From positions 1 through 48,790 of the forward strand of contig LVBE01000029.1 of NCBI GenBank assembly GCA_001603105.1: a stretch of 48,790 nucleotides of DNA, read 5' to 3'. The stretch is from Spirochaetales bacterium Spiro_03 (GTDB lineage: Bacteria; Spirochaetota; Spirochaetia; Sphaerochaetales; Sphaerochaetaceae). Shown here piece after piece: positions 1-48,790 of the stretch. The translations under genes were made by a program, and so were the position numbers. Numbering within the stretch: position 1 is the first letter of the stretch; each line of letters starts with the position of its first letter. Below the pieces are notes generated by a model. It saw nothing but the letters and a program-made list of their open reading frames with translations, did not search any database and was not told the origin of the DNA.

Positions 1-330
1 GCTGGACTCGACGACCATATGGCTGAGGGTGTACAGCGTATACGACATGCCAAGCGCAAGGGGGATGATGATAAGAAAGATGCGCTTGCCACCCCGCCAT
101 GCCAAGATCATGAAAAAGAGGCTAAGGCCAATGATCGGCAGCGGGATGAGGCCCCATAGCGCTCCGTCGGCGGCAAACGAGAGATGTTGGTCCAGAAGTT
201 TGATAATTGAGGAGAGGACGGGATGCTCGATGCCGATCAAGGCGAGGGTCACGACAAGGAGCATCGCACTCGATGCGATCAATACGATCAGTGATGCGAT
301 CAGCGATCCTTTTTTGGTGCGTCTTGTCAT
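1..330 (-). CDS. Membrane protein, 3' end truncated by window edge
   Basis: My own reverse-strand translation from ATG at 330 stays open to base 1: MTRRTKKGSLIASLIVLIASSAMLLVVTLALIGIEHPVLSSIIKLLDQHLSFAADGALWGLIPLPIIGLSLFFMILAWRGGKRIFLIIIPLALGMSYTLYTLSHMVVESS. It has several hydrophobic spans and lies 23 nt after the rsmG stop. It is absent from the ORF track because it is partial. Confidence 0.75.
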   Translation of the reverse strand, partial: MTRRTKKGSLIASLIVLIASSAMLLVVTLALIGIEHPVLSSIIKLLDQHLSFAADGALWGLIPLPIIGLSLFFMILAWRGGKRIFLIIIPLALGMSYTLYTLSHMVVESS

Positions 331-353
331 TGCCTGCCTCCCCGCTGATGGTA

Positions 354-1004
354 TCAAATCTTTTGCAGAAGGCAAAGTGTTCGCTCAGCGTCGAGAAAGG
401 GAACCTCAAGGCCAATGATCGTGGCGCTCCACTGGCTTGTACACTGGTCCCTGACAGCGGCAAGCTCCTCCTCGAGCTGTAGCCGCTGGCCCTTGTAGGC
501 GCACACCCAGCCTCCGTCAGCGACTATGGGGCTGACGAGGTCCAGGATCTCCACCAGCGGGCGAAATGCCCGAAAGGTCACCACATCAAAGCATCCGTCC
601 AGCTCTACCAGGTCGCGGTCGACGATTGTCACCCGCTCACTGAGGCCGGATGTGACAATCGCCGATCGCAGAAACCCTACCCGTCGCTGCATCCGCTCCA
701 CAAGCGTCACCGTCGAGCGGTCCAAGGCGATGGCAAGGGGGATACCAGGCAGCCCTGCCCCGCTACCCAGGTCGACCAGGCGCCGCTCTGTGCTCTGACT
801 GAGGAGACTTTCGATCGTCTTGGCCGCACTGAGGCTGTCGAGGATGTGGCGGATGACCAAGTCTCTGCCGCTGGCACCGACGAGCTTGTAGACGGGGTTG
901 AAGCGCTCAATTTCGGCGATATAGCGAGCAAGTTGGCTATACTGCTGACTATCAAGCTCAAGGTCCAGGGCAGCCAATCCTGCTTTGAGGGTCTCTTCAT
1001 ACAT
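354..1004 (-). CDS. rsmG: 16S rRNA (guanine527-N7)-methyltransferase RsmG/GidB
   Basis: SAM-binding motif [17 protein letters not shown] and overall GidB architecture; overlaps the 3' end of mnmG. Confidence 0.95.
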
Positions 1005-2805
1005 GGCTGCCTCCTCGTCTGAGATGGACGATCAACAGGGCGACATCACTGCTACGCACCCCCTCGATCCGTGAGGCTTGCCCTACCGAGAAGGGGCGCA
1101 CGAGGTCCAGCTTCTGCCGCCCCTCGCTGCTCAGTCCATCGACGCGGCTGTAGTCGAAGTCAGGATCGATTGCCATCGCCTCAAGGCGCTCAAACCGTTC
1201 AACCTGGCGCTGCTGACGATCGATATAGCCGGCGTACTTGATATCCAGCTCAACCTGATAGAGGGTCTGCTCGTCAAAGGCGGCGAGCTCTTCGATGCCC
1301 TCTTTCAGCGTCTCGATAGTCACTTGCGGCATCTTCAGTGCAGAGAGGGCACTCTTCTCAGCCCAAGTGCGCCGGGAGAGCAACTCCTTGACCGCCTCGA
1401 TGCGGCTCAACTTCGCCTCCAGGCGGGCACGGCTCTCTTCACCTTGAAGGCCCACCTCGTAGCCTTTGGCATTGAGGCGCTGGTCGGCGCTATCATGGCG
1501 AAGATTGAGGCGGTACTCGGCGCGGCTGGTGAACATCCGATATGGCTCTTTTGTCCCGATCGTCACCAGATCATCGATGAGGACGCCGATGTATGCTTCG
1601 CTGCGAGCCAGCACCAGTGGCTTCTCCCCCTTGAGCTTCTGGGCTGCGTTGATGCCGGCCATCAAACCCTGGCACGCCGCCTCCTCATAGCCGCTGGTGC
1701 CGTTGGTCTGACCGGCGATGAAGAGGCCGGAGACCAGCTTGCTCTCAAGCGACGGATAGAGGGCGAGCGGGTCGATGTAGTCATACTCCACTGCGTAGGC
1801 AGGGCGCATGATCTGGGCGTCCTCAAGGCCGGCGATGGTGTGGATGAAGGCGCGCTGCACATCCTCGGGCAGCGACGTGGAGATGCCATTGAGGTACATC
1901 TCCTCACTGTCGATGCCCTCTGGCTCAATGAAGATCTGATGGCGCTCGCGCTCGGGGAAGCGGACCACCTTATCCTCGATGGAGGGGCAGTAGCGCGGCC
2001 CGATCCCGCTGATCTTCCCCCCGTAGAGTGGGGAGCGGTCCATATTGTCTGCGATGATCCGGTGGGTCGCCTCATTGGTCCAGGTGATGTAGCACTGCTC
2101 TGATGGGCGCTCGATGTGGTCATAGTCGAAGCTGAAGGGAGCCATCACCTCATCGCCGCTCTGTACCTCTAGCTTGGAGAAGTCAATGGACGAGCGGCGA
2201 ATCCGCGCCGGCGTACCGGTCTTCATCCGTCCAACCGGAAACCCCTTCGCCCGAAGGGCGGTACCCAGGCCCACCGCCGCCGCTTCACCGAGGCGTCCGG
2301 CAGATGTCTCCCACTCACCGATGAAGATCTTTCCCTCCATGAAGGTGCCAGTGGTCAGCACCACGACCCTGCTGGTGATCGTATGGCCGCGTTCGGTGAC
2401 GATGCCCCAATAGGCTTGTGAATCATCGACGAGTATGTCAACGACGGTATCCATGAAGAGGCTAAGGTTGCGCTGTCGCTCAACGGTCTCCTTGGCCAGG
2501 CGGTTGTAGGTGTACTTGTCCGCTTGGGCGCGGGGAGCCTGGACGGCTGGTCCGCGCCTACGGTTGAGGACCCGATATTGGATCATCGAGCGGTCGATGA
2601 GGTGCGCCATCTCACCGCCGAGGGCGTCGACCTCGCGCACGATATTGCCTTTTGAGAGTCCACCGATGGCTGGGTTGCACGACAGGGCCCCGATGGTATC
2701 GAGTCTCTGGGTGACCAGCAACGTTGAAAATCCGATCCGTGCGAGGGCGAGCGATGCCTCGATGCCGGCATGCCCCCCTCCCACTACTATTGCATCATAC
2801 TCCAT
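997..2805 (-). CDS. mnmG: tRNA uridine-5-carboxymethylaminomethyl modification enzyme MnmG/GidA
   Basis: N-terminal FAD motif [28 protein letters not shown], and C-terminal [21 protein letters not shown] signatures. Confidence 0.97.
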
Positions 2806-2806
2806 C

Positions 2807-4135
2807 TTATTTTCCTACACAGAATCCACTGAAGATTCGTTCCAGAATGTCGTCGCTTCGCACCTGTCCTGTCAACTCTCCAAGGCTGGTGAGCGCTTCG
2901 CCGAGCTCGACGGCGATGATGTCCAGGACCGCAGCCGCGCCACTGAGGGCTTGGGCGCGCTGCAGTGCCGCTCTCGCCGATTCAAGCAGGCGCCACTGTC
3001 GCTCCCCTTCGATGATCAGATCGCCGTCACTCGGTTCAGGCAGGCTTTGTTTCAGATGTCTCTCGATCTCAGAGAGCAGGGCACCGACCCCCTCCCCGCT
3101 TTGCGCGCTGATAGCCAGATTCCCTTCGGCGGGGCGGACGAGGTCACTTTTGTTGTAGACCACGATCGTGCGCTCATCCTCAGTAGGGATGTGGCCAAGG
3201 TCGGTCGAATCGACGAGGTAGATGATCAGGTCCGCCTCCCCGATCAGGCGCTCGGTTCGCACGATGCCCTGCTGCTCGACCACATCCTCGCTCTCCCTCA
3301 GACCGGCGGTATCGTAGAGGCGGATCGGGATGCCGCCGATCTCGATATCCGCTTCGATATAGTCGCGCGTCGTGCCGCGAAAGGGGCTGACGATCGAGCG
3401 CTCTTCCTTCAAAAGGAGGTTGAAGAGCGAACTCTTGCCAACGTTGGTCGAACCGGCGAGGACCACCTTCGCCCCCTCTTTGTAGAGACGGCCAACCTGG
3501 TAGGTATCACAGAGATTTGCTATGTCACCGATGAGGGAGGCCAGGTCGTCGTGGGGAAAGACAAACTCATCCACCTCATCCTCGGCGTAGTCAAGCTGTA
3601 CCTCCACCGAAGCCAAGACGGTGATCAGGCGTTCTTTGAGCTCCTCGATATGCCTGCCAAGCCTCCCTTGGAGGCGCTGTAGCGACAGTGAGCGTGAACG
3701 TTGGCTCACCGAGCCTACCAGCTCCTCGACCGCCTCGGCTTGGGTGAGGTCAAGACGGCCGTGGAGGAAGGCGCGAAAGGTGAATTCACCGGCTTCGGCG
3801 CTACGCATCCCGATCCTGCCCAAGAGAGCGAGGATCGCCTGGATGACGGCAAGCGAGCCGTGGCAGGAGATCTCAAGCGCCTCTTCGGCGGTATAGCCGT
3901 GGCCTTGGGTGTTGACGGCGATGACCACCTCATCAAGGGTCTGTCCCCCCTCATCTGCAAGGTAGCCGTGCACTAAGGTGGCATTGGGCGCACCGACCAG
4001 TGCATTGGGGCGGGAGAAGAACGGAGCTAGGGTGCGGGCGCACCCTTCTCCGCTTATGCGTATCACTGCCAGGCCGCTCTGCCCCCATGGTGTTGCAAGG
4101 GCGTAGATTATGTCCTGGGTATCATATCGACTCAT
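2807..4135 (-). CDS. mnmE: tRNA modification GTPase MnmE/TrmE
   Basis: GTPase motif [20 protein letters not shown], and C-terminal IFSGFCVGK (variant of FCIGK). Confidence 0.97.
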
Positions 4136-4202
4136 GCGCCAAAGTATACTGTAGCGCGCCGCTTGCTTGCAACAGAGGGGAGGCTGCCACTATGATGGGC
4201 CC

Positions 4203-5174
4203 ATGATAGATGCTGCCCGATACCGTAGTGCCATGATGAGAAAGATCCGATCATTCTTCGATGGACGCTCCTACCTCGAGGTCGATACCCCGATCCTCAG
4301 CCCCACCCTGATCCCTGAGTCAACGATCGAGAACTTCGCCACGCGCTTTGAGAATCCGTTCTTGCCGTCAGTGGAGCTCTTTTTGGTCCCCTCCCCCGAA
4401 GTCTACATGAAGCGCCTCATCGCCGATGGCTGGGGGAGCATCTATCAGATCAGCCACTGCTTTCGTAACAGCGAGCAGATCGGACCATACCACAACCCTG
4501 AGTTCACCATGTTGGAGTACTACACCATAGAGGCGGATGAACAAGACTCTATCGCCATCACCGAAGAGCTCTTCCACGCCCTCGCCGATGGTGAGACTGC
4601 CGACCACCTGCGCCCCCCATTCAACCGCCTCACCGTCGAGGAGGCCACATGGCAGCTGTGTGGCGTCGACCTCGAGCACCATCAGCGGCAGAGCTCCTTG
4701 GCCGCTGAAGCGCGGCGCCTCGGCCTCACGGTCCCCAATGAGCCAGAGAGTTGGGAAGAGACCTTCAACCGGATCTTCCTCACCTTCGTCGAGCCCCACT
4801 TGCCCCAAGAAAAACCTCTGGTACTGGACCGGTATCCTGCCCAGATCGAGTGCCTGGCCTTCCAGGAGGGACCATGGCGCCAGCGCTGGGAGCTCTACGG
4901 AGGCGGAATCGAGCTGGCAAACTGCTACAATGAGGAGCGACGGCTATCCAAGATCGAGCAGTACTACAGCGATGAGTACGCCCGATTGGTTACAAAGCGA
5001 ACAGACAGCGGCATGCCCATAGCCGACATCGACCCCGATTTTGCCCAGACCCTTGCTGCGATGCCACGCGTCAGCGGCGTCGCCATGGGCCTCGACCGCC
5101 TGCAGATGCTGTTGATGAATCGCAAGAGCCTGGGCGAGGTACTGCTCTTCCCTCTCTCTAGCACACTGGAGTAA
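4203..5174 (+). CDS. epmA: EF-P lysine ligase EpmA (GenX/PoxA/YjeA), LysRS paralogue without anticodon-binding domain
   Basis: Class II aaRS core of about 323 aa with no OB-fold: FDGRSYLEVDTPILSP, FRNSEQIGPYHNPEFTMLEYY, GVAMGLDRLQML. It is immediately upstream of efp. Confidence 0.9.
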   Translation: MIDAARYRSAMMRKIRSFFDGRSYLEVDTPILSPTLIPESTIENFATRFENPFLPSVELFLVPSPEVYMKRLIADGWGSIYQISHCFRNSEQIGPYHNPEFTMLEYYTIEADEQDSIAITEELFHALADGETADHLRPPFNRLTVEEATWQLCGVDLEHHQRQSSLAAEARRLGLTVPNEPESWEETFNRIFLTFVEPHLPQEKPLVLDRYPAQIECLAFQEGPWRQRWELYGGGIELANCYNEERRLSKIEQYYSDEYARLVTKRTDSGMPIADIDPDFAQTLAAMPRVSGVAMGLDRLQMLLMNRKSLGEVLLFPLSSTLE

Positions 5175-5294
5175 TCTCTTGTCCTACCATTGATAAGATA
5201 TTTTCTTTTACATGGGGGGATGATTCTTTTTCCAATCTCTGCTACGATGCTAGGGCGTAATTCGTGCATTTTGAAACCATACGAGGTAATGTAT

Positions 5295-5858
5295 ATGATT
5301 AAAGCTGGTCAAATTGAGAAGGGAACCGCCTTGCTGATCAAGGGACAGCCCTTCATTGTTGTAGACCGAGAGTTTGTGAACCCCGGCAAGGGATCGGCCT
5401 TTGTCAGGCTTAAGCTGAAGAGCCCGGCTACCGGCCAGGTCCTGCAGGAGACGATGAAGAGCCAGGACAACGCCGAGGACATCACCGTCGCTGACCGTGA
5501 CTGCCAGTATCTCTACAACGATGGGGAGAGTTTCCATCTCATGCTCACCGATACCTTCGAGCAAATCGAAGTGCCGATGGCGACGTTCCCTGACTACGAA
5601 TTCTTGATGAAGGATGGCGAGACCTATCGCTGCACCTTCTGGGAGTCCCAGTTGCTGGAGATCCAGATTCCTCCCAAGGTCGTCTACCTGATAGCCGAGG
5701 CAGAGGAGGCCGTCAAGGGCGATACGGTGCAGGGAGCCACCAAGTACGTGACCACAGAGACCGGCCTGAAGGTCCGTGTCCCGATCTTCATCAAACAAGG
5801 TGAGAAGATCCGCGTGAACACCGAGACACGGGAGTACATCGAACGGGTCAACAACTGA
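5295..5858 (+). CDS. efp: Elongation factor P
   Basis: MIKAGQIEKGTALLIKGQPFIVVDREFVNPGKGSAFVRLKLKS..., C-terminal GEKIRVNTETREYIERV. Start chosen at ATG 5295, 8 nt after a GAGG; the ORF track extends further upstream. Confidence 0.95.
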   Translation: MIKAGQIEKGTALLIKGQPFIVVDREFVNPGKGSAFVRLKLKSPATGQVLQETMKSQDNAEDITVADRDCQYLYNDGESFHLMLTDTFEQIEVPMATFPDYEFLMKDGETYRCTFWESQLLEIQIPPKVVYLIAEAEEAVKGDTVQGATKYVTTETGLKVRVPIFIKQGEKIRVNTETREYIERVNN

Positions 5859-5875
5859 GCCTAAAGTGGTCTGGC

Positions 5876-5907
5876 AAAAGCCCTCCTGGACGATGGAGGG
5901 CTTTTTT
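5876..5907 (+). terminator. Rho-independent terminator after efp
   Basis: AAAAGCCCTCC-tggacgat-GGAGGGCTTTTTT: GC-rich hairpin followed by a T run, 17 nt after the efp stop. Confidence 0.9.
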
Positions 5908-5956
5908 GATGAAATATTCGCAATTGGCCTTGCAAAGATTCGACTGATTCGATATG

Positions 5957-5974
5957 TTAATCATCGTTCACTTA
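5957..5974. promoter_or_regulatory. Candidate degenerate second TetR operator upstream of the regulator gene
   Basis: TTAATCATCGTTCACTTA matches 13 of 18 positions of the palindrome at 6607-6624, and lies just upstream of the TetR gene. Confidence 0.4.
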
Positions 5975-5990
5975 CGCCAGGGAGGAATAT

Positions 5991-6572
5991 GTGTATACCC
6001 CACGCCAGCTAGAGTTGATCGATGCTGCCATCACGCTCACCAGCAGACAAGGAATACAGCGGCTTACGATCCGCAATGTCGCCAATCACATTGGTATCAG
6101 CGAGGCGGCTGTCTATCGCCACTTCGAAAGTAAATACCACCTCCTGTTGGCTGTACTGTCCCATCTTGATGGACTGCTCTCTCCCCTCTTTGACGAACTG
6201 GCTAACACCGAACAACAACCCGCTGCTGCCGTATCATCATTCCTTGATACCCTCTGCTCTCTCATCGAAGCAAACAAAGCCTTTACCTTGATGGTCTTTG
6301 CAGAGGAGACGTTCAATGTTGAACCACTACTCAAAAGCGAGCTACTCGCACTGCTGCAATCCAACATCTCCCGCCTCGCCGAGTTCTTTGCAAAAGCCCA
6401 GAACGCTGGAACATGCCGCTCCGACATCCCCGCTGATCAATTGGCGCTCGTCACCTTTGGCGCCATTCGCCTATCGGTCTCACGCTGGCACCTCAATGGA
6501 ATCGAACACCCACTGAGCACTGAGGCCCACCGCTTGCACCACACATTCACGACAATGTTCTCACTGACCTAA
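5991..6572 (+). CDS. TetR/AcrR family transcriptional regulator
   Basis: N-terminal HTH: LIDAAITLTSRQGIQRLTIRNVANHIGISEAAVYRHFESKYHLL. GTG start preceded by GGGAGGA. Confidence 0.93.
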   Translation: MYTPRQLELIDAAITLTSRQGIQRLTIRNVANHIGISEAAVYRHFESKYHLLLAVLSHLDGLLSPLFDELANTEQQPAAAVSSFLDTLCSLIEANKAFTLMVFAEETFNVEPLLKSELLALLQSNISRLAEFFAKAQNAGTCRSDIPADQLALVTFGAIRLSVSRWHLNGIEHPLSTEAHRLHHTFTTMFSLT

Positions 6573-6606
6573 GAGATCACGGCCACAATGGTCTGTGCTC
6601 ATAAAG

Positions 6607-6624
6607 TTAGTAAACGTTAACTAA
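6607..6624. promoter_or_regulatory. Candidate TetR operator
   Basis: TTAGTAAACGTTAACTAA, with 16 of 18 positions symmetric, in the 62-nt gap between the TetR gene and the RND gene. Confidence 0.7.
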
Positions 6625-6634
6625 TGGAGGATTC

Positions 6635-8947
6635 ATGAAGTTTTTCAACTCGCTTTCAAAACGCCCTTTTCTTTTGATCGTCGCCCTATTGCTCCTCGCC
6701 CTCTTGTTTGTCACCTCGATGGCAAAGACGGCCACCTTGGAGACGAACCTCAATGAATATATGCCGAAGACCCATCCTGCATTCGTCTTCAGCACCGAAG
6801 CTGAAGAGCTCTTTGGTATCGGTGACTCAATCCTCATCGTCCTAGAGGATCCAGCAGGAATATACAACGCATCGACGATCACGAAACTCGACCAGATGAC
6901 CCAGTCTTTGCTCACCGACTTTCCCGACATAGATGACGTCACCTCCCTCGTTGTCGCTGACAACATAACCAGCATGGACGGCATGCTCGAAGTTGAGCCG
7001 TTTTACACGGGCGCAACTGACGAGCAAGCTCTTGCAAAGCTCAAGGAGCAGGTAGAGGCAAACCCGATGATGCGAGGACGGATTGTCAGTGGCGATGGCA
7101 CTGCAACGCTCCTGATCGTCGAACCATCACCCCAAGCCAACACCAAAGAGCTTCAAAAACAGCTACAGCAGTGGCTTGAGACGTGGCAGGGACCACAAAC
7201 TCTTCGCATCGCCGGCCGCCCCGTCATCGAGGGGTCACTGGCCGAACTCGGTCCAAAGGACATGGCCATCATGTTCCCCCTGGTCGTCGTCACCATGATC
7301 ATCCTCCTTTACGTGCTGCTACGCTCGGTGCGTGACATGGTCCTCAACATGATCATCGTCTTGTTCGGAACCTTGACGGCCTTTGGAACCATGACGCTGT
7401 TCAACATCCCCATCTACGCAGTTGACACTATGATTCCGGTCATGCTGATAGCCATTGGAGTCGCCTATGGCATCCACATGCACAATGCGATCCACCACCA
7501 TATGCTCAGCGACCCCTCCATCACCAAGGAGGAGCTAGCACGCAAGGCATTGGTCCAGATGGTTCGTCCGATCATCATGACAGCATTGACAACAGCCATT
7601 GGCTTTGTCTCGTTGATGAGCAGCGAAGTGTTGCCGGTCCGCTACTTTGGTCTGTTCAGCGCAGTAGGAGTCATGACAGAGATGCTCTTGGCCCTCCTAC
7701 TCTTCCCTGCAACCATCTATCTGCTGGGAAAACCCACGTACCGCTCCAAGATCGCAGCCAATGAAACCCCGCCTTTGGCGCAAAAGCTCCACACCTTTAC
7801 CAGCAATCACCCCACTGCCATCGTCATTGTTGCATTCGCTGTCCTCGCCATCGGGATCTGGGGAACCAGCCGCGTGTGGATCGACACGAGTTTTCTGGCA
7901 AACTTTGAAGAGGACAGCGCCATCGTTCAAACCGACTTGTTCGTCAACGAGAAGTTCGGCGGCTCCTCAACCTTGAACATCATCCTCAAAAGCGATGAAG
8001 CCGACCGATTCAAAGACCCGCTTCTCCTCTCGCGTATCGACGAGCTGCAGGGTGCGCTACAGAACGATCCGGTGGTAGGAAATACCCTTTCTTTGGCGAC
8101 CTTCATCAAACAAATGAACCAAGCGATGGAGGAGTACGCACCTGGGACGTATGCAATTCCCGATTCATCGGACCTGATCAGCCAATACCTCCTGCTCTAT
8201 GAGTTCAGCGGTGACCCAAAGACCCTTGAGCAAGTCATCGATTATGAGTATTCGACCGCAAACATCACCGTCCAGCTGAAGAGCGATAGCTCTGCCCAAT
8301 TGAAGAGTGTCCTAGAGATCGTACAGACATTCGGCGCTGATTTTGCTGAGAGCGGTGTCACCGTCGGCTTTGCTGGGTCCGGATACAAAGCCTACGTCTT
8401 CAGTGAGCTCTTGCTCAAAGGCCAGATCATCAGCTTGCTGCTCTCATTCATCATCATCTTCCTCCTGCTCACCCTTTTATTCAAAAACTGGCGGGTTGGT
8501 CTGGCAGGAACCGTACCGATTGCCATTACCGCGGTGGTGAACTTCGCTGTCATGGGAATCTTGAACATCCCTCTCAGTTCAGCCACCGCCCTCATCAGCT
8601 CGATCGCCGTAGGAATCGGCGTCGATTATGCCATTCACTTCATTGAGCACTACACCAATGAGCGCCTGAAGGCAAAGTCTCAGACCGAGGCGACATTGGA
8701 GACGATGGGCAACACCGGCCGAGCAATTCTCTTCAATGCGGTGGCGGTGATGGGCGGATTCGTCATCCTGCTCTTCAGCGTATTTCCCCCAAACCGACAG
8801 GTCGGAGCCCTGATCGTCGTAAATATGGCAGTGAGCGCACTAGGCACACTGACCATCCTCGTGGTCTTGATCCACGCACTTGAGGCACGAGGTCGCTTTC
8901 TTCCCAAACAATCAGCACAACACAATAAACTAGGAGTACATGCATGA
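6635..8947 (+). CDS. RND-family exporter of the MMPL/HpnN type
   Basis: 770 aa with duplicated 6-TM halves; MMPL-type repeats DTMIPVMLIAIGVAYGIHMHNAIHHH and SSIAVGIGVDYAIHFIEHY. Confidence 0.92.
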   Translation: MKFFNSLSKRPFLLIVALLLLALLFVTSMAKTATLETNLNEYMPKTHPAFVFSTEAEELFGIGDSILIVLEDPAGIYNASTITKLDQMTQSLLTDFPDIDDVTSLVVADNITSMDGMLEVEPFYTGATDEQALAKLKEQVEANPMMRGRIVSGDGTATLLIVEPSPQANTKELQKQLQQWLETWQGPQTLRIAGRPVIEGSLAELGPKDMAIMFPLVVVTMIILLYVLLRSVRDMVLNMIIVLFGTLTAFGTMTLFNIPIYAVDTMIPVMLIAIGVAYGIHMHNAIHHHMLSDPSITKEELARKALVQMVRPIIMTALTTAIGFVSLMSSEVLPVRYFGLFSAVGVMTEMLLALLLFPATIYLLGKPTYRSKIAANETPPLAQKLHTFTSNHPTAIVIVAFAVLAIGIWGTSRVWIDTSFLANFEEDSAIVQTDLFVNEKFGGSSTLNIILKSDEADRFKDPLLLSRIDELQGALQNDPVVGNTLSLATFIKQMNQAMEEYAPGTYAIPDSSDLISQYLLLYEFSGDPKTLEQVIDYEYSTANITVQLKSDSSAQLKSVLEIVQTFGADFAESGVTVGFAGSGYKAYVFSELLLKGQIISLLLSFIIIFLLLTLLFKNWRVGLAGTVPIAITAVVNFAVMGILNIPLSSATALISSIAVGIGVDYAIHFIEHYTNERLKAKSQTEATLETMGNTGRAILFNAVAVMGGFVILLFSVFPPNRQVGALIVVNMAVSALGTLTILVVLIHALEARGRFLPKQSAQHNKLGVHA

Positions 8948-9729
8948 ACAAACACTTTCGGATCACCTTGATGATGCTCTTGTTGCTCATCAGCTCACTT
9001 GGACTATTCGCCAATCCTACATCGGATGGAGAGGCGGTGATGTGGAACGTCTACAACCGCGATAGCGGCAACGCGATGAGCTCAACGTTGACAATGACCT
9101 TGACCAGCGCAAAGGGTGCACAGCGGGTACGCAGCATCGCCCAATATCGCTTGGACAGCGACGGCATCGAGCGCAAAATGATGTTCTTTCTCACCCCCAA
9201 TGATGTGAAGAACACCAGTTTTCTCTCCATCAGCTACGAGGATGGCAGAGGCGATGATCAATTCATCTACCTGCCTGCCCTCAAGCGTGTCAAGAGAATC
9301 GCCAAGGACAATACCAACGAGGCCTTCATGGGATCGGACTTCACCTATGATGACATGGGAACCCGTCACCCCCAGCTGGACACCCACACCCTGCTGGGCA
9401 AAGAGACACTGGCCGGCACACCGGTCGTGGTCGTCCAAAGTGAGTCAAAGACTCCCAGCGAGTATCCGAAGACGATCTCCTGGATTGTCGATGGCCAATG
9501 GTACGGGCTTAAGAAGGAGTTCTATGCCAAGGACGGGACATTGGCCAAGACCCTGGTGATCGACGAGGTCAATCTCATCGATGGCATCTACGTCATTGGG
9601 GATATGACGATGACCAACCACCAGAAGAGAACCTCCACCCGGATCCAGATGGAGAGCGTTGATTTCGCCGTCGATCTTGATGAGCGGTTCTTCAGTGAGC
9701 GACAAATGCAGATTGGACCGAGGAGGTAA
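8944..9729 (+). CDS. Outer membrane lipoprotein-sorting protein family (LolA-like fold), exported
   Basis: Signal peptide; family hallmark FMGSDFTYDDMGTRHPQLDTHTLLGKETLAGTPVVVV; ATGA overlap with the RND gene. Confidence 0.85.
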   Translation: MNKHFRITLMMLLLLISSLGLFANPTSDGEAVMWNVYNRDSGNAMSSTLTMTLTSAKGAQRVRSIAQYRLDSDGIERKMMFFLTPNDVKNTSFLSISYEDGRGDDQFIYLPALKRVKRIAKDNTNEAFMGSDFTYDDMGTRHPQLDTHTLLGKETLAGTPVVVVQSESKTPSEYPKTISWIVDGQWYGLKKEFYAKDGTLAKTLVIDEVNLIDGIYVIGDMTMTNHQKRTSTRIQMESVDFAVDLDERFFSERQMQIGPRR

Positions 9730-9732
9730 GAG

Positions 9733-10968
9733 ATGAAGAAAATCGCAATCATCATGGCGCTGAGCCTCGTACTATTGCCGCTTTTGGCAAACTCCGGTGA
9801 ACTCGATGGAATGGTACGTACCAAGGTCGCCTATCGGTTTGACCAGCAGGATCTGCCCATCCAGGAGCAGTTGGTAGACCTCCTCTATACCCACTACAAC
9901 AGCCTTGGGTCACTCTCGGTGCATCCTACGGTTACCATCACACCGAACAAGGGCGCGGAGATCGACCTCAAGGAGGTGTATGTTGATCTGCACTTCGACC
10001 GAGCCGATCTGCGCATAGGCAAGCAAACGATTATTTGGGGAGAAGCCGAAGGAGCCTTCATCACCGACCTGGTCTCACCGAGGGACATGCGATCCTTCAT
10101 CCTTGCAGATTTTACCGAGATCAGAAAGGCGGTGCCGGCTCTGAAGGCCAATCTCTACCTTGGCGATTACACCCTCGAGGGCATTTGGGTCACTCACCAT
10201 GTTCCTTCAACCCTGCCTTCAAAGGATTCACTGTGGGCCCGTAAGCCAAGTATTTCCTTTGCAGCCCCACCCACCATCAACGAGGCAGAGAACATTGGCA
10301 CAGATCTGAAGAACGGTGAGCTTTTCCTCTCTCTTGGAAAGTGGGGTGGCTCGCTGAACTGGACACTCAATGCAGGGACTGCCTATAGCGATGAGCCGGT
10401 GATCACCCGCTTTACGCCAGGGGCGTCTTTCACCATCGACCAAGGCTTTGAGCGCTACTCGTTTGCCGGAGGGAGCATGAGCACCCTCATCGGCTCGGCG
10501 GTGCTGAGGATGGAAGCGGCTGCAGCCTTCAACAAGCCGATGAACAAGATCAATCCAACCCCTCCTCTCCCCTCCATCGCCCTTGAGCGGCATACCCAAG
10601 TGCAGAGCCTGGTAGGATTGGATTGGTCGATGCTAGGGTCACAGTGGTCAGCGCAGTACATCTTCACCTATACGCACGACCATCATGATCAGCTATACAG
10701 CCAGATGCAGATCGTCGACCAGTTCGACCATATGTTCACCCTGCGCTATCAGGACACCTTCTTCGATGAGCGCCTTACGGCAAAAGTCTTCACGTACGTG
10801 GAACTCTCACCGCTGAATGCACTAGTCCGTCCCTCACTCTCCTACTCACTTGCCGACGGACTTCTTGTCGAAGGAGGACTGGAACTCTTTATCGGTGATC
10901 GGCTTGGTACGTTTGGTGCGTATCGCGATAACACCATGGCTTGGGCGGCTCTTCGTTGGTTCTTCTGA
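9733..10968 (+). CDS. Outer membrane beta-barrel protein (DUF1302-like)
   Basis: Signal peptide MKKIAIIMALSLVLLPLLANSG; ELDGMVRTKVAYRF...KEVYVDLHFDRADLRIGKQTIIWGEAEGAFITDLVSPRD pattern; alternating beta strands; C-terminal WAALRWFF. Confidence 0.75.
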   Translation: MKKIAIIMALSLVLLPLLANSGELDGMVRTKVAYRFDQQDLPIQEQLVDLLYTHYNSLGSLSVHPTVTITPNKGAEIDLKEVYVDLHFDRADLRIGKQTIIWGEAEGAFITDLVSPRDMRSFILADFTEIRKAVPALKANLYLGDYTLEGIWVTHHVPSTLPSKDSLWARKPSISFAAPPTINEAENIGTDLKNGELFLSLGKWGGSLNWTLNAGTAYSDEPVITRFTPGASFTIDQGFERYSFAGGSMSTLIGSAVLRMEAAAAFNKPMNKINPTPPLPSIALERHTQVQSLVGLDWSMLGSQWSAQYIFTYTHDHHDQLYSQMQIVDQFDHMFTLRYQDTFFDERLTAKVFTYVELSPLNALVRPSLSYSLADGLLVEGGLELFIGDRLGTFGAYRDNTMAWAALRWFF

Positions 10969-10988
10969 CGGTGCGAGAGATATTTGTA

Positions 10989-11023
10989 TTGAGAGGAGCC
11001 CTTGCGGACTCCTCTCAATTTTT
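10989..11023 (+). terminator. Rho-independent terminator of the RND operon
   Basis: TTGAGAGGAG-cccttgcgga-CTCCTCTCAA followed by a T run; 10-bp stem. Confidence 0.9.
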
Positions 11024-11039
11024 GTCACTGAGTGTGTTC

Positions 11040-12674
11040 TTAGCCAACCAACAAAGCCAGGTCATCCTCCACACTTGTGATACCGGCGATGCCGAACTTG
11101 TCTACCAGAACATTTGCCACGTTCGGGGAGAGGAAGGCAGGTAGCGTCGGACCGAGGTGGATGTTCTTCACTCCCAGATAGAGCAGTGCCAATAGCACAA
11201 TGACCGCCTTCTGCTCATACCAGGCAATGTTGTAGGCAATCGGCAGATCGTTGATATCATCGAGGCCGAAGATCTCCTTCAGCTTCAGGGCGATGAGAGC
11301 CAGCGAGTAGCTGTCATTGCACTGTCCGGCGTCAAGGACGCGGGGAATGCCTCCGATATCGCCGAGGTCAAGCTTGATGTACTTGTACTTGGCGCAACCT
11401 GCGGTAAGGATCACGGTATCCTTGGGCAGAGCCTTGGCGAACTCGGTGTAGTAGTCGCGGCTCTTTGATCGGCCATCACAGCCGCCCATAACAACGAACT
11501 TGCGGATCGCCCCACTCTTGACCGCATCGACGACGGTATCGGCAAGGGCGAAGACCTGGTTGTGGGCAAAGCCGCCGACAATCTCTCCACTCTCGATCTG
11601 TGTCGGGGCAGCGCATGTCTTGGCCAGGGCGATGATCTGGCTGAAATCTTTCTCTTCGCCGATGCCACCTTCGATGTGCGCACACCCAGGATAGCCGGTG
11701 GCTCCGGTGGTGAAGAGTCGGTCCTTGTATGAGGCGGCGGGAGGCACGATGCAGTTGGTGGTCATCAGGATCGGACCATTGAAGGATTCGAACTCCTTCT
11801 TCTGCATCCACCAGGCGTTGCCGTAGTTGCCGTAAAAGTGGTCGTACTTCTTGAACGCAGGGTAGTAGTGCGCCGGCAACATCTCTGAGTGGGTGTAGAT
11901 ATCCACCCCACTGCCCACTGTCTGCTCCAGTAGCATTTCAAGGTCGCGCAGGTCATGGCCACTGACCAAGATACCGGGGTTTTTGCCTACCCCGAGCTTG
12001 ACACGGGTCATCTCAGGATTGCCGTAGGCAGCGGTATTCGCCCCGTCGAGCAACGCCATACCTGCCACACCCCACTTGCCGGTCTCAAGGGTGAGGGCGA
12101 CGAGCTCATCGACGCTCTTATCCTCGAGCAGGGCGCTCAGAGCGCTCTGGATGAAGGCATCGAGCTCGTCGTTGTCCTTGATCAGGTTGTTGGCGTGCTT
12201 TGAGTAGGCAGCGACGCCCTTGAGGCCGTACGTGATCAGTTCCTTGAGGCTGCGCACATCCTCGTTAGTCTCGCTCAGCACACCGACGCTCTTGGAGAGC
12301 TGCTCATAGGAGGAGACATCGGTGTTATTGAAGAGAGCGGCTTCGGACAAGGCCTTGGTATCGCCGAGCTTCTTCAATAGCGCCTCCTTGGCGGCGATGG
12401 TCAATCTGATCCGATCAATGACCTTCTGATCATCGAAGTTTGCGTTGGTGATGGTCTGAAAGAGGTTGCAGGTCACGATATGGTTGACATCGCTGTCCAC
12501 ACGCTTGCCCTCGGCCCTGAGGCAGGTGGTGACCTGGCTCAGGCCCTTGGTCACCCAAATCAAAAGATCCATCAGATTCGAGGTCTCAGGTTGTTTTCCA
12601 CATACACCGACCTTGGTGCAGCCAAAGTTACGCGCTGTTTCCTGACACTGGAAACAGAACATTGAGTTGTCCAT
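11040..12674 (-). CDS. hcp: Hybrid cluster protein / hydroxylamine reductase
   Basis: [34 protein letters not shown] (Cx2Cx8Cx5C cluster motif), [30 protein letters not shown]. Start set at ATG 12674 with AGAGGAG upstream. Confidence 0.95.
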
Positions 12675-12769
12675 GCAAAGCTCCTCTGTAGTTGTATTCA
12701 CATCAAACCGGCTCATTGCTCCGGTGTGTCTTCGTATGACTACCCTACCATGAGCCGGACTTGGAGATA

Positions 12770-12785
12770 TGTTGGATTTCCAACA
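12770..12785. promoter_or_regulatory. Palindromic operator, CRP/FNR-like half-site geometry, between hcp and mntP
   Basis: TGTTGGA-TT-TCCAACA: perfect 7-bp arms, also readable as GTTGG-N4-CCAAC, in the divergent intergenic region. Confidence 0.5.
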
Positions 12786-12858
12786 AAGTCTTCGGTATAC
12801 TTGTCACCTGTCCAACGAGTGCGTATACTCAGCCCATATCACACGGATAAGGATTGTC

Positions 12859-13419
12859 GTGACTACTGTTGAACTTTTCATCATCGCCTGTGGTTTATCG
12901 ATGGACGCCTTTGCAGTCTCGCTGTGCAAGGGCTTGAGGATGCGCTCCCATTATCTGGCCAATGGCCTGATCATAGCCCTCACCTTCGCACTCTTTCAGG
13001 CCCTCATGCCAATCATCGGCTGGACGATAGGGTCGCAGTTCAAAACCCTCGTCTGCACCGTAGCACAGTGGGTCGCCTTCCTCATCCTTGTCTCAGTGGG
13101 CATCAAGATGCTCTACGACAGCCTCCTATCCCCCCAAGCGTGTGAGACAAAGCCGCTGAACCGCATCCAGTGGCGCGCTCTCATAGCCCTGGGCATCGCC
13201 ACCAGCCTCGATGCCCTAGCTGTCGGGTTCTCCTTCAGCATGCTGGAGGTACAGATCCTGTCAGCCAGCCTCCTGATCGCAGTGGTGACCTTCTCCTTCA
13301 GCCTGCTGGCACTCGCGATTGGCAATCGCTGGGGCATCAGGTTACAGAAGAAGGCCGGCATGGCAGGAGGAGGGATCCTCATGCTCATCGCCGTGAAGAT
13401 CCTCGTTACCAGCTTCTAG
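12859..13419 (+). CDS. mntP: Manganese efflux pump MntP
   Basis: TTVELFIIACGLSMDAFAVSLCKGL and ATSLDALAVGFSFSML, typical of the MntP/DUF204 repeats. GTG start at 12859 after AAGGA; the longer ORF start is not favoured. Confidence 0.9.
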   Translation: MTTVELFIIACGLSMDAFAVSLCKGLRMRSHYLANGLIIALTFALFQALMPIIGWTIGSQFKTLVCTVAQWVAFLILVSVGIKMLYDSLLSPQACETKPLNRIQWRALIALGIATSLDALAVGFSFSMLEVQILSASLLIAVVTFSFSLLALAIGNRWGIRLQKKAGMAGGGILMLIAVKILVTSF

Positions 13420-14714
13420 GCACTGGTGTCCTCAGGCTCTCCCTTACCCTTCTTCACCTTGCCGATCAAGATGAAGGCGATGAGCATTGAGACTGAGCCG
13501 TAGAGGAAGATCGCCCTGAAGCCGAAGAAGTCAATGAATGCACCGGTAATTGGCGGACTGATGATCGAGGCGAGCTGACTGGAAAAGTAATAGAGGCCGG
13601 TGTAGATACCGACGGTCTGGTAGGTGGACATCTGCCAGAGCATCGGAAAGGAGTTGGTCACCACCGACACCCAGAAGATGCCAAAGAGAAAGAGCAGGGC
13701 CCAGAAGGTATACTGCCTCAGTGCTGCACTCAACGATGCAGTCAGCGGGTCATGGAAGAAGATGCCTGCCAACAGGACCACCAAGATCGACAACGAGATT
13801 CTGATCGTCTTCTTGCGTCCGATGCGATGGGCGACGATACCGCTGGGGATGGCAAAGATTGCATAGGCGATGCCGACCATGCCGGCTGCCAAGCTGGCAG
13901 TCCCACTGCTGGTCTTGAGGATATCCTTGGAGTAGAGGCCAACGAAGGGAAGGATTCCCTGGTAGCCGATAAACCAAAAGAGCAACGCCAAGAGGATGAA
14001 GAGCGCACTCTTATCCTCCTCGGCGAAGATGACCTTCAAGGAGTGGAGGATCGGCTCTTTCTTCTCGCTCTCCTCATGGCCAACCGCCCGCTTCTCCTTG
14101 ATGAACGTAAAGAGCAGGATGACTGCGATGATGACCAACACACCCGAGAGCGGGAAGGCAAGGATTTCTTTGGTCGGCCCAAAGCCCGGTACATTGATGG
14201 GGATGTCCATCAGGCGGGCAAGGCCTACGGTTCCGACGATGGTGGCGATGCCGCCCATCGTGTTGATGACCCCGTTGGCTTCACTGCGCAAATCGCCTGG
14301 GATCATATCGGGCATCAGGGCGACGACCGGACCTCGTACCGCTTGCTTGAAGAGGTTGAGGACAAAGACCAAGACGATCAACATCCACAAGCTGATCAAG
14401 GCAGCGTAGGGGATCAGGCCGAAGGCGACAGCGGTGACCGGCAGACAGACAATGATGAAGGGCATGCGTCGTCCGATTCGGGTGTGGGTACGGTCGCTGA
14501 TAGCACTGAAGATCGGGATCAACAGGATGGCCAAGAGGTTATCTAAGGTCATGATCGCCCCGATGAGCGCCTTTGAATCGATGAAGCGTGCGAGGAAGAT
14601 TGGCAGATACGTGTCGTAGAGCGGGTCCATCAGACCCATGGTGAAGAATCCGAGACCGATGAGGAAGGTGGTGAGGTAGTACCCTTTTAAACCTCGTTTC
14701 TGGTGTGTGGCCAT
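13416..14714 (-). CDS. MFS transporter (SLC45/GPH-like)
   Basis: 12-TM pattern with PIFSAISDRTHTRIGRRMPFI and GIVAHRIGRKKTIRI. Confidence 0.85.
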   Translation of the reverse strand: MATHQKRGLKGYYLTTFLIGLGFFTMGLMDPLYDTYLPIFLARFIDSKALIGAIMTLDNLLAILLIPIFSAISDRTHTRIGRRMPFIIVCLPVTAVAFGLIPYAALISLWMLIVLVFVLNLFKQAVRGPVVALMPDMIPGDLRSEANGVINTMGGIATIVGTVGLARLMDIPINVPGFGPTKEILAFPLSGVLVIIAVILLFTFIKEKRAVGHEESEKKEPILHSLKVIFAEEDKSALFILLALLFWFIGYQGILPFVGLYSKDILKTSSGTASLAAGMVGIAYAIFAIPSGIVAHRIGRKKTIRISLSILVVLLAGIFFHDPLTASLSAALRQYTFWALLFLFGIFWVSVVTNSFPMLWQMSTYQTVGIYTGLYYFSSQLASIISPPITGAFIDFFGFRAIFLYGSVSMLIAFILIGKVKKGKGEPEDTSA

Positions 14715-14826
14715 TGCTAGACTCCTTGCATGTACGATTGGAATCAGTGTACCACAAAAGAACTGACAATGGGGGGCAATTCGTCAGGGACTGGACCAAA
14801 ACCCACCTTTAGAGTACACCAAAGCT

Positions 14827-15876
14827 ATGATCGATACCAAAGAGAAACTGAAGTCCATCCTCTCACTAAGCCCTGAAGAGGAGGCCTTTGACTATACAGC
14901 ACCCGACTCCCTTTCGCTGAAGATCCCCGAATACTTCTTCAATCTCATCGATGCCAGCGACCCTGACGACCCTCTGCGCATCCAATGCATCCCCAATGCC
15001 CGCGAGCAGGAGGCGGAGGCAGGCTCTGGCCTCGACCCGCTTGCCGAGGTCGAACATACCCAGGGCGAGCGCCTCATCCACCGCTATCACAGTCGCGCTG
15101 CATTCTTGACCACCGATGTGTGCGCCATCCACTGCCGACACTGCTTCAGGCGCCGCTTTACCGCCACCGACCAAGGCCCTGCGTCAGATGAGGAGATCGA
15201 ACAGGCTGCCCGCTATGTCGCAGAACACCCCGAGATCACGGAGTTGCTCTTCACCGGCGGCGATGTGCTCTCGCTCAGTGACAGTCGCCTTGAGGCGATG
15301 ATCAAGGCCTTTCGATCGCTGCGGCCCAATCTGGTCATCCGCATCTGTACCCGTATGCCGGCTGCCAACCCACGGCGGATCACAGACGAGTTGGTGAGTA
15401 TGATCAAGCGCCATAATAGTGCTCCCTTCTACCTGATGACCCAGTTCAACCACGGCCGCGAGCTCACCGCCGAAGCAATCGAGGCAGTGGCCCGTTTCGT
15501 CGACAATGGCATTCCTGCCATGAACCAGAGCGTGCTGCTGCGCGGTGTCAATGATGATGTAGAGACACTGGTCCAGCTGTGCAACGCCCTTGTCTTCAAC
15601 CGCATCAAGCCCTACTACCTCTTTCAAGGGGACTTGGTGGCAGGGACTGCACACCTGCGCGTTTCGATCAAGCGGGGCCTCGAGCTGGAAGCAGAACTAC
15701 GCAGGCGCCTCAGTGGCCTGGCTATGCCCACCTATGCAATCGACCTCCCCGAGGGGGGAGGCAAGGTTCCTCTGACAGGCCAGTACCTGGTACGAGAGAC
15801 CGCAGAGGGGGCGTGGGAGTTCAAAACCTGTGAGGGTGAGCGGCGCCTATACCCAGAGGCGCCTACTCTCCGATAG
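14827..15876 (+). CDS. epmB: KamA/EpmB family radical SAM lysine 2,3-aminomutase
   Basis: CAIHCRHCFRRRF (Cx3Cx2C radical SAM motif), ELLFTGGDVLSL, LLRGVNDDVETL, PTYAIDLPEGGGKVPL (PLP-lysine region). At 349 aa it is closer to EpmB-size than to catabolic KamA. The symbol is tentative. Confidence 0.8.
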   Translation: MIDTKEKLKSILSLSPEEEAFDYTAPDSLSLKIPEYFFNLIDASDPDDPLRIQCIPNAREQEAEAGSGLDPLAEVEHTQGERLIHRYHSRAAFLTTDVCAIHCRHCFRRRFTATDQGPASDEEIEQAARYVAEHPEITELLFTGGDVLSLSDSRLEAMIKAFRSLRPNLVIRICTRMPAANPRRITDELVSMIKRHNSAPFYLMTQFNHGRELTAEAIEAVARFVDNGIPAMNQSVLLRGVNDDVETLVQLCNALVFNRIKPYYLFQGDLVAGTAHLRVSIKRGLELEAELRRRLSGLAMPTYAIDLPEGGGKVPLTGQYLVRETAEGAWEFKTCEGERRLYPEAPTLR

Positions 15877-17119
15877 TCTTGAGGACCTTGTTGATCGCCT
15901 CGGTGCGTAGGCGCTGACGCTCAGCTTCGTACTCAGCCTCCTCCACGCTCTTGGTGACCATCTTCTCAACAACGGGAGCCTGGGGTACCACCTGCGGCGC
16001 ACTGACAGCCGGCGCTACTGTCGGAGGCTGGGGAACCTGCTGGACTTGGGCGGCGGTCACCGTCGGTGGGGCCGGCGTGGCAGCTTCAGCAGCGACAACA
16101 GGTACCACCTTCGAAGGCTGGACAGCTGGTGGCTCACTGACAAGAGGCGTTGCAACTGCGCTCTCTGCCTTCAGCGCTCGCTCCATGTCAGCGAGGATTT
16201 CCGGTACCAGGTCCTGGACCACAGCACTGCGATAAGAGCGGTAAAGGTCTACGAGCTCATCTTCAGTGACCACATCGCCAAGAGCTTGGCGCATGACTTG
16301 GATATACGCATCCCGGTTGGCCTCGATCCGTGCTACTGTCGCTTCGACGATGGCGGGTATCTGTGCATCCACTGCCTGCCCTACCATCCGGTCGATGTCG
16401 ACGGTATCAAGGGCAGCGGTGGTGACGACCGTGCTCCTGGACACATTGGCGATCTGGGCAGTTAGCTCCGCCTTCAGTGCATTGATCGCCGCCTCGTTGG
16501 CCCGGGTGACCGATGAGAGGTCAACCTGGGACGCAATGGCACGGATGAAGGAGGCGTCACTGCTGAGATCGGCGGTGACTGAGCGCCTGATGGCTGGCTG
16601 GATTTCATTACGAAGGGCCACTGTGTCGATCTTCTTACTCACCGCTCCAACGAAGGCAGTGTCGGCGAGCAGAGCACGTTGCACCGCTGCCTGCACCTGT
16701 TGTCCGATCGCTGTGGTATCGATCTGCCGGCTCACCTCCGATACGAACGCTTTGTCAGCGAGTAGCGCCGAGCGGATCGCCGGCTGTAGGTCGGCCTGCA
16801 ATGCCTTGGTGTCCACACGCTCAACCTCGGTTCTGACAAACGCCGGATCTGCAAGCAACTCAGCCTTCAGGGCCGCCTTGATGGACGGCTCAAGGTCGCG
16901 TTTGAGCTCCTTGACGAGGTTTGTGGTGTCGATGAGGTCCTCGGCCTTTGGCTTTCTCAACGGTTCGGCGATTTCCATCAAAGGCAGGCTCTGGCGGATT
17001 CTAGCCTGCCGGAGCAGATCATCCGACACACCTGGGCGCAGATACCACAGCCCTGCGAAGACAAAGAGTGTCACGACGATGGTGATGACCAGCAAATTGA
17101 TCCGTACCGATTTCTTCAT
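15863..17119 (-). CDS. Membrane-anchored protein with internal repeats, coiled-coil and Pro/Ala/Val linker; function unknown
   Basis: Single N-terminal TM (INLLVITIVVTLFVFAGLWYL), four related 31-39 aa repeats with LLAD.AFV and DT.AL signatures, then a PVVAAEAATPAPPTVTAAQVQQVPQPPTVAPAV linker. It starts 24 nt after coaE. Confidence 0.8.
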   Translation of the reverse strand: MKKSVRINLLVITIVVTLFVFAGLWYLRPGVSDDLLRQARIRQSLPLMEIAEPLRKPKAEDLIDTTNLVKELKRDLEPSIKAALKAELLADPAFVRTEVERVDTKALQADLQPAIRSALLADKAFVSEVSRQIDTTAIGQQVQAAVQRALLADTAFVGAVSKKIDTVALRNEIQPAIRRSVTADLSSDASFIRAIASQVDLSSVTRANEAAINALKAELTAQIANVSRSTVVTTAALDTVDIDRMVGQAVDAQIPAIVEATVARIEANRDAYIQVMRQALGDVVTEDELVDLYRSYRSAVVQDLVPEILADMERALKAESAVATPLVSEPPAVQPSKVVPVVAAEAATPAPPTVTAAQVQQVPQPPTVAPAVSAPQVVPQAPVVEKMVTKSVEEAEYEAERQRLRTEAINKVLKTIGE

Positions 17120-17143
17120 TTCAAACCCTCTTGCATCTAGATT

Positions 17144-17743
17144 TCAACGCTCAGCTGAAATATCTATCCCTATCGTATCACAATAGTTTGCCACTTGTCG
17201 ATGAATTATCGTACGCGAACGGCCATTGTGGAAGACCTTGACCTTGGTCTGTCCTTTAATCAGGCCCACTCGAATGTCTTTCTGGGCACTATTGCGCACC
17301 CAAAAGGCAGACCAGGTGAGGCCCTGGCGTGCTCTACAGCGCCTGTAGCGCACCAACAAGGGTGCCTTTATGAAGACGACGCGGTCACACAATTCAACCA
17401 ATCCCATCCGATAGAGCAGCGCTGCATTGATCACCACCAGAGCCTTCGTGCTCAACGCGATGATCTGTCTACACGCCTGGACCATCGCCGGGTGCACGAT
17501 GGCCTCCAAAGCCTGAAGCGCGTCACGATCGGCGAAGACGATCGCACCCAGGCGCGCGCGGTCGATAGCACCATCGGTGAGGATCGAAGAGCCGAAGTGT
17601 CGCACCACTGCCTCCTGCTGCTGTTCCAACACCTGATGGCCCAGAAGGTCAACGTCGATGATCTGGGCCCCCATCTGCTCAAAGCACTGGGCGTATTGGT
17701 TCTTTCCGGCGCATACCTTGCCACTCAAGCCAATGACGATCAT
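17144..17743 (-). CDS. coaE: Dephospho-CoA kinase
   Basis: MIVIGLSGKVCAGKNQYAQCFEQMGAQIIDVDLLGHQVL and VVFIKAPLLVRYRRCRAR. The start overlaps the polA stop as TGATG. Confidence 0.88.
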   Translation of the reverse strand: MIVIGLSGKVCAGKNQYAQCFEQMGAQIIDVDLLGHQVLEQQQEAVVRHFGSSILTDGAIDRARLGAIVFADRDALQALEAIVHPAMVQACRQIIALSTKALVVINAALLYRMGLVELCDRVVFIKAPLLVRYRRCRARQGLTWSAFWVRNSAQKDIRVGLIKGQTKVKVFHNGRSRTIIHRQVANYCDTIGIDISAER

Positions 17744-20499
17744 CAGGAGAGCTCTCCCCAATCATTGCCCACGCTAATCGACGCTCTCAGCGGAATGGAG
17801 AGGGTGACCGCCTTCTCCATCGCTTCTCTGACCAGACGTTCCATCTGCTCTCGCTCCTCGAGCGGGACCTCGAAGATCAACTCGTCATGGATCTGTAGCA
17901 ACAGACGCGAGCGCAGGCCCTCCTCAGCTATCATCCGGTCAACTCTGATCATCGCCAGCTTCATGATATCGGCTGCGGTTCCCTGGATGATCGTATTGAC
18001 GGCGATGCGCTGCGCCTTCGCCCGTTCAACCGGACTGCGGCTGGTGATCTCTGCGATGGTCCGCACATGGCCGAGGAGGGTTTGCACGTACCCCTGCTCC
18101 TCTGCAAGAGCATGGGTTCGCTGGATGAACTGCTCAACGGCGCTGTAGCGCTCAAAGTACTGGGCGATGAAGGACCTGGCTTCAGAGAAGCTGATCTTCA
18201 GGTCCTGGGAGAGCGCGTGGGCGCCCATGCCGTACATCACCCCGAAGTTGATGGTCTTGGCGACGCGGCGCTGCTCGCTGTCAACAGCCTCAAGGGGTAC
18301 TGAGAAGATCCGGCTGGCTGTGGCACGGTGCACGTCCACACCTTCACGGAACGCTGCCTTGAGGTTAGGGTCGTCAGCGGTGTGGGCGAGCACGACCAGC
18401 TCGATCTGCGAGTAGTCGGCTGACAGGAGGCAATGCCCACTCGGTGCCCTGAACGCCGAGCGGATGCGCCTGCCCTCTTCGGTGCGAACCGGTATGTTCT
18501 GCAGGTTTGGGTCGCGGCAGGAGAGGCGCCCTGTTTCCGTCCCGGTCTGTGAGAATGAGGGGTGGATGCGCCCGGTGTGCGTATTGACCTCATTGGGCAG
18601 GGTATCGATATAGGTGGACTTAAGCTTGGTGAGCATGCGGTAGGAGAGGATTAAGTCGACCTCCGGGTACTGCTCCCTCAGCGGCTCGAGCACATCGGTT
18701 GCCGTGGAGAAGCCGGTGCGCGTCTTCGCTCCGGTCGGGATCGCCCGCTCGACGAAGAGCACCTCTTGCAGTTGCTTGGGTGAGTTGAGGTTGAACTCGT
18801 GGCCGACGATCGAGAAGATCTTGGTCCGGATCGCCTCGATGCGTTCTTCGAATTCGCGCCCAAGCGGCTCAATGAGATCGATATCCAGGTAGATACCGGC
18901 TAGTTCCATCTCGGCGATGATCAAGAGCAGCGGCATCTCAAGATCGCTCATCAGGTTTTCCAGGCCCCGGGCCTTGAGCAGCTCGTCGAAGAGGCGAAAG
19001 AGGCGCCAGGTCACATCGGCGTCCTCGGCACCGTAGGTGACGATTGTCTCAAGCTCCAGGTCGTCAAGGCTCGATCCCTTGGCGACGATGTCGCTGTAGC
19101 GAATCGTCTTGTGGTTGAGAAACTTCTCACTGAGGTAGTCGAGGTTGAAGACCGAGGTGCTGTCCAAGAGCCATGCCGCGATCATGGTGTCAAAGAGCAG
19201 GCGTGTGATCTTCACTCCCCAGGTGCGTAGTACCTTGTAGTCAAACTTGATGTTCTGTCCCACCACAGCAAGTCGGCCACCTTCGAGGTAGGAGACAAGG
19301 AGGCGACGAACCTCCTGCTCATCAACCAGGGCCTTGCCTCTATGCGATAGCGCACAGTAGTAGGAGACCCCCTCCTGCCATGAGAATGAGAAGCCAATCG
19401 GTGCGCTGTCCAGCTCCGAAAGGCCGGTTGTCTCAAGGTCGAAGGCGATGATGCCGCCTTCGCGCTCTGCCTGAGCGAGGAGGCGATCAAGTGCTTCGGT
19501 GCTCGAGACCAGATGGTAGGAGTTCTCGCCTGTGCCGGCTTGCTGCTCGTCCACCAGGCTGTCGGCCCTGCCTTCCGTCTCCGCGGCTTGTTCCAGGCTC
19601 TTGATGATCGAGCGCATCCCGATCGCCTCAAAGAGCGGAATTGCCGCAAGGTAGTCGACATCCTCGACCAGGTACTGGGCAGTGTCGAACGAGTCGACAC
19701 AAAAGAGGTCGCCTCTGAGCGTCACCAGGTCCCTGCTCAGGTAAGCACTCTCTCTCCCTTCCTCTAGTTTTTTACGCACACCGGGGGAAAATGTCTCCAA
19801 ACTATTGTAGATCGCATCAAGGTCCTCACACTCGGCAAGCAGTTTTGCCGCCCCCTTGGCCCCGATACCCTTCACCCCCGGTACGTTGTCAGAGCTATCG
19901 CCGATGAGGGCGAGGTAGTCAACGACCTGGCTCGCCTTGATGCCATACTCCTCAACCACCTCGGCCTCGCCCATGAGGCGGTAAAAGTTCTCCCCCTTCT
20001 TCGCAGGGCGCAGAGCCTTGGTGGTGTCATCAACGAGCTGCAGAAGATCCTTGTCACCGGTGAACATGACTGCCTCAAGGCCACAGCGCTTTGCCTCTCG
20101 CACCAAGGTCGCGATGATGTCATCGGCCTCAAAGCCCTCGCGCTCGATCGTCGGAACCTTCAGTGCCTTCAGGATCTCGCAGATGATGGGCACCTGGCTA
20201 TGCAACTCCTCCGGAGCGGCTTCGCGATTGGCCTTGTATGGCTCATAGATCTCGTGGCGAAACGTCGGGCCCTTCGTATCCATCGCCACGACCAGGTAGT
20301 GGGCATCATACTCGCGGATGAGCTTGAGCAGTGTCGAGAAGAAGCCGTAGACCGCTGAGATGTTATTGCCGTGGGCATCACGCATCGGGTTATTGAAGAA
20401 TCCGAAGAAGGAACGGTAAATAAGGCCATAGCCATCGATGATGTAGAGCTTCTTTTGGCTGTTGTCACGGTGTGCTGCGTCATTGAAGAGGTCGTTCAT
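17743..20499 (-). CDS. polA: DNA polymerase I with 5' nuclease, 3'-5' exonuclease and polymerase domains
   Basis: LYIIDGYGLIYRSFFGF (FEN domain), IIAFDLETTGLSELD (Exo I), YGAEDADVTWRL (Exo III), SADYSQIELVVLAHTADDPNL (Pol A), RRVAKTINFGVMYGMGAHAL (Pol B), LLQIHDELIFEVP (Pol C). Confidence 0.98.
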   Translation of the reverse strand: MNDLFNDAAHRDNSQKKLYIIDGYGLIYRSFFGFFNNPMRDAHGNNISAVYGFFSTLLKLIREYDAHYLVVAMDTKGPTFRHEIYEPYKANREAAPEELHSQVPIICEILKALKVPTIEREGFEADDIIATLVREAKRCGLEAVMFTGDKDLLQLVDDTTKALRPAKKGENFYRLMGEAEVVEEYGIKASQVVDYLALIGDSSDNVPGVKGIGAKGAAKLLAECEDLDAIYNSLETFSPGVRKKLEEGRESAYLSRDLVTLRGDLFCVDSFDTAQYLVEDVDYLAAIPLFEAIGMRSIIKSLEQAAETEGRADSLVDEQQAGTGENSYHLVSSTEALDRLLAQAEREGGIIAFDLETTGLSELDSAPIGFSFSWQEGVSYYCALSHRGKALVDEQEVRRLLVSYLEGGRLAVVGQNIKFDYKVLRTWGVKITRLLFDTMIAAWLLDSTSVFNLDYLSEKFLNHKTIRYSDIVAKGSSLDDLELETIVTYGAEDADVTWRLFRLFDELLKARGLENLMSDLEMPLLLIIAEMELAGIYLDIDLIEPLGREFEERIEAIRTKIFSIVGHEFNLNSPKQLQEVLFVERAIPTGAKTRTGFSTATDVLEPLREQYPEVDLILSYRMLTKLKSTYIDTLPNEVNTHTGRIHPSFSQTGTETGRLSCRDPNLQNIPVRTEEGRRIRSAFRAPSGHCLLSADYSQIELVVLAHTADDPNLKAAFREGVDVHRATASRIFSVPLEAVDSEQRRVAKTINFGVMYGMGAHALSQDLKISFSEARSFIAQYFERYSAVEQFIQRTHALAEEQGYVQTLLGHVRTIAEITSRSPVERAKAQRIAVNTIIQGTAADIMKLAMIRVDRMIAEEGLRSRLLLQIHDELIFEVPLEEREQMERLVREAMEKAVTLSIPLRASISVGNDWGELS

Positions 20500-21263
20500 A
20501 GTCTATCCTTCATGGTGATGGTCAGCTGGTCGTAGGCGACATGAAAGCCATCCTTCAGCTGTGCTTCAAGCTCGGTGTGGCCGAGCTTGTGGCTCAGGTG
20601 GGTGAAGAACACCCGCTCTGGCTTCAGCAGATTTCCCAGTGCCGTTGCCTCGAAGACCGAGTAGTGGTTTGGATGGGGCCAATTGCGCAACGCGCCGACC
20701 ACCAGTACCTCAAGGTCCTGCAAGTACGGCAGGCTCTGTTGGGGCACCTCGCTGCAGTCAGTGAGGTATGCCATATCGTCGATGCGGTAGCCGTAGATGG
20801 TCTGTTGCCCGTGGAGAATCGGGATCGGGGTGACCGCAAATGGCCCGATCGCGATCTGTTCATAGGGTGTTACTACCTGCACATCCAAGTGAGGGATTCC
20901 CATGCTGCTGCCGTTGATGACGTAGGGAAAGCGGCTTTCGATACTGAGACGCACTGCCTCACTGGTATAGACGGCAAGAGACTGTTCTTCCGAAAAGACG
21001 CGTAGGTCATCGATGCCGTTGAAGTGGTCAGCGTGGTCGTGGGTATAGAGTACCGCCCCAAGGTTATTCAGGCCACTGGCAAGAGCCTGGAGGCGGAACT
21101 CGGGGCCGGTGTCGACGAGTAGGTTAAAACCATTTTTGCGCACCAAGATGCTGGATCGATAGCGCTTGTCGCGCACATCGGATGAACTGCAGACCGGGCA
21201 CGCGCATCCGATGACCGGAATACCGTGGCTGGTTCCGGTGCCCAAGAAGGTCAGGCTGCTCAT
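20496..21263 (-). CDS. MBL-fold metallo-hydrolase (PhnP-like)
   Basis: FLGTGTSHGIPVIGCACPVC and YTHDHADHFNGIDDLR (HxHxDH). Confidence 0.9.
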   Translation of the reverse strand: MSSLTFLGTGTSHGIPVIGCACPVCSSSDVRDKRYRSSILVRKNGFNLLVDTGPEFRLQALASGLNNLGAVLYTHDHADHFNGIDDLRVFSEEQSLAVYTSEAVRLSIESRFPYVINGSSMGIPHLDVQVVTPYEQIAIGPFAVTPIPILHGQQTIYGYRIDDMAYLTDCSEVPQQSLPYLQDLEVLVVGALRNWPHPNHYSVFEATALGNLLKPERVFFTHLSHKLGHTELEAQLKDGFHVAYDQLTITMKDRL

Positions 21264-21586
21264 CGAACCTTATCCACCAAGCTCTGCACCGCTCCCTTCA
21301 CAGCCTGCTCACCCTGCTCTGCCGCTGCCTTGAACTGCAGGCGGAACTCGCGGCTATTGAGTGCTTTCCAAAAGCGCTCGCCCGACTCCTTGGAGAAGTC
21401 GACGCCCCCTTCCACCTGGCCAAGCATCTCCATGACCTGTGCATTGACCGAGCCGTCACGGAGGGAGAAGCTTAGGCCCAGGTACTGCATCCCCATGTTG
21501 GGGATGAAAAAGTAGATGATGAAGAACGAGAGCACCGCGGCGATAGCCGCAGAGAGCACTGAGCGAAAAATCCCTTTCTGTCCCAT
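21260..21586 (-). CDS. Small single-TM protein of unknown function
   Basis: MGQKGIFRSVLSAAIAAVLSFFIIYFFIPNMGMQYLGLSFSLRDGS...; AGGAG upstream of ATG 21586; 4-nt overlap with the MBL gene. Confidence 0.75.
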   Translation of the reverse strand: MGQKGIFRSVLSAAIAAVLSFFIIYFFIPNMGMQYLGLSFSLRDGSVNAQVMEMLGQVEGGVDFSKESGERFWKALNSREFRLQFKAAAEQGEQAVKGAVQSLVDKVR

Positions 21587-21639
21587 ACAATCTCCTTGGT
21601 GCCACTGTATCACACTTGGACGAGGCAGAAAAGAGAAGT

Positions 21640-21662
21640 CAGGCCCGGGAAACCCGGGCCTG
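21640..21662 (-). terminator. Strong GC hairpin / terminator downstream of the outer-membrane gene pair
   Basis: CAGGCCCGGG-aaa-CCCGGGCCTG, 10-bp stem, followed on the minus strand by ACTTCTCTTTTC. Confidence 0.7.
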
Positions 21663-21685
21663 GACAACACCATGCGTTCAATCGA

Positions 21686-22318
21686 TCAGAAGAGGGAGAA
21701 GAGCAGCGAGACGCCGAACCGTCCACGATCCCAATCAGCGCTGAAGAGCTTGTCAAACTCCTGATAGTTCTCAAAGGTATAGTCAGTATCCAGGGTATAG
21801 CTTGCGCCGAGCAGCATCTTACCGATGCGGAAGTCTGCGGTGGCCCGAAGTGCGAGCGGACTCTTGATGAAGGCATCACCAAAGCTCTCCCACGATTCGA
21901 CTTTGCCGCCGCTACTCAGGACATGGGACTCCCCACTCTCGTCGATCAGTACCCGGTAGCGTGGGCCAAGGCCGATGCCGAGGCGGGTAAAGCCGAAGAG
22001 GTCGAAGGAGACACCGGCTGCCGCCAAGATTGAGATCTCGGTGAATTCAGTTGCGGTACCGCCCACAGTTTCCGTGGTTTTGCCGAAGGTGCTGACCAAA
22101 TCAATCTCTGCGAGGAGGATCTTCAGCCGCAAGTCCGCTCCGAAGGCGTAGTTGTTGATATCGCTAAAGAGCTCTCCGAGATCACTGCCGCTGATCTCAT
22201 CGTATTTGGGTTTGAACTGCACATTGGGTCCAATGCTCAGATCCAGCATTTTCGCACTCAATGTGGCCGGAACCAGCACACAAAGAATAAGGAGAATAGT
22301 CAAAAGTTTCTTTTTCAT
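21686..22318 (-). CDS. Outer-membrane beta-barrel-like protein
   Basis: Signal peptide MKKKLLTILLILCVLVPATLSA; amphipathic strands; C-terminal GRFGVSLLFSLF. Confidence 0.75.
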   Translation of the reverse strand: MKKKLLTILLILCVLVPATLSAKMLDLSIGPNVQFKPKYDEISGSDLGELFSDINNYAFGADLRLKILLAEIDLVSTFGKTTETVGGTATEFTEISILAAAGVSFDLFGFTRLGIGLGPRYRVLIDESGESHVLSSGGKVESWESFGDAFIKSPLALRATADFRIGKMLLGASYTLDTDYTFENYQEFDKLFSADWDRGRFGVSLLFSLF

Positions 22319-22363
22319 ATAGCACCCCTTTGTAACATTCAAAACACTGACTGTGTCTAGAAT

Positions 22364-22984
22364 TTAAAACATTTTCAGTGACAAAACAAGTGAGAGAGCA
22401 CCTGATTCAACATTAAACATGCTCCACCACCCCTTCTCACCGACGACGTCCTTAAGCGCTGTCCTTGTGGTCATCAAGTACCGCAGCCGCAGTGCTACCG
22501 GACCCAATTCTGTAGCCACTCCTGCCTGAAGGTAGATCGGGCTATTGTATAACACCTCACCAAACGATAGGTCCGTGACATCGACCTGCGCTCCGTCAGC
22601 AAGGATGTATGACGGGCGAGTCTGTGTCGATGTGGAGGGGATGTAGGTGAGGCCAAGCCCTCCACCGACCTCAAGGCTGAGCAGCGATCCTGCCATAGGC
22701 AGGCTCAAGGCACCCATGCCGACAAGGAGGATCCCTTGATTACCTTCGGGGCACTGCATCGGAAACACCAGTGCCTGCGCCTGGATGAAGGCGAGGCGTG
22801 CGGTGATCTCCCCATGGAAATGCCAGTTGTCGGCCTTGGCAAGGCCTTCACTGAAATCAATGCCTTCCTCAGGAAGATAGCTTGCTCCAAATCCTAGGCT
22901 CACATGTACCAGACTTCGCGCTCCAACGGAGACGGGGATGAGGACACACAGCAAGATCAGCAAAGTCAGAACTCTTTTTTGCAT
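22364..22984 (-). CDS. Outer-membrane beta-barrel-like protein, paralogue of the adjacent gene
   Basis: Signal peptide MQKRVLTLLILLCVLIPVSVGA; similar size and strand pattern; C-terminal GALSLVLSLKMF. Confidence 0.7.
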   Translation of the reverse strand: MQKRVLTLLILLCVLIPVSVGARSLVHVSLGFGASYLPEEGIDFSEGLAKADNWHFHGEITARLAFIQAQALVFPMQCPEGNQGILLVGMGALSLPMAGSLLSLEVGGGLGLTYIPSTSTQTRPSYILADGAQVDVTDLSFGEVLYNSPIYLQAGVATELGPVALRLRYLMTTRTALKDVVGEKGWWSMFNVESGALSLVLSLKMF

Positions 22985-23066
22985 TGCAAAATAAACACTC
23001 CTTACCACTTATAACACCAAGGACTCAAAATGATTACAAGGAAAGAGCGCTTATTCTATAGAATTC

Positions 23067-24971
23067 CTATACAAATCTGCTATCCACCTCAGCGAGCCAG
23101 AGCAGAGAGCTGGCGTCGCTGGGCATCACCAGTGATGAGCGTGGTGAGAGCGAGACCGATCCGACCTTCGGCCCATCGGGCATGCATGAGCGCTTGAACT
23201 GTTGGCTGATGAAGCGACGGTAGAAGGTAGAAAGCCAAAGTGCAAGATCGGCTTCAACGTAGACTCCCTCAAAGGCACGAACTGCGAGGCGGAGAACCTT
23301 CTTCGGACTAAAACCCCAGCGCAGGATATAGTAGAGGAAGAAGTCATGGGCATCATAAGGACCGAGGATCTCCTCGGTCTTCTGGGCGATGCCCCCCTCT
23401 TCGGTGGGAAGGAGCTCAGGGCTGACCGGGGTGTCGACAATATCGAGGAGAATCGCCTTCAGGTCGTCGGAAAGCCTGCTCGCCTCATAGCGCACCAGCT
23501 CACGGACCAAGGTCTTGGCAATCGAGCCATTGAGACTGTACATCGACATCTGGTCTCCGTTGTACGTCGCCCAGCCCAGAGCAAGCTCACTGAGGTCTCC
23601 GGTGCCGACGACCAGGCCATTGAGCTTGTTGGCAAGATCCATCAGAATCTGGGTCCGCTCTCGCGCCTGGCTGTTCTCATAGGTTGCATCATGCACTTGT
23701 GGGTCATGGCCGATATCCTCAAAGTGCTGGCTCACCGCCTTTGCAATCGAAATGGTCCGTAGGTCGATGCCCACAAGCGCTGAGAGCGCCTCGGCGTTGG
23801 AGCGGGTACGCGCTGAAGTGCCAAAGCCAGGCATCGAGACCGCGACGATCGACTCTCGCCCCAGGCCCATCATGTCGATGGTTCGGATACAGACCAGGAG
23901 CGCGAGGGTGGAGTCCAGGCCCCCGGAGAGACCGAGGATGACCCGCTTGATGCCGGTATGTTCAAGGCGCTTCTTCAGTGCAAGCGCCTGAAGGGTCAGG
24001 ATGCGCTCAAAGCGAGCGGGCTGCTCGCCTTCGCTCGGAATGAAGGGCCTGGTGGGGAAGGTTCGCGTCAGCGTAGTAGGACGAGATGCGAGAGCGAACG
24101 GGATTGTGGTGAATGCCATGTTACATGCAGTGATCTGCCGCCTTCGCCGCTCCAAGGCGAGGCGCTGCACATCGACCTCGCTGATCAATAGTGTTCCACT
24201 CTCGTCAACGCGCTGACCTAGGCAGCGTCCATTCTCAGCGATCATCAGATGGGGGGTGTAGACCAGGTCGGTGGTCGACTCCCCCTCTCCGCCACCGCTA
24301 TAGAGGTAGGCACAGGCGAGCTTGGCGCTCTGATGCTTGACCAACAGACACTGATAGTCACGCGCTCCTACCAGCTCGTTGATGACTGACGGGTTGGCAA
24401 TGATGGTCGCCCCCCCTACCGCAAGGCGACTGCTCGGCGGGGAGATGGAGTAGAGGTCTACACCGACCTCACAGCCGATGACTAGGTCGTCGACTGTAGT
24501 GCAACGAAAGAGCAGATCAGTGCCAAACCACGTCGATTGGCCGAACAGCTCGATCTGGCGGCACACCGTCTTGGGGTGGACAAACCACCGCCGCTGATCG
24601 ATGCCGCACGGGGAGATGAGGTGCTCCTTGGGCACTATCCCTAAAATAGTTCCGCCCTGGATGACCACCGCACAGTTGTACAGCGCCCCGCAGACGATGA
24701 TCGCAGAGCCCAGGATGATCACGAGGTCATTGTCTGCACTGGCTTGGAGCACTGCCTCCAGACTCTCTAGCGCCTTATGCTGTAACTGCTGTTGGAAGAA
24801 GAGGTCCCCGCAGCTGAGCGCGGTGGTCACCAGCTCAGGCAGGACCAACAGGCGCACGTCTCTCTCAACGGCCTCATTGATCAGTGCGATGATCTTCTGG
24901 GTATTGGCGGTGGTATCGGCAACGGTCACTTCCACCGCTGCCACTGCGACCTTGATAAATCCATCTCTCAT
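23067..24971 (-). CDS. nadE: Glutamine-dependent NAD+ synthetase
   Basis: N-terminal nitrilase-type glutaminase (LLVLPELVTTALSCGDLFFQ) and C-terminal synthetase GLSGGLDSTLALLVC, GTGDLSELALGWATYNGDQMSMY. Confidence 0.96.
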   Translation of the reverse strand: MRDGFIKVAVAAVEVTVADTTANTQKIIALINEAVERDVRLLVLPELVTTALSCGDLFFQQQLQHKALESLEAVLQASADNDLVIILGSAIIVCGALYNCAVVIQGGTILGIVPKEHLISPCGIDQRRWFVHPKTVCRQIELFGQSTWFGTDLLFRCTTVDDLVIGCEVGVDLYSISPPSSRLAVGGATIIANPSVINELVGARDYQCLLVKHQSAKLACAYLYSGGGEGESTTDLVYTPHLMIAENGRCLGQRVDESGTLLISEVDVQRLALERRRRQITACNMAFTTIPFALASRPTTLTRTFPTRPFIPSEGEQPARFERILTLQALALKKRLEHTGIKRVILGLSGGLDSTLALLVCIRTIDMMGLGRESIVAVSMPGFGTSARTRSNAEALSALVGIDLRTISIAKAVSQHFEDIGHDPQVHDATYENSQARERTQILMDLANKLNGLVVGTGDLSELALGWATYNGDQMSMYSLNGSIAKTLVRELVRYEASRLSDDLKAILLDIVDTPVSPELLPTEEGGIAQKTEEILGPYDAHDFFLYYILRWGFSPKKVLRLAVRAFEGVYVEADLALWLSTFYRRFISQQFKRSCMPDGPKVGSVSLSPRSSLVMPSDASSLLWLAEVDSRFV

Positions 24972-25031
24972 ACCAGCCCCCTTGTGGCCATTCTATCATA
25001 AGAGCGGGTGGTGTTCACCATCTTAGCCGCT

Positions 25032-25483
25032 CTATATGCGGTCCGTTGCCGGGTTTGCAGATTCACAGAATCCTCCATAGGCGTTTTCATCGATCGGCCC
25101 TGTCACATCGTACAAACGGATCGACGATCGCCTCCTCAGCAGGAGACTGGAGGATGCACATCTCCCTGCCGTGCCGTCTGGTAGGTATGCCACCGCATCG
25201 AAGGGCGAAGAGTGGCTGCTACGGTGCCCGCCATGCTCTCGAAGACACGGGCGCGCAGTTGGCTGAGGGTGTTGTAACAGAGCTTCTGGCAAGCCTCCAA
25301 GTAGGTGATGCCTATGGCCTCTTTGCTCTGCCCAAGGTCGTAGCCACACGACCACATCTCGGACAACAGCGCGATATCGCTGCCCATCGCCTTCGCTTCG
25401 GTGCATGAAGCGATTCCTTTCTCAAGGTTGCCCTCCAAGGAGCCGGTGGGTACCAATTGCAAGAGAGCGATGGTGAGTATCAC
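25032..25483 (-). pseudogene. Decayed carbon-nitrogen hydrolase (nitrilase family) gene
   Basis: MILTIALLQLVPTGSLEGNLEKGIASCTEAKAMGSDIALLSEMWSCGYDL...EAIGITYLEACQ is a nitrilase N-terminus. A segment of about 40 aa appears missing before AIGITYLEACQ, and the frame ends at 115 aa (family about 260-300 aa) without the usual Cys region. Confidence 0.6.
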
Positions 25484-25492
25484 GGCCTGAGT

Positions 25493-26236
25493 CTACCACA
25501 CCCCGGGGATGAGGCGGTAGCGTACCCGACTCTTGTACTCCTCGTACCCCTCCAATTCCTGATCCAAGATCGCCTCTTCACCGCCGATGCGCACTACTAT
25601 CAACAACGGATAGCACAGAAAGATGACAAGTGAGACAAGGGAGCCCAGCACCAGGGGCAGGGCGAGGAACATGATGATGGAGGCGCTGTACATCGGGTGG
25701 CGAACTGTGCCATACAAACCGTCCTCGATGACCCGCTGTCCCTCCTCCACCACGACGGTGCGAGAGAGGTACTCATTCTGCAGCACCACCACCACAAATA
25801 GGGCATAGCCACCGAGAAAGAATATTGAGGAGCCGAAAACGAGCCATCCTGACACCATCGTCCAACCGAAACGGGCATCGAGGCCAGCACTCACCAAGCC
25901 CGCCACAAAGAGCAGCGACATCAGATGAGATATCACCTTCTGTCCTTGCCGCCCCTCCTTTGAGGAGAGGCGCCGTGCAAGAAGTGCTGGGTTCTGTATG
26001 AACAGCACAACGCCGAAGAGTGCCATCGGTATGAAGAGCAGGGCGAGAGCGAGCCATCCATTGGGAAAGTCAAACCCTCCGGCAGGCACAAACAACAACA
26101 AGGCCACCACTATGACCGTCAAGAGGTACTTCACCACTGCCTTGATCGCCAAACCCCGTCTCACTGAGACCCTCCGCTCTCTGTCTAGCGTACTATCGCT
26201 CAAGCCTCTGTGCAACAGTAGGAGGGCGCAGACCAC
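25493..26236 (-). CDS. Isoprenylcysteine carboxyl methyltransferase (ICMT)/phospholipid methyltransferase-like membrane protein
   Basis: VIEDGLYGTVRHPMYSASIIMFLALPL...EEAILDQELEGYEEYKSRVRYRLIPGVW, the hallmark C-terminal RHPxY and E...Y..Y motifs. Exact start uncertain. Confidence 0.85.
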   Translation of the reverse strand: MVCALLLLHRGLSDSTLDRERRVSVRRGLAIKAVVKYLLTVIVVALLLFVPAGGFDFPNGWLALALLFIPMALFGVVLFIQNPALLARRLSSKEGRQGQKVISHLMSLLFVAGLVSAGLDARFGWTMVSGWLVFGSSIFFLGGYALFVVVVLQNEYLSRTVVVEEGQRVIEDGLYGTVRHPMYSASIIMFLALPLVLGSLVSLVIFLCYPLLIVVRIGGEEAILDQELEGYEEYKSRVRYRLIPGVW

Positions 26237-26239
26237 CTG

Positions 26240-27385
26240 CTAGGCTTTTACCAAGAGCGCCACGCTCTCGGTATGGAAGGTCTGCGGGTAGAGGTCGAAG
26301 AGGCGCACTGACCGTAGATGATAGCCTTGCTGGGCAAATCGCCTGATGTCACGAGCCAGACTCGTCTCGTCACAGCTGACATAGACGATTCGCTGTGGCT
26401 GCCAGGAAGCGATCAAGGGTGGGAGGGAGACATCGAGGCCGGTGCGCGGAGGATCGACGATGACCGTGTCCACCCGGCCATGCTGACCCACTGCCCACGT
26501 CTCGGCCGCCATCGTGTAGAAGTCGGCTTCAGGGGCGTTACGGCGGGCGAAGGCGAGACACAGCTTGTGTCGCTCTACCGCTGTGACGCTGCGATTGGGC
26601 TTTTGGACGAAGGCAGCAAAGGTCCCCACCCCGCTGTAGAGGTCCATCACCCGATCTCCGATAGTCAAGGACTTCACATACGCTCCTAGGGAGGGCAACA
26701 ACAGTAGGTTGGACTGAAAGAAGACGGTGCTGTTCAGCGCGAAGGTCTTCCCCCCTACGGTGGTGACTATCTCCTCATCGAGGAGCACGGCACGCTCATT
26801 GTCAGCAAACGCCGGCACTTCGACCAGTCCGCTCTTTGAAATCTTGTTGGCGAACATCTGACGGCGAGCTGCCGCCAAGAGTCGTTGGGGATCAGAGAGG
26901 AGGGCGTTGAGGGGGTCGACAAGGACCGGGCAGCGAGCGATCTCAACGAGGGCGTTGCTCCCCCTGCCAAGGAACCCGACGCGTTTTTGATGCAGGTCGA
27001 CAAAGAAGCGGGCACGGCTACGGTAGCCCCACCCCTCTGATCGCACCTGTTCCTCCAAGGTATAGGAGCCCGGTTCAGCGCCTCCGATGCGCCTGAGGGT
27101 ATCGACGACGATCGCCTCCTTCAGTTCTGCCTGGTACCCCTGCCCTGCATACTGGAAGTCGCAACCGCCGCAGCTACCCCAGTAGGGGCACGGAGCTGCG
27201 ATACGTCTTGTGTTGGATTCGATGATCGTGGTTGCCGCAGCCCTGATGTAGGAGGCGTGCTCGCGCTGTACTGCCACATCGACCAGTTCACCGGGGAGCA
27301 CTTCGGAGACAAGGACCTGCTTGCCCTCACTGCTGAGGGCAAGGCCGAATCCCTGGGAGACGAGCTTCTCAATGCGAAGCTGCAT
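26240..27385 (-). CDS. rlmD: 23S rRNA (uracil-C5)-methyltransferase, RlmD/RumA/TrmA family
   Basis: TRAM-like N-terminus, CPYWGSCGGCDFQY Fe-S motif, MDLYSGVGTFAAF, VDPPRTGLD, IVYVSCDETSLARD. Start set at ATG 27385, overlapping pepF. Confidence 0.9.
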   Translation of the reverse strand: MQLRIEKLVSQGFGLALSSEGKQVLVSEVLPGELVDVAVQREHASYIRAAATTIIESNTRRIAAPCPYWGSCGGCDFQYAGQGYQAELKEAIVVDTLRRIGGAEPGSYTLEEQVRSEGWGYRSRARFFVDLHQKRVGFLGRGSNALVEIARCPVLVDPLNALLSDPQRLLAAARRQMFANKISKSGLVEVPAFADNERAVLLDEEIVTTVGGKTFALNSTVFFQSNLLLLPSLGAYVKSLTIGDRVMDLYSGVGTFAAFVQKPNRSVTAVERHKLCLAFARRNAPEADFYTMAAETWAVGQHGRVDTVIVDPPRTGLDVSLPPLIASWQPQRIVYVSCDETSLARDIRRFAQQGYHLRSVRLFDLYPQTFHTESVALLVKA

Positions 27386-29114
27386 CAACGAGCTCCTCGA
27401 TATAGGTGTTGATAACCCCCATCGCCCCGTCCCAGAAGCGGTGGTCGGCAAGATCTATGGAGGCGAGAGCAGCTACATCGCGAACACTCATGCTGCCACT
27501 TGAGGCAAGGATCTTTTCGTACTGGTCGAAGAAGGCAGACCCTTGCTCCTGTGCCTGCGCAAAGAGGCCGAGGGCGAAGAGGAGGCCGAAGGCGTAGGGG
27601 TAGTTGTAGAAGGAGAACTCACAGCGATAGTAGTGGCTCTTGACCGCCCACATATAGCGATGGTAGATACCCAGCCCATCGCCATAGGTGCGTTTTTGTG
27701 CATCCTCCATCAAGGCGGAGAATTCGGCGGCACTGAGATCACCGGCGCCCCTCCTCTCGTAGACGGCACTCTCGAAATAGAAGCGGCTGAGGATATCGAC
27801 ACAGACCTGCGTCGAGTCCTGCAGGAAGTGCTCCACCAAGGTGATGCGCTCCTCCTCCGAGCTCTCCTTGAGCGCTCCCTGGAAGATCAGCTGCTCGCTG
27901 AAGATCGAGGCGGTCTCGGCGAGCGTCATCGGGTAGTTTCGAAGCAGGTAGGGCTTGTCCAGGACCACCGAGTCGTGCCAAGCGTGGCCAAGCTCGTGGG
28001 CAAGGGTCGACACCCCACCGAAGGAGTTGTCGAAGTTGGAGAGGATCCTGCTCTCCTTGGCCAGGGGGAAGGAGGTGTCGTAGGCACCCCCTACCTTGCC
28101 CGGGCGGCTGAAGGCATCGACCCACCCCTTCTTGAAAGCGTTGTCGGCAAAGGCGGCCATCTTGGGCGAGAAGGCGGAGAACTGCTTGACGATGAAGGCG
28201 TGCGCCTCCTCGTAGGTGTAGGGGCGGGCATGGGTGCCGACCGGGGCGAAGAGGTCAAAGAAGGCGAGCTCCTCGACGCCCAGCAGAGCCGCCTTCGCCT
28301 TCAGGTAGCGGCGGAAGTTGGGCAGGTTGGCCTCGATGGCGCCGATAAGCGAAGCGAGGATCTCACCGTCGATCCGTGATGTGGCAAGCGAGCGAGCCAG
28401 CGGGGAGTCCCACTTGCGCCGCTTGGCGAGGGTGAGGGTGGTACCGGTGACTCCATTGAGGGCTGCGGCGAAGGGGATCTCATACGCCTCAAAGAGGCTG
28501 ATCTCGCTCTCGTATGCCCTCTTTCTCACCTCGCGGTCCTTGTCGCTTGCCATGTTGCGTAGCTCAACGACACTCTTTGGACCCTCCTCTCCCCACTCGC
28601 AGCTGATCGCCGACCCCATCGCCTGCTGCAGGCGACTGAAGGCATCACCGCCACTGCGACCGAGATCTGCGGCAAGGTCCTCCATCTCAGCGCTCATCAG
28701 GTGGCGCTGCTCTTCAAGGAGCTGTGAGAGCGGGTAGCGGTAGGCAACAAGGTCACCACCTTCGGCCGTGCGCTCTGCGATCTCTTCGCCCCTGGTGGCA
28801 AGGAAGTTCATCAGACAGACCGAGGCCTTCTCAATCGAGAGGGAGACCTCCTCCGCCTGGCTTACCGCCCGTAGGCCGACTTCGCTTGAGGTGTTGAGGG
28901 TCAACACCGCCGAAGCGTAGGCGTAGAGGTTTGCGAAGCGATCGACAGTAGACTCAAAGCGGTCGACCGCCTCCTTGAGTTCACACCCCTCCTCTTTGAG
29001 GTACGCCTCCAAGGCGGTGGCCCCTTCGACAACCGAGGCGAGGTCGTTTGAGAACTCGACGCTCTCACAGCTTGGATAGATGGGAGACAGGTCCCACTCT
29101 GATGGTATCTTCAT
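27369..29114 (-). CDS. pepF: Oligoendopeptidase F (M3 family)
   Basis: HExxH motif in STLAHELGHAWHD, plus M3B architecture. Confidence 0.94.
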   Translation of the reverse strand: MKIPSEWDLSPIYPSCESVEFSNDLASVVEGATALEAYLKEEGCELKEAVDRFESTVDRFANLYAYASAVLTLNTSSEVGLRAVSQAEEVSLSIEKASVCLMNFLATRGEEIAERTAEGGDLVAYRYPLSQLLEEQRHLMSAEMEDLAADLGRSGGDAFSRLQQAMGSAISCEWGEEGPKSVVELRNMASDKDREVRKRAYESEISLFEAYEIPFAAALNGVTGTTLTLAKRRKWDSPLARSLATSRIDGEILASLIGAIEANLPNFRRYLKAKAALLGVEELAFFDLFAPVGTHARPYTYEEAHAFIVKQFSAFSPKMAAFADNAFKKGWVDAFSRPGKVGGAYDTSFPLAKESRILSNFDNSFGGVSTLAHELGHAWHDSVVLDKPYLLRNYPMTLAETASIFSEQLIFQGALKESSEEERITLVEHFLQDSTQVCVDILSRFYFESAVYERRGAGDLSAAEFSALMEDAQKRTYGDGLGIYHRYMWAVKSHYYRCEFSFYNYPYAFGLLFALGLFAQAQEQGSAFFDQYEKILASSGSMSVRDVAALASIDLADHRFWDGAMGVINTYIEELVDAASH

Positions 29115-29125
29115 ACTGTACACTC

Positions 29126-30481
29126 CTACAAATTCAACTCATACTCGGCGATCTTGTTGATCAAAGTCCGCCGGCTGATGCCCAGCTCCTCGGCAGCACG
29201 GGTGCGGTTGCCCTCCCAGCGATGCAGTGCCCTGATGATCGCTTCCATCTCGATCTCCTTCAGCGACCGTGGCTGTATCGCCGCCGGTCGCTCATCGACC
29301 TCGACTGAGGAGGCAAGCGGTACCGAGCCACGCAGGTCAAGCTCATCGCTTTGGATCACCTCGCCGTTTGCAAAGATCACGGCGCGCTCCAGGATATTCT
29401 CAAGCTCCCGCACATTGCCATAGAAGTCATGCTGACAGAGCAGATCCAGCGCAGAAGGAGAGAGGCCGACCACCTGATGGCCCATCTCAGCGCGCAAGCG
29501 CCTGAGGATGCCGGCAGCGAGGATCGGGATATCCTCTCGTCGCTGCCTGAGCGGGGGGATGCTGATCCTCACCACATTGAGGCGGTAGAAGAGGTCTTCA
29601 CGAAATGCGCCACTTTGGACTCGCTCCTCAAGGTTCTTGTTCGTCGCCGCGATGATCCGGGCATTGATCGGCATCGCGGTAGTCCCACCGAGTCGGGTGA
29701 TACGCTTCTCCTGGAGCACCCGTAGGATCTTTACCTGCAGAGACAGGGGCATATCCCCGATCTCATCGAGAAAGAGCGTACCACCGCTAGCCAACTCGAA
29801 CATCCCCGTCTTACGCCCGACCGCCCCGGTGAAGGCACCCTTCTCATAGCCAAAGAGCTCACTTTCCAGCAGATTCTCAGGCACCCCACCGATGTTGATG
29901 GCGACAAAGGGGCCGCTGTGCTGGGCGCTCTTGTGGTGGATCTCACGAGCGACGACCTCCTTGCCGGTCCCACTCTCGCCGGTGATGAGGACGATCGATG
30001 AGGTGTCGCTGATGCGCTCGATGACCTCCTTGATCCTCTTGATGGCAGCGCTCTCTCCGACAAAGACCGGTCCGGCCTCATCGGCCTTGCCCCTTCCCTC
30101 GCTCTCTACGACATTGCGCAGCTGCTGGGCGTCGACGAGCTTCTTAAGGCGGATGACGAGCTCCTCGGGATCAAAGGGCTTGATGATATAATCCTGTGCA
30201 CCCTCCTTGAGGGCGGTGACGGCGTCACTGATCTCCCCGTGGGCGCTGATCATGATGATGGGCATGCGAAAGCCTTCGCTTCGAATCCATTTGATCAGCG
30301 ACAGGCCATCCATGCCAGGCATCTTCAAGTCAATGAGGCAGGCGTCGTAGTGCTCTTCGCTGAGCATCCGCTGCGCCGAGAGGCCATTCTCTGCACAATC
30401 ACTGTCGATGCCATCGAGGCTTAGGTAGCGGCGCATCAGAAGACGGATGTTGGGCTCATCATCGACGATCAGAATTCTCAT
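29126..30481 (-). CDS. Sigma54-dependent response regulator (NtrC family)
   Basis: Receiver with LIVDDEP and CLIDLKMPGMDG; AAA+ GESGTGKEVVAREIH; GYEKGAFTGAVGRK (GAFTGA); Fis-type C-terminal HTH TRAAEELGISRRTLINKI. Confidence 0.96.
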   Translation of the reverse strand: MRILIVDDEPNIRLLMRRYLSLDGIDSDCAENGLSAQRMLSEEHYDACLIDLKMPGMDGLSLIKWIRSEGFRMPIIMISAHGEISDAVTALKEGAQDYIIKPFDPEELVIRLKKLVDAQQLRNVVESEGRGKADEAGPVFVGESAAIKRIKEVIERISDTSSIVLITGESGTGKEVVAREIHHKSAQHSGPFVAINIGGVPENLLESELFGYEKGAFTGAVGRKTGMFELASGGTLFLDEIGDMPLSLQVKILRVLQEKRITRLGGTTAMPINARIIAATNKNLEERVQSGAFREDLFYRLNVVRISIPPLRQRREDIPILAAGILRRLRAEMGHQVVGLSPSALDLLCQHDFYGNVRELENILERAVIFANGEVIQSDELDLRGSVPLASSVEVDERPAAIQPRSLKEIEMEAIIRALHRWEGNRTRAAEELGISRRTLINKIAEYELNL

Positions 30482-31806
30482 GGTGTGTCCTTTGTCCCTT
30501 TCTTGCTCGGGTGGATGCTTTTGGGCAGCGTCACTTCGGCGACCGTCCCTCCGCCGTCTCGACGATAGAGGCGAAGGGTGCCGCCTCGGGCTTTGACGAA
30601 CTGGCGCGAGATGGAGAGGCCGATGCCCGAGCCATGGATCTTGGTCGTGAAGAAGGGGTCGAAGATCTTGCGTGCCTCAGTTGCCGGAATTCCAGATCCC
30701 CGGTCCATGATGTAGATGTGCAGGGTATTACGCTTGCCGCTGATGATCTCAACTTCGACGTTGGGATCACCATCACCTGCGCTTTCTACGGCATTCTTGA
30801 GCAGGTTCTCAAAGACCGAACGGGCCCGATCCTCATCGAAGTCGATGTAGTGGCGCCGTTCGCTAAAAAAGGCGATTGGTTTGTCAAAGCATTTGATCAA
30901 CGTCTCCAAAAGCTCGTTCAGATCGACTTGCACCGGGTTGCCTAAGGGATTGCGCAGGAAATCACTGACCTTGTTGGTCAATAGGGAGAGGCGGTTCAGC
31001 TCCTGGTCGATGACGACCAAGTCCCCGTCATAGGCCGGTGGCAGCGTCTTCTTCAAGAGAGCGAGCTGGATCGTGATGGCGCTGAGCGGATTCTTGATCT
31101 CATGCGTCAGTGTACGGGCAGCCTGGCCCAGGTTCACCAGGCTCTCCTGCTTGGCGAGGGTTTCGCGGTAGCGGCGGTTGGAGCGATAGATGTTCAGCAC
31201 CAAGAGAAAGAGGGCGATGAGCACCAGCGTAGAGACAATGCCGATGGCTCCGATCAACACCAGGCGCTGGTGGTACGCCTCCCCATCGAAGTGGAGGTAG
31301 AGTACATCAGGAAAATCGATGGGGGTAGGCAGCAGCCCACTCTCGGTAAGGGTGAGCTGGCCGGTATCAAGGAGGATCGTCAGGCGGCTGAAGCGGATGT
31401 ACTCGATCATCTTGGTGGCGCGGTTGTACGACGCCACCCCGGTATTGGGGTTGGATTTGTTGATCAACTCAAGTGAGGATGAAAACCGATCCAGCGGGAT
31501 GGTCATCGGCACATTGCCGAGGCTGAGCACCCGCCTGCCCATCGAGCTATACACCCCGATGCCGCTGACATGCTCTTCGGCCATCGTCTTCAACGCTTTG
31601 GCCGTAGAGTCCTGCAGGGCGAGGAAGACGGAGTTGAAGGCTCGTTCTGCCTCGCTCTGCATCCGAAGCTGCTCGCGTTCAATGAGGGCCGTGGTCAGGA
31701 AGGCGACGAGGAAGATGAGCAGCAGAAAGGCAATGACAAGACTGGTGATGACAATGAATGGCTCTTTTGCATCACCGATCACCCATCGTGTCCGCCCTCT
31801 CTTCAA
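30478..31806 (-). CDS. Sensor histidine kinase
   Basis: Two TM segments flanking a sensor region; H-box ARTLTHEIKNPLSAI; N-box NLLKNAVESA; G-box DRGSGIPATEARKIFDPFFTTKIHGSGIGLSIS. ATGA overlap with the response regulator. Confidence 0.95.
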   Translation of the reverse strand: MKRGRTRWVIGDAKEPFIVITSLVIAFLLLIFLVAFLTTALIEREQLRMQSEAERAFNSVFLALQDSTAKALKTMAEEHVSGIGVYSSMGRRVLSLGNVPMTIPLDRFSSSLELINKSNPNTGVASYNRATKMIEYIRFSRLTILLDTGQLTLTESGLLPTPIDFPDVLYLHFDGEAYHQRLVLIGAIGIVSTLVLIALFLLVLNIYRSNRRYRETLAKQESLVNLGQAARTLTHEIKNPLSAITIQLALLKKTLPPAYDGDLVVIDQELNRLSLLTNKVSDFLRNPLGNPVQVDLNELLETLIKCFDKPIAFFSERRHYIDFDEDRARSVFENLLKNAVESAGDGDPNVEVEIISGKRNTLHIYIMDRGSGIPATEARKIFDPFFTTKIHGSGIGLSISRQFVKARGGTLRLYRRDGGGTVAEVTLPKSIHPSKKGTKDTP

Positions 31807-31826
31807 TTATCACACCCCCGTACGGA

Positions 31827-33008
31827 TCACTCGTAGTTCAATGCTTCGATCGGGTCCAGGCGTGACGCCTTCATAGCCGGATACCAGCCAAAGAAGATAC
31901 CGACGAACATCGAGAAACCCATGGCAAGTATGAACGAGGCATATGATAAATGCAACGACCAATCGAGCATGTTGGTCACAACTAGGCTGAGCAGCGAGCC
32001 CAAGCCGATGCCCAACACACCGCCTAGCAGCGTCAACGTCAGCGCCTCGACAAGGAACTGGCCACGGATGACGTTGGGGCTCGCACCCAGTGCCTTGCGC
32101 ACGCCGATCTCCTTGGTTCGCTCAGCCACCGAAACCAGCATGATGTTCATGATCCCAATGCCCCCAACCAAGAGGCTGATAGCTGCGATGAGGGCGAGGA
32201 AGGAGCTGAAGGTAGAGGTAATCTGCTCGGCCATCTCGGCAAGCGATGCCGGGCTGAAGATGCTGTAGCCGTCGGTGCCGACGATATTGTCCAGATATTC
32301 AGTGATCCGGTCACTGACCTCGATGGTCTCATACCCCTCAGCGATCTTCACCACATAGGAGCCGACGCTAGTGGTCCTGATGAAGCGTTGACTGTAGGTG
32401 TTGTATGGGATGAAGACCGTCCGGTCATAGGAGAGACTGAAGGTGGCATCCTTGCTCTCCAGAACTCCGACGACCAGGTAGCTCTTGGCCTGGGTGCGAA
32501 AGAGACTGACATACTGGCCCACCGCTTCCTGTCCGGGGAAGAGATCGGCGGCGATTCCTGAACCGAGGACCACCACTTGACGCCGGTTGATGTTATCGAT
32601 GGCAGAGAAGAACTCGCCTTCTGCATACTCGAGGTTCAGCGTCGAGCCATAGGTGCTGAGCACACCAGAGACAGAGGCGCTGACTGACTCCTTGCCGTTA
32701 CGGATCCGGGCATTTGAACTATTTTGTGGCAGGACCGCACCGACTCCGTCGACATCGCTGCGCAGCATATCGCCGAATGCCTCATCGAAGATGCCGCTGC
32801 TGCGCTGCCCTGATGAGGGGAAGATCGTGACCATATCGAGGCCGCCGACGGCGATGGAGTCGGTGATTGACTTGGAAGCACTGTCGCCGATGGTGAGGAT
32901 GGCAACGACCGAGGCGACACCGATGACAATTCCCAGAAGACTGAGCACGGTGCGCATCTTCGAGCCGCGCATGGCATTGAAGGCGAGTTTGATGTTTTCG
33001 ATCAGCAT
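31827..33008 (-). CDS. ABC transporter permease (MacB/FtsX type)
   Basis: MLIENIKLAFNAMRGSKMRTVLSLLGIVIGVASVVAILTIGDSA and LLVGGIGIMNIMLVSVAERTKEIGVRKALGAS. Start corrected to ATG 33008. Confidence 0.95.
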   Translation of the reverse strand: MLIENIKLAFNAMRGSKMRTVLSLLGIVIGVASVVAILTIGDSASKSITDSIAVGGLDMVTIFPSSGQRSSGIFDEAFGDMLRSDVDGVGAVLPQNSSNARIRNGKESVSASVSGVLSTYGSTLNLEYAEGEFFSAIDNINRRQVVVLGSGIAADLFPGQEAVGQYVSLFRTQAKSYLVVGVLESKDATFSLSYDRTVFIPYNTYSQRFIRTTSVGSYVVKIAEGYETIEVSDRITEYLDNIVGTDGYSIFSPASLAEMAEQITSTFSSFLALIAAISLLVGGIGIMNIMLVSVAERTKEIGVRKALGASPNVIRGQFLVEALTLTLLGGVLGIGLGSLLSLVVTNMLDWSLHLSYASFILAMGFSMFVGIFFGWYPAMKASRLDPIEALNYE

Positions 33009-33009
33009 G

Positions 33010-33684
33010 TCAGGCCTCCACCTTGCCGTCGCGGAGGTGGATCTGGCGGTGGCACCGCATCCCCAAGTCGCGGTCATGGGTGACGAGGACGACAGTCCGC
33101 CCTTCGCTGTTGAGCTCCTCAAAGAGCTCCATGATCTGCCCTCCGGTGCGGCTGTCCAGCGCCCCGGTCGGCTCATCGGCGAGCAAGATCGTCGGGTTGT
33201 TCACCAAAGCCCGGGCGATGGCGACACGCTGCTTTTGTCCTCCGCTGAGCTCATTGGGCCGGTGGTCCATCCGGTCGGCCAACCCTACCCGCTCCAAGGC
33301 ATGGATAGCCCGGCTTTTTCGCTCCCTGACTGAGACGCCTGCATAGAGCAGGGGGGTGATGACATTGTCCAAAGCGGACAGTTTGCCCAAGAGGTTGAAC
33401 TGCTGGAAGATGAAGCCTACCTTGCGGTTTCTAATGTAGGCTAACTCGGCTTCATTGAGCCCAGCAGTATTCTCCCCATCGATGTCGATGTAGCCACTGG
33501 TAGGGGTGTCGAGGCAGCCGATGAGGTTCATCATCGTTGACTTGCCGCTACCCGATGGCCCCATGATGGCGGTGAACTCACCGCGGGTGATGTCAACCGA
33601 CACCCCATCGAGGGCCTTGACGACAAACTCACCCATCAGGTAGTAGCGAGAGACATCCTCTAGGCGTATTACGCTATCGGCCAT
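33010..33684 (-). CDS. ABC transporter ATPase (MacB/LolD type)
   Basis: Walker A GPSGSGKST, signature LSGGQKQRVAIARALV, Walker B ILLADEPTGALDS. Confidence 0.97.
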   Translation of the reverse strand: MADSVIRLEDVSRYYLMGEFVVKALDGVSVDITRGEFTAIMGPSGSGKSTMMNLIGCLDTPTSGYIDIDGENTAGLNEAELAYIRNRKVGFIFQQFNLLGKLSALDNVITPLLYAGVSVRERKSRAIHALERVGLADRMDHRPNELSGGQKQRVAIARALVNNPTILLADEPTGALDSRTGGQIMELFEELNSEGRTVVLVTHDRDLGMRCHRQIHLRDGKVEA

Positions 33685-33685
33685 A

Positions 33686-34792
33686 TCAGAACATCCTCAT
33701 CTGCTGCCCCATCTGTGGCCGATCCCCGAGGGCGGCGAAGGGGTTTGAGGTAACGGTGAGACGCACAACCAATGTGTCACCGACCTTGATGTCTCCGCTG
33801 AGGACCTGGCTCATTCCCTCACCGAGGTACTTGACCGTCACCGGGACTTTGGTCGTCGTACCATCGGCGAGCTTCTTGGTCACGGTGCTGCTGCCTCGGC
33901 TGGTGGTCACGGCATTCTGGGGAATGAGCATGACCTTGGCCTCCCCTTCGCTGGTGATCGATCCATCGAAGGTGTAGCCTGGGGCGATCGATGATGGGGG
34001 CGACGGAATCTTCAGCTCGACGTCCATGACACCGATACCCTGGTTGGTGTAGCGCCCGATCATGGGGATGTAGTCGACCACAGCTTCGATCGAAGAGTCA
34101 GGATAGGAGTCGAAGTGCAGCACAGCCCGCTGTCCGAGTTCTACATACTGCATGTCGATCTCATCGATCTCAACGGTCGCCTTCAGGGTATCGCGGTCGA
34201 TGATCGTCATCGCCGCTGAGCCGGCGTCAAAGTAATCGCCTACGTTGACATTCACTGAAGCGACGACCCCATCGAAGTTGGCATAGGCACGAGTGTTGTC
34301 CAAGAGTTTCTTTGCCGAGGCGAGCTGCATCTCTAGCAAGTCGATGTCGCGCTGGCCCCCGGTGAGGCGCATCTTCTCCAGATTCGCCTCAATGGTCGCT
34401 ACGTTGTAGCGCTGGCTCGTATCGTCGATGGCGATGAGGACGTCGCCCTTAGCGACACGCTGGCCCTCCTTCACATACACATCGGTGACCGTGCCGCTCG
34501 CGCGTAGCAGAACCTTCTGGATGTCGTTGGGCTCCACATAGCCGGAGAGATCGATGGTGGAGGTGAAGACCGATTCGGTGACCTTCGCCTCAACTTCCTT
34601 GACCGCAGCGATTGGCGCTTTCTTCTCGCTCCAAGGAAGGCGGTCATTCTGCTGGTAGAACCGATAGAGGTAGAAGCTTGCGCCGATGAGGGCGATGATG
34701 ATCACCGCTGTGATGATGCGCCTGATGCGCTGGCGCCGCATTTTCTTGCGCAGCTGGTTTCGTACGTGGTTTTCGCTTCTGTTCTCGCTCAT
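33686..34792 (-). CDS. Periplasmic adaptor (MacA/HlyD family)
   Basis: N-terminal TM; GYVEPNDIQKVLLRASGTVTDVYVKEGQRVAKGDVLIAID lipoyl half-motifs; C-terminal membrane-proximal domain. Confidence 0.92.
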   Translation of the reverse strand: MSENRSENHVRNQLRKKMRRQRIRRIITAVIIIALIGASFYLYRFYQQNDRLPWSEKKAPIAAVKEVEAKVTESVFTSTIDLSGYVEPNDIQKVLLRASGTVTDVYVKEGQRVAKGDVLIAIDDTSQRYNVATIEANLEKMRLTGGQRDIDLLEMQLASAKKLLDNTRAYANFDGVVASVNVNVGDYFDAGSAAMTIIDRDTLKATVEIDEIDMQYVELGQRAVLHFDSYPDSSIEAVVDYIPMIGRYTNQGIGVMDVELKIPSPPSSIAPGYTFDGSITSEGEAKVMLIPQNAVTTSRGSSTVTKKLADGTTTKVPVTVKYLGEGMSQVLSGDIKVGDTLVVRLTVTSNPFAALGDRPQMGQQMRMF

Positions 34793-34804
34793 TGATTTCC
34801 TTCC

Positions 34805-36229
34805 TTATAGTCCGAGGCTCTTGATTTGATTCTCTAGTTTCAACCCTTCCAGCAAACTGGCATCCAACGCATAGGCATCGATCTCAACAGCAAAGCGGGC
34901 ATCCGCTACCTGCTCTGCTGTCGCAAGGCCGCGCCGATAGAGCTCCTCTTGCTGTTCAAGGGTCTGGCGGTTGTACTCAATGCTCTGCACAAGCAGGGCA
35001 TGGTTCATCAGATAGGAGGCGATGCTACTCTCAAGTGTCGCGGCGTTCTGGTTGTACTCGTCCACCGCGCTCTGGTAGGCAAGCTCAGCGGTCAGGACTT
35101 TGTTCTCCGCCTGCTGGATCTTCAACCCTTCACTATAGGAGGAGGGGTTGTTGGACCACGACCCTCCGATGGTCAAGGTGGGGGTGAAGGTGTTGCCATC
35201 AATATCATAGGTTGCGGATATACTGCCTGATAGCTTGTATTGATTGCCCGCCAATGCCGCAGAACCAGCGGCTGTAATAGCATTGCTGTATCCTGCTATT
35301 GTCTTTGCAGAAACAAACTCCGCACTGCCCCCCACAACAAGGCTCTTGTTGGTATAGACGGCCTTCAGCAGAGCCAGCTCCTCTTTGGCAAGGTCGACGG
35401 CAAGTTTCTTGAGCTTGAGGCTGCTGTTGGCAGCGGGGTTTGCCGTGAACAACAGAGTAGGTTCACCTATTGATTCAACGCCGTCCCAATCAAAGCCCGC
35501 GAGGTTTCTGAACTGACTCAGATAGAGCTCCTTTGAGCGCTCAAGGCCTTCAAGGGCGGTCTGCTTGCTCTTGATCGCCTGCTCGCTGGCACGGTAGATG
35601 AGGCTGTCCTTGCGCACAATCTGCAGCGTCAAGTTCTGCTCCAAGGTCCGCTGCAGGTCGTTGAGCTCTTTGGTCGTTCTCTTGATGTTCTTCTCGTTGT
35701 CGAGAATAGCGCCGATCTGGGTGTAGAGAGAGGTCGTGAAGTTGAGCCGGTTGAGTTCATAGGTCGAGGTTGCCAGCAGTTCGGTCTGTCGATTGGTCAG
35801 GCTCTTGCGATTATCGTCGGTCAAGCCATAGGTGAAGGTATGGCTTGCCCCGACTGCTGGGGCGAAGGAGTAGGTGTTCTTGTTCGTGTTGTAGGAGAGG
35901 GTGCCAGTGGATACCTTTATGGTGGTATTACCGTCATCGGGGAGAGCGATGGTGGCTGCTATGCCAGAAGAAGTAAGCGACGTTGAGGAGGTGTCAAAGT
36001 TCACGGTGGTCTTCAGGTCACCTGATACCGTCACCCCCACCCCATCCTCGGCTTGGTTGCGGCTGATAGTCAACAGCGTGTCGGTTTTTGTCAGCTCCAG
36101 GTCCCGCATCTTTGCACTCTTGGCAAAGGCTTCGTCTACGATGCGTGAGAGTGGCAGAGCGGCCAGTGGGGCGGTTATCAAGGTGGCGATGACTACCGCG
36201 CCAAGGATTCGGGTCCGGATATGGTGCAT
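34805..36229 (-). CDS. TolC-family outer membrane efflux protein
   Basis: Signal peptide, long helical repeats, EELYRRGLATAEQVADARFAVEIDAYALDASLLEGLKLENQIKSLGL, and position upstream of macA-like. Confidence 0.85.
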   Translation of the reverse strand: MHHIRTRILGAVVIATLITAPLAALPLSRIVDEAFAKSAKMRDLELTKTDTLLTISRNQAEDGVGVTVSGDLKTTVNFDTSSTSLTSSGIAATIALPDDGNTTIKVSTGTLSYNTNKNTYSFAPAVGASHTFTYGLTDDNRKSLTNRQTELLATSTYELNRLNFTTSLYTQIGAILDNEKNIKRTTKELNDLQRTLEQNLTLQIVRKDSLIYRASEQAIKSKQTALEGLERSKELYLSQFRNLAGFDWDGVESIGEPTLLFTANPAANSSLKLKKLAVDLAKEELALLKAVYTNKSLVVGGSAEFVSAKTIAGYSNAITAAGSAALAGNQYKLSGSISATYDIDGNTFTPTLTIGGSWSNNPSSYSEGLKIQQAENKVLTAELAYQSAVDEYNQNAATLESSIASYLMNHALLVQSIEYNRQTLEQQEELYRRGLATAEQVADARFAVEIDAYALDASLLEGLKLENQIKSLGL

Positions 36230-36251
36230 GGGCAAGACTCCTGTATATACA

Positions 36252-36275
36252 ATGGTATCATTCCAACTATGGTAT
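36252..36275. repeat. Direct repeat ATGGTATSA x2 upstream of the tolC-like gene
   Basis: ATGGTATCA and ATGGTATGA; ATGGTAT cores at 36252-36258 and 36269-36275, centres 17 bp apart. Confidence 0.4.
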
Positions 36276-36321
36276 GAAGAGGCAATATGAGGCAAGGGAA
36301 GGCAGAGGAACTCCATACAAT

Positions 36322-37044
36322 CTACAAAAGCTGAAGCCCCCCGTCGACTACCAACTCACTTCCGGTGACAAAGGTTGCGCCCAAAAGGTAGCGCACCGCC
36401 TCAATGACCTCTCTTGGCTCGCCGGTCTTCTTAAGCGGCAGGCGCTGCTCCATCCGTTCGAAGTACTCCTGGTCGGCATCCGTTGAGAGAATCGGTCCTG
36501 GCGAGATGACGTTGACCCGCACCGTCGGTGCCAGCGCCACGGCCAAGGCCCTGCTCTGGGCCATGAGGGCTCCCTTGGCAGTGTAGTAGGCAGGCCTGCT
36601 CGCCTTGGGGCTGGCTACGGTTGCGTCTCCGATGTTGATGACCGACCCGGTGGCCCCACGCTTTACCAGGTGGAGGAACAGAGCCTTGGAGAGAAAGAAT
36701 GGTGCAGTGTTGTGCAAAGTCATCAAGGCTTCGAACGCCTCGATGGTGGTCTCTTCGACTGAGAGCGGGGCAAAGAGTGAGGCGTTGTTGATCAGATGAT
36801 CAATGCGGCCAAAGAGGGAGAGCGCGCGCTCAAAGAGTGGCGCTATCGCCGCCGGGTCGCTAAGATCCCCCTCGACGATCGCGCACTGTCCACCCATGCT
36901 CTCTAGCGAGGACACATATGTTCGAAGCGCTGCATCCGCCACCTGGGTGTGGATGATGACAGCCCAGCCGCTTTGGACCAGGGCAGTGGCCACAGCCTTG
37001 CCCAGACGCTTTGAGGCACCGGTTACCATGACGACGTCACCCAT
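36322..37044 (-). CDS. Short-chain dehydrogenase/reductase, possibly FolM/pteridine-reductase-like
   Basis: VTGASKRLGKAVA (TGxxxRxG), NNAS, YYTAKGAL active site, INVISPGP-type segment (VNVISPGPI). Confidence 0.85.
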   Translation of the reverse strand: MGDVVMVTGASKRLGKAVATALVQSGWAVIIHTQVADAALRTYVSSLESMGGQCAIVEGDLSDPAAIAPLFERALSLFGRIDHLINNASLFAPLSVEETTIEAFEALMTLHNTAPFFLSKALFLHLVKRGATGSVINIGDATVASPKASRPAYYTAKGALMAQSRALAVALAPTVRVNVISPGPILSTDADQEYFERMEQRLPLKKTGEPREVIEAVRYLLGATFVTGSELVVDGGLQLL

Positions 37045-37067
37045 AGGTGCCCACTATACCCTTCTTG

Positions 37068-37096
37068 TTGCCGATTGACAATTGCGGGGGTATATT
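37068..37096 (+). promoter_or_regulatory. Candidate sigma70-type promoter for ftsH
   Basis: TTGCCG-17 nt-TATATT, 49 nt upstream of ATG 37145. Confidence 0.45.
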
Positions 37097-37144
37097 GAGG
37101 GTGTCGGACTCTCCCCATTCCCATCCCGACCCAAGGAATTGCAT

Positions 37145-39082
37145 ATGGCAAAAGAGAACAAAGATTGGAAGGATTCCTTCAAGAAAAAACTGAACATCGA
37201 GCCGGGTGTTCACCTCAACGAGAACGGCAGCAAGGATAAGAAGCGCTTCACATTCTCCTTTTGGTACTTCTTCATCATCATCATCCTGTTCATGGCATTG
37301 AACTCATTCATGAGTACCCGACAGAGCACTGTCCACTCAGTGGACTACACCCAGTTCAAGCAACTGGTGGAGCAAGGGGCCATCAAGCGGGTGGCGATCG
37401 AACAAGAAAAGCTTGTCGGCTACTCCTTCAACCGTGAGAGCGTTGCCCAGGATGTGCGTTCATTCATCAGTGACGACCAGAGCGCCCTGCAATCGTACAC
37501 GACATACAAAGTTGACGATCCTTCCTTCATCCCCCTCTTGGACACCAAAGGCGTTGAGTACTACGCCACCCCACCGGCCAAGCCAAGTCTCTTGTCATCG
37601 CTGTTGAGCTACGCACTGCCCTTTGTCTTCATCATCCTGATCTGGCGCTTCCTCTTCTCCAAGATGGGAGGAGGCGGACAAGGGGTCCTCTCCTTCAACC
37701 AGAACAAGGCCAAGATCGTCGCCGAAGGAGATACCGGAATCCGCTTCGCCGACGTTGCCGGAGCCGATGAATCCAAGTATGAGCTTGAGGAGGTTGTCGA
37801 CTTCCTCAAGAACCCGACCAAGTACACCGAGATCGGAGGCAAGATTCCCAAGGGCGTACTGCTCGTCGGACCTCCTGGGACAGGCAAAACCTTGCTAGCC
37901 AAGGCGGTTGCCGGAGAGAGTGGTGTTCCGTTCTTCAAGATGAGCGGGGCCGACTTCGTCGAGATGTTCGTCGGCGTCGGAGCTGCCCGGGTCCGTGACC
38001 TCTTCCGCCAGGCAAGGGAGAACTCTCCATGCATCATCTTCATCGATGAGATCGACGCCATCGGTCGCTCGCGCGTCGCCGCAGGCATCGGGGGCAACGA
38101 TGAGCGTGAACAGACACTGAACCAGCTGCTCGTCGAGATGGATGGCTTTGACTCCCGTACCGGCGTCATCATCCTAGCCGCTACCAACCGACCGGAGATC
38201 CTTGACCCGGCGCTGTTGCGCCCCGGACGGTTTGACCGCCAGGTCCTCATCGACAAGCCCGACCTTGACGGCAGGTTTGAGATCCTGAAGATCCACACGC
38301 GCAACATCAAGCTCGGCGATGACGTCGATCTGAAAAAGATCGCCCAGGGAGCCGCCGGTCTTGCCGGAGCAGACCTTGCCAACATCGCCAACGAAGCTGC
38401 CTTGATGGCGGTGCGTGCCAAACGTACCAGCGTCAGCCAGGCGGACTTTGAGGAGGCGATCGAGAAGTCAGTGGCAGGCCTTGAGCGCAAGAGCCGGATC
38501 CTCAACGAGAAGGAGCGTACCCGCGTCGCCTACCACGAGACCGGCCATGCCCTGACCGCCTACCTCACCGAAGGAGCTGAGCCGGTGAGCAAGATCTCCA
38601 TCATCCCCCGAGGCCTTGGGGCATTGGGCTACACCCTGCAGTACCCCACCGAAGATCGCTTCCTGCTCAGTGAAGCCGAGCTTTTGGGCAACATCGATAC
38701 CCTGCTCGGTGGCCGTGCCGCCGAAGAGGTAGTCTTTGGCGAGATCTCCACCGGGGCAGGCAACGACATCAGCAGGGCTAGCGACCTTGTCAGGCGGATG
38801 ATCACGGAGTTCGGCATGAGTGAGCGCTACCGCAACATCACGCTGCCGACCACCCAGAGCGGCATCGCCGGGGTCGCCGGCTCACGCGAGTACTCAGAGA
38901 AGGCCCAGGAGTACATCGACAGCGAGACCGCCCGGATCGTCAACGAGCGCTATGCAGTGGTGAAGGAGAACCTTGAGAAGAACAAAAAGGCGCTGAACAC
39001 CATCGCAGAGCACCTCTTGGAGCATGAGGTCATCAGCGGAGACGACTTCCACACTCTTGCAAAAAGTGAGGTCATTGTCTAA
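37145..39082 (+). CDS. ftsH: ATP-dependent zinc metalloprotease FtsH
   Basis: [20 protein letters not shown] region [18 protein letters not shown], zinc motif HETGH. Start set at ATG 37145 with AAGGA upstream. Confidence 0.98.
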
Positions 39083-39093
39083 TCTGAGCCCCT

Positions 39094-40026
39094 ATGATCA
39101 AGAGAGAGATTTCCGATAGCACCCTGACAGCACACCTCTCCTCCCTTCCTCCCGATGGAAGGGAGGTGTTTCTTCTGCACCGCGGGCAGATCCGGCTCAC
39201 TGCAATCGCAGCCACCGGCCTCATCAACCAGATGCGCGCCAACCACGAGACCGGCCTATTGGAGACCTATGTCCTTGGCCAGGCATACCTAGCCGGTGGC
39301 CTACTGGCCAGTACCGTCAAGGAGAATGACCGAGTTCAGCTGAACATCGAGTGTGGAGGGCCTATCGGAGGGGTCTACACCGAGGCGTGGGCAAACGGGG
39401 GAGTTCGGGGGTACCTGAAACACAACCCGATTCCTCTGGAGAAGCCGCTTGAGAGTCTCAATCTCAACGAGCTCTATGGGCCGGGATTTCTGACCATCAC
39501 CAAGATCCTCGAAGGTCGCAAGAGTCCCTTCAGCGGCCAGGTGATGATGCAGTATGGCGATTTGGCCAAGGATCTGGCCTTTTACTTCCAGCAGTCCGAG
39601 CAAACCCCCACCCTGATCATCCTCTCGATCCACTTTACTGAAGCCGGGACGGTGGACGGCAGCGGTGCCCTGTTCATCCAAGCTCTCCCCGGCTGTGATG
39701 AGGCAACACTTGCAGCTGTCGAGGATCTGAGCTCCACCCTCCCCTCCATCGGCGCCTACATCGCCGGCGGAGGGGACATAAAGCACTTCGTCCAGGAACA
39801 CTACGAGCCCTTTGATGTCCACTATCTACAACGCCAGCAGCTGGCCTTCGCATGCCCCTGTTCACGCGACCAGTACGACACCTACCTCACGCAACTCGAA
39901 GAGAGCGAGCGAGCCGATATTTTGACAAACGGACCATTTCCCTTGGAATTGGTCTGCCTGAACTGCAACACCCACTACTACTACACCAACGATGAACTGA
40001 AGGCGCTCTTAGGGCGCGGAGAATAA
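39094..40026 (+). CDS. hslO: Redox chaperone Hsp33
   Basis: GGPIGGVYTEAWANGGVRGYL and redox-switch cysteines CPC...CLNC. Confidence 0.94.
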   Translation: MIKREISDSTLTAHLSSLPPDGREVFLLHRGQIRLTAIAATGLINQMRANHETGLLETYVLGQAYLAGGLLASTVKENDRVQLNIECGGPIGGVYTEAWANGGVRGYLKHNPIPLEKPLESLNLNELYGPGFLTITKILEGRKSPFSGQVMMQYGDLAKDLAFYFQQSEQTPTLIILSIHFTEAGTVDGSGALFIQALPGCDEATLAAVEDLSSTLPSIGAYIAGGGDIKHFVQEHYEPFDVHYLQRQQLAFACPCSRDQYDTYLTQLEESERADILTNGPFPLELVCLNCNTHYYYTNDELKALLGRGE

Positions 40027-40032
40027 CCACAG

Positions 40033-42267
40033 ATGATCTTTTTTGCAACCAGTGCCCTGCACATGACCGATATCATTGAAGAAGAGGCACGACTTGTCGG
40101 TGCCACCGACATCAGGGCGGTCAGCGGCGGCGTTGAATTCTCAGCCGACCTTGCAACCGCCTACCGGTTCTGCCTCTACAGCCGTACCTCCACGCGCCTC
40201 ATGCTCGGCCTTTGGGAGGACGATGACATCCAAAGCGCCGACGAATTGTACGAAGCCTCCCTGGCCCTTCCGTGGGAGCAGTGGCTCAACCCGTCGGTGA
40301 GCTTTGCCATCACCCATACGGTGAAGAACTGCCCGTATCTGCGCAACAGCAAGTTCGGAGCCATCAGGGTCAAGGATGCCATCGTCGACCGCTGCCGCGA
40401 ACACTTTGACGGGTTGCGCCCTGAGGTTGATACCGAGGAGAGTGACATAACCTTCCACCTCCATGTCGACGAGTACCACGTCAGCTGGTTCGTCGACTTC
40501 TCAGGCCGTGCACTGCATAAGCGTGGCTACCGTGACGACCAGACTGACGCGGTGATGAGCGAATACGTGGCCAGCGCCCTGATCTATCGCAGCGAATGGT
40601 ACAAGGCGATGGTGCGCGAACAGCGAGCCCCTGTCCTCATCGATCCCTTCTGTGGGTCGGGAACCATCGCCATCGAGGCGGCGCTCTGGGCAGCCGACCG
40701 GGCCCCGGGCCTGGTCAAGGCGCGCACCTTCGCCTTCCTCTTTCTGCCGATCCATGACCAAGCGATCTACGACGAAGTGATACAAGAGGCCCTCAGGCGC
40801 GAACAGCTCGGTCGCCAGCGACCGATCGCCATCTACGGGTGGGACCGCGATCCCAAGGCAGTGGCCATTGCAAAGCGGGCGGCTGAGGAGGCAGGTGTCG
40901 ACCACCTCATCGATTTCCGCGTCAAGGAGTTCAAGGAGATCACAGAGGATGATGTACCCCTAGAGGAAGGCTACATCATCACTGATCCCCCGTATGGCAT
41001 TCGCCTAGAAGGCAACCTCATCGATCTCTATCGAACAATGAGCGAGGTGTGGCAACAATACTTTGGCGGTTGGCGCATCACGGTCATGAGCGGCAATCCC
41101 GAGCTCTTGGAATATATCGACATGAAGCCGACGCGGACCAATGCCCTCTCTAGCGGCGGGATCCCGTGTCAGATAGCACACTACCGTGTCTTTACCGCTG
41201 CCGAACGGGCAGAGATGACCCGTCGTGCTCAAGAGGCACGCGAGAGGCGCCTCAGTGAGCCGCTGAGCGAAGGGGCGCAGACGGTGTACAACCGCCTGAT
41301 AAAAAACCTCGCGACCATCGGAGCGGCCATGGAGCAGCAAGGGGTCACCAATTGGCGGATCTATGACCGGGATTTGGGAGAGTACAATGCCGCCATCGAT
41401 CTCTATGAGAAACGATGGGTGGTCCTCTACGAGTATGAAGCGCCGCAGAGCGTCGAAGCGGAGGTTGCCGAGCAGCACCTCACTGAGCTGATCGATGCGA
41501 CCGAACGCGCTACGATGGTGGATCGGGAGCGGATCTTCGTCAAGAGGCGACGCATCCAAAAGGGCCTTGACCAGTATGAAAAGCTAGCCAACAGTGACCG
41601 GTTCTTCATCATCAATGAGAATGGAGCGCGCTATCTGGTCAACTTCACCGACTACCTGGATACCGGTATCTTCCTTGACCATCGCCCTATCCGCGCTGAG
41701 ATCGCAACGATGACCGAAGGCAAGCGCTTTCTCAATCTCTTCTGCTATACCGGCACTGCGACAGTGCAGGCGGCGAAGGGAGGGGCACTGTCCACCGTCA
41801 GCGTCGACGCCTCGGCGACCTACCTCAAGTGGGCGGAGAAGAACATGCAGCTCAACGGCTTTGGGGGTATGAACCACTTCTTCTACCAAACCGACGTCCT
41901 TGATTTCCTCTACCAGACCTTCGATCGCTACGATGTAATCTTCTGCGACCCTCCGACCTTCTCAAACGGCAAGGGCAGGTCCTTCTTCGATGTCGGCCGT
42001 GACCACGCAAAACTCATCCGAAAGTGCATGGACCGCCTCGACTGGCACGGGACTTTGATCTTCTCCACCAACTATCGCCGGTTCAACCTCGATCGGTGGG
42101 TGGAAGAGCAGTATCACGTCACTGAGATCAGCGAGCGAACCATCGGCGATGACTTCAAACAGTGGGCCGACATCCACGCTACCTACCTCATCACCCACCG
42201 TCAGGTCATCAAGGTCGCAGAACCCAAGCGTCCCAAGCTTGTCAGAAAGGTCAAGGCTGACGCCTAG
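40033..42267 (+). CDS. rlmL: Bifunctional 23S rRNA methyltransferase RlmKL
   Basis: THUMP region, DPFCGSGTIAIEAALWA, ITDPPYGIRLE, second methyltransferase domain FLNLFCYTGTATVQAAKGGA...DPPTFSNGKG. Confidence 0.93.
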   Translation: MIFFATSALHMTDIIEEEARLVGATDIRAVSGGVEFSADLATAYRFCLYSRTSTRLMLGLWEDDDIQSADELYEASLALPWEQWLNPSVSFAITHTVKNCPYLRNSKFGAIRVKDAIVDRCREHFDGLRPEVDTEESDITFHLHVDEYHVSWFVDFSGRALHKRGYRDDQTDAVMSEYVASALIYRSEWYKAMVREQRAPVLIDPFCGSGTIAIEAALWAADRAPGLVKARTFAFLFLPIHDQAIYDEVIQEALRREQLGRQRPIAIYGWDRDPKAVAIAKRAAEEAGVDHLIDFRVKEFKEITEDDVPLEEGYIITDPPYGIRLEGNLIDLYRTMSEVWQQYFGGWRITVMSGNPELLEYIDMKPTRTNALSSGGIPCQIAHYRVFTAAERAEMTRRAQEARERRLSEPLSEGAQTVYNRLIKNLATIGAAMEQQGVTNWRIYDRDLGEYNAAIDLYEKRWVVLYEYEAPQSVEAEVAEQHLTELIDATERATMVDRERIFVKRRRIQKGLDQYEKLANSDRFFIINENGARYLVNFTDYLDTGIFLDHRPIRAEIATMTEGKRFLNLFCYTGTATVQAAKGGALSTVSVDASATYLKWAEKNMQLNGFGGMNHFFYQTDVLDFLYQTFDRYDVIFCDPPTFSNGKGRSFFDVGRDHAKLIRKCMDRLDWHGTLIFSTNYRRFNLDRWVEEQYHVTEISERTIGDDFKQWADIHATYLITHRQVIKVAEPKRPKLVRKVKADA

Positions 42268-42364
42268 AAGAAGCAAAACCTTCCGACCAGCGAGGCCGAA
42301 GTTGAACATCTGCCTCGAGCTTGGATTCACAGCAGGTGACAACATAGTCGCGCTCGAACATAGG

Positions 42365-42388
42365 CAGAGCCCGCTTGTGCGGGCTCTG
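42365..42388. terminator. Intergenic hairpin between convergent rlmKL and outer-membrane gene
   Basis: CAGAGCCCGC-ttgt-GCGGGCTCTG, perfect 10-bp stem with 4-nt loop; weak T content on both flanks. Confidence 0.65.
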
Positions 42389-42415
42389 AACGTGTATACA
42401 GCTCTTGCTCGTCGG

Positions 42416-43423
42416 TCAGAAGGAGAATCCTACAAAGAGGCTACCCTCTGCACTCATGGGCAGGTCGCTGAAGGACGAGACCTTGCCTTCGCTCAGTGCA
42501 ACGCCATAGGTGCCGCTGACCCCAAGGCTGACGGTCTTGTTGAAGCGGTAGGCAAGCGATGCCTTGGCCAGAGCTCCGATGATCATGTGGTCGGCGGAGG
42601 TATCGAGAAGATCCGGTCCCCAGACGAAGAAGCCACCGAGGCCGAGATCGAAGGCGACCTTGGAGGTATGCATGTTCAGCATCGCGGAAGCTGAGACGCT
42701 GAGGGCCTGGTCAAAGGCGCCAAAGAAGTCGGTGAACTTGAAGTGTAAGAGATCTCCGGAGGCTTGCTTCCAACCGGTTGCTGCCTTCAAATACGGGCTG
42801 TAGGCCACATCGACATCGAGGCCGATGCCCATTGCCTTGTTCAAGGTGACGATGTTGTTGAAGTTCAATCCGACGCCGACCTTGCCGTTGTACTGATCAT
42901 ACGCTCCCATGCCGTTGGCAAGCTGGTAGTTGAAGGTACCGCCAAGGGTGATGGTGGTGTAGTAGCGGCTCGCTGCCTTGCTCTTGGCTGCCTTGGGCTC
43001 GACGACGGGCTGTGGGGCGACAGCGACCGGTTCGGCGACAGCGACCGGTTCGGCGACAGCAACCGGCTCCTCGACGACGACAGCCGGCTCTTCTGCCACG
43101 CTCTCATCGATGATCTCATCTTCGATGTCGAGCAGGGGCTCGGCAACGGAGAGCGCACTGCCACTGAAGTTGACTCCATCATAGGATTGCTGCAAATAGA
43201 GGGTGTGTGGCACACTTCCATCCAAGCCATGTTCGGTGTAGGAGGTGACGAAAGAGTCGACAACCGTCCAGTTGGCCTCATCCTCTCCGTCAAGCTGGTA
43301 ACGGAAAGTGGTTACCATCGGGTCTTCCAGCATCCACTCCCAGGTAACGACCACAGGGGCGGCGAACACCAAGACTGGTACCACGACCAGGATTGTCAAC
43401 AATGCAATGAATTTCGCTCTCAT
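42416..43423 (-). CDS. Exported protein: N-terminal FN3-like segment, Glu/Pro/Val-rich linker, C-terminal beta-barrel
   Basis: Signal peptide; TFRYQLDGEDEANWTVVDSF...HTLYLQQSYDG FN3-like segment; VAVAEPVAVAEPVAVAPQP linker; amphipathic strands ending EGSLFVGFSF. Confidence 0.8.
   Translation of the reverse strand: MRAKFIALLTILVVVPVLVFAAPVVVTWEWMLEDPMVTTFRYQLDGEDEANWTVVDSFVTSYTEHGLDGSVPHTLYLQQSYDGVNFSGSALSVAEPLLDIEDEIIDESVAEEPAVVVEEPVAVAEPVAVAEPVAVAPQPVVEPKAAKSKAASRYYTTITLGGTFNYQLANGMGAYDQYNGKVGVGLNFNNIVTLNKAMGIGLDVDVAYSPYLKAATGWKQASGDLLHFKFTDFFGAFDQALSVSASAMLNMHTSKVAFDLGLGGFFVWGPDLLDTSADHMIIGALAKASLAYRFNKTVSLGVSGTYGVALSEGKVSSFSDLPMSAEGSLFVGFSF
43016..43069. repeat. 18-bp in-frame tandem repeat, 3 copies
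   Basis: GGCGACAGCGACCGGTTC x2 plus GGCGACAGCAACCGGCTC, encoding the EPVAVA repeats in the linker. Confidence 0.9.
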
Positions 43424-43491
43424 AGTACATAACTCCTATTTATAGCCACGGATGGGCCGGCATCAAAAAAGCAGAGGCGCCTATTGACACT

Positions 43492-43520
43492 ATAATACAC
43501 GCTCCATAGCAATATAACAA
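43492..43520 (-). promoter_or_regulatory. Candidate sigma70-type promoter of the FN3/barrel gene
   Basis: Minus strand TTGTTA-17 nt-TATTAT, about 70 nt upstream of the start codon. Confidence 0.6.
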
Positions 43521-43559
43521 GCAAATCCAAATAATGTTACCCGATAAAAACCTCATCTG

Positions 43560-45182
43560 CTACAAATAGCGCTCCAAGGGAATGCCTTCGACCGTCGAAA
43601 GGCGTTCAGGCAAAATCCCCTCGCCTAGCCACCGGGCGATCGCCATGTCCATACGCTCATCGCCGTATGGCACGAGCGGGCAATGTTGGTACTCACCCTC
43701 CAGCACGATCATGGATGCCTTTGGCAGCAGAGACAGGGTGCGAAGCGCCCCCTCAAGTGGGGTGAAGGGATCAAGCTCTGACTGGATGAGCAACGCCGTG
43801 GCATCGATGCTCTCCAAGGTCGGCAGCACTCCCGTCTCTCCTCCGTCCCAAAAGATGCCCGGGTTTGCCAGTGCATACGCACCAAAGGTCGGATACAGTC
43901 TTGCATTGAGCCTGTTGGCTACGTCCCAGCTCTCTGACTCATAGCGCTTTGGCCCATCGTTGGCAACGACGGCCCAGAAGACCGCATCACTGGCCTCGAT
44001 ATCGCCAGGTAGGCTACCTGCATCAAGGTAGGTGTCGGCAATCTCCAAGGCCAGGGTGCGCACCACCTCTTCATAGTGGACAGCCACATCGATTGCAGCC
44101 TCGCCGATCCACTTCTTGAGACCGAGCTTACCTTGGCTCCGTAACCCGGCATCCACCAGCGAGGCAGCTTTGAGGGTGAGAAGCTCAAGTGGGGCGTTGA
44201 CGCTCTCTGCGATGTGCGCTTCCAGGCGTCTGGCTGTAATGTCCTTGAGGTGAGGGTCGAACGTATTCGGAAGGCTGCTGATGCGAACTGCATCATCGCC
44301 GAGACCGAAGAGAGCAGGATGGGCTGCGCCAAAGGGTGCGATGACATGGTCTAAGACGCGCTGCATCAGGCGATCTTGGGCAAGCCACGCGTCGGTCAGG
44401 GGTGTGGTGATATCGGTATTGCCGACAAAGAGCATCCTACCGACCCGGTCGGGAAAGAGGCGGGCATACCAGGTGCCGAGCCATACGCCCCAGCTGATGC
44501 CCACGTAGTTGAGCTGTTGTTCTCCAAGGAGGTGACGGATCAAGTCCAGATCCCTGGCCGTAGATTCGGTGTCGATGTATGGCAAGAGCCGATCAGCTGA
44601 AAGGGCGTCAGCAAGGGCGTTTGCATATGCGCGATTAGCCAAGAGATTCTGGGGGGAGTCATCGGCGCTGAGCAGCAGGGCAGGACGAATATCCATCGCA
44701 CCCTTGGCCTCCAGGCGGGTGCTCGATCCAACTCCTCTGGGCGAAAAACCCACTAGGTCGTACTCTTCGGTAAGAAGGAAAAAGAGGCGTGCGACCTCGC
44801 TGTCCTCATGGCCAAGGGCCCCCCACAGGTACGCGTAGAGTAGACCGTAGGCCAAGCCATCGCCGCCGGGGCCCCCTGGATTGAAAATGATCGCTCCCTT
44901 TCGCCTCAGAGGATCGCCGGCTTTCACTATGAGCAGGGCCAGGTCGATCTCCCCCTTCTGTGGGTCGTCCCAGTCCAGTGGAGCCTTGATCGTCATACTC
45001 TGAAGCCGATCGGAGAAGAGGTCGGCCAGAGGCGAGAGCCCATCGCCCAGGTCAAAGGTACACCCACTCTCGATTCGGGGCTGTTGTCGATACAAACCCA
45101 CTTCGCCGGTGTTTGTGGACAGACAGCCGGTCAACACAACAACGATCATAAGGATGGCAAGGATCTTGGGTATTTTTACCAT
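43560..45182 (-). CDS. Alpha/beta-hydrolase lipoprotein, tripeptidyl-aminopeptidase (TAP)-like family
   Basis: Lipobox VVLTGCLS, oxyanion region NPGGPGGDG, nucleophile elbow GISWGVWLGTW, C-terminal TAP-like segment LLIQSELDPFTPLEGA. Start set at ATG 45182. Confidence 0.88.
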   Translation of the reverse strand: MVKIPKILAILMIVVVLTGCLSTNTGEVGLYRQQPRIESGCTFDLGDGLSPLADLFSDRLQSMTIKAPLDWDDPQKGEIDLALLIVKAGDPLRRKGAIIFNPGGPGGDGLAYGLLYAYLWGALGHEDSEVARLFFLLTEEYDLVGFSPRGVGSSTRLEAKGAMDIRPALLLSADDSPQNLLANRAYANALADALSADRLLPYIDTESTARDLDLIRHLLGEQQLNYVGISWGVWLGTWYARLFPDRVGRMLFVGNTDITTPLTDAWLAQDRLMQRVLDHVIAPFGAAHPALFGLGDDAVRISSLPNTFDPHLKDITARRLEAHIAESVNAPLELLTLKAASLVDAGLRSQGKLGLKKWIGEAAIDVAVHYEEVVRTLALEIADTYLDAGSLPGDIEASDAVFWAVVANDGPKRYESESWDVANRLNARLYPTFGAYALANPGIFWDGGETGVLPTLESIDATALLIQSELDPFTPLEGALRTLSLLPKASMIVLEGEYQHCPLVPYGDERMDMAIARWLGEGILPERLSTVEGIPLERYL

Positions 45183-45362
45183 GACATAACACTCCTCTGC
45201 ATAGTGTACTTCAGCTGCCCGGGTGCGCACAATTGTACCACTTGGAATCTTTTTTACCGGGTTATGTTGCATGGGACGATAGCGCACCATGATTGCCAGG
45301 CTGTCGACAAGAGGAGAGCCTCCCCTTGCCCAAAGGGCCGCACATCGATAGGCTTCTCAGCC

Positions 45363-45941
45363 ATGAAGAAGATACAGAGCCTTGCCCTCTTTTGCGGCAG
45401 CAGTGAAGGAATTGATGGACGCTACCGAGAGGCAGCACAAGAGATGGGGGATTTGCTCTTCCGCCGTGGTGTGACCATGGTCTATGGCGGTGGCAATCGA
45501 GGTCTGATGGGCATTGCAGCAGAGCGACTGTACAGCCAGGGCGGACGGGTCATCGGGGTGCTGCCCCAGATCCTCGACCGCAGTGATGTACGCCTTCGGG
45601 TGGTGGAAGAGCAGCTGATCGTCGCCCCCACGATGCATGAGCGCAAGGCCCGGATGTACGAGATGAGCGATGGCTTTGTCGCCATGGCTGGGGGCATCGG
45701 AACCTTCGAGGAGATCCTGGAGGTCTTTACGTGGCTGCAACTGGGTCTGCACACCAAAGCGGTGGCGCTCTTGAACACCGCCGGCTTCTACGATCCGCTC
45801 TTGGCCTTTTTGCGCCATGCTCACGCCCAGGGCTTCATCAAGGCCGACTTGCTCGATGCCCTGATCGTTGAAGAAGATCCCGCTCTACTGCTTGATCGCA
45901 TCGAGGGCTTTTCTGTCAACCTTGGTGACAAACTGAGTTAG
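45363..45941 (+). CDS. LOG-family protein (cytokinin riboside 5'-monophosphate phosphoribohydrolase-like)
   Basis: LFCGSSEG, VYGGGNRGLMG, MHERKARMYEMSDGFVAMAGGIGTFEEILEVFTWLQLG. Start set at ATG 45363. Confidence 0.92.
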   Translation: MKKIQSLALFCGSSEGIDGRYREAAQEMGDLLFRRGVTMVYGGGNRGLMGIAAERLYSQGGRVIGVLPQILDRSDVRLRVVEEQLIVAPTMHERKARMYEMSDGFVAMAGGIGTFEEILEVFTWLQLGLHTKAVALLNTAGFYDPLLAFLRHAHAQGFIKADLLDALIVEEDPALLLDRIEGFSVNLGDKLS

Positions 45942-45959
45942 GAAGCGTATGCTCTGGGT

Positions 45960-46871
45960 ATGGATAGGCTCAGATTCAAACTTCAAGAGTACACGTACAT
46001 CATCATAGGATCGCTACTCACAGCGATGGGAATCGCCCTCTTCTGCGCCCCGGCAAAGATTGCCTCTGGTGGAGTCAGTGGCATCGCCATCATCCTCCAC
46101 CATACCCTTGGCTTTGATACCGGCTTGATGATTCTCATCCTCTCGGTTCCCCTCTTCGTATTGGGAGTGGCGATCTTCGGCCCTCAATACGGCATCAAAT
46201 CCCTGTTGGGCACCCTGCTCTTGGGTGCCTTCACTACCCTCATTGAGCAGCTCTTTGGTCTTTTTGGCCTACTGGACTACTCAGGCGAACTCTCGATCCT
46301 GCTCAGCGCCATCAGTGGCGGAGCCTTGATGGGGATCGGGGTCGGCCTGGTGTTGCGCAGCGGAGCCAACACCGGCGGCACCGACATCCTTGCCCAGATC
46401 CTTTCACGCTTCACCCCCCTGTCGATGGGCACCTCGCTCTTTCTCGTCGACGCACTGGTCATTGCCTCAAGCGCCTTCATCTTCGGCTTTGAGATGGCGC
46501 TCTATGCCGCCATCACCGTCTATATCACCAGCGTGACCGTCGACAAGGCAATCCTCGCCCTCGGAACTCGTTCAGCAAAGACCGTGTGGATCATCAGCGA
46601 CCACCATCAGCAGATCGCAGAGGCCATCCTAGCTGAGCTCGGCCATGGCGCCACCCTCATCGATGCACAGGGGATGTATAGCCAACAGCCGCGCCCAGTG
46701 CTGATGAGCGTCATTTCCAACAACAAGCTGGGCATGCTCACCTCGATCGTCCATCGCTGTGACAAAGAGGCGTTCATGGTCGTCGGTGAGGCGTATGAAG
46801 TGCTCGGTGAGGGCTTTACACCAATTGAGACCGCCGCATGGCGGTCCCAATCGGACACATCGCAGATCTGA
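45960..46871 (+). CDS. YitT family membrane protein (C-terminal DUF2179)
   Basis: ALFCAPAKIASGGVSGIAIILHH, GIGVGLVLRSGANTGGTDILAQIL, and C-terminal GATLIDAQGMYSQQPRPVLMSVISNNKL. Confidence 0.92.
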   Translation: MDRLRFKLQEYTYIIIGSLLTAMGIALFCAPAKIASGGVSGIAIILHHTLGFDTGLMILILSVPLFVLGVAIFGPQYGIKSLLGTLLLGAFTTLIEQLFGLFGLLDYSGELSILLSAISGGALMGIGVGLVLRSGANTGGTDILAQILSRFTPLSMGTSLFLVDALVIASSAFIFGFEMALYAAITVYITSVTVDKAILALGTRSAKTVWIISDHHQQIAEAILAELGHGATLIDAQGMYSQQPRPVLMSVISNNKLGMLTSIVHRCDKEAFMVVGEAYEVLGEGFTPIETAAWRSQSDTSQI

Positions 46872-46874
46872 TCA

Positions 46875-47780
46875 CTACTGCCAAAGCTTCTCGGGGTATA
46901 TGCCGGCTTTGACCTTCTTGGCAAGCTCATCCTTGACGATCGGGCGATCTTCGCTGTACGTCATGCCAAACCACGTCGCATCGGTGGTATAGAAGCGCAC
47001 CCTCCCCTCCCCGCGCTCCACGAGGGCGCTCGTTCCGTTGGGCAGGTAGCTCTCACTCTTTGCCGAGGTGACGTTTGCATTGATGAACTGCTCCCAGTAT
47101 GAGGAAAAGCTCTTGAACGCAGAGGGAGCAAAGCCGAAGAAGTTCATCGACACCGGCTCGGAGCCGGTCAGTTCGACCGGCCCATCATCACGGCGGCTGA
47201 TGATCCGGTCCTCTTCATAGCCGATCTTGGTGTGCTCCTCCATGCTCAGCAGGTAGCCACCATCGACGGAGCAGATCGCCCGGCTCACCGTTCCACTGCG
47301 GCTCATCGTGTTGCGTAGCACGTAGCCAACCATGGCGTGTTCGGTGCTGTCGTTGTCAATACCACTGAGATGGGAGCCAAGGATCTCAAACGCCTGGCGA
47401 CCATAGTAGTCATCGGCATTGATGACCGCAAAGGGCTCATTGACCGCTTCCTGTGCACAGAGCAAGGCATGGACCGTACCCCAGGGTTTGGTTCGCCCGG
47501 CCGAGAGGCGCCTTTGCTCCTCGCTGAGCAGGCTGTCCATGCTCTGGAAGACGTAGGATGCATCAAAGTTGCGGGCGACACGGTCAAAGACCCGTTCACG
47601 AAAGTCCTTTTCGATATCCCTACGGATGATGAATACGACCTTGCCGAACCCACTCTTTTGGGCGTCGTAGACGCTATAGTCGAGCAATGTCTCCCCATGC
47701 AATCCTACCCCGTCGATTTGCTTGATGCCTCCATATCGGCTTCCCATTCCTGCGGCCAATACTAGTAGTGTTGGTTTCAT
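46875..47780 (-). CDS. Sugar-phosphate nucleotidyltransferase family protein
   Basis: LLVLAAGMGSRYGGIKQIDGVG and AVINADDYYG (metal-binding). Start set at ATG 47780. Confidence 0.85.
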   Translation of the reverse strand: MKPTLLVLAAGMGSRYGGIKQIDGVGLHGETLLDYSVYDAQKSGFGKVVFIIRRDIEKDFRERVFDRVARNFDASYVFQSMDSLLSEEQRRLSAGRTKPWGTVHALLCAQEAVNEPFAVINADDYYGRQAFEILGSHLSGIDNDSTEHAMVGYVLRNTMSRSGTVSRAICSVDGGYLLSMEEHTKIGYEEDRIISRRDDGPVELTGSEPVSMNFFGFAPSAFKSFSSYWEQFINANVTSAKSESYLPNGTSALVERGEGRVRFYTTDATWFGMTYSEDRPIVKDELAKKVKAGIYPEKLWQ

Positions 47781-47883
47781 ATGCACGCTCCTCATCTCAT
47801 TGGTTGGCATTCTATCATGAGTTAATCGAACAATCCAACGCTTTGCGGTAGAAATGACGCATCTGTTGGAGTATGCTGGTCCC

Positions 47884-48189
47884 ATGAACAATCGAGAATG
47901 GTACAGTGAGGTAATCCGCTTCTGTAGACTGTCAGAGCGTTGCAGCCAGTGTCCCTACCACCTATTGGGCAAGAGAGGAGACACTGAGAGCGTCAATGAA
48001 CGGCCCTGTTTTTCCTCATCCGAAGCACTGATGGCACTGAGCAGCTGGCTTGCGCTGCCTGTCGAGGGGGCGATGAACGGCGAATCAGGTGGTGACGAAG
48101 ATCATCAATGGCTTCGTGATTTGATCAAGATGCAGTTCGATGGCGATGAAGATGAAGAGCTCTTGGATTGGGATGAGCACCTGCTCTAG
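47884..48189 (+). CDS. Small Cys-containing protein with acidic C-terminus; function unknown
   Basis: MNNREWYSEVIRFCRLSERCSQCPYHLLGKRG...CFSS...FDGDEDEELLDWDEHLL. Confidence 0.6.
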   Translation: MNNREWYSEVIRFCRLSERCSQCPYHLLGKRGDTESVNERPCFSSSEALMALSSWLALPVEGAMNGESGGDEDHQWLRDLIKMQFDGDEDEELLDWDEHLL

Positions 48190-48758
48190 ATCACCTCGAT
48201 GGAGAGCTGCAGGGCTGCGGAGTAGCGCCCGGTGGCATACCGGTCAGGGTTGAAATCGGGGATCTCAGCAAGGATTTCACCGCTCTCATAGAGGATGGCG
48301 TTGTTGTTGGAAAAGCCTCCACGCACCCCAAGGTCCTTGGCCATAGCCCGCGAGCCACCGACGCTGGTGCCTCGGCTTGTCTGGCTCGTGACCTTGATCG
48401 AGAACGGCAGCTCGGAGAGCTGGCCCTCCAACAGCGGCTCGCCGCGGTCGAGGGAGAAGGCGAACTGATCGAGCGTCCCACTCTCGCCAGGTCGGATGGT
48501 GAGCTTGAATTGACTGGCGGTGTTGTTGGAGATCAGGGTGTAGGACCCGACCTGCACAATGCTATTGCGACTCTCAACGAGGTTGAAATTGAGGGCTTGC
48601 TCATTCTGCTCTACGCGAAACACCTCGGTGACGGGCATTTGCCCACGAACCTCGATCCGGGAGAAGGGCAATGGAGGAGTCGCGGCAAACGCCGACGGCA
48701 GTGCAGTGAACACCCAGAGCGTTGCAAGCATCAAAATAGATATGCTCTTCCTTCTCAT
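48186..48758 (-). CDS. Exported protein of unknown function
   Basis: Signal peptide MRRKSISILMLATLWVFTALPSAFA; beta-rich secreted-type sequence. Confidence 0.75.
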   Translation of the reverse strand: MRRKSISILMLATLWVFTALPSAFAATPPLPFSRIEVRGQMPVTEVFRVEQNEQALNFNLVESRNSIVQVGSYTLISNNTASQFKLTIRPGESGTLDQFAFSLDRGEPLLEGQLSELPFSIKVTSQTSRGTSVGGSRAMAKDLGVRGGFSNNNAILYESGEILAEIPDFNPDRYATGRYSAALQLSIEVI

Positions 48759-48790
48759 CGATGAGCTCTCCCCTTGAGCCTATAGTAATA

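Follow-up and report, generated by a model that had tools for sequence, protein, structure and literature searches.

It is still poorly understood how hydrophobic molecules traverse the aqueous periplasm when no tunnel spans it, and a TetR-controlled locus of Spirochaetales bacterium Spiro_03 (Sphaerochaetaceae) may offer a compact, self-regulated and carrier-based answer. We analyzed this locus within the 48,790 nucleotides of contig LVBE01000029.1 (the whole stretch, hereafter the window), which belongs to a 2.34-Mb, 92.8% complete assembly of 238 contigs whose closest named relatives are Sphaerochaeta. Four adjoining genes, all on the + strand and with a hairpin terminator on each side, encode in order a TetR regulator, an MMPL/RND transporter, a LolA-like protein and a DUF1302 barrel. 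In light of the data below, we propose that the operon, under repression by TetR, probably encodes an exporter that is driven by protons and moves a lipid or a hydrophobic small molecule, with a soluble carrier in place of the adaptor/TolC tunnel. The features that this reading draws on are the following.

5876..5907, + strand: predicted intrinsic terminator of the upstream EF-P gene; fold of 5870-5912 at -19.3 kcal/mol (z -3.7), then T6
5930..5958, + strand: putative tetR promoter, TTGCAA, 17 nt, TATGTT, 8/12 to consensus, proposed from the sequence and its relatives
5957..5974, + strand: predicted operator copy 1, TTAATCATCGTTCACTTA, a conserved site overlapping the putative tetR -10
5991..6572, + strand: TetR-family repressor, 193 aa, GTG start; PF00440 1.6e-13, 50.6 bits against a cut-off of 24
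6607..6624, + strand: predicted operator copy 2, TTAGTAAACGTTAACTAA, 16/18 positions palindromic, just 5' of the RND ribosome-binding site
6635..8947, + strand: MMPL/RND transporter, 770 aa; PF03176 3.6e-39, 135 bits against 20.5, in two stretches
8944..9729, + strand: secreted LolA-like carrier, 261 aa, signal peptide; PF17131 3.9e-56, 190 against 30 bits
9733..10968, + strand: DUF1302 outer-membrane β-barrel, 411 aa, signal peptide, C-terminal Phe; PF06980 2.5e-10, 40.4 against 23.2 bits
10989..11023, + strand: predicted intrinsic terminator at the operon 3' end, ahead of the convergent hcp gene; fold of 10984-11030 at -19.5 kcal/mol (z -4.7), T5

The original prediction of four contiguous genes between two terminators is confirmed at its coordinates: both hairpins, each with its T run, fold strongly, and folding thereby settled what a simple consensus promoter and terminator scan had missed, that scan having returned nothing above chance. 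The first of these predicted terminators insulates the operon from the EF-P gene upstream. The RND and LolA-like genes overlap by an ATGA at 8944-8947 and only 3 nt separate the LolA-like stop from the barrel gene start, both as claimed; the gene overlap and short gaps speak against independent transcription of the LolA-like and barrel genes. As to the description of the locus as a four-gene operon, the gene set stands but a single unit is the less likely reading, as the 62 nt from tetR to the RND gene carry an operator copy of their own. Because operator copies precede both tetR and the RND gene, the better reading is a tetR gene plus a separately operated RND-LolA-barrel unit. Just upstream of the operon (window 4167-5858; genes named by eye) lie an EpmA/lysyl-tRNA-synthetase-like gene and then the EF-P gene, whose frame was called from a TTG start at 5190 that is probably too far upstream. 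On the 3' side (window 11040-13419, likewise named by eye) are an hcp-like gene of the hybrid cluster protein type and an MntP-like gene, and several Sphaerochaeta loci have the pair in the corresponding position (L014, L015, L016 and L018, the last from the cultivable S. halotolerans).

Regulation is the feature most directly readable from the DNA. The regulator combines a TetR_N helix-turn-helix with palindromic predicted operators at its own promoter, as the TetR family would have it, and by analogy with that family it presumably acts as a repressor released by a ligand. In the 20 loci examined that have an upstream tetR of the same type, the 18-bp palindrome is found at both places, 5' of tetR and 5' of the RND gene, in 20 of 20, with 12 to 16 of the 16 specified positions matched; the remainder of the tetR-RND gap diverges among these loci while the operator site is kept, and the putative tetR -35 is preserved as TTGNCA in many relatives. 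A pattern search across the 2.34-Mb genome, with one mismatch allowed, matched only at 5957-5974 and 6607-6624, and a reversed control pattern matched nowhere in the whole genome. Together, these putative operators are strong evidence that TetR regulates its own gene locally and that the RND unit is controlled independently of tetR read-through.

The transporter has 12 transmembrane helices and two periplasmic loops, each about 180 aa long and thus far shorter than those of AcrB. Asp664 in TM10 and His281 in TM4 are invariant across 50 pump homologues, consistent with a role of these residues in proton coupling. Its best NCBIfam match is the HAE3 model TIGR00921, yet the score stays below the cut-off (286.1 against 351.9 bits), and the HpnN models TIGR03480 and NF052374 fall far below theirs (99.7 against 751.85 and 53 against 1100 bits). 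The structural model (pLDDT 89.5) finds its closest folds in MmpL5 and MmpL4, followed by HpnN, NPC1/NCR1 and MmpL3, and the profile search agrees, so that MmpL4/MmpL5, by both profile and fold, are nearer solved pumps than HpnN, which the original prediction had cited as an example. NPC1, HpnN and MmpL3/4/5, the nearest folds, are movers of lipids or hydrophobes; HpnN and MmpL3/4/5 share with the window pump the 12-TM MMPL fold and export lipids or siderophores on the proton motive force, and their operons are not known to contain a LolA-like protein or barrel. It is also important to note that the operon encodes no membrane fusion protein and that no TolC-family (PF02321) match was found genome-wide in the 92.8% complete assembly, in keeping with the proposed self-contained route lacking a classical adaptor/TolC.

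What would stand in the place of the tunnel is the LolA-like protein. It carries no lipobox cysteine, with no cysteine near its N-terminus (judged by eye), and against the PDB it matches the LolA-superfamily structures 9tp6 (1.4e-39), 3bk5 (2.3e-29) and 4z48 (1e-15). Next to its far better PF17131 match there is a second, weaker one to DUF1329 (7.7e-9, 35.7 against 23.1 bits, profile positions 78-215 of 368), whereas the canonical LolA family PF03548 gives no match to the protein up to E 1. PF17131 and MMPL proteins also occur in archaea, whose envelope offers no such outer membrane as a destination, so the carrier may also serve other purposes. The last gene product is modelled with high confidence (pLDDT 92.1) as a closed barrel of about 18 strands, whose Foldseek matches are outer-membrane porins, OccK channels and AlgE; this fold assignment rests on the model, because a search of the barrel-family profile against PDB sequences gave no match. 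Its most conserved stretch comprises G96, Q98, W102, G103, A105, G107, D112, P116 and F122 and falls within a long loop that follows the fifth strand and is perhaps folded into the barrel.

The original prediction had named the lack of a conserved neighborhood as grounds for abandoning it, and the neighborhood proves to be conserved. A single scan with the LolA-like protein returned 80 loci spanning Spirochaetota, Bacteroidota, Cloacimonadota, Neomarinimicrobiota, deltaproteobacterial and other genomes, 58 of them with enough flank for neighbor counts. An RND gene and a DUF1302-type gene accompany the LolA-like gene in 56 of these 58 loci across several phyla, mostly ordered RND-LolA-DUF1302, and 26 of the well-flanked loci also have a TetR gene, as detected with a profile seeded from the window TetR. 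Gaps are at most 30 nt for LolA-barrel in 43/58 loci and for RND-LolA in 39/50, and a Pfam DUF1302 match is present in 49 of 53 barrel homologues. The RND-LolA-barrel grouping is far beyond chance. Pairwise distance matrices of pump, carrier and barrel correlate at 0.86-0.93 (0/2000 permutations), as expected of parts inherited together and with species descent contributing in part. A self-contained unit of pump, LolA-fold protein, outer-membrane protein and own regulator is thus conserved. Flanking genes, sought as a clue to cargo, are common only to near relatives and vary between phyla. Among the loci with metal- or methyltransferase-type genes beside the module, a theme limited to Bacteroidota-like loci, are L040, L045, L049, L051 and L056 as well as L062, L064, L066, L067 and L070, all of Bacteroidota type or related; the genes there encode a methyltransferase, a PEMT-like protein, an O-methyltransferase, CDF, ZIP, FeoB, hemerythrin, a TonB-receptor or an ABC transporter, hinting at a metal or methylated-ligand cargo at those loci.

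From these parts we infer a lipid or hydrophobic cargo, induction of the system, the direction of export, the energy source and the hand-over between components as follows. The TetR protein would bind the two conserved palindrome copies, shutting down its own gene as well as the RND-LolA-barrel unit, and would let go on meeting a ligand, probably the cargo itself or a similar hydrophobe. The pump, judging by its family, its fold and the TM10 Asp, would then use the proton gradient to move the hydrophobe from the inner membrane into its periplasmic porter domains, where the soluble LolA-fold protein, as its fold and the operon logic suggest, would take the cargo into a hydrophobic pocket and cross the periplasm, standing in for the adaptor and TolC tunnel of AcrAB-TolC. 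Finally, the DUF1302 barrel would accept the cargo and either release it or insert it into the outer membrane.

The closest characterized system is AmeABCD of Castellaniella defragrans, in which an HAE3 RND pump is encoded together with a DUF1302 barrel, AmeC and a DUF1329 protein that belongs to the LolA superfamily; deletion mutants tolerate monoterpenes less well and accumulate more Nile Red (PMC6394551). The two systems share the HAE3-type RND, the LolA-superfamily periplasmic protein and the DUF1302 outer-membrane protein, and the Ame system is inducible and thought to export apolar compounds, as we propose for the window operon. They differ in carrier, AmeB being a 451-aa DUF1329 protein and the window protein PF17131 first and DUF1329 second; in gene order, which is barrel, LolA-like, AmeC and pump in ame and RND-LolA-barrel in the window; and in the window's own TetR and double operator. 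Moreover, no AmeC (COG4447)-type fourth gene lies between the terminators, and the homologous loci have no extra periplasmic cluster in common. The window operon would work along the same lines but lacks the fourth protein and has a PF17131 carrier, and we therefore regard it as a variant and not as a member of AmeABCD. A second relative is found in Pseudomonas putida, where growth on Tween 20 is the phenotype common to PP_0765 (DUF1302), PP_0766 (DUF1329), PP_2018 and PP_2019 (RND), where co-folding predicts RND-DUF1329 and DUF1329-DUF1302 contacts, described as weak, and where the authors propose a novel transport system (PMC10866462). It resembles the window in its barrel, periplasmic protein and pump, and departs from it in its two separate loci, its fourth protein PP_2018 and its growth phenotype. 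The operon had been called the best candidate in the window for an under-described system, and its relatives are indeed poorly studied, literature searches on PF17131 and on HAE3 with LolA giving almost nothing beyond AmeABCD; it is not unprecedented, since RND, DUF1329 and DUF1302 already come together in AmeABCD (PMC6394551) and in P. putida (PMC10866462). What this analysis adds is the conserved double operator, the conservation across phyla, the RND-or-ABC rule described below and the links to AmeABCD, PP_0765/0766 and PG1178-1181.

These same relatives bear on the direction of transport. Cargo could instead move inward, or mislocalized lipids could be taken off the outer membrane, with the RND protein serving as a retrograde pump or loader in hydrophobe uptake or lipid homeostasis: that P. 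putida requires its own version of the set for growth on Tween 20 could mean uptake and counts against export, DUF1302/DUF1329 pairs occur in hydrocarbon-use clusters such as the Zoogloea phenol hydroxylase cluster (PMC7012976), and DUF1302 barrels resemble both the exporter AlgE and the OccK channels, through which substrates are taken up. Conversely, characterized MMPL/HpnN-type RND proteins are exporters and the higher dye accumulation after ameABCD deletion argues for export, and we regard the inward route as unlikely, though deserving of serious attention.

A different cargo for an exporter is suggested by Porphyromonas, where the PG1181-1178 operon (TetR-MMPL-LolA-hypothetical) is among the genes most strongly induced by haem/iron limitation (PMC10470040, PMC10434189) and PG1178-PG1181 are up in an hmuS mutant (PMC13227078). 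The P. gingivalis operon resembles the window in joining a TetR, an MMPL, a LolA-like and a further protein, and differs in its haem/iron-limitation induction, in two ABC transporter genes that follow it and in identities of only about 22% (RND) to 35% (LolA-like); the P. gulae counterpart (L079) was matched at all four genes, again followed by the two ABC transporter genes. As PDB 9tp6 is all but identical to the LolA-like protein of P. gulae, the structure of the P. gingivalis carrier is probably already solved. The module could accordingly be an iron- or haem-limitation system for the export or recycling of a tetrapyrrole or a hydrophobic ligand of metals, much as MmpL4/MmpL5 export siderophores, and the pump's closest folds are indeed siderophore exporters, with FeoB, ZIP, CDF, TonB-receptor, hemerythrin and methyltransferase genes near some Bacteroidota loci. 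Around the window operon, however, only hcp and mntP point to iron, both beyond a terminator; there are no ligand-making genes at the operon, and neighbors differ between phyla, which leaves this reading with a rather small chance. The window operon in turn offers a frame for PG1178-1181, which is among the most haem-regulated operons of Porphyromonas and still unexplained.

The shortness of the periplasmic loops relative to AcrB, the lack of a PF02321 match in the 92.8% complete source genome and a linkage kept across phyla also make it highly improbable that the genes stand side by side without acting together, or that the pump is a classical RND efflux protein borrowing an adaptor and TolC from elsewhere. 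The latter scheme has been published for Treponema pallidum, where TP0790 is modelled as the AcrB partner of MacA/TolC (PMC8407342). The present results bear on that AcrAB-TolC scheme, in that the genes of related spirochete pumps are accompanied by those for a LolA-like protein and a barrel. TP0789, adjacent to TP0790 by locus number, is an abundant predicted lipoprotein (PMC5015957).

We surveyed PF17131 in 31 genomes of the same family (Sphaerochaetaceae) and obtained 37 matches in 16 genomes. PF17131 genes lie directly downstream of an MMPL/RND gene in 21 of the 37 cases and of an FtsX/MacB-type ABC permease in 15, so that 36 stand behind one of two pump types, and the one remaining gene is at a contig edge; the other 15 genomes, near-complete ones included, have no PF17131. 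Lipoprotein sorting, with the carrier moving outer-membrane lipoproteins and RND power replacing LolCDE, is scarcely credible despite the family's database name ('outer membrane lipoprotein-sorting protein') and a source genome (92.8% complete) in which no PF03548 LolA was found, since a family missing from 15/31 genomes is unlikely to be an essential sorter and the carrier gene, besides its lack of a PF03548 match, shares an operator-controlled operon with a barrel gene of its own.

A partnership with an export engine, as we propose for the window, is supported by the same counts (21 RND and 15 FtsX ABC of 37), the carrier following its engine as LolA serves LolCDE (PMC8277102). In LolCDE-LolA and the MacB-like ABC plus PF17131 loci of the same genomes, as proposed for the window, an energized inner-membrane part hands cargo to a LolA-fold carrier, the engine being ABC and not RND; the Lol system further differs in its essential lipoprotein cargo, the window carrier lying outside the canonical LolA family and its partner gene being an RND. 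A review notes that the periplasmic domains of MacB/FtsX-type proteins and the porter domains of RND pumps have a PD fold in common, and that LolC recruits LolA through its periplasmic domain (PMC8277102); in a simple reading, the carrier would dock on a PD-type domain whichever engine bears it. PF17131 may then mark a general trans-periplasmic route, in which a constant shuttle is served by interchangeable RND or MacB/LolC-like ABC engines, each with a cognate outer-membrane protein, a generalization that we hold tentatively and at somewhat less than even chance. If true, this would be an extra envelope crossing beside TolC tunnels, Lpt/AsmA-like bridges and the lipoprotein-specific Lol pathway. 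The position of the carrier gene in this family, next after an RND gene or else after one for an FtsX-type ABC permease, is a testable rule.

The source genome itself contains three PF17131 sets: the window operon, a second RND set and an ABC-FtsX set. The second RND-LolA-barrel set (contig C76:16313-20735, L011 3314-7736) has no tetR and shares 25%, 30% and 19% identity with the window RND, LolA-like and barrel proteins, respectively. A frame at L011:2697-3275, considered as its TetR, looks spurious and was missed by the TetR profile; after the set comes a gene of LuxR type whose product is hydrophobic in its N-terminal region (L011 7737-8687). The ABC set (C76:26967-31824, L011 13968-18825) encodes an ABC ATPase, two FtsX permeases, of which one, when scanned, has a MacB_PCD domain, a LolA-like protein and, as last gene, a possible outer-membrane protein with no Pfam match, and is the ABC-powered counterpart of the window operon. 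Among the homologous loci, L054, L057 and L068 have TetR-RND-RND-LolA-DUF1302 operons, whose two tandem RND genes possibly encode a heterodimeric pump.
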